Of a stretch of 26,240 nt of DNA, positions 1-26,240 are shown piece by piece; the stretch's first letter is position 1; every line of letters begins with the position of its first letter. Origin of the DNA: a virus; the IMG/VR virus record IMGVR_UViG_3300035661_000293, positions 1 to 26,240 of that record; one strand, 5' to 3'. Under the pieces are notes generated by a model, which ran no database searches, was not told the DNA's origin, and was given only the letters and a program-made list of their open reading frames with translations. Both the position numbers and the translations under genes were made by a program.

Positions 1-17
1 TGAGATTCCTTGAATAC

Positions 18-1619
18 TCATTGTTGCATTCCTCCAGTTATCTGAGATAGGTCAATACCCTGTAGTGCTTGCTGTGCCTGTGCTTGCATTTCGGGTGATT
101 CTAATGCAGTACTGGTAGCCTGTCCTGCCGCCTGAGCCATAGATGAACCCACTGCTCCAGCAGTTGTCTGCTGTGTAGCCATCTGTGATTGTTGCATCTG
201 CTGTTGCTGTTGCATTTTCTTAACTTCATCCTCGCTACGAACCCATTGACGGGCATCGAAACCTAGAGATGTAATTAGTTGAGATGCATAAGCATCCCAC
301 TTGAATGTAGCAATAGCATCTGGTGGTAAGTTTCTTACCATCTCTCCAAGCTGCATAAGTTTTTGTAAGTCTGAGTCTCTGCTCAGTGCTTGTAGTCCAG
401 TGATGATCTGTAGATCAAGTGTGCCATCATCAGTAAAGAATTGTTCCTCAAGACCTGGGTCAAGAAGACTTTCCTCTAGCATCTGAACAATGCATCTCTT
501 TACAATCGGCTCCATCAGTGTACGGGCAATAGAAGAGAATGCTCCTCCAAGTACCGTCTCAAGTTCAGAACCGATCATACGAACAGCTGTGGCTGTTACT
601 CTGTCTCCAGATGGGATAGCCTGACCAGTCATAAGGAATGCCTGACCAACCTCTCGTCTCATGTTTTCAACGGCAGCTGATGCTGCTTGAATCTGTGGAT
701 TCATTGTTGATGCTGGACTAATAGTAAATACATCCTGCTGTCTTGCGGATACGAAGGATCCATTTCTCATAAGAGCAATGTCATCTACTTCGGTTACACC
801 ACCAGGATCTATTGCAATCCAGAATGCACTAGCAGCAGCAAGACCTTCGATCTGTGCTTTGGTATATGCTTCTAGAGATCTAATATCTCCAATGATATCT
901 TCGCAGTGAGATCTACCATAGTTCTCACCAGGAATACTTAGCCATCTAAGAACTGCAAATGTTGGAACCAAATAGTATCCATCATTAATCAGTTCTCCAG
1001 CTGAGTCTTCCTTTCTATAGTACCACCTACCATCATCTTGTTTGATAAACTGACAGTAGAATGTTCTATATCCTTGTCGATACTCAATAGATGATTGATC
1101 ATATCTAATATCTTCTGGATCAATAGCCTCGTATTCAAGATGTATAATCTCAATTACTTCTCCCATTACATCTCTCTGTACTACGTATTGGTCAAGCCGA
1201 TAGTTAGTATAGAAAAACTTATCATCCATCATCATTAGAATATCTCCAGTGATGATTAGATTTTGTAATGCTTGATAGACAGATTCCCGTAAGTTAGTTG
1301 AGATTAACTTTCGGTAGACCTGATAAGACAATGTCTCAAGGTACTGATCTACTTCAAAGGGAGCTGATGATCCATCCTTCATTCCGAATCTAAAGAATGG
1401 TGCATCGTTCAATGGAATCAATGCGCTCAACATCCGCGAAGCAAGGGAGGTTACTCCTCTGCTACTGACGGATGAGTATGGTTGTGGTAAAGATCTACCC
1501 TCATCCCATGAGGATGGTGGTAGGATTGTCGGGATTGTAAGTGCTGAACAGAAACGCGATCTTTCTAATTTACTAGATCTATTTCCATCCAGTATGCGAA
1601 ACCGTTCTTGTAACATCAT
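18..1619 (-). CDS. Portal (head-tail connector) protein, T7 gp8-like
   Basis: The 533-aa product is a portal protein, which forms the ring at the capsid vertex through which DNA is packaged and ejected. The N-terminal quarter carries the T7-like portal signature: LPQPYSSVSSRGVTSLASRM followed by a LIPLNDAPFFRF segment. The length matches T7 gp8 (about 536 aa). The C-terminus is rich in Gln and Ala (runs of Q near residues 470-490), as is usual for this family. The start ATG overlaps the stop of the upstream 110-aa gene (ATGA), so translation is probably coupled. It is the last gene in the window; scaffold and capsid genes should follow beyond position 1. Confidence is high from conserved motifs, size and position. 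Confidence 0.93.
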   Translation of the reverse strand: MMLQERFRILDGNRSSKLERSRFCSALTIPTILPPSSWDEGRSLPQPYSSVSSRGVTSLASRMLSALIPLNDAPFFRFGMKDGSSAPFEVDQYLETLSYQVYRKLISTNLRESVYQALQNLIITGDILMMMDDKFFYTNYRLDQYVVQRDVMGEVIEIIHLEYEAIDPEDIRYDQSSIEYRQGYRTFYCQFIKQDDGRWYYRKEDSAGELINDGYYLVPTFAVLRWLSIPGENYGRSHCEDIIGDIRSLEAYTKAQIEGLAAASAFWIAIDPGGVTEVDDIALMRNGSFVSARQQDVFTISPASTMNPQIQAASAAVENMRREVGQAFLMTGQAIPSGDRVTATAVRMIGSELETVLGGAFSSIARTLMEPIVKRCIVQMLEESLLDPGLEEQFFTDDGTLDLQIITGLQALSRDSDLQKLMQLGEMVRNLPPDAIATFKWDAYASQLITSLGFDARQWVRSEDEVKKMQQQQQMQQSQMATQQTTAGAVGSSMAQAAGQATSTALESPEMQAQAQQALQGIDLSQITGGMQQ

Positions 1620-1948
1620 AGTGGCTTCTCACTCTTGTTTACCACACCCTTACCGAGCGCAGTATAGAATGATACCTTTGACAATGATGCCTTCTTATCC
1701 TTTTTGTTTGCATCTGATTCATCAATCACGGCTTGTTCAGCCTTGTTGATACCAGCAATTCTCTGTGCTTCTTCTTGAGCAAGTCTTTCTTGCTCTAGCT
1801 TATCACGTTCTTCTCTCTGCTTCTCTTCATCAAGAGCACGTGCTCTTCGTCTTTCTTCTTGTTCATCTTGGAATCGACGCTCGTCTGCAAGTAGTTTAGC
1901 TTGTTCAGCTGCAGTCATTCCTCCGCTAATTTTTGGCGATCCGCCCAT
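1616..1948 (-). CDS. Small charged coiled-coil protein next to the portal gene
   Basis: This 110-aa protein begins MGGSPKISGG, and residues 12-80 are dominated by Glu, Arg, Gln and Lys in a pattern expected for one long helix or coiled coil (for example DEQEERRRARALDEEKQREE). I do not recognise a catalytic motif. A short, highly charged gene just before the portal is common in T7-like phages and is usually annotated as hypothetical or virion-associated. A good ribosome-binding site (TAAGGAA) lies 6 nt before the ATG, inside the end of the preceding 249-aa gene. A structural or assembly role is inferred from position only. Confidence 0.8.
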   Translation of the reverse strand: MGGSPKISGGMTAAEQAKLLADERRFQDEQEERRRARALDEEKQREERDKLEQERLAQEEAQRIAGINKAEQAVIDESDANKKDKKASLSKVSFYTALGKGVVNKSEKPL

Positions 1949-1957
1949 GTTAATTCC

Positions 1958-2707
1958 TTATAGTGGTTTTTCAATATATGTAGCCCCACGATAGGAGAGG
2001 CTTTGTGCATCTGAAAGAGCTTGCTGTTTATCAGCAATGAATTTCTTTTTAGCTTCTTCATTCTTTACAACTAGCATTGCCTGTTCGGTATCAAATTGTT
2101 TTTGATATGATTCAGCTGCACTTGTATTACTGGAATGAATTTGTTGATTAAATAAGAACTGATCTCCTTCTTGACCAAGAAGAAACTTGTTTCCTCGTTT
2201 ACTTGTATCAAGTTTAATAATCTGTTCCATAGATAATCTTTCTCCAGTTTTTCTATCAAACATTCTATTATACGAAACAGTTTTATCATTAAAGAATTGA
2301 CTGTTTGGGTTGTAAGCAGATACATATGAACCAGTTGGTTCATATCTTCTTAAACTTGAATCTGCTCGTAGATCAGATAACTTGGTTTCATTACTAGTTA
2401 CCTTTTGATATCTTTCCCACTCCTGTCCTCCACGCATTCTAAGATAGTCAGGATTTTTTCCTTGAAAACCAGCTAATGCTTTGGCTTTCCATCCACTAAG
2501 ATAAGCATCTTCTGCTCTTTTAAATCTATCTTCCCAGATATCATTCCACTTATTAAACTCTCCAGCCGAAGCCGTAGATCTATTTCTATAATCTGCTGCT
2601 GTATCTCTATAAAACTTACCAAGATTTGATAGCTCTTCTGGTTTGTAGTTGGTGTCTCTCATCTTGGCAATGGATCTATAATAATCAGCTGATGATTGAT
2701 TAGCCAT
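1958..2707 (-). CDS. Hypothetical protein, probably structural or virion-associated (249 aa)
   Basis: This 249-aa hydrophilic protein is rich in Tyr, Asn, Gln, Lys and Ser and has no membrane segment or signal peptide. Its first 75 residues (MANQSSADYYRSIAKMRDTN onward) look helical with many aromatics, and the last 50 are again Lys/Gln/Glu helical. I recognise no family. It lies between the RNR gene and the portal, where T7-like phages put small virion or assembly genes, so a late structural role is plausible but unproven. The start overlaps the end of the 65-aa gene by 8 nt. The ribosome-binding region (AAGGGATAATAACAATGG) is a variant of the module found before the helicase gene and the 120-aa gene. 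Confidence 0.8.
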   Translation of the reverse strand: MANQSSADYYRSIAKMRDTNYKPEELSNLGKFYRDTAADYRNRSTASAGEFNKWNDIWEDRFKRAEDAYLSGWKAKALAGFQGKNPDYLRMRGGQEWERYQKVTSNETKLSDLRADSSLRRYEPTGSYVSAYNPNSQFFNDKTVSYNRMFDRKTGERLSMEQIIKLDTSKRGNKFLLGQEGDQFLFNQQIHSSNTSAAESYQKQFDTEQAMLVVKNEEAKKKFIADKQQALSDAQSLSYRGATYIEKPL

Positions 2708-2897
2708 TGTTATTATCCCTTTCCTGTAGTCTTACGATTACTTCAAGTTTACCAATGAAGTCCAGCTTTCCAGAAGTGTACGCTATATTTCTAGCCAGTA
2801 GTTCACTGGATTGATTTTGGTCGTAACTTGGTAGCTGAACCCATTCCTTCATTATCTTGATCCAGTCTGGATCTAGATACGGATACTTTGAGTTCAT
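2700..2897 (-). CDS. Hypothetical protein (65 aa), overlapping its upstream neighbour
   Basis: This small soluble protein begins MNSKYPYLDPDWIKIMKEWV, with several Trp and Tyr residues in the first 25 and a helical second half. I recognise no family. Its first 95 nt overlap, in another frame, the 3' end of the 73-aa gene, which is far more than the 4-14 nt overlaps usual in this genome. A purine-rich AAAGAGAATTAA stretch precedes the ATG as a plausible binding site. Both reading frames look protein-like, so either this is a true long overlap or the upstream gene really ends earlier. Confidence 0.6.
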   Translation of the reverse strand: MNSKYPYLDPDWIKIMKEWVQLPSYDQNQSSELLARNIAYTSGKLDFIGKLEVIVRLQERDNNNG

Positions 2898-3024
2898 TTA
2901 ATTCTCTTTCTAATCCTGTGATGTATGTTGCTAGTTGCCTAGCTAGTCTACCAAACTCTGGTCCCGTTAAAGGAAGACCGTTATCTAGTTTGACTTGTAG
3001 TGTTTCTTCGATTATATTTTTCAT
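2803..3024 (-). CDS. Hypothetical protein (73 aa), coupled to RNR
   Basis: The start codon overlaps the RNR stop (ATGA). The first 45 residues (MKNIIEETLQVKLDNGLPLT, then an ARQLATYITGLERELNEL-type helix) look like a real small helical or coiled-coil protein. The last 30 residues (SRSRLDQDNEGMGS region) are low-complexity and overlap the next gene by 95 nt. I recognise no family. The N-terminal part is well supported by the coupled start; the C-terminal extension is less certain. Confidence 0.62.
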   Translation of the reverse strand: MKNIIEETLQVKLDNGLPLTGPEFGRLARQLATYITGLERELNELKVSVSRSRLDQDNEGMGSATKLRPKSIQ

Positions 3025-4901
3025 ATGATTGAACAGCCTCCAGCTGAACAGGCTGGCTCATGAGCAGCCTTGGTTGTGTCTTCTGTTTCGTAGTTACTAA
3101 GCACACTAAAGTCAACCGCAATATTTGGAAATGCATTATATTGTTCTTCAGTTATTTCCTCAAAGGGTGCTTGTTGATATGTGTGTTCAGACTTTGGAAG
3201 GAATGAGACACCAGAGATGCTATCGAACTGCTCATATACTGTAGCCCCTAGTCTTAGGAACTCACTGTCTGTGTAGTTAATAGTTACTGATGGCTTGTGT
3301 TCACAATAGTAATCAGCATAGATTCTCCACAGAATTAGATGCGTCTCTGCATCTAGATCCTGCGTTGTTCTTGCTCCTCTTGGAGCAGACATTGCAAAGG
3401 AGAACACGGCAGTTGATGTTGGATTGAGAACACAATCCTCACATGCTACTCCTTGATCCTTCATCAACTCATATAATGGATCCTTCTTATCAATACGAAC
3501 TCGTCTGATATAGAATGGAGCATACTGTGGATGTAGACCTGATGAACAACCAGCTAAACAAGATGTCGTACCTTCAGGCTTGACACATGTAATTGATTTC
3601 GATGGTTCTGTATCTAGCTTCATTGCCCACTCAACATTTACTGTCTGGGATACATCTCTAATATCTTCTAAGAATTTAATTAAATCGTATGGAGATGTTC
3701 TTCCACAGGTAAATGCGTTGTCAAAGATACCAGTCATCGACACACCTAGTAATCTTTCCTCTTCACAATTCTCTTTCCATTCCTTTCGTAGGTATGGAAA
3801 GTATGTGAACTTAGATTGAACTGTACCAATGATAGTAGCCATCTCAATCTTACGTCTAATGTCCATCTTGGAATCGTGTTCCTTGATAACAATAGTAGAT
3901 AGGTTACAAAACTCCATCGGTCTGAGAATAATCTCAGAGCATGGGTTAGTTCCTAGATGACAGTTATCTGGTACTGCTCTACCAACTCTTGAGCATACAG
4001 TCTGTAGTGCTTCTCTGTTTAAGATACCGCGCTCACCGCTGAATGAGTTATACAATGATGTCCACTCCTGTAGGAATCTACCTAGGGTTGGCTTGGTTGT
4101 ATATACCGCAGAGTTATTAGCAAGTGATCGGTAGCTGTGAGATTCCCACCAGTTACCAGACTTGCAGTGTGTCATCTCTTGATCGTCTAGATCAGACAGT
4201 GAGATCATTGCTGATCTACGTACTCCACCTACGATGACAGACTGTGCAATGACACAGCAGATGTCGTGACACTCTAGGGAACTTAGTCTACGACCACGTG
4301 CCTTGATAAATGTACCGACAATAAACTTAAAGACAGCCTCTAGTGGAGCTGGACCAGAAGCCCGTCCACCGAATGTCTTTAGTCTTGCTCCTGATGGTCT
4401 TACCAATGACATGTCCCATGTTGGGTGGATGCCATTGTATAGATACGTCAGAAGATTCTTAAGTGAATCGCACCAACCCTCGCGGCTATCTGGTACAGTG
4501 ATTACAATAGAACTGTCTCTTGTAATAGTAGATGGAATCTGCTGTAGTTTTTCTACGCATCGTCTCTCTACGCTGTAACCAACACCAGTACCACACATAA
4601 GGATGTATTGTAACTCAGCAAACGCCGTGATACAATCCATCTCCATGTAGGCACAGTTGTACAGTGCGGTGTGATCTCTATCCAATGCAGGACCAGCCGT
4701 CATCAATGCTCTCATACTTGGGAATACTTCCCTGTTGATGACAGCTCTCTTGATATCTGATCTGTCTAATAGCTTTGGTTCCTTGGTGGTAAAGTAATTC
4801 CACCAACGGTCTACTGTTTCTTCCCATGTCTCTCGTCTACCCTGTGATTCAATCCACCTTGAATATCTACTAAGGGCAATAAAGTTCTCAAATGTATTCA
4901 T
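3021..4901 (-). CDS. nrdJ: Ribonucleotide reductase, class II (adenosylcobalamin-dependent), NrdJ-type
   Basis: The 626-aa enzyme would reduce ribonucleotides to deoxyribonucleotides using adenosylcobalamin to make the active-site thiyl radical. Visible signatures are the N-terminal redox Cys (LYNCAYMEMD, about residue 83), the finger-loop motif NPCSEIILRPMEFCNLS near residues 318-334 with the radical Cys and catalytic Glu (C-x-E), and the C-terminal redox pair in PACSAGGCSII. No class I small subunit or class III activase gene is present, which fits a single-chain class II enzyme like those of many marine phages. The B12 cofactor would have to come from the host. A GGAT site lies just before the ATG; the dUTPase gene ends one base upstream. 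The neighbouring dUTPase supports a dNTP-supply role. Confidence 0.92.
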   Translation of the reverse strand: MNTFENFIALSRYSRWIESQGRRETWEETVDRWWNYFTTKEPKLLDRSDIKRAVINREVFPSMRALMTAGPALDRDHTALYNCAYMEMDCITAFAELQYILMCGTGVGYSVERRCVEKLQQIPSTITRDSSIVITVPDSREGWCDSLKNLLTYLYNGIHPTWDMSLVRPSGARLKTFGGRASGPAPLEAVFKFIVGTFIKARGRRLSSLECHDICCVIAQSVIVGGVRRSAMISLSDLDDQEMTHCKSGNWWESHSYRSLANNSAVYTTKPTLGRFLQEWTSLYNSFSGERGILNREALQTVCSRVGRAVPDNCHLGTNPCSEIILRPMEFCNLSTIVIKEHDSKMDIRRKIEMATIIGTVQSKFTYFPYLRKEWKENCEEERLLGVSMTGIFDNAFTCGRTSPYDLIKFLEDIRDVSQTVNVEWAMKLDTEPSKSITCVKPEGTTSCLAGCSSGLHPQYAPFYIRRVRIDKKDPLYELMKDQGVACEDCVLNPTSTAVFSFAMSAPRGARTTQDLDAETHLILWRIYADYYCEHKPSVTINYTDSEFLRLGATVYEQFDSISGVSFLPKSEHTYQQAPFEEITEEQYNAFPNIAVDFSVLSNYETEDTTKAAHEPACSAGGCSII

Positions 4902-4902
4902 G

Positions 4903-5418
4903 TTATCCTAAACCTGTTGATCCAAAGCCACCAGTATTTCTATAGGTATTACTTAGTTCATCAACCACAACGAATGACGGATTTATAAAAGGCATAATCA
5001 TCAACTGAGCAATTCTATCTCCGTCTTCAATAATGAATATCTCGTTTCCGTCGTTCCTTAGTAAGACACAGATGTCTCCTCTATAGTCAGAGTCAATAAG
5101 ACCTGGACTATTTGGAATAGTAATGCCCTTCTTATAGGCAAGACCAGAACGGGGCATGATGAATGCACACACTTCTTCGGCTAACTCTAGTGACAGCCCA
5201 GTAGATACTAGGACCGTCTCGTTTGGATTGACCACAATGGGGTTAATCAGGTCAGCTCTTAGGTCAAACCCAGCTGATCCCTTAGTAGCCTTCTTGGGTA
5301 CTCCATGCTTTCCAGTACGGATCTTAACCATATTGGGAAAGTCATATTGAAATGAGTTGGCAACCAAGTTAACTGGATTAGCTACTGTCATTGTGTCAAC
5401 TTTATATTCGTTCTTCAT
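4903..5418 (-). CDS. dut: dUTPase (deoxyuridine 5'-triphosphate nucleotidohydrolase)
   Basis: The trimeric dUTPase hydrolyses dUTP to dUMP and pyrophosphate, keeping uracil out of DNA and supplying dUMP for thymidylate synthesis. All five family motifs are visible: GSAGFDLRAD, PRSGLAYKKG, GLIDSDYRGDI, DRIAQLMI and a C-terminal TGGFGSTG. I chose the ATG at 5418 because AGAGGA lies about 6 nt upstream. An ATG at 5457 that overlaps the exonuclease stop (ATGA) is the alternative. The 13 extra residues it would add (MTSSRRRNIEEQN) are coded by a 28-nt element also found upstream of the RNA polymerase gene, which argues that this stretch is regulatory. About 40 residues precede the conserved domain from the longer start. 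Confidence 0.93.
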   Translation of the reverse strand: MKNEYKVDTMTVANPVNLVANSFQYDFPNMVKIRTGKHGVPKKATKGSAGFDLRADLINPIVVNPNETVLVSTGLSLELAEEVCAFIMPRSGLAYKKGITIPNSPGLIDSDYRGDICVLLRNDGNEIFIIEDGDRIAQLMIMPFINPSFVVVDELSNTYRNTGGFGSTGLG

Positions 5419-5429
5419 ATTTTGTTCCT

Positions 5430-5457
5430 CTATGTTACGTCTCCTACTACTCGTCAT
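5430..5457 (-). promoter_or_regulatory. Copy 1 of a 28-nt duplicated element, candidate phage promoter or processing site
   Basis: Read on the minus strand, the core is AGGAGACGTAAC preceded by ATGACGAG. It matches the second copy at 19097-19124 at 24 of 28 positions, and all four differences are transitions. It starts at the exonuclease stop and lies just before the likely dUTPase start. The two copies are read in different frames, so protein conservation cannot explain the match. A promoter for the phage RNA polymerase is one reading and an RNA processing site another. Confidence 0.5.
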
Positions 5458-6161
5458 GGTTCCCAGGGTAGGGAATACTCCCCGTCCCGTAGGATTCTGA
5501 CGGCTCTTGCCATAGCCAAGGCATCCTCGTAGGTATAGGATTGTCCTTCCTTGTTCTTCCTGCGTTCGTACAGGGACAGGACTAGGGGCGTATGGTTGCG
5601 CTTAGAGGTGCTGTTCAACAGATCCTCTGCTTTCTTTGGACCCATCTTCCAGATACCACCGATATTATCGGTACTATCTCCAGTGATCCACTGTCTGTGG
5701 AACCACCAGTTGGCTGTGTCCACATCGGTATACTGTACTTCTCCTGCCTCATCTGTTGCTGTTATGCGTGGATAGAAGGAGTATCCAGGGATCTGCTTGA
5801 GATCCTTGTCAATAGTTACACCAATCATTCTTAAAGCTGATTGTTCTATACCGATTATATCGTCTGCCTCAAGCCGTGGAATTACCATGATCTTACACTT
5901 ATCCCTAAGTATTTCAAAGGCAAGTGGTAGGTTATCTGGGCTTGGTTTGTCACTACGATTAAGCTTATACTGCTTATAGTAATCTCTTCTGAAGTTATCA
6001 TCACGTCTACAAGACAGAGCTACACATATATCAGTACATAAAGGTGGAGTCCATCGCTTTAGGTCATCATCAATTCTTGACTCTAACCAATCACTACCCT
6101 CACTGTCAGCCCAGAAAGCTGCACGATATGCCAGAATATCTCCGTCTAGTATTGCTCTCAT
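5454..6161 (-). CDS. 5'-3' exonuclease, T7 gp6-like (FEN/H3TH family)
   Basis: The 235-aa protein matches the FEN-type 5'-3' exonuclease family used by T7-like phages to degrade host DNA and remove RNA primers. The acidic metal-binding residues are visible in LDGDILAYRAAF (start), RLEADDIIGIE (about residues 96-105) and TIDKDLKQIPG (about 116-126). The pair ITGDSTDNIGG and MGPKKAEDLL forms the H3TH DNA-binding region (about 158-185). It is followed by dUTPase and RNR, and its nucleotide products could be recycled by them. The start overlaps the 56-aa gene by 4 nt (ATGA). Confidence in the family is high. Confidence 0.9.
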   Translation of the reverse strand: MRAILDGDILAYRAAFWADSEGSDWLESRIDDDLKRWTPPLCTDICVALSCRRDDNFRRDYYKQYKLNRSDKPSPDNLPLAFEILRDKCKIMVIPRLEADDIIGIEQSALRMIGVTIDKDLKQIPGYSFYPRITATDEAGEVQYTDVDTANWWFHRQWITGDSTDNIGGIWKMGPKKAEDLLNSTSKRNHTPLVLSLYERRKNKEGQSYTYEDALAMARAVRILRDGEYSLPWEP

Positions 6162-6328
6162 CGGGTGCTCTCCATAAGATACCAGTATCCTTGTACCTTA
6201 TATAGTTTATATTGAACTGTCTTGTTTTCGGTTACATCAAGAGTAACATAACGATACTTTTGATCTACATTAATTTCTTGTCCCTTGAGTGGTCCATCTA
6301 GAACCGTTGCAATTTTACCACCAACCAT
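6158..6328 (-). CDS. Small hypothetical protein (56 aa)
   Basis: This 56-codon frame begins MVGGKIATVLDGPLKGQEIN and ends with YWYLMESTR. It overlaps the end of the 120-aa gene by 14 nt and shares ATGA with the exonuclease start. The composition (alternating beta-type residues, a Tyr-rich centre, a GPLKGQ turn) looks like a small beta-barrel domain, but I recognise no family. Without it there would be a 150-nt gap in an otherwise gapless operon. Confidence 0.65.
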   Translation of the reverse strand: MVGGKIATVLDGPLKGQEINVDQKYRYVTLDVTENKTVQYKLYKVQGYWYLMESTR

Positions 6329-6677
6329 GTAGATAACATCCTTTATCTGCTGCTACTCTGAACCATTTACCAAGCAGTCTTAGTTCCTTGGTGTTAATAT
6401 TTCCTCGAAATAGATCTGAACGTTTCAGTGGATCTTCAAGATAGTTTTCAATTGAACTTGCTATCTTATGTACTGCTTCATTAGATAATGATTCAGTGTA
6501 CAATGAGATACCGCTAAGGTCTTCAACAATCTTTGCATATACTTTGCCACGTATCCATGCTAGATTTTCACTAACAACCCCACGACAAAGTTCTTCAGTA
6601 CCCGCAAACCATTCATTGTCCGCATCAATATGTTCACCATCAGCAAACTCCTTATAAGCTATTGTATCAAGTCCCAT
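6315..6677 (-). CDS. Conserved-type hypothetical phage protein (120 aa, MGLDT start)
   Basis: This 120-aa acidic protein begins MGLDTIAYKEFADGEHID and ends KGCYLHGWW. Phage proteins of unknown function with a MGLD start are common, so I regard this as a member of that loose group, without a known activity. There is no transmembrane segment. It is preceded by the module AAGGAGAATAACAATGG, identical to that before the primase-helicase gene. It lies between small genes and the exonuclease; no role can be assigned. Confidence 0.75.
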   Translation of the reverse strand: MGLDTIAYKEFADGEHIDADNEWFAGTEELCRGVVSENLAWIRGKVYAKIVEDLSGISLYTESLSNEAVHKIASSIENYLEDPLKRSDLFRGNINTKELRLLGKWFRVAADKGCYLHGWW

Positions 6678-6693
6678 TGTTATTCTCCTTAAG
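6674..6693 (-). promoter_or_regulatory. Repeated ribosome-binding module, copy A
   Basis: The 20-nt stretch reading CTTAAGGAGAATAACAATGG on the minus strand is identical to that at 12086-12105. It contains a strong Shine-Dalgarno core (AAGGAG), an A-rich spacer and the start codon of the 120-aa gene. A third, diverged version precedes the 249-aa gene near 2705. Confidence 0.7.
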
Positions 6694-6883
6694 TTTCAAT
6701 CCATCTATCAAAATCGTATTCATCATCTTGACGGTGGATAATAGGAAATCCTGTTGATCTAAGATCTCTAATGTTAACACCGTCAAGAACCAAAGCACGT
6801 AACTGATTGTCTGATATAGTATGAACCTCTGCTGTTTGCAGCGGTCCCCACGATCCATCCTCTAGTACAACGATGCGTACCAT
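6689..6883 (-). CDS. Small hypothetical protein (64 aa)
   Basis: This 64-aa protein begins MVRIVVLEDGSWGPLQTAEV and ends DDEYDFDRWIET. The start overlaps the stop of the preceding membrane-protein gene (TAATG), which supports it being translated. The alternation of hydrophobic and charged residues suggests a small mixed alpha/beta domain; I recognise no family. It belongs to a run of four small genes between the dNMP kinase and exonuclease genes. Confidence 0.72.
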   Translation of the reverse strand: MVRIVVLEDGSWGPLQTAEVHTISDNQLRALVLDGVNIRDLRSTGFPIIHRQDDEYDFDRWIET

Positions 6884-7062
6884 TATGGTGTCTCCTTTGT
6901 AATCTTCTTTGCAATGTTGCTAAGGGTAATTAGAAATCCTTGAATCCCAACTGAAGTTAACGGAGATAATCCACAGTATCTGTTTAAAAATACAAACACA
7001 CCTATATGAATTGCCACACCCATGCAAACAGCAAGGGTATAATACAATATTATTTTGATCAT
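6883..7062 (-). CDS. Small membrane protein with two predicted TM segments (59 aa)
   Basis: I chose the ATG at 7062, which overlaps the previous stop (ATGA) and follows CAAGGAAACACC. The resulting 59-aa protein has a hydrophobic segment at about residues 3-23 (IILYYTLAVCMGVAIHIGVF) and a weaker one around 34-48, ending in the basic tail AKKITKETP. This hairpin-like topology fits an inner-membrane protein, possibly holin-like or a lysis accessory, but size and hydrophobicity are the only evidence. The longer 91-codon frame adds a Cys/Arg-rich stretch that is the preceding gene read in another frame. Confidence 0.68.
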   Translation of the reverse strand: MIKIILYYTLAVCMGVAIHIGVFVFLNRYCGLSPLTSVGIQGFLITLSNIAKKITKETP

Positions 7063-7307
7063 GGTGTTTCCTTGAAGCAGTCCCATTCCCGATCTTTTGC
7101 ACATTCGCTCTCTTCTCCAACATGATAAAATCTTGAGTACAGAACCTGCAATACGCAAATTTCTCGTCGCGCTTCGTCGCGATCTTTGCGCAACTGTTCG
7201 GTATCTCCTAACAGTTGGCGAATCCTCGCGTCCATCTCAGTCGCATTAGTCCGCCTATCCCGCAGTTCTTCCATTAGATCTTGATAAACGTAATCGTTCA
7301 TATCCAT
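7059..7307 (-). CDS. Coiled-coil hypothetical protein (82 aa), lysis-accessory candidate
   Basis: This 82-aa protein begins MDMNDYVYQDLMEELRDRRT. Residues 10-55 are strongly charged with heptad-like Leu/Ile spacing (RIRQLLGDTEQLRKDRDE), so a coiled coil is likely. The C-terminal third is Cys- and Trp-containing. There is no signal peptide or membrane segment. It sits directly before a small membrane protein gene with an ATGA overlap, which might suggest a lysis-accessory pair, but that is speculation. It starts 2 nt after the dNMP kinase stop. Confidence 0.68.
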   Translation of the reverse strand: MDMNDYVYQDLMEELRDRRTNATEMDARIRQLLGDTEQLRKDRDEARREICVLQVLYSRFYHVGEESECAKDREWDCFKETP

Positions 7308-7309
7308 TA

Positions 7310-8020
7310 TTAATCTTCCTCATCATTCTCATCGAAGATATCTTTAAAGAATTCTTCAAGAGTTATCTTCTCATCTTTACGCATCTTATTACAAGCAAGA
7401 CAATCACACTCAGTATAAGACTGAGGAGATATATCTAGCCACAATAGTAATCTATTCTTTATCTTTTCCTTGAATGAATCAAGAGTATCGTCGTTCTTAA
7501 TTACATAGTGGAAAAGATCTTGATAGTCCTTAGCTCCTAATTCGTATTGGTTCGCCATGTCTTCTGACTCATGTGACCTCCACTCTGCACGGTTCTCTGC
7601 AAGATCCCGTGTTCCCTTAGAGATAAAGACTGTCTTAGCCCCAAGCTGCTTTCCAAGGTTAAGTTCATTAAGATAACGACAATCATCAACGATAACAATC
7701 GTCTCTTTCCAAAGCTTATCAAGACACTGGGATGCCTTGTTATCCTTCTCATATAGTTCAAGCCACTGCTCCTTGAATTTCTTGATCCAATAATCAGGAT
7801 CTTCTTTTCTTTTACCTTCACCAATTGATTGACAGAATGCCCGATACTCAATTGGGTTAGCTTCTTTTGTTAGGTTAGCTGCTGTTGCAGCGTCCTTAAT
7901 ACTTTTTGCAAAGGATAACAACACTGGTTTGAAATCGTTCTTCTTGGCATACTTTGCCACGATGTCTGCTGCTGTTGTCTTTCCAACCCTTGCTTGTCCC
8001 GCAAAGAAAATGGTTATCAT
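7310..8020 (-). CDS. Deoxynucleoside monophosphate kinase (dNMP kinase)-like protein
   Basis: The 236-aa protein has an N-terminal P-loop, FAGQARVGKTTAADI (about residues 5-19). It also has VIVDDCRYLNELN (about 108-120) and an RSHESED stretch (about 147-153), which match the phage dNMP kinase pattern of a Walker B-like D-D/V-R-F/Y-x-N-E element and an H-x-S-E element. The role would be phosphorylation of dNMPs, including those released from degraded host DNA, to dNDPs. The C-terminal 40 residues carry Cys residues (CDCLACNKM) that could bind zinc and lie outside the core fold. It begins with an ATGA overlap to the previous gene and is flanked by replication genes, which fits nucleotide supply. 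Confidence 0.8.
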   Translation of the reverse strand: MITIFFAGQARVGKTTAADIVAKYAKKNDFKPVLLSFAKSIKDAATAANLTKEANPIEYRAFCQSIGEGKRKEDPDYWIKKFKEQWLELYEKDNKASQCLDKLWKETIVIVDDCRYLNELNLGKQLGAKTVFISKGTRDLAENRAEWRSHESEDMANQYELGAKDYQDLFHYVIKNDDTLDSFKEKIKNRLLLWLDISPQSYTECDCLACNKMRKDEKITLEEFFKDIFDENDEED

Positions 8021-8538
8021 TTATATTTCCTGTAGATACTGGCGGGATGCCAGTACTCTTGTAGTTTAAATAGATTACACACGAATGAAGAACATGCTCT
8101 TGGTCTTACTAGACCAAGGAATCTTCCAATGAATTGATGAAACAACATATCCCACGGGTGTGCATCAGTATATGTTTCAGCTCTTCTCATAACATCTTCT
8201 AGATCAAAGACAAATTCCCCCACATATTTTCTGTGTACTAGAACAGCACCCATTCTTTCTAGAACCCCTTCCTTATGAACTCTTGCCGTTGTTTTATAAA
8301 AGCCATCTACTATTTTTCCTTCACAGATAGTGATTGATATCTCACCAACCCCAGGAATTAAGATGATAGGACCAACGTGTGTAATGTTACTGAGTCCACA
8401 TATCTTTGCTAATGTTCCAAAGAATTTTCCTTGTAGTTTAGAAAAATCATAGAAGCCGATATAGCATTTATACTTAGTGAGTCTCCGACCAGTTTCTCCC
8501 AACCTTATATTCCGCATTGATTGGCAGTTTGATTCCAA
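8017..8538 (-). CDS. Possible permuted papain-fold (NlpC/P60- or YiiX-like) cysteine hydrolase
   Basis: This protein of about 166-173 aa has an early His in a SNITHVGPIILI context and a late Cys in RPRACSSFVCNLF. This order, sHvG first and CSxxV later, is that of the circularly permuted NlpC/P60 (YiiX/YaeF) papain-like fold, whose members are peptidases, amidases or acyltransferases. The hit is by motif order only. There is no signal peptide. The start is uncertain: a TTG at 8538 has GGGAA upstream, an ATG at 8517 lacks a clear site, and both lie inside the end of the DNA polymerase gene. A lysis or wall-cutting role would be reasonable since no other lysozyme or amidase is visible here, but that is inference. 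Confidence 0.6.
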   Translation of the reverse strand: MESNCQSMRNIRLGETGRRLTKYKCYIGFYDFSKLQGKFFGTLAKICGLSNITHVGPIILIPGVGEISITICEGKIVDGFYKTTARVHKEGVLERMGAVLVHRKYVGEFVFDLEDVMRRAETYTDAHPWDMLFHQFIGRFLGLVRPRACSSFVCNLFKLQEYWHPASIYRKYK

Positions 8539-10186
8539 GTCTTGTTCCCGCTTCTATTGCCGAATCAGTTATGATCTTACCTGCTGCATCGGCAATGTCT
8601 GCGGGACAGGAGAACTGTAGTTCATCATGAACATATGCTAGTTGCTTTACCTTAGAACCGAACTGCTTATTCAGGTTTCTATTGGCAATGATCATCCAGT
8701 ACTTGCTGATAACTGCACCACTACCTTGTAGTAAGGTATTCAATGCTGCGTGTTTACTGCGTACTGGTACTCTTCTACCATCTACTAACTCAATAGAGTT
8801 ATTCTTGGCTACTTGAAACTCAACCCACTGCTTTACCTTAGCCAATGCTGGCAACTCCTTAAGGAATTTCTCCTTAAGATTAGAACCTTGTTTAGCAGAA
8901 CCATTAACAATCTTACCTATCTTAGCATCGCCAGCCCCATATAAGAAGCCATAGATGAAAGTCTTAGCGTTGTTTCTGTTAGGTAATCCAGCTTTCTCTT
9001 GGTTGTGGGTGTGGATATCTCCATTAAGAATCACATCACCATACGCACCGCCATCATACGGAGCCATGTAGTGAGCTAGCATTCTTAGTTCAAGACCACT
9101 TAGATCGGAACCCAGTAGTACATCACCCTTGTGTGGTAGCCACAGTGATCGTGCTCTAGGATCTACTGATACCTGTGCTAGGTTTGGTTGGCTGTGAGTA
9201 CACCGTCCCGTAGCAGCACCCTGTACATTGACGAAGCCATGTACCATGCTGTCTCTACTGTTGGATGCACGTGTAAACCAATCCTCTACCTGACCCATAA
9301 GCTTAATGACATCAAAGTATTCTACTAGCTTCTTTGCCTCTGGATAATCTAACTCACTGAGTACTGATGCATCTACGTTAGGGTTTCCATTATCTGTTAG
9401 TGGTGCTTCCCATTTATACTTGTCAAACAATCTCTCAGCAATCTGCTTACGACTACCAGGATTAAAGGACTCAACCCTATCCTTTAGACGTTTACCTGTC
9501 TTCTCAGACATACGAATATGAATCTTGTCAGGGAAGATCTGTCGCATCTGGTCTTCTACTTCGGTCTTAAAGCATAGCAACTCAAACATTAATTTCTCAG
9601 CAGCGTTAACATCAAAGTTAAATCCATTCCTCTGTTGTAGATTCACAACATCAGAAGCCATGTGCTCAAGTTGAATCACCTTAAGATACTCAGGATTCTT
9701 TAAGACCCACTCTTGTTGCTTGATATAGATGTCATGAGCAACGTGAACGTCTTGAATACAATATGTAACCATCTCTTCTGTAAGTTCAGCCCAAGTACCC
9801 TCGTAATCCATCTTCTCGTTTCCTAGAAATTTTCCCCAATCCTTGAGGGAATTACCACCGAGCGGGTGGTTCTGTCTATCTGGATACATTAACTTACTAA
9901 CGATAAGAGAATCATATATCCTAGCTGATCCACTGTAGCCAAGCATTCTACGAAGACACTCTAGATCGTAACCATAAATGTTATGTCCAATAAGCCACTC
10001 TGCTTTAGCTAGGTACTTGAGTAGTGGAATACCAAGATCTTCCTTCTGCCATACATTAACATGACCAGACTCGATGTCCTTGGTAACAACACAATGTACG
10101 GTGGTGCATTCCTTTACAGGCTTACCCTTACCATCTAGTAGAAGTTCCATGAGAGAATCGGATTCGATATCAATTACTAATTTCAA
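8474..10186 (-). CDS. DNA polymerase, family A, T7 gp5-like with 3'-5' exonuclease domain
   Basis: This is the 570-aa replicative polymerase. Residues 1-190 are the proofreading 3'-5' exonuclease (VIDIESDS metal-binding motif near the start, GHNIYGYDLECL around residue 67). Polymerase motif A is DLSGLELRMLAHY near residue 360, motif B is RNNAKTFIYGFLYG near 402, and motif C is YVHDELQFS near 515. The residue corresponding to E. coli Pol I Phe762 is Tyr (KTFIY), as in T7. The chain is shorter than T7 gp5 (704 aa). The start codon is TTG and overlaps the 58-aa gene's TGA (TTGA), so initiation probably depends on coupling. The primase-helicase lies just upstream, as expected for a replisome pair. 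Confidence 0.95.
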   Translation of the reverse strand: MKLVIDIESDSLMELLLDGKGKPVKECTTVHCVVTKDIESGHVNVWQKEDLGIPLLKYLAKAEWLIGHNIYGYDLECLRRMLGYSGSARIYDSLIVSKLMYPDRQNHPLGGNSLKDWGKFLGNEKMDYEGTWAELTEEMVTYCIQDVHVAHDIYIKQQEWVLKNPEYLKVIQLEHMASDVVNLQQRNGFNFDVNAAEKLMFELLCFKTEVEDQMRQIFPDKIHIRMSEKTGKRLKDRVESFNPGSRKQIAERLFDKYKWEAPLTDNGNPNVDASVLSELDYPEAKKLVEYFDVIKLMGQVEDWFTRASNSRDSMVHGFVNVQGAATGRCTHSQPNLAQVSVDPRARSLWLPHKGDVLLGSDLSGLELRMLAHYMAPYDGGAYGDVILNGDIHTHNQEKAGLPNRNNAKTFIYGFLYGAGDAKIGKIVNGSAKQGSNLKEKFLKELPALAKVKQWVEFQVAKNNSIELVDGRRVPVRSKHAALNTLLQGSGAVISKYWMIIANRNLNKQFGSKVKQLAYVHDELQFSCPADIADAAGKIITDSAIEAGTRLGIKLPINAEYKVGRNWSETH

Positions 10187-10359
10187 AATCTCTTATCTCT
10201 TTCTGCCAACATATCGTCGGCTATCTTTGCAATTTCTTCTGGTGTTCTTGGGGTTGACTTGTCTCTGGTAGTTCCAGGATGTAATGACATTGACAGTGCA
10301 GCACCAACATACATATCCCATGCTGCTGCTCTCATTAGATAGAACTGTGCTTCATCCAT
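10183..10359 (-). CDS. Small hypothetical protein (58 aa) between helicase and polymerase
   Basis: This 58-codon frame begins MDEAQFYLMRAAAWDMYVGA and ends DDMLAERDKRF. Its ATG overlaps the helicase TAA (TAATG), and its TGA overlaps the polymerase TTG start. Coupled junctions at both ends make translation very likely. The protein is soluble, probably helical at both ends with a Pro/Thr-rich middle. I do not recognise it. Confidence 0.75.
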   Translation of the reverse strand: MDEAQFYLMRAAAWDMYVGAALSMSLHPGTTRDKSTPRTPEEIAKIADDMLAERDKRF

Positions 10360-12089
10360 TACTGTTGATCCTGTGGGTTAAACACAGGGAAGCCATCATC
10401 ATTAAAGGCTACCTCAATTTCCTGTAGTCTACCTGTACCACGATCATAGTACAGAGCAGTAGCCACACCTGATCGTCCAGTCAGTCTGTTCTTTAGAACA
10501 CGAACGATTGTTGTGTTTGCTATTCTCTCATCCTGATTCTGTCGGTCACGCTCAAGAGCAATGACAGTGTTAGGTACAGAAGATAATGCACCAGATCCTC
10601 GTAGATCCTGTAGCGTAATACGATCACCCTCTTCGTATGCCTTATCTGTTTTCTTAAGTTGCGATACGATATCAATATGTACACCAGTTCTTACTGCAAG
10701 AGAACGAAGTTCCTTCATCAAGGTGTCAATGATAAGACGTTCACTGCTGCCACCCTCGACATCCTTATAATTTAAACCCATTAAACCCGCCGCTGCTGCT
10801 GTGATATGATCAAGGATAATCACATCAACCTTAAGACTGACAGCCATGTACTCCATACGGGCAAGAAGATTCTGCATTGCGTTGTTGCCTAGATGATCAT
10901 AGATGTACAGGCTTGTAGCACACAGCTTCTTCCTAGCCTCAGCATACTCCTCGTTACTAAACTCGTTGACAAATCCAATATCAATTGGACTCTTGCCCAT
11001 CTTAACACGAAGTTCATTCATCATCTGAGCTGCACGAATAGCACGTACTGGCTTGTTAATCAACAGACTAATCATGTCATCCATTGTTTCTTGTGGAGAT
11101 TCCTCCAACATGATTGCACCAACGGAACGACCCTCTTCAAGATGGTGATGCATCAACTCTCTCAGTATAGTAGACTTACCAGACCCAGTTCCAGAAGCCC
11201 ATAAAGAAATCTCTCTTGATCGTTGACCAATAAGAAACTCACTTAGCTTATCAAACGGGAATGGATATACCCTACTTGCTGAGATATCTAATGAGTCTGC
11301 AATCTGAGAGATGTGCAGGATTTCGTCGGGAGAATAGATCTGTGCTTCCCAGATGGCAGACACGACAGCCTTGCCGTTGTTATTCACGAGGCATTCATTA
11401 GCATCCTTGAGTGGAAGCTTTGTGATCTTGCACTTACCAGGGGTAAGAATCTCGCTGACTGCCTTAGCTGCATCTTGTCCTGCATCATCCATATCAAAGC
11501 ATAACACAACTTCTTGATACGATGAAACGAATTCAAGGTTGTCTTTGATAGACTTGACTGCTGACTGCGCCCCATTAGGAAGAGATACAACAGGCCATGT
11601 GCCACCAAGAAGCTGGCACACAGTCATGCAGTCGATCTCTCCCTCCGTAATCACGAGTCGCTTACCGCCTGTCTTCCATAGGTTCTGACCGAACAACTGA
11701 ACGGACTTGGGTGAACCCTTCCATACAAATTGCTTGTCAGGTCCACGCACATGCTGTGCTACTAATTCGTCTGACTGATCGTGGTAGTTAGCAATCTCTA
11801 CCTCCTTACCATTAACACATGCAACCTGATAGTTGTATTGTCTGCATGTCTTCTCCTCAATACGCCGATGTGTTAGATCGGAGAACGAACCCTTGAGAGA
11901 GTTCGTCATCTTCGTCGGCTGAATCTCCACCATAATACCATTACCTCCTCTGTGATAGCCACAAGAAAAACAGTGAACATGACTATCGGTGTACACAGCA
12001 AGATTATCACCGCTTCGATCATTGCCCATAGACGCACACTTAGGGCATCTTTCTCTTTTAATAACTGCTGATTCATTCAGTTGTTCCAT
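10359..12089 (-). CDS. DNA primase-helicase, T7 gp4-like
   Basis: The 576-aa fused enzyme primes lagging-strand synthesis and unwinds DNA. Domains in order: an N-terminal zinc ribbon (RCPKCASMG...VHCFSCGYH, four Cys, residues about 14-43); a TOPRIM primase core with ITEGEID near residue 145 and CFDMDDAGQD near 197; then a RecA-like hexameric helicase with Walker A GTGSGKST near 299, a GAIMLEES segment near 325 and Walker B ILDHI near 421. The presence of the zinc domain makes it equivalent to T7 gp4A. A strong Shine-Dalgarno module precedes the ATG inside the end of the 61-aa gene. Confidence 0.95.
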   Translation of the reverse strand: MEQLNESAVIKRERCPKCASMGNDRSGDNLAVYTDSHVHCFSCGYHRGGNGIMVEIQPTKMTNSLKGSFSDLTHRRIEEKTCRQYNYQVACVNGKEVEIANYHDQSDELVAQHVRGPDKQFVWKGSPKSVQLFGQNLWKTGGKRLVITEGEIDCMTVCQLLGGTWPVVSLPNGAQSAVKSIKDNLEFVSSYQEVVLCFDMDDAGQDAAKAVSEILTPGKCKITKLPLKDANECLVNNNGKAVVSAIWEAQIYSPDEILHISQIADSLDISASRVYPFPFDKLSEFLIGQRSREISLWASGTGSGKSTILRELMHHHLEEGRSVGAIMLEESPQETMDDMISLLINKPVRAIRAAQMMNELRVKMGKSPIDIGFVNEFSNEEYAEARKKLCATSLYIYDHLGNNAMQNLLARMEYMAVSLKVDVIILDHITAAAAGLMGLNYKDVEGGSSERLIIDTLMKELRSLAVRTGVHIDIVSQLKKTDKAYEEGDRITLQDLRGSGALSSVPNTVIALERDRQNQDERIANTTIVRVLKNRLTGRSGVATALYYDRGTGRLQEIEVAFNDDGFPVFNPQDQQ

Positions 12090-12258
12090 TGTTATTCTCC
12101 TTAAGGAAGCATTGTATTTCGCTTGTTAAAATCTTATCAAGGAAATCACCAAGACCATCAAGAAGTTCTTGCTCATATTCGGTAGAAGTATCAGCAAGAA
12201 TATCAACAAGTTCTATTTGCTGACGCAACTTATCTCTATCAATAGTAGCCCGTCTCAT
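12073..12258 (-). CDS. Small hypothetical protein (61 aa)
   Basis: This 61-aa acidic helical protein begins MRRATIDRDKLRQQIELVDI. Its start overlaps the deaminase stop (ATGA) and its last 17 nt overlap the helicase gene, so its C-terminus (KENNNGTTE) is simply the helicase ribosome-binding module read as protein. I recognise no family. Coupling and the lack of any gap support it. Confidence 0.68.
   Translation of the reverse strand: MRRATIDRDKLRQQIELVDILADTSTEYEQELLDGLGDFLDKILTSEIQCFLKENNNGTTE
12086..12105 (-). promoter_or_regulatory. Repeated ribosome-binding module, copy B
   Basis: This is the identical 20-nt copy of the module at 6674-6693, placed at the start codon of the primase-helicase gene. 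Upstream, the added bases make CCTTAAGG, a small palindrome containing the Shine-Dalgarno core. Confidence 0.7.
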
Positions 12259-12611
12259 ATCTTTACCAGAATTCCTTCTTCATTTGTGTACCAAACCTCA
12301 TTAAAGATTTCACCAACCCACCCAATGCAATACTTGCAAGGACGGGACATACCAAACTTACCAGTGATGGATATCCTTGTGTTAACAAGCACAAGAGAAT
12401 CTCTTATGTCTGACTTATGAAGCTGTCGAAACGCATCAAGTTCGGAATGAATAGTAGGATACTTGTAGCCATATTTTACGGCAAGAGGATGTGTCTTGTC
12501 TCGTTGTTCCTTACCGATTGCAATTACTTTATTCTTACGAATAACAAAAGAGAAATGAGTTCTCTCTTTGAACATCTTGTTTCTTGCAGCCTCAAGGATG
12601 TACTCATACAT
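12255..12611 (-). CDS. Cytidine/deoxycytidylate deaminase-like zinc enzyme
   Basis: The 118-aa protein carries the zinc signature of the cytidine deaminase superfamily: TIHSELDA with zinc His55 and catalytic Glu57 (H-x-E), and RPCKYC with zinc Cys92 and Cys95 (PCxxC). With ThyX just upstream and dUTPase in the same genome, conversion of dCMP to dUMP (the thymidylate precursor) is the most reasonable role. A nucleic-acid or free-nucleoside substrate cannot be excluded from sequence. It is somewhat shorter than typical dCMP deaminases. The start overlaps the ThyX stop by 8 nt. Confidence 0.8.
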   Translation of the reverse strand: MYEYILEAARNKMFKERTHFSFVIRKNKVIAIGKEQRDKTHPLAVKYGYKYPTIHSELDAFRQLHKSDIRDSLVLVNTRISITGKFGMSRPCKYCIGWVGEIFNEVWYTNEEGILVKI

Positions 12612-13266
12612 CCGTAAGTGCCTTCCAACTTAGTGGAAAGTATTTCTTAATGTGATCTCCAATACTGTAGGCATAGAACTGAACCTCTCGTTGAGCATGG
12701 CTATCGGATCTAAGTCCATACATTCTAGCCCAAGCATAGATACTACCAGTCCAGATCCATTCAGTCATCATTGACTGAGGAAGAATAGAACGTGCTTGTT
12801 CAGCACACGCACCTGCTTGAATAAGATCGTGATAATGTTGTGATGCTTTTTGAAGCACATACATAGTATCAGTCTTAAACAATTCGTTTGCGTGTATAGA
12901 CTCAGCTCTTGATCCCTGCTTTACATTCTCTGCTGCCTGTCTATAGTGATCGGGAAACCAAAACTCTGGTTCCTCACTGACATATCGACGAGACACCTCA
13001 TTCCAAGAGAACCCAATCTGATGCTTCATTAATTGTCGAGCAATAAAGATTGGTCCCTTGACTCTGAACTTCATATGACAGTGAGAGAATGGACTCCAAT
13101 GATTGTGCTTTGCAAGATAGTTTAACAGCTTCTCATTCTGATGTACTGTAAACAGATCTGATGTCTTGTTCATAGATACTCTGGCGGCATCACACACAGA
13201 ATCATCACAACCCATGTGATCAACATACTGAACTAGCTCAGGTTCCGTTCCGTTCCACAACTTCAT
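12604..13266 (-). CDS. thyX: FAD-dependent thymidylate synthase ThyX
   Basis: The 220-aa flavoenzyme methylates dUMP to dTMP using methylenetetrahydrofolate and FAD. The ThyX signature is visible as KHQIGFSWNEVSRRYV (residues 81-96), with KHQ where the canonical form has RHR, followed by a typical C-terminal half (ARSILPQSMMTEWIWTGS, then QREVQFYAYSIGDHI). I chose the ATG at 13266, which has AAGGAA about 10 nt upstream; the longer 243-codon frame adds residues from the overlapping holin-like gene. With the deaminase, dUTPase and dNMP kinase it forms a dTTP supply line. Confidence 0.93.
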   Translation of the reverse strand: MKLWNGTEPELVQYVDHMGCDDSVCDAARVSMNKTSDLFTVHQNEKLLNYLAKHNHWSPFSHCHMKFRVKGPIFIARQLMKHQIGFSWNEVSRRYVSEEPEFWFPDHYRQAAENVKQGSRAESIHANELFKTDTMYVLQKASQHYHDLIQAGACAEQARSILPQSMMTEWIWTGSIYAWARMYGLRSDSHAQREVQFYAYSIGDHIKKYFPLSWKALTDV

Positions 13267-13438
13267 TGATCTTTTGTTCCTTAAGTTTAATAAATGTACG
13301 TGAAATAATATACAATGCACACAACACAGCAGCACATACCGTCAGTAGTTCTTGATTAGCAGCCTCTTTGTTTGTTAAAGAAGCAGCAATAGGTGCAAGA
13401 CTTACCCAGAATTCTGTCGTTTGATAACCTGGTTTCAT
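13238..13438 (-). CDS. Small membrane protein, holin-like (66 aa)
   Basis: I chose the ATG at 13438 because AAGGAGGT lies ideally upstream. The protein begins MKPGYQTTEFWVSLAPIAAS and has one clear membrane segment at about residues 32-48 (LTVCAAVLCALYIISR) followed by a charged tail. Short phage proteins with a GYxTTEFW start and one or two membrane helices are often annotated as holins or small membrane proteins. This is a resemblance, not proof. It overlaps ThyX by 29 nt and lies directly downstream of the tRNA cluster. Confidence 0.65.
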   Translation of the reverse strand: MKPGYQTTEFWVSLAPIAASLTNKEAANQELLTVCAAVLCALYIISRTFIKLKEQKINEVVERNGT

Positions 13439-13459
13439 AGTTACCTCCTTTCTTTTAAA

Positions 13460-13533
13460 CATTCCCGAGTGGACTTGAACCACTAACCTACAGCTTAGAA
13501 GGCTGTTGCTCTATCCAATTGAGCTACGGAAAT
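13460..13533 (-). tRNA. tRNA-Arg (anticodon UCU)
   Basis: This is a full cloverleaf on the minus strand. The 7-bp acceptor is ATTTCCG/CGGGAAT with one G-U pair. The D arm is GCTC/GAGC with AATTGGATA, the anticodon stem is ACAGC/GCTGT with loop CTTCTAA (anticodon TCT, reads AGA), and the T arm is AGTGG/CCACT with TTCAAGT. The 3' CCA is not encoded. Discriminator base is G. Confidence 0.93.
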
Positions 13534-13538
13534 ATGAA

Positions 13539-13611
13539 TGATTCCGATGGGACTTGAACCCATAACTAATGGATTAAAAGTCCACTACTCTACCAATTGA
13601 GTTACAGAATC
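13539..13611 (-). tRNA. tRNA-Lys (anticodon UUU)
   Basis: This is a full cloverleaf. The acceptor is GATTCTG/CGGAATC, the D stem ACTC/GAGT, the anticodon loop CTTTTAA (anticodon TTT, reads AAA), and the T arm ATGGG/CCCAT with loop TTCAAGT. Discriminator base is A. CCA is not encoded. It lies 5 nt from tRNA-Arg. Confidence 0.93.
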
Positions 13612-13615
13612 GTGA

Positions 13616-13688
13616 TGCCACACATGGGACTCGAACCCATACTATACAGATTTTAAGTCTGCTGACTCTGCCATTGGTCTACTGTGGC
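13616..13688 (-). tRNA. tRNA with anticodon UAA (Leu), short variable loop
   Basis: The acceptor is GCCACAG/GTGTGGC (six pairs plus a G-G at the seventh position). The anticodon stem GCAGA/TCTGT closes loop CTTAAAA, giving anticodon TAA for UUA, with T arm ATGGG/CCCAT and TTCGAGT. The variable loop is only 5 nt (ATAGT), whereas bacterial tRNA-Leu normally has a long variable arm. The D stem is three pairs. The discriminator A is as in tRNA-Leu. The gene is convincing; the charged amino acid is less certain. Confidence 0.85.
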
Positions 13689-13693
13689 TATAA

Positions 13694-13783
13694 TAGGCGG
13701 CATGGGAATCGAACCCATCTCGCGCGGCAATCTACCACTAAGTCTTATTATAAGTAAGATTGCATCCCAGATGCTAGCCGCCC
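13694..13783 (-). tRNA. tRNA-like gene, probable anticodon UAU (Ile, AUA), long variable region
   Basis: Acceptor GGGCGGC/GCCGCCT (last pair G-U) and T arm ATGGG/CCCAT with TTCGATT are clear. A perfect 5-bp stem TCTTA/TAAGA closes loop CTTATAA with normal C32, U33, A37 and A38, giving TAT. The D arm GCAT/ATGC has only 5 loop bases (CTGGG), and 24 nt lie between the anticodon and T arms, which can fold weakly (GGTA/TGCC). Long variable arms are normal for Leu, Ser and Tyr but not Ile. It may be functional, diverged or rearranged. Confidence 0.55.
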
Positions 13784-13788
13784 ATAAT

Positions 13789-13815
13789 GCGCGTTCTTCT
13801 ACAGATTGTACGCGC
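13789..13815 (-). other. Hairpin upstream of tRNA cluster
   Basis: The inverted repeat GCGCGT/ACGCGC (6 bp, 15-nt loop) sits 5 nt before the 5' end of the first tRNA-like gene. A role in processing of the tRNA precursor is possible; no T-run follows it on either strand. Confidence 0.45.
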
Positions 13816-13822
13816 CCCTCTG

Positions 13823-13845
13823 CCACCCCCTGAAAGACGGAGTGG
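13823..13845 (-). other. Hairpin after the 76-aa gene
   Basis: In the minus-strand RNA, CCACTCC pairs with GGGGTGG (7 bp with one U-G) around a 9-nt loop, 11 nt after the stop codon of the 76-aa gene. The U-G pair would be a C-A mismatch in plus-strand RNA, so the structure belongs to the gene strand. No U-run follows, so a processing site is as likely as a terminator. Confidence 0.4.
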
Positions 13846-13855
13846 ATTTATTTTT

Positions 13856-14086
13856 TTAGAACCCTGAGAACTTTTCCATCAACTTGATAACGGTACGGGT
13901 ATCAAAGATACCAGACACAGACTCACCATCACCATCGGTAATAGTAATGTAGATGCTCATCTGATCATCATCCTCATCATTATACATAACCTCAAGCAGT
14001 GGACACTCACCATCATCCTCAGGTGCTACTCCATAAACCGTACCACTAAGTTCAATCTTATCACAATCTTGCTTATAGCTGCTCAT
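13856..14086 (-). CDS. Small acidic hypothetical protein (76 aa)
   Basis: I chose the ATG at 14086, which overlaps the RusA stop (ATGA) and has AAAGGAAA upstream. The 76-aa protein begins MSSYKQDCDKIELSGTVYGV, is rich in Asp and Glu (DEDDDQM, DGDGES) and appears beta-rich in the middle. I recognise no family. It is the last protein gene before the tRNA cluster. The longer 92-codon frame only adds translation of the resolvase end. Confidence 0.7.
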   Translation of the reverse strand: MSSYKQDCDKIELSGTVYGVAPEDDGECPLLEVMYNDEDDDQMSIYITITDGDGESVSGIFDTRTVIKLMEKFSGF

Positions 14087-14451
14087 TGTATTTCCTTTAT
14101 TTCTATTGTAAAATAACCGCTGTTCTTTGACCACTCTTTATTTACTTCAAGTAATATAATCTGCGCGTCATCCTTCCAGACAATACCATTACACAAATCT
14201 AATACAGACTTTGCATAGTTATCTACGTCTGGTCTAGGATATTGTAGCTTACTAGTCTTTGGTTTAATAGGGTATATACCTACCTTAACCTTAAGTTTTT
14301 TTTCGGTTGGTTCCCAACCTTCTGTTATCTTAGTAACGATTGGCTTTGCTTCGTTTCTAAAGTCTTTATAAGTACCAGTAAAGTACGCTCCCCATTTACT
14401 CACCCGTGGACGGGATGCCGCCACAGGTGAGATGGGAAACTTCCACTTCAT
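14083..14451 (-). CDS. Holliday junction resolvase, RusA-like endonuclease
   Basis: The 122-aa protein has the hallmark RusA segment PRPDVDNYAKSVLDLCNGIV followed by WKDDAQI (about residues 72-100), which carries the Asp residues that bind catalytic metal in RusA. An N-terminal SRPRVSKWGAYF stretch resembles the RPR segment of the family. The enzyme cuts four-way junctions, allowing branched replicating DNA to be packaged. It takes the place that the unrelated endonuclease I (gp3) has in T7. It follows the SSB gene directly, overlapping by one base, so replication and recombination functions are grouped. Confidence 0.9.
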   Translation of the reverse strand: MKWKFPISPVAASRPRVSKWGAYFTGTYKDFRNEAKPIVTKITEGWEPTEKKLKVKVGIYPIKPKTSKLQYPRPDVDNYAKSVLDLCNGIVWKDDAQIILLEVNKEWSKNSGYFTIEIKEIQ

Positions 14452-14999
14452 TAGAAGGGGATTTCTGAATCAGTAATGGCAGGGGAAGACTGGGCATACG
14501 GTGATGCCTCAGACTTTGTAGGTCGGTCAACATGTGTACCGACATACCCTCCCTCTACCGCATCAAAGCCATTGACACGCTGATTATCCTTAGCATTCTT
14601 CTGGACAATCTGCACACCATTCAGATAGAATGACATGGATCGTACTGCTCCCTTAGTAATAAGGGCAGGAGCAAGCTTGATTCTCACGGTGTCAGTACCA
14701 AACGGTACAACGTCAGTATAGTTTCCAGTACTATCTTGGCATGGGAAAACTCCCTTGTCAACATAAGACTTGGACTTGAACTTAACTGTCTTGACTCCAT
14801 CCTTCTCATACAAACCATTGATCTTCTTAGCACCATTATCCTTGGCAATCTCGCTGAGGATCTTCTCAAGTTCTGGTGTAAGGATGACGGTAATGTTATG
14901 GTTTGCAGAACCCTCACCGAAAGCCACGTCAGGCTTCATGAGATTACTCCACTTAACTTCCATAACTGGTGTGATAATACCCTTGATTCGCTCAGTCAT
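14451..14999 (-). CDS. Single-stranded DNA-binding protein, T7 gp2.5-like
   Basis: The 182-aa protein is a gp2.5-type SSB. The core (VAFGEGSANHNITVILTPEL onward, then KSYVDKGVFPCQDSTGN and SMSFYLNGVQIVQK) fits the OB-fold domain. The tail is short and acidic and ends in DSEIPF with a terminal Phe, as in gp2.5 and bacterial SSBs, where it contacts polymerase and helicase. Strong AAGGAG lies before the ATG. It is flanked by the RusA resolvase gene and a small gene. Family assignment rests on gene order, size and tail. Confidence 0.85.
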   Translation of the reverse strand: MTERIKGIITPVMEVKWSNLMKPDVAFGEGSANHNITVILTPELEKILSEIAKDNGAKKINGLYEKDGVKTVKFKSKSYVDKGVFPCQDSTGNYTDVVPFGTDTVRIKLAPALITKGAVRSMSFYLNGVQIVQKNAKDNQRVNGFDAVEGGYVGTHVDRPTKSEASPYAQSSPAITDSEIPF

Positions 15000-15156
15000 T
15001 AATGTCCTTCTCCTTCTTAATTTGTTCGATGTTCTTCATCATGTCCTGTTGACATGCCTCTAGATACATAACGATTGTCTCAAGATATGTAACAACCTCA
15101 TTGGCATTGAGGATCTTGATTGGTTCCGCTGTCGGTACTTCCTGTGTTTCTTCCAT
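14992..15156 (-). CDS. Small hypothetical protein (54 aa) before SSB
   Basis: This 54-codon frame begins MEETQEVPTAEPIKILNANE and ends KKEKDIND. A clear AAGGAA precedes the ATG, and the stop overlaps the SSB start by 8 nt. The sequence looks like a single amphipathic helix with Met/Leu heptads after an acidic start. It overlaps the zincin-like gene's C-terminal tail by 59 nt, a tail that is low-complexity (GRNTGSTDSGTNQ). No family is recognised. Confidence 0.62.
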   Translation of the reverse strand: MEETQEVPTAEPIKILNANEVVTYLETIVMYLEACQQDMMKNIEQIKKEKDIND

Positions 15157-15511
15157 TGTGTTCCTTCATTAATAGTTCGGACAGTTTATTAATCGTCTGT
15201 TCCATTGCTGTCTCCCATTGGTCAGACGGTGGTTTGATACTAAATCCTGCTGCGCTCTCAAGTTGAAACATAAAAAGATGAAGCAACTCATGAACCAAAG
15301 TATTTAAAGCATCGTAGTTCTCATACTTGGGGTTAAGAATCTTGATCGTTGACTCCATATGATTGGGATCAAACGTATTTATTCCGTATACCTTTTCTGT
15401 TTCTGTATTCAACTCGTCCTTCTTTGCCCACACAACGGTGATCTTCCAGTTGTGTAGTCCAAGAATCTTCTGCCACTTCTTGGATTCCTTTCTGAGTTGC
15501 TGAAGATTCAT
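15098..15511 (-). CDS. HELLH zincin-like putative metallopeptidase
   Basis: The 137-aa protein contains TLVHELLHLFMFQLES with HELLH at residues 74-78, the HExxH zinc-binding and catalytic motif. A second Glu in the helical region that follows (near residue 100 in QWETAMEQ) could be the third zinc ligand. The length and layout (short beta-rich N-terminus, then the zinc helix) resemble SprT-like or other minimal phage zincins. Substrate is unknown. It is coupled to the phosphoesterase by ATGA. The C-terminal 20 residues are low-complexity and overlap the next gene. Confidence 0.72.
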   Translation of the reverse strand: MNLQQLRKESKKWQKILGLHNWKITVVWAKKDELNTETEKVYGINTFDPNHMESTIKILNPKYENYDALNTLVHELLHLFMFQLESAAGFSIKPPSDQWETAMEQTINKLSELLMKEHNGRNTGSTDSGTNQDPQCQ

Positions 15512-16167
15512 AGGTCCATCAACTCCAAATAGGGGTGTCCATCAATAACCACAGCACATGATACGACTGGCTTCTTAAGGTAAGCAGAACCATACTGCAT
15601 AGCAGGGTGGAACCGATCAACACCTGATCCAACATTCATTCCGAAGATACGAGATGTTGGACCAACTACCCAATTGATACCAGCCACACTGTGATAGTGT
15701 CCCATCACTACTGATTGAAGACGAAGCTTTGCTGCATTCATTGCGGGGTATTGACCACCCGCACCAACACCGTGATAGTAATACACATCATCAATCTCTA
15801 CTGAGTATTGCCAATTCCAATTCTTGGAATCATACATAACACCATACTCTTTAAGATAGCATGGTGGAATACCAGCATCAGCCGCCAGTCTTGCAACACG
15901 TTCATCATGGTTACCAATAGTAACATGAGCAGTTGGGAATGCTCTGATCCATGATCCTAATGCATCCATAGTCTGATGATACTCATCCATTGCAGCAGGA
16001 TGTTCTGGATTCTTCTTGTGAAATGAGATGGATGCATGATCCACCACATCTCCAATGAACACAGTAGTATCAGTCTTGTACTTCTTCTTAATAGACTTAA
16101 CAAAGTCCATGTATTCTGGATGCACAGCAGGACAATGCAAGTCACCTATTACGAGAACTTTTGCCAT
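15508..16167 (-). CDS. Calcineurin-like metallophosphoesterase
   Basis: The 219-aa protein has all metal-binding motifs of the family: VIGDLHCP (D-x-H, about residue 8), FIGDVVDH (GDxxD, about 38), TIGNHDERV (GNHD/E, about 83), a His in YYYHGVGA (about 131) and VMGHYHSVA (GHxH, about 154). Targets of phage members range from nucleotides to RNA or DNA ends. Here it lies between RNA polymerase and SSB, so nucleic-acid or nucleotide metabolism is likely, without a defined substrate. AAGGAT precedes the start; the 80-aa gene overlaps the start by 26 nt. Confidence 0.87.
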   Translation of the reverse strand: MAKVLVIGDLHCPAVHPEYMDFVKSIKKKYKTDTTVFIGDVVDHASISFHKKNPEHPAAMDEYHQTMDALGSWIRAFPTAHVTIGNHDERVARLAADAGIPPCYLKEYGVMYDSKNWNWQYSVEIDDVYYYHGVGAGGQYPAMNAAKLRLQSVVMGHYHSVAGINWVVGPTSRIFGMNVGSGVDRFHPAMQYGSAYLKKPVVSCAVVIDGHPYLELMDL

Positions 16168-16384
16168 TGATCTTAATCCTTTTCTTATAGTCCTCTTTCC
16201 ATTGTTCCGCTAGAGATGGAAGAGGTGGTCCATTTTCCTGTGGAATTAAATCATTACAACTAATACCAGTGCCATCGAAGTCTTCCTTCTGATAGGTGTT
16301 CCACGAATCGTAGAGATCACCCCACCTATAGTTGATTCCGTTTAGCTCAATTTTTTTCTTCAATAAAGATGTCGAGTTTGACAT
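16142..16384 (-). CDS. Small hypothetical protein (80 aa)
   Basis: This 80-aa, mixed-charge protein begins MSNSTSLLKKKIELNGINYR and contains two conspicuous Trp/Tyr patches (YRWGDLYDSWNTY, about residues 19-31) and a basic C-terminus. AGAAGGT lies before the ATG. It overlaps the upstream 78-aa gene by 38 nt and the downstream phosphoesterase by 26 nt. No family is recognised. Confidence 0.65.
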   Translation of the reverse strand: MSNSTSLLKKKIELNGINYRWGDLYDSWNTYQKEDFDGTGISCNDLIPQENGPPLPSLAEQWKEDYKKRIKINGKSSRNR

Positions 16385-16583
16385 GGTCTACCTTCTTTAC
16401 TTTCTTTTGTTCAAGATATTTTATAACATGATTAATAAATTGTACGTGCATCCAATCAGATGTACATAGAAACTTAAAATTCATACGGGTTTTATTCTTA
16501 TCTTTCATTGCCTTGTAAATTATCTTAGCCCCGTTCTCTATAGCACCTTCACAATCAATCACAATAACTGGTGAATCAGTCAA
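16347..16583 (-). CDS. Small hypothetical protein (78 aa) after RNA polymerase
   Basis: This 78-aa protein begins MTDSPVIVIDCEGAIENGAK, suggesting a beta-strand, loop and helix start, and ends in a Lys-rich tail. Its ATG overlaps the RNA polymerase stop (ATGA), so it is translated as part of that unit. T7-like phages often have small host-takeover or polymerase-modulating genes here, but I see no motif linking it to one. Confidence 0.68.
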   Translation of the reverse strand: MTDSPVIVIDCEGAIENGAKIIYKAMKDKNKTRMNFKFLCTSDWMHVQFINHVIKYLEQKKVKKVDHVKLDIFIEEKN

Positions 16584-19051
16584 TGAAAGAAGTACTCACT
16601 CTCTAGCACCTTAGTTATGTCCAGAATACCAGTGCTAGGTACTTCGGGTAGATCAATCTCTAGATATGTAATCAATTGGTTCCGTAGTACATCGAGTTGA
16701 TTAACCGAATGTATCTTAACAAACTCTATACGTGTTACATCTCTTAACTTATCAACAAGCGGAGCATGAACACCAAATGAATCATGGATGAATGAATAAG
16801 AATCACACTCATCAGAGATTCCCATGATCACAGAAAACATATGGCTTGCATCTAATGAGTGGATAAAGTTAGGGGAGATTCCATTCTTAGCGGCTCTCCC
16901 GTTTACTTCGTCTCTGATAAACTCATTGAACTCAACACGCATCTTAGTAAGCAGACCCTGAAGATTAACAATCCCATTAGTCTGTCCATAGTATTGATGT
17001 CTTACCTTGAATCCAATTGGTGTTGTCCATTCAAGGTGAGTGTGTGTATCAGACGAAAGCTTTGCAATCTTCTTAAGCCATACCTTACCTTGGTTGGGTA
17101 TGGTAAGGAGAACATTCATTGCGTCTTGGATATACGATGTCAATTCCTTGGCAGCATTAATCCTGAGTGTCTTATCAATCCAATCTATATGCCCATCATT
17201 CAATAGACCATCGGTTATACCACGTGTGGTAACACCATATGGATCTGTCATGACTGCTCTCTTAACAACTGACCTGTTCACCTTGCCATCCCACTCCTCT
17301 AAGAACATGGTTACCCACGGATCCTTATAGTTAAGAGGAAGCATTGTTTGTGTGACTGCATTAGCAACGACACCATAGGCATCGTTAGGCTTATCATCTG
17401 GCAATAGGTTTACCATCTTACCAATGACAGGATCCTTAGCAATAGCAGCCCAATGTTGGATGCCATTACATGATCCATCCATACCGATGGGTAGTTGTGT
17501 CATACCATCTGTCCTAAACAACTCAAAGACAGCAGCTAAACGTTGAAAGGATTGGTTCTTCCTCTTTTTATCCTCAGTCCAAAGACTTAGGACAGCATAA
17601 GGATCATCGTTGATTGATTGTAACATCTTCATGTTAGCATCAACCCATTTGATTCTATTGTCAAAGGATTCCTTATCCTGATCAAACAGGTTTGCAACAT
17701 GTACCTTAAGCCAGTACTTACCACGTTCGGTTTGTTGTACTGGGTTAGCAAACGTAATCAAAGATCTATCATGATCACCAGACTGTGGTGATAACAGATC
17801 GGTAGTTGTGTATGCTCGACCGCGAAAGTCACAGGTATACACATGGTAGAAGAAGCCATAGGCATTCATATCCTTGGCTATTGAAAGCCTGAGACACATC
17901 CTAACTCTCTCATTCTCCTTGCCATACCACTCAGACCACAACTCTGATCGTTCTTTCTTTAGTCTACTAACTGTCTCTGGATTAGTATCATCTGACCTAT
18001 CCTGTAACAACAGCGAATCAATCTCATACGGTGGAAGATTAGCTACTCTAAGATTGTTCTTGAATAGATACTCCATTACATTAAGTACTGGAAGATTGAT
18101 TGTCCACTCAGTACCCATTAACTTATTCAGCCCATCAATCACAGCCTCAGATGGTTCACTACCCTTGAACTCAGTAACAAAATCTTCATCATGAAAGTAT
18201 GTATACCCTCTATCAACCATTCCCTTACGGAGATGTTCAGTATGAACACCACCAGATAGATCCTTGGTATGCTTACGGGGTGGTACAATCATTGGACGGT
18301 ATCTAATCTTAGCTCTAGTTAAGAAGTCAGAGTGTGCCTCAGTAAGTCCCGCAGTAACTTCACGTGAGAATGCTACTGCAATAGGACTAGATGTAGGACC
18401 ATCCCAAAACTTAGTAAGTTCAACTATACCTGATCGCTCAAGAATAGTTAACAGGTTAAGACCAAGATAGTATCGTTCTTTGTTGGTCATTCTAATATGA
18501 CACGGTGACTTGTGATACTTAATGAAGTCACTGATCTGTCTCTTAGTCCATCTAGATTTAATAATCTTAGATACAAGAACCCAAGCACCAGGATTATCTG
18601 CTCTTGACTGCTGATAATTAACTGCTGTCTGTATCACATTAGCAATTGCTCTTGCTAGATCTTGCTGTAGTACCTGAGTATTACTGACGGTAACACCATT
18701 GTGTTCTCGTCGTGAAGAGAACAACAATGTCTCAGCACACACAGTAATAATTAACCCAGCAATTCTACGAGGACCAAGACGATAGATCGGATTGATCCAA
18801 GGAACATTTCTTTTCTGTTGATCACATAGATATTGTTCTACTGCCTCAGAGATGTGATCAACAACACGATAGATGAGTGCCTGTTCAGGAGCATACATAC
18901 TAGGCATCGACTCATAATTATCCCAATATTTTTGGAGTGATTCATTAAAGATATCTTCCTCAAAGACTGAGTTAAGTGTTAGTCTGGTTTGTCTTTGTTC
19001 AAAGGACAGACCAAGCCATTTCTTTCCAGTACAGAAGTCAGATAAAGACAT
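16580..19051 (-). CDS. T7-like single-subunit RNA polymerase
   Basis: The 823-aa enzyme transcribes middle and late phage genes from its own promoters. Polymerase motifs are in order: DFRGRAYTTTDLLSPQSGD near residue 410, GMDGSCNGIQHWAAI (catalytic Asp) near 522, RSVVKRAVMTDPYGVTTRGI (Arg, Lys and Tyr of the O helix) near 592-611, NFIHSLDASHMFSVI near 732, IHDSFGVHA (second catalytic Asp) near 754, and a C-terminal aromatic tail EYFFH. Size is near T7 gp1 (883 aa) but shorter, mainly N-terminal to the palm. AAGGAGAAATCAAT precedes the ATG. It separates the early region from replication genes, as in T7. One copy of the 28-nt element lies about 50 nt before it. Confidence 0.96.
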   Translation of the reverse strand: MSLSDFCTGKKWLGLSFEQRQTRLTLNSVFEEDIFNESLQKYWDNYESMPSMYAPEQALIYRVVDHISEAVEQYLCDQQKRNVPWINPIYRLGPRRIAGLIITVCAETLLFSSRREHNGVTVSNTQVLQQDLARAIANVIQTAVNYQQSRADNPGAWVLVSKIIKSRWTKRQISDFIKYHKSPCHIRMTNKERYYLGLNLLTILERSGIVELTKFWDGPTSSPIAVAFSREVTAGLTEAHSDFLTRAKIRYRPMIVPPRKHTKDLSGGVHTEHLRKGMVDRGYTYFHDEDFVTEFKGSEPSEAVIDGLNKLMGTEWTINLPVLNVMEYLFKNNLRVANLPPYEIDSLLLQDRSDDTNPETVSRLKKERSELWSEWYGKENERVRMCLRLSIAKDMNAYGFFYHVYTCDFRGRAYTTTDLLSPQSGDHDRSLITFANPVQQTERGKYWLKVHVANLFDQDKESFDNRIKWVDANMKMLQSINDDPYAVLSLWTEDKKRKNQSFQRLAAVFELFRTDGMTQLPIGMDGSCNGIQHWAAIAKDPVIGKMVNLLPDDKPNDAYGVVANAVTQTMLPLNYKDPWVTMFLEEWDGKVNRSVVKRAVMTDPYGVTTRGITDGLLNDGHIDWIDKTLRINAAKELTSYIQDAMNVLLTIPNQGKVWLKKIAKLSSDTHTHLEWTTPIGFKVRHQYYGQTNGIVNLQGLLTKMRVEFNEFIRDEVNGRAAKNGISPNFIHSLDASHMFSVIMGISDECDSYSFIHDSFGVHAPLVDKLRDVTRIEFVKIHSVNQLDVLRNQLITYLEIDLPEVPSTGILDITKVLESEYFFH

Positions 19052-19067
19052 ATTGATTTCTCCTTGT

Positions 19068-19082
19068 TAGGGGTAGCCGACG
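19068..19082 (-). other. Hairpin in the RNA polymerase leader
   Basis: In the minus-strand RNA, TAGCC pairs with GGCTA around a 5-nt loop (TCGTC), about 10 nt upstream of the Shine-Dalgarno site of the polymerase gene. It could influence translation or be a processing remnant. The stem is short. Confidence 0.3.
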
Positions 19083-19096
19083 AGGCTAGCCATGTA

Positions 19097-19124
19097 CTAC
19101 GTTACGTCTCCTGTTGCTCGTCAT
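19097..19124 (-). promoter_or_regulatory. Copy 2 of the 28-nt duplicated element
   Basis: It matches the element at 5430-5457 at 24 of 28 positions, with the shared core AGGAGACGTAAC and the flank ATGACGAG. It covers the last codons of the 54-aa gene and lies about 45 nt before the RNA polymerase start. Its reading frame differs from that of the other copy, so nucleotide-level selection is indicated. A phage promoter or RNA processing site is the most natural guess. Confidence 0.5.
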
Positions 19125-19266
19125 CTACCACAATATTTTCATCATCATCAACAGGTTCATCAAGATATACTTCATTGTACCAGTAATCAGGACAATGATA
19201 CTCATCAATGAAGTTAACCCAATCATAACCATCCATATCATCTACATTACCATCTTCATAACTCAT
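19102..19266 (-). CDS. Very acidic small protein (54 aa)
   Basis: This 54-codon frame begins MSYEDGNVDDMDGYDWVNFI; nearly 40% of residues are Asp or Glu, with many Tyr and Trp. Its start overlaps the 79-aa gene stop (TAATG). Acidic, DNA-mimic-like small proteins in T7-like early regions include Ocr-type anti-restriction proteins and host RNA polymerase inhibitors; the composition fits such ideas, but no homology is seen. It is the last early gene before the phage RNA polymerase. Confidence 0.65.
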   Translation of the reverse strand: MSYEDGNVDDMDGYDWVNFIDEYHCPDYWYNEVYLDEPVDDDENIVVDDEQQET

Positions 19267-19505
19267 TAATAAACTCCCGTGTTATCGTGGTCAATAACTT
19301 TCTTAACCTTAAGAGACTCATCAAGGATATGATGCAACAGAGCAGCAACACCCATCAACTTTTCATAATCATTATCAGACCACACAGGTCCACGCTTATG
19401 CTTGGCATCAAAAGCCAAGTCATACACAAGATGTGCCTGAAGAAGAAGAATTTTCTTATCAAATCTAGCATCAATCTCATAAACATTTGAAATTTCTTCA
19501 CCCAT
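19266..19505 (-). CDS. Small hypothetical helical protein (79 aa)
   Basis: This 79-aa protein begins MGEEISNVYEIDARFDKKIL and is largely helical with repeated Leu/His stretches (LLQAHLVYDLAF, GVAALLHHILDESLK). There is no signal peptide or membrane segment. It starts 2 nt after the cohesin/dockerin gene and overlaps the acidic 54-aa gene. No family is recognised. Confidence 0.7.
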   Translation of the reverse strand: MGEEISNVYEIDARFDKKILLLQAHLVYDLAFDAKHKRGPVWSDNDYEKLMGVAALLHHILDESLKVKKVIDHDNTGVY

Positions 19506-19507
19506 TA

Positions 19508-20227
19508 TTAGCTCCAGTTATTAAACAGTAGTGCAAGATCTTGTGAGTTCACAATGCCATCACCATTAAGATCATGCGGATTAGATGCATAGTTAATAGC
19601 ACCCCAGTCAGCAAGCAACGCACTCATATCACCAGCATTTACAATACCATCATTATTAAAGTCACCAAACACAGGGACTCCAACCATAGCATTACTAAGT
19701 GTACCAGTAACATCATTACCACCAACACAACAACCATACACAACACAGGAAGCAGGATACTCAGGTCGAAGTGGTAGGTTATCATATAACACAACCTCTG
19801 ATTGACCCAACCCAACAACCTTAAAGATAAACTTACACATCTGTGTTGGCTTAGTTACAATCCACTCGTATCCAAGCACACCATAGCAATAGAACATACC
19901 GTTGCCATCTTGTGGTGGTACGACTTCATTGCACCAAGTATAATCATTAGGTGGGAATGTAGAATACCCTGGCATAACACCAACATTAGAACCTTCCAAT
20001 GATACACCAAGCAACTGCAACTTACTAGTATCCCAACCAAAGGGAACATCAGCAACAATGAATCGCTGAGGATTACTAGAGGCAGACACCATCAACTTAA
20101 CTTCAATGATATCATTGATATCAACAGCCTGTTGTGGGAACACAAGTGATAGATCCAACTTAGCATTAGGGTCTGACTGTGCATGACACACACTAGACAT
20201 CAAAAGGATTGGATAGATATATTTCAC
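19508..20227 (-). CDS. Predicted secreted protein with cohesin-like domain and C-terminal type I dockerin
   Basis: The 239-aa protein begins with a short signal peptide (MKYIYPILLMSSVCHA, likely cut before QSD), so export is expected. Residues about 22-160 resemble a cohesin-type beta-sandwich: IIEVKLMVSAS, VPFGWDTSKLQLLGVSLEG and CKFIFKVVGLGQSEVVLYD mirror the strand pattern of cohesins. Residues 187-239 are a dockerin with two EF-hand-like calcium loops: GDFNNDGIVNAGD (D189, N191, D193, N197, D200) and HDLNGDGIVNSQD (D219, N221, D223, N227, D230), each followed by a LLxxW-type helix. Cys residues at 99, 114, 131, 161, 166 and 167 could form disulfides after export. It is coupled to the 141-aa gene by ATGA, so it is an ordinary member of the early operon, not an insertion. 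The loop style resembles Planctomycetota dockerins. Its function is unknown. Confidence 0.85.
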   Translation of the reverse strand: MKYIYPILLMSSVCHAQSDPNAKLDLSLVFPQQAVDINDIIEVKLMVSASSNPQRFIVADVPFGWDTSKLQLLGVSLEGSNVGVMPGYSTFPPNDYTWCNEVVPPQDGNGMFYCYGVLGYEWIVTKPTQMCKFIFKVVGLGQSEVVLYDNLPLRPEYPASCVVYGCCVGGNDVTGTLSNAMVGVPVFGDFNNDGIVNAGDMSALLADWGAINYASNPHDLNGDGIVNSQDLALLFNNWS

Positions 20228-20649
20228 TCAGTTACCTTAGACTTGATAAGGTATAGGATAGCATCAGCAATGGCAATAGTGCCATCCTTACTCTTAAAGA
20301 AATCAGTCATTGCCTGATCAATGTTATCCGATACAGCAGACTCAATCTTATAGTCTACCTTATCTTCAATAATATTATCCAGCTTATCATCAACCACACT
20401 CTCTAGTTGATCGTTAACAAACTGTTCGACAAGATCAGATACATTGTCATCACAGTATGCATTAATCTCACGATCCATGTTAACATAATCTTCCATGATA
20501 AACTCATTACACATATACTGTGTAACCTTATCCTCAAGGAAGGCTTGAAGTTTAGAAACATCCATCAAGTTAGGATCTGCAACAGACTTGTTAAGCAGAA
20601 CAAACTCACGCATTACATCACACAACTTCGTATCAATTTCATTAGTCAT
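20224..20649 (-). CDS. Acidic helical hypothetical protein (141 aa)
   Basis: This 141-aa protein is acidic and almost wholly helical. The second half has a quasi-repeat of DxLxxxxxDKV/DxIxxxV units (VVDDKLDNIIEDKVDYKIES), suggesting a long coiled coil. There is no membrane segment or signal. Phage proteins with such repetitive DKVxxxI helices often serve as small oligomeric or scaffold-like factors, but no family is assigned. It overlaps the upstream 115-aa gene by 8 nt and is coupled to the secreted dockerin gene. Confidence 0.7.
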   Translation of the reverse strand: MTNEIDTKLCDVMREFVLLNKSVADPNLMDVSKLQAFLEDKVTQYMCNEFIMEDYVNMDREINAYCDDNVSDLVEQFVNDQLESVVDDKLDNIIEDKVDYKIESAVSDNIDQAMTDFFKSKDGTIAIADAILYLIKSKVTE

Positions 20650-20989
20650 TACTAGGTTCCTTTATAAATTCATTCTCTTCTGACTCATTAACACCACGCT
20701 CATCAACATCCACATCCCACATATTCATGTAGTAGTTATAGATCTCTTGCCAGTTAACCTCAGGACTATACAATGATACACCATCAGGTGTAACAGGTCC
20801 AGAAGGACTGCTGAAATTCATATCAAGGTATGTCATGACAACTGAATACTTAAGATCAGATGGAGCCATACCACACCTACGCCAGATATTACATCGGGTT
20901 TCAAAGATATCATACATGGTCTGATCCTCTGTCAGATACAGTACCACATTCCATGTCTCATAATTAGACCAACCATTATATCGTGTCAT
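20642..20989 (-). CDS. Conserved phage protein with YNGWSNYETW start (115 aa)
   Basis: The N-terminus YNGWSNYETWNVVLYL is the hallmark of a widespread phage and plasmid family of unknown function in which Y-N-G-W-x-N-x-E-T-W is nearly invariant. The rest is mostly helical, with an acidic C-terminus. Members commonly sit among early or accessory genes, as here. The start overlaps the 23-aa gene stop (TAATG). Confidence 0.82.
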   Translation of the reverse strand: MTRYNGWSNYETWNVVLYLTEDQTMYDIFETRCNIWRRCGMAPSDLKYSVVMTYLDMNFSSPSGPVTPDGVSLYSPEVNWQEIYNYYMNMWDVDVDERGVNESEENEFIKEPSND

Positions 20990-21060
20990 TATTCATCCTC
21001 AAAGATAAAGAGAGATACCGCAAGTACAATTGCACAGGCAACCAACACATATGGACCCAT
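20989..21060 (-). CDS. Single-pass membrane microprotein (23 aa)
   Basis: This 23-codon frame encodes MGPYVLVACAIVLAVSLFIF plus EDE, a single hydrophobic helix with an acidic tail. It fills exactly the space between the 43-aa gene and the 115-aa gene, with TAATG overlaps at both ends. Those overlaps are the main support. A role at the membrane is inferred from hydrophobicity alone. Confidence 0.55.
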   Translation of the reverse strand: MGPYVLVACAIVLAVSLFIFEDE

Positions 21061-21191
21061 TAGTTATCACCTAAGATATGTTTCGCATACAACACAGCAT
21101 CATAGTGTGATTTAAATCCATCAATGTAAGATCCAGTAGAATCATACAGACTGTACCAACCATCTTCAAATTGAATGTCAAACTTATTCAT
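21060..21191 (-). CDS. Very small hypothetical protein (43 aa)
   Basis: This 43-codon frame begins MNKFDIQFEDGWYSLYDSTG and ends YAKHILGDN. It has TAATG overlaps with the genes on both sides. The pattern (two strands, then a helix ending in AxxYAKxIL) resembles the short DGWYxxYD-type phage proteins of unknown role. No other motif is visible. Confidence 0.62.
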   Translation of the reverse strand: MNKFDIQFEDGWYSLYDSTGSYIDGFKSHYDAVLYAKHILGDN

Positions 21192-21577
21192 TACAGTTGC
21201 TCCTCAATTAGTTCAGCAAGTTCTTTAAAGGACGCATCATGCTCATCATTTAGATTAGATAACATAATGGGTCCACCATAACCAGCCATATCTACATAAG
21301 TAACACTAGGTGATTGATCATTAAGACCAGCCCATTCCATGATAGTCTTAGGAAGTATGGTAGTAAAGCCAAAGAAAGAACCAACCTTCATCTTGTCACC
21401 ATAACTATCTTCAGATGTTTCCCACACTACCTCTTCATTAGACTCTTTCATATAGAGATCACACAGCACACCAAGACAGCAGTAACTACCACTCTCACTA
21501 AGCAGACAATGTGTACCCTGCTCATAGTCACCACTACGAAGAGCATTAACCCAACGATCTTTAATATCAGCCTTCAT
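21191..21577 (-). CDS. Conserved phage protein, W-ALRSG-Y-Q / YCCLGVLCDL family (128 aa)
   Basis: The 128-aa protein matches a phage family recognisable by RWVNALRSGDYEQG near the start and SYCCLGVLCDLY near residue 35; its function is unknown. I chose the ATG at 21577 because AGGAG lies 6 nt upstream; two earlier in-frame starts lie in or before that site. The C-terminal half has an aspartate-rich end (SNLNDEHDASFKELAELIEE). The conserved Cys pair could bind metal or form a disulfide. It overlaps the 107-aa gene by 11 nt. Confidence 0.82.
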   Translation of the reverse strand: MKADIKDRWVNALRSGDYEQGTHCLLSESGSYCCLGVLCDLYMKESNEEVVWETSEDSYGDKMKVGSFFGFTTILPKTIMEWAGLNDQSPSVTYVDMAGYGGPIMLSNLNDEHDASFKELAELIEEQL

Positions 21578-21890
21578 GGTCATCTCCTGTAATTTCATCA
21601 CCAATTACTTCATAAGGTACATAGTACTGAAGATCATCAATGATACTGAGAGATACCATACCAGGATCTTCATCATCTACTGTATCAAAGGGAAGTTCAA
21701 GAAAGATTGTAGTAGACCCATCCTCATTGATAGCATAATCAATAACATTAACAGCATACCCTGCGCATGCACACATTCGTACTAACTTGATAGTAGTATT
21801 AGTATAGTCTGATTCTCCATCATAGATATCATCCTTGATGATGACAGATAGATGCAGAAACCACGAACCAGCCATAGTATCATCACTCAT
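21567..21890 (-). CDS. Hypothetical protein (107 aa)
   Basis: I chose the ATG at 21890, preceded by GGGAGGAT, which overlaps the 46-aa gene by 8 nt. The 107-aa protein begins MSDDTMAGSWFLHLSVIIKD, has a CACAGYAVN segment near residue 42, and ends very acidic (GDEITGDDHEG). It appears beta-rich and soluble. The longer 148-codon frame is the upstream gene in another frame. No family is recognised. Confidence 0.66.
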   Translation of the reverse strand: MSDDTMAGSWFLHLSVIIKDDIYDGESDYTNTTIKLVRMCACAGYAVNVIDYAINEDGSTTIFLELPFDTVDDEDPGMVSLSIIDDLQYYVPYEVIGDEITGDDHEG

Positions 21891-22023
21891 CTGAATCCTC
21901 CCGATAGAATCGAATAAGTTTCGCAGCCTGACGCAATACCTTATAGTTATACCCTTGTGGGTAATCATTCTCAAGGTGACGAAGCAACTCATCAATATCA
22001 ATATCCATATCATGCAGATTCAT
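21883..22023 (-). CDS. Very small hypothetical protein (46 aa)
   Basis: The ATG at 22023 has AAGGAG 8 nt upstream. The 46-aa protein begins MNLHDMDIDIDELLRHLEND and continues as a basic helix (YKVLRQAAKLIRFYRE). Acidic-then-basic helical organisation suggests a small DNA- or protein-binding factor, but there is no recognised motif. It overlaps the 105-aa gene by 14 nt. Confidence 0.6.
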   Translation of the reverse strand: MNLHDMDIDIDELLRHLENDYPQGYNYKVLRQAAKLIRFYREDSDE

Positions 22024-22327
22024 TAACAAACTCCTTAAGTGTTTCAAGCAAACGATTACCAGCATCTTCAGCACCACGACGATGCAAGATCAACACAGTA
22101 TGATCATACTGTGACCAAGTAAGACCAACCTGATCAAACTCCAGAACCAACTCTCGACCACGCCACCCACGCAATTGAAAGTAGAAAGAATACTTATCAA
22201 CAGGATCAACAGACACATGATCCTCCTTCTTAGTATACTTGTTGCGGTTAGTAAGACCCGCAAAGTAATACACACCATCTTTCTGGAACTGCCAATGATA
22301 ATTAGTGCTACTCGTGAACTCGGACAT
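22010..22327 (-). CDS. Hypothetical protein (105 aa)
   Basis: This 105-aa soluble protein begins MSEFTSSTNYHWQFQKDGVY, is rich in aromatic residues and beta-type alternation (SFYFQLRGWRGRELVLEF, about residues 46-63), and ends in a helix (LLETLKEFVNESA). No family is recognised. It overlaps the 69-aa gene by 20 nt. Confidence 0.7.
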   Translation of the reverse strand: MSEFTSSTNYHWQFQKDGVYYFAGLTNRNKYTKKEDHVSVDPVDKYSFYFQLRGWRGRELVLEFDQVGLTWSQYDHTVLILHRRGAEDAGNRLLETLKEFVNESA

Positions 22328-22517
22328 TGCATACCTCCTTAAGGTAAGACCTACACAAGATTACTTCATCATCACTAAACCAAAACTCATCACTGTTAAT
22401 ATTACATACCTCTAACACAGCAGCAGCAAACCCTGCAATACGACGGTCAAATGTACCATGCCAGTAACAATCTTCTACTTGCAGAAGAGAGTTACTCATA
22501 AGACAAGTGCTAGACAT
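22308..22517 (-). CDS. Small hypothetical protein (69 aa)
   Basis: The ATG at 22517 is preceded by GGAGGTT and overlaps the 112-aa gene's stop region by 8 nt. The 69-aa product begins MSSTCLMSNSLLQVEDCYWH and contains seven-residue groups of Cys and Trp plus a helical RRIAGFAAAVLEV stretch. No family is recognised; the 102-codon frame has an upstream extension from another gene. Confidence 0.6.
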   Translation of the reverse strand: MSSTCLMSNSLLQVEDCYWHGTFDRRIAGFAAAVLEVCNINSDEFWFSDDEVILCRSYLKEVCNVRVHE

Positions 22518-22848
22518 CAATAACCTCCACCATATGTGCGGTAATAAAAAGACTTTGTTGATTGGTAAACTTCTTAAGCCAACACATGATTGGCATAACC
22601 TTGGTATTCCATACAAGAGATGAACATACTACCGTAACGATAGCACTCATATCTTTAATACGCATCTCATCTTCCTGTCCCTCATTAGCAATCCAATACC
22701 CATAAGACTGTGGGCTATCACATGTGACACCACCTACATTCTCTGTAATGAGACACATAGTTTCATGAAGGACAGTAGGCAGGGGATACGATGGTACTCC
22801 ATCATCACTTGCATACCATAGTGGTACAATAATTGTATACTTATACAT
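22510..22848 (-). CDS. Hypothetical protein (112 aa)
   Basis: This 112-aa protein begins MYKYTIIVPLWYASDDGVPS. It has a hydrophobic stretch at about residues 66-82 (MSAIVTVVCSSLVWN) that looks more like a buried beta-strand than a membrane helix. The ending MVEVIDV is beta-type. It overlaps the 67-aa gene by 8 nt. No family is recognised. Confidence 0.68.
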   Translation of the reverse strand: MYKYTIIVPLWYASDDGVPSYPLPTVLHETMCLITENVGGVTCDSPQSYGYWIANEGQEDEMRIKDMSAIVTVVCSSLVWNTKVMPIMCWLKKFTNQQSLFITAHMVEVIDV

Positions 22849-23044
22849 TGGATGGTTTACTCATTTCGAGGCGATAGTTCAAGCAATACTGATGGTAGAT
22901 AGCATGATTAGAATCAAGATACTTACTGGCATCATTAAGTTGCTTACGAATGTTGTTGTTCTTTAGCCACACCTGTGGATCATCGCTGTACTCATAGAAC
23001 CAATCAAGTTCCATGAGATTCTTAATGTACTCTTCTTCAGTCAT
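22841..23044 (-). CDS. Small hypothetical protein (67 aa)
   Basis: This 67-aa protein begins MTEEEYIKNLMELDWFYEYS, with acidic and aromatic residues giving way to Asn/Lys/Tyr (WLKNNNIRKQLNDASKYL). It appears helical. The start overlaps the stop of the 62-aa gene (TAATG). I recognise no family. Confidence 0.68.
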   Translation of the reverse strand: MTEEEYIKNLMELDWFYEYSDDPQVWLKNNNIRKQLNDASKYLDSNHAIYHQYCLNYRLEMSKPSNV

Positions 23045-23232
23045 TAGGTATCCTTACTGTATTGAATTACATCTTGCCCACATCGAATCATTTCATCCTC
23101 GATATCATCAACATCTACTTCACCCAACTCTTCGGGTGTCCATATAACAACAGCATACCCCTTGTGGTGCAGCCATGTAATGATATCGTAGATAACAATA
23201 CCAGCATCTTGATTAAAGTTAGGTGTGTTCAT
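23044..23232 (-). CDS. Small hypothetical protein (62 aa)
   Basis: This 62-aa protein begins MNTPNFNQDAGIVIYDIITW, continues with a hydrophobic strand (GYAVVIWTPEELGEVD) and an acidic helix, and ends QYSKDT. The arrangement is alpha/beta and soluble. The start overlaps the 135-aa gene stop by 4 nt. No family is recognised. Confidence 0.68.
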   Translation of the reverse strand: MNTPNFNQDAGIVIYDIITWLHHKGYAVVIWTPEELGEVDVDDIEDEMIRCGQDVIQYSKDT

Positions 23233-23636
23233 TGGTTAAGATACCTTTCATAAGACGAGTCATTAATAAGTTCACCAGTACCCGAATAGCATTCACACCC
23301 TATTCCAGGATAGAAATTACTAAAGGCTTCATGATCTAGATAGATGTACTCAAATCCTTCCCACTTAAGACCCTTACGATACCACACATGCTTATCTTGA
23401 GACAACCTAGATTGACCGAAGGTATTAAGGATAGCATTCAATCGACTCTTAGTTGTCGGTGTATACCATCCACGACAGGTGATGTACAATGTAACATCCT
23501 CATACCATGCAATAAGATTATCAAACAGATACACATACACCTTGCCATCTACTGCGGTGGTGTGTGTATTAGAACTACACTTGATGGACTTATAATTTAG
23601 CATGGCATCTACCATCTTGCGTTCACATACTTTCAT
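23229..23636 (-). CDS. Conserved-type phage protein (135 aa, TTKSRLNAILNTFG motif)
   Basis: This 135-aa protein has TPTTKSRLNAILNTFGQSRL followed by SQDKHVWYRKG and a strand-rich end, a pattern found in a widespread phage family of unknown function (a short helix, then an x-Q-x-x-x-x-W-Y segment). I start it at the ATG at 23636, which overlaps the previous stop (TGATG); an upstream GTG is less likely. No catalytic residues are obvious. Confidence 0.75.
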   Translation of the reverse strand: MKVCERKMVDAMLNYKSIKCSSNTHTTAVDGKVYVYLFDNLIAWYEDVTLYITCRGWYTPTTKSRLNAILNTFGQSRLSQDKHVWYRKGLKWEGFEYIYLDHEAFSNFYPGIGCECYSGTGELINDSSYERYLNQ

Positions 23637-23791
23637 CACATCAACTCCGCTTTAATCTCTGCGGTAGTAAGAGAGCATTCAAGATAGTTCCGATGGAACC
23701 ATCCACAAATGGCACACTCCTTTGAAGAAGACATCATATAGTACTCATAATCCGTGTTACCATCTGACACAGTAATCTTATAGAGGTTCAT
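23636..23791 (-). CDS. Very small hypothetical protein (51 aa)
   Basis: This 51-codon frame begins MNLYKITVSDGNTDYEYYMM and ends AEIKAELM. Two Cys residues in ECAICGWFH (about residues 26-34) could form part of a zinc site, but a second pair is absent. The stop overlaps the next start (TGATG). It fills an otherwise empty 150-nt gap. No family is recognised. Confidence 0.65.
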   Translation of the reverse strand: MNLYKITVSDGNTDYEYYMMSSSKECAICGWFHRNYLECSLTTAEIKAELM

Positions 23792-23792
23792 C

Positions 23793-24107
23793 TTATACTC
23801 CTACTGGTTGAATGAAGGCATACTTGCCTTCGGCATTGTATCCGCCACGATATTGATACTTGTCGGTATATCCTAGGTATAGAACATACCCTTCCAACAT
23901 ATCTGATGCTTCATCAATAGTGAATTCACCTTCGACGAAACTGTTGTTCATCCATACCTTCCACATTACAGAATGCTTTGCCCTGTACACAGGGTGTCCA
24001 CATACATCACATACTGTGATAAGATCATACTTATCTAGTATGTGAGTACCAATACCACTGTCAACTACATCCCCACAACAATTGTAGATTGTAATATAGT
24101 TTAGCAT
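23793..24107 (-). CDS. Hypothetical protein with possible zinc-binding cysteines (104 aa)
   Basis: I chose the ATG at 24107, preceded by TAAGGAGT. The 104-aa protein begins MLNYITIYNCCGDVVDSGIG and has ITVCDVCGHPVYRA (about residues 30-43), a CxxCG knuckle resembling half of a zinc ribbon, with the earlier CC pair as a possible other half. The C-terminal half (FTIDEASDMLEGYVLYLGYT) is strand- and helix-mixed. No family is recognised; zinc binding is inference. Confidence 0.72.
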   Translation of the reverse strand: MLNYITIYNCCGDVVDSGIGTHILDKYDLITVCDVCGHPVYRAKHSVMWKVWMNNSFVEGEFTIDEASDMLEGYVLYLGYTDKYQYRGGYNAEGKYAFIQPVGV

Positions 24108-24117
24108 TTCATACTCC

Positions 24118-24549
24118 TTAGTTACCCCTATAGAAAGTTTGATTCTCATACGGTTCCATGTTAGCACGCATAAGATCTACCCGATTCTCAGGTACACCAT
24201 GCACATTCTTATACTCACCCTCGCAGCAGATAACCTTCACCTCATACTGCCACATCTTAGCAAGTGTATAGTACACATCTGCCTCCCACTTTCGGATGAA
24301 AGTGTTGGACACATAGATATGATCTGTTCCCTCGATCATATGCGTGTTAACAAACTGCTGACACAATCGGTGACACTCTTGCAATCTTGCAGGATCAAAC
24401 TCATACTCTGCCAAGGAATTGACCATGAACATATCAGCCTCACAGACCACAGCCTTATCTCCTCCGCTGATATCTCCGCTCGACATATCCCGAGCGAGAG
24501 TAGACTTACCACTTCCTGGCACACCTCGAATGATATACAAGACTGGCAT
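24118..24549 (-). CDS. P-loop kinase/ATPase of the AAA_33, N4BP2L1-like type
   Basis: The 143-aa protein has YIIRGVPGSGKSTLARDM (Walker A, residues 5-22), an acidic CEADMF substrate motif near 40, HIYVSNTFIRKWE near 78-90 and NVHGVPENRVDLM near 114. The NTF and NxHGVP elements match the small kinases related to N4BP2L1 and the AAA_33 domain; phage relatives are often labelled polynucleotide-kinase-like. A nucleoside, RNA-end or protein substrate cannot be decided. The ATG at 24549 follows GGAG; the longer frame has an extra N-terminus from the noncoding region. As an early gene it might repair RNA or modify host functions, but that is speculative. Confidence 0.8.
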   Translation of the reverse strand: MPVLYIIRGVPGSGKSTLARDMSSGDISGGDKAVVCEADMFMVNSLAEYEFDPARLQECHRLCQQFVNTHMIEGTDHIYVSNTFIRKWEADVYYTLAKMWQYEVKVICCEGEYKNVHGVPENRVDLMRANMEPYENQTFYRGN

Positions 24550-24591
24550 GATACATACTCCGTAAAGATTTATGGACACAACAAACAGTAC

Positions 24592-24613
24592 CCACGGGAT
24601 GTTTCACCCGTGG
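24592..24613 (-). other. Hairpin upstream of the P-loop kinase
   Basis: CCACGGG pairs perfectly with CCCGTGG (7 bp, 8-nt loop). In the minus-strand RNA it is followed by a moderately T-rich stretch (TACTGTTTGTTGT), so weak termination or processing is possible before the kinase gene. Confidence 0.45.
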
Positions 24614-24632
24614 ATACCATGACTTTATTAGT

Positions 24633-24652
24633 TGCAGCGCGTCAATGCTGCA
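24633..24652 (-). other. Hairpin TGCAGC/GCTGCA
   Basis: Six perfect base pairs enclose an 8-nt loop. It stands between the three-way junction and the kinase-leader hairpin. No gene explains it. Confidence 0.4.
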
Positions 24653-24701
24653 TACAAAGTCCATCTTACACACCAACACAAGGGAAGGACACCTTGAGTA
24701 T

Positions 24702-24755
24702 AGATTAAGCCGCATACCTACGGGGATTATAGTCGAGTAAGACTATACTTAATCT
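24702..24755 (-). ncRNA. Three-way junction structure, candidate structured RNA
   Basis: The outer stem AGATTAAG/CTTAATCT (8 bp, 24702-24709 with 24748-24755) encloses two hairpins. One is CCG/CGG at 24710-24723; the other is TATAGTC/GACTATA (7 bp, 6-nt loop) at 24728-24747. The hairpins abut the outer stem on each side, so coaxial stacking is possible. An alternative pairing, AGTATAG at 24698-24704 with CTATACT at 24743-24749, is mutually exclusive with it. There is no coding frame across it. No known RNA family is recognised. Confidence 0.45.
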
Positions 24756-24785
24756 GAGTACATATAAATTTCCCATTATTTATGA

Positions 24786-24813
24786 GTCGCCTATGGGCTA
24801 GGTTGCTTGCGAC
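24786..24813 (-). other. Nested hairpin GTCGC/GCGAC with inner CTA/TAG
   Basis: The outer stem is 5 bp and a small inner stem of 3 bp (24791-24793 with 24799-24801) lies within it. It is part of the hairpin-rich region. Confidence 0.35.
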
Positions 24814-24847
24814 ATATCGGGATTATTAGAATGAGTTGGTACTATTG

Positions 24848-24886
24848 GACACTAAGTGTCTTCATCATTCGTGGTATACCTACCAC
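24848..24886 (-). other. Two adjacent hairpins
   Basis: GACAC/GTGTC (24848-24860, 3-nt loop) and GTGGTA/TACCAC (24871-24886, 4-nt loop) lie 10 nt apart. Both are perfect, and the second is self-contained with six pairs. Neither is followed by a T-run on the gene strand. Confidence 0.4.
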
Positions 24887-25031
24887 ACCTACCGTGCCTT
24901 CACATTAAACCGCTACATAGGGGGCGGTAATGTTACACTTGCACTTTGGATCCCAACTAATGCACGGCATACACCATGAATAGGTTGGAGTACATAGTAC
25001 CTTTAATCATCCCTTGTCTCAAACCCTACAG

Positions 25032-25069
25032 AGAGATAGGTATGGGATCGTCCTCCCATACCTATCTCT
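25032..25069 (-). terminator. Strong 16-bp hairpin after the 94-aa gene, terminator or RNase III site
   Basis: AGAGATAGGTATGGGA (25032-25047) is perfectly complementary to 25054-25069 around a 6-nt loop, 7 nt after the stop codon of the 94-aa gene. No U-run follows in the gene-strand RNA (CTGTAGGGTTTG), so it does not look like a standard intrinsic terminator. The long perfect stem would suit RNase III cleavage, as in T7 early mRNA, or factor-assisted termination. Confidence 0.55.
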
Positions 25070-25076
25070 ACACACC

Positions 25077-25361
25077 TTACATATCTAACTTCAATAAACC
25101 CCTTGCGGTAGATTTATTGATACACTTCATAACACTTACAAACCTTCCGCGTTTGTTGGCATCATACCCCACGCCATCGGTTCCCCACGAATGTCCGTTA
25201 CACAATTCGTGTGCCAACATCTGCACACTAAACAACACATCGTCGAATTTCTCAGGGGATACTGCACCGACATATAGTTCGACTACGGTATCTCTAACCT
25301 CAAAGATTCCTCCAATGTCTTGGAGCCGTTGCCCCCACACCACTAGATCGGAATATTTCAT
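25077..25361 (-). CDS. Early hypothetical protein (94 aa)
   Basis: This 94-aa protein begins MKYSDLVVWGQRLQDIGGIF. AAGGAGAT lies ideally before the ATG, so translation should be efficient. The first half is beta/alpha mixed; the second contains MLAHELCNGHSWGTDGVGYD, with an H-E-x4-H arrangement that is not the HExxH of zincins, then a basic stretch. No family is recognised. It is among the first genes transcribed, where host-takeover genes are expected. Confidence 0.7.
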   Translation of the reverse strand: MKYSDLVVWGQRLQDIGGIFEVRDTVVELYVGAVSPEKFDDVLFSVQMLAHELCNGHSWGTDGVGYDANKRGRFVSVMKCINKSTARGLLKLDM

Positions 25362-25393
25362 GATATCTCCTTAGATTGTTTCATCCTGCATAC

Positions 25394-25582
25394 TTATCCA
25401 CAAACTGGACGAATAGCACCGACATGATACTTGGCGAGAATCTTAGCCTCGATAACCTTGCGGGTTACCTTACCCTCAAAGTACTTGACGGCAAGTACAT
25501 AGTACGCTTCCCAAGACTTGACGCTATTGTGTGCAATAGCAAACCTTAGGGATTGTTGCACAATTTCCTTCGATGGCTTCAT
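25394..25582 (-). CDS. Early small helical protein (62 aa)
   Basis: This 62-aa basic protein begins MKPSKEIVQQSLRFAIAHNS and is almost entirely helical (SWEAYYVLAVKYFEGK, then VIEAKILAKYHVG). GGAGAAT precedes the start. A small basic early protein could bind nucleic acid or host protein, but no motif is seen. It lies 32 nt before the 94-aa gene. Confidence 0.68.
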   Translation of the reverse strand: MKPSKEIVQQSLRFAIAHNSVKSWEAYYVLAVKYFEGKVTRKVIEAKILAKYHVGAIRPVCG

Positions 25583-25620
25583 GGCATATTCTCCAGTTAG
25601 TGGAACGATACAGAGAGGGA

Positions 25621-25644
25621 GGGATTCTCAGGATAGAGAATCCC
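25621..25644 (-). terminator. 9-bp hairpin after the 123-aa gene
   Basis: GGGATTCTC pairs with GAGAATCCC around a 6-nt loop (AGGATA on the plus strand), 21 nt after the stop codon of the 123-aa gene. It is GC-rich at its base. In the gene-strand RNA it is followed by TCCCTCTCTG, pyrimidine-rich but not a U-run. It is a processing site or weak terminator candidate. Confidence 0.45.
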
Positions 25645-25665
25645 CCACACTACGAACCGTTAACC

Positions 25666-26037
25666 TTAGACAAGGATATCGTCAAGTGAAACAGACCGCT
25701 TGCTTGACTTGATAACCGACACTTTGACACCTTCGGGAAAGTATTCTGGGAAATGCTGCACGAATTCGGACATAACATCCCCAACAAACTTGTCGGATCG
25801 GAAGCACATACCTTCCACGCTTCGCCCATTGACCGCCGCAAGCAATTGCAGAAGAGTAACTTGCTTATTCGGATTGATATCAATCTGAGAAAGATTGCAG
25901 ACGAATCGGCGGAGAGATTGAAGATTTGCAGCATCATCTTTCGTGAACTTCTTAGGACTGTTATCCCAAGACTTCCGAATCGAAGCGGCGAAGGAAACGA
26001 ACACCGACACACCTTTATGCATAGTCGAGATGGACAT
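25666..26037 (-). CDS. First early protein of the transcript (123 aa)
   Basis: This 123-aa protein begins MSISTMHKGVSVFVSFAASI and is preceded by GGAGTCAAT with a suitable spacing. It is moderately basic with a helical middle (DAANLQSLRRFVCNLSQIDI) and a strand-rich second half. No signal peptide or clear membrane segment is present. As the rightmost gene it should be read first by host RNA polymerase, and T7-like genomes carry host-takeover or anti-defence genes here. No homology was recognised. This end looks more GC-rich than the genes further left. Confidence 0.7.
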   Translation of the reverse strand: MSISTMHKGVSVFVSFAASIRKSWDNSPKKFTKDDAANLQSLRRFVCNLSQIDINPNKQVTLLQLLAAVNGRSVEGMCFRSDKFVGDVMSEFVQHFPEYFPEGVKVSVIKSSKRSVSLDDILV

Positions 26038-26240
26038 ATTGACTCCAAGCGAAACAAGTCTGGCTACTTTCCGTTCCGAACATCGGATCGGTGATACCCT
26101 CTCCCACCGAAGTGGGCTATCCGTTCATCACTTCGGGCGGATTGTTGGATATGCATGGATATGCAGACCAAGGAATCTCACAGAGCAGAGGGGGGTACGG
26201 GGGGGAACGCCAGACGCGCGCGTTAGGAGACACCCCCTCG
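26038..26240 (-). promoter_or_regulatory. Early leader with tandem repeat, competing hairpins and G-runs
   Basis: This stretch has no credible gene. On the plus strand it holds a tandem perfect 10-nt repeat, TGGATATGCA twice (26146-26165). It also holds two overlapping hairpins: CCCAC/GTGGG (26103-26116), whose gene-strand loop is C(UUCG)G, and CCGAAGT/ACTTCGG (26107-26113 with 26130-26136), which cannot form at the same time. Two plus-strand G-runs (26190-26195 and 26199-26205) and a GC-rich end follow. Host promoters would be expected here, but I see no convincing -35/-10 pair. Confidence 0.5.
26146..26165. repeat. Tandem 10-nt direct repeat
   Basis: Two perfect copies of TGGATATGCA lie head to tail, spaced by one helical turn, about 110 nt upstream of the first early gene. 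This spacing is typical of sites for a protein that binds one face of the DNA. The sequence shows the repeat; the binding role is inference. Confidence 0.6.

Follow-up and report, generated by a model that had tools for sequence, protein, structure and literature searches.

The gene at 19508..20227 raises the question of what use a phage would have for a protein that carries a cohesin-like domain and a dockerin-like domain behind a predicted signal peptide. The window, meaning the whole stretch of DNA that was analyzed, is a 26,240-base IMG/VR record with the gene content of a T7-like phage: Pfam and PHROG searches identified an RNA polymerase, a helicase-primase, a DNA polymerase A, a 5'-3' exonuclease, a head-tail connector, a B12-type RNR and ThyX. 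Its RNA polymerase is less than 60% identical to every one of 50,697 phage records, and the best-covering records are approximately 27% identical. No homologue of the cohesin–dockerin protein was found in INPHARED phages or PHROGs and, in keeping with the earlier note, whose author knew of no comparable phage system, none of this type is described in PHROGs, INPHARED or the literature searched.

The gene and its surroundings

The features of the locus on which the analysis draws are as follows.

16580..19051, minus strand: T7-type single-subunit RNA polymerase (Pfam PF00940, E 1.7e-82; PHROG 414)
19266..19505, minus strand: small downstream gene, 79 aa, conserved in sister phages without a dockerin gene here
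19508..20227, minus strand: gene for the cohesin–dockerin protein, 239 aa (open reading frame; homologues; dN/dS)
19520..19666, minus strand: type I dockerin-like domain, residues 188-236 (Pfam PF00404; PDB dockerins; two modelled helices)
19538..19573, minus strand: calcium loop 2, DLNGDGIVNSQD, residues 219-230, complete
19628..19663, minus strand: calcium loop 1, DFNNDGIVNAGD, residues 189-200, complete
19682..20164, minus strand: cohesin-like beta-sandwich, residues 22-182 (AlphaFold2; Foldseek match to PDB 6kgc_A, E 2.4e-7, TMt 0.75)
20180..20227, minus strand: predicted Sec signal peptide, residues 1-16, cleavage CHA/QS (by inspection and alignment of relatives; low model confidence)
20224..20227, minus strand: start of the cohesin–dockerin gene overlaps the upstream stop by 4 nt, GTGA (translational coupling)
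20224..20649, minus strand: coupled upstream gene, 141 aa, uncharacterized (homologue in L014)

The reading frame runs on the minus strand from a GTG start codon at 20227 to a stop at 19508, and the overlap of its start with the upstream stop bears out the translational coupling that had been claimed for it. It lies 0.5 kb upstream of the RNA polymerase gene and far from the virion genes of the window, a position that, by analogy with the T7 genes upstream of RNA polymerase, would place it in the early region. The base composition of the gene is that of the phage's own genes.

A predicted cohesin fold joined to a dockerin-like domain

The domain structure was established computationally. The protein begins with MKYIYPILLMSSVCHA followed by QSDP, by inspection a short, ordinary Sec-type signal peptide, and close relatives have longer, textbook signal peptides (aligned form MKLQQYIKSFFVFLVCLTSMASA followed by Q); the signal peptide reported earlier is retained. 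An AlphaFold2 model built from 18 homologues (pLDDT 84.9) indicates that the following region adopts a cohesin-type beta-sandwich fold, since all of the best 50 PDB fold matches listed by Foldseek (best E 2.4e-7) are cohesins or cohesin-containing complexes. The Pfam Cohesin family (PF00963) does not match the window protein, and the homologous domain of L014 and L015 scores above its cut-off.

A type I dockerin consists of two duplicated calcium loops of the form D-x-N-x-D-G-x-x-x-x-x-D, each followed by a helix. Both loops of the window protein are complete, at exactly the residues first described, and helices are modelled at residues 198-206 and 228-236. Pfam Dockerin_1 (PF00404) matches with an E value of 2.7e-8 (34.3 bits against a cut-off of 22.9) and solved PDB dockerins match at E 1e-4. 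A chance motif was considered and was ruled out by the Pfam match, the fold and the 20-odd homologous viral loci. No enzyme domain was found in the window protein, nor did Pfam match an HYR domain in it, and the modelled layout, in which a single non-catalytic chain carries both cohesin and dockerin, is the one seen in adaptor scaffoldins. The earlier note had proposed structure prediction as a check, to be decided by the absence of a cohesin- or dockerin-like fold; the model contains both.

Relatives in other phages

In IMG/VR, scans detected 22 loci in viruses, among them G001, whose protein is identical to that of the window. The cohesin–dockerin relatives lie on approximately 20 further viral contigs that represent at least five phage backbones, and they occupy different loci. 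A separate scan with the RNA polymerase returned four contigs besides the near-identical G001, two of which (L016 and L017) are also among the 22 loci, and a cohesin-family gene was present in all five contigs found in this way (G001 included). In L014 (11726-12871) and L015 (17333-18673), a longer signal-peptide protein without a dockerin lies between the helicase and polymerase genes; its C-terminal half is a Pfam cohesin and its first half resembles a second cohesin-like domain.

The location of the gene varies. It is early in the window and G001, lies between the helicase and polymerase genes in G015, G016, L020 and L026, and between the portal and scaffold/major-head genes, by the adhesin-like genes c53 and c36, in G005, G017 and G022. 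Its neighbors in G003, G010 and L023 are RNR/ThyX and a gene for a secreted beta-barrel, and in G004 it is found where a 90-kb contig ends. The assignment to an early operon therefore holds for the window locus but not for relatives in the middle region (helicase/DNA polymerase) or in the late virion cluster. Secreted outer-membrane beta-barrel genes were located at L037:8506-9318 (G003), L063:6155-6967 (G010), L023:3050-3844 and L045:12804-13607 (G019); they adjoin the cohesin–dockerin gene in the first three and lie approximately 6 kb from it in G019. The beta-barrel protein matches Pfam Opacity in L023 and, by AlphaFold and Foldseek, FapF and COG4313 channels, which suggests that this neighborhood is a surface-modification module. 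An endonuclease gene (PHROG 452, staphylococcal-nuclease-like) lies directly beside the cohesin–dockerin gene at L037:7275-7658 (G003), G002 15321-15710 and G010 4925-5308. A phage tmRNA with the tag ANTQYRLAA is predicted at L048:16332-16663 (G002), and another, which is doubtful, in L045 (G019).

The signal peptide is also variable. It is present at 10 or more loci, the window among them, and the proteins of L016, L017, L020, L024, L025, L026 and L028 begin at the mature domain; upstream room for a signal peptide is absent where checked (L017 and L024/L025). The mature part contains 5-6 cysteines in the exported core clade versus 0-3 in the proteins lacking a signal peptide. A single clade of signal-peptide-less forms was marginally rejected (p 0.048), and for a single clade of signal-peptide forms rejection was not reached (p 0.09). 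Export, as first proposed, is thus consistent with the signal peptide of the window protein but does not extend to several of its relatives. Since relatives occupy middle and late loci and several have no signal peptide, neither "early" nor "exported" defines the family.

Selection and probable exchange between phages

The dN/dS values among relatives range from 0.05 to 0.23, showing purifying selection on the gene. A tree of the cohesin domain splits into one group of 20 viral rows and another of 22 cellular rows (99/96), and the window falls within a 10-row clade (100/100) drawn from unrelated backbones. Identity between close copies is 72-79%, and these occur on contigs as long as 90 kb, other shared genes being at most about 52% identical, and the sisters of the window by polymerase carry distant copies at another locus. 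These comparisons suggest that the gene has been exchanged between phages; because synonymous sites are saturated between the window and the others, the exchange was not very recent. A recent host capture in decay was ruled out by dN/dS, base composition and spread. The homologue search that the earlier note had also proposed thus returned a gene that is conserved across phages, is spread over unrelated ones and is not decaying.

Cellular relatives and the candidate host

A scan of genome contigs found relatives in five planctomycete-type MAGs, and a search with the cohesin domain alone matched 13 of the 101 genomes from a single planctomycete family versus three of 343 sampled from the phylum Planctomycetota as a whole. 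Most cellular relatives have the order signal peptide–cohesin–dockerin, so that host-side homologues have the same architecture as the phage protein. Within that family, six of seven tested genomes encode 1-5 Pfam cohesins and seven of eight encode 26-73 Pfam dockerins, and cohesin, HYR and dockerin-like motifs are combined in the proteins L095 and L096. The pairs at the recognition positions of the phage dockerins are mostly AQ/SQ (AG/SQ in the window); in one genome of the family, the 39 repeats of 20 dockerins include AQ seven times, SQ twice and AG once. The earlier suggestion of a Planctomycetota-like dockerin is supported. In L033 and L086, a PEP-CTERM-like tail stands where related cellular cohesin proteins carry a dockerin, as if the two were interchangeable surface-sorting devices.

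A planctosome has been proposed, as a hypothesis, for the freshwater Nemodlikiaceae/CL500-3 of the Phycisphaerae; its adaptor has a signal peptide, dockerin, HYR and cohesin, and Zn-peptidases are proposed to be docked by their dockerins (PMC6461901). The cohesin and dockerin content of the family matches this hypothetical complex, and we infer that the family is Nemodlikiaceae or close to it.

No CRISPR or DNA link to a host was found when the window DNA was compared with 181 genomes of this candidate family: one half of the window gave tRNA matches, which do not discriminate hosts, and the second half gave zero matches. Two DNA matches were rejected as a host link because they encode unrelated FG-GAP/VCBS-type calcium loops, and a 27-bp stretch matched in two genomes was rejected as a CRISPR link because no CRISPR array surrounds it. 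The GC content of the phages is mostly 37-49% and that of the DNA around the nearest cellular homologues 60-70%; other members of the family have regions of 42-52% GC. The window has a four-tRNA cluster at 13459-13784 (Ile-TAT, Leu-TAA, Lys-TTT and Arg-TCT), and similar tRNA sets occur in G005, G015, G016 and G017. The AT-codon tRNAs were dropped as a sign of a high-GC host because of the 42-52% GC regions in the family.

Comparison with known systems

Among characterized proteins, the layout recalls ScaC, an adaptor scaffoldin of Ruminococcus flavefaciens, whose dockerin plugs into another scaffoldin and whose cohesin recruits other dockerins (PMC5429695). The phage protein likewise has both domains in one chain but is phage-encoded, its binding is putative, and it would presumably act on an outer-membrane-bearing planctomycete. 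It looks like a stripped-down planctosome adaptor (PMC6461901), sharing the signal peptide, dockerin and cohesin, but is carried by a phage and, at 239 aa, does not reach the length of the cellular cohesin–HYR proteins found here; because it lacks the HYR domain, we do not file it as a planctosome adaptor but only as one that would work like it. The cellular proteins L029 and L081-L084 share its domain order and are of similar size (cohesin domain 33-37% identical for those aligned), although viral copies group apart from all cellular rows. The phage protein A0A6J5M064, a BFVD match, has a partly similar beta-sandwich and an annotated host-type surface-sorting tail; however, it is 636 aa long, carries a "Secretion system C-terminal sorting domain" instead of a dockerin, and the structural match is weak. 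A functional analogy only, proposed here, is with Llp of phage T5, a small lipoprotein that acts from the periplasm by binding an outer-membrane transporter and causes superinfection exclusion (PMC9586334): both would be exported phage proteins that alter a host surface component and block adsorption, but the two are unrelated.

Possible roles during infection

The reading that we favor, tentatively, is that the protein is a phage mini-adaptor that plugs into, caps or rewires a cohesin–dockerin network on the host surface, most likely changing adsorption. The host, binding partners, export and adsorption benefit that we infer are as follows. A planctomycete host would have been the source of a miniature adaptor-scaffoldin gene; infected cells would export its product via Sec; the phage dockerin would dock onto surface or periplasmic cohesins of the host and the phage cohesin would occupy host dockerin proteins, so that a planctosome-like surface complex would be capped or rewired during phage replication. 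With many dockerins and few cohesins in the host, a monovalent adaptor could cap the scarce cohesins and tie up dockerin proteins. The likeliest benefit would be an altered surface that keeps additional phages, the released progeny among them, from adsorbing to infected cells and debris. The beta-barrel neighbor in G003, G010 and L023, and at approximately 6 kb in G019, favors surface remodelling, with altered adsorption as its likeliest benefit. Superinfection-exclusion genes are commonly expressed early (PMC9586334), and the late location among virion genes in G005, G017 and G022 is odd for such a function; late copies and those without a signal peptide fit surface remodelling less well. The surface attachment first suggested for this protein retains its logic for a cohesin and dockerin on a predicted exported chain, but export is not general among the relatives. 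The block of re-infection that the earlier note also raised is putative. A wider version, possible though we hold it with less assurance, is that unrelated Planctomycetota phages exchange a mini-scaffoldin that disarms or re-plugs the planctosome, with the signal peptide gained or lost repeatedly to give both exported forms and intracellular forms released by lysis.

The late and signal-peptide-less copies would be better accommodated if the protein were a virion-linked adhesin, particle-borne or released at lysis, whose dockerin docks onto host cohesins and aids adsorption while its cohesin links to the particle or to itself. The position between the portal and scaffold/major-head genes near c53 and c36 agrees with this, as do the cysteine counts, which are those expected of cytoplasmic versus exported proteins. 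Nevertheless, we regard it as rather unlikely, given the signal peptides at 10 or more loci including the window, the early position of the window gene far from the virion genes, the outer-membrane protein gene adjoining the copy in G003 and G010, and the absence of the dockerin motif, with the pattern used, from every other protein of these phages. That the protein is instead an auxiliary metabolic gene product, an extra adaptor that keeps a host surface peptidase complex working and amino acids flowing in, is distinctly unlikely. Polypeptide degradation is the hypothesized function of the planctosome, and auxotrophy for several amino acids is reported for its hosts (PMC6461901), and the phages carry other supply genes (RNR, ThyX and tRNA); however, the protein has neither an enzyme nor a substrate-binding HYR domain, a monovalent adaptor would as likely compete as help, and the benefit within one lytic cycle is uncertain.

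The anatomy that underlies the favored reading would serve equally for protection, by displacing or blocking host dockerin-borne M12B/M14 peptidases that would otherwise degrade virions or envelope-exposed phage proteins. The hosts are proposed to display Zn-peptidases via dockerins (PMC6461901), but harm to virions from these peptidases would have to be assumed, and this role is quite improbable. Finally, the identity of the architecture with that of host proteins might reflect a host surface gene captured by chance and carried passively. This is strongly disfavored, with a very small probability, by the purifying selection, the phage-like base composition, the single viral group, the spread across backbones and the cohesin-family gene in all five contigs found by RNA polymerase.

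Implications for phages and planctomycete surfaces

To our knowledge, it is mainly from genome predictions that cohesin–dockerin complexes with no part in cellulose degradation are known. Were phages to encode competitors of such complexes, the complexes would be exposed, functional and relevant to infection. Should the favored reading be correct, cohesin–dockerin plugging would join the ways in which phages alter the host surface, and engineered assemblies of cohesins and dockerins could draw on the protein as a small, natural adaptor. If the planctosome is indeed disarmed in this way, the gene would represent a phage counter-measure against a cellulosome-like complex. More broadly, the phage protein would provide a handle on surface assembly in abundant uncultured freshwater Planctomycetota.
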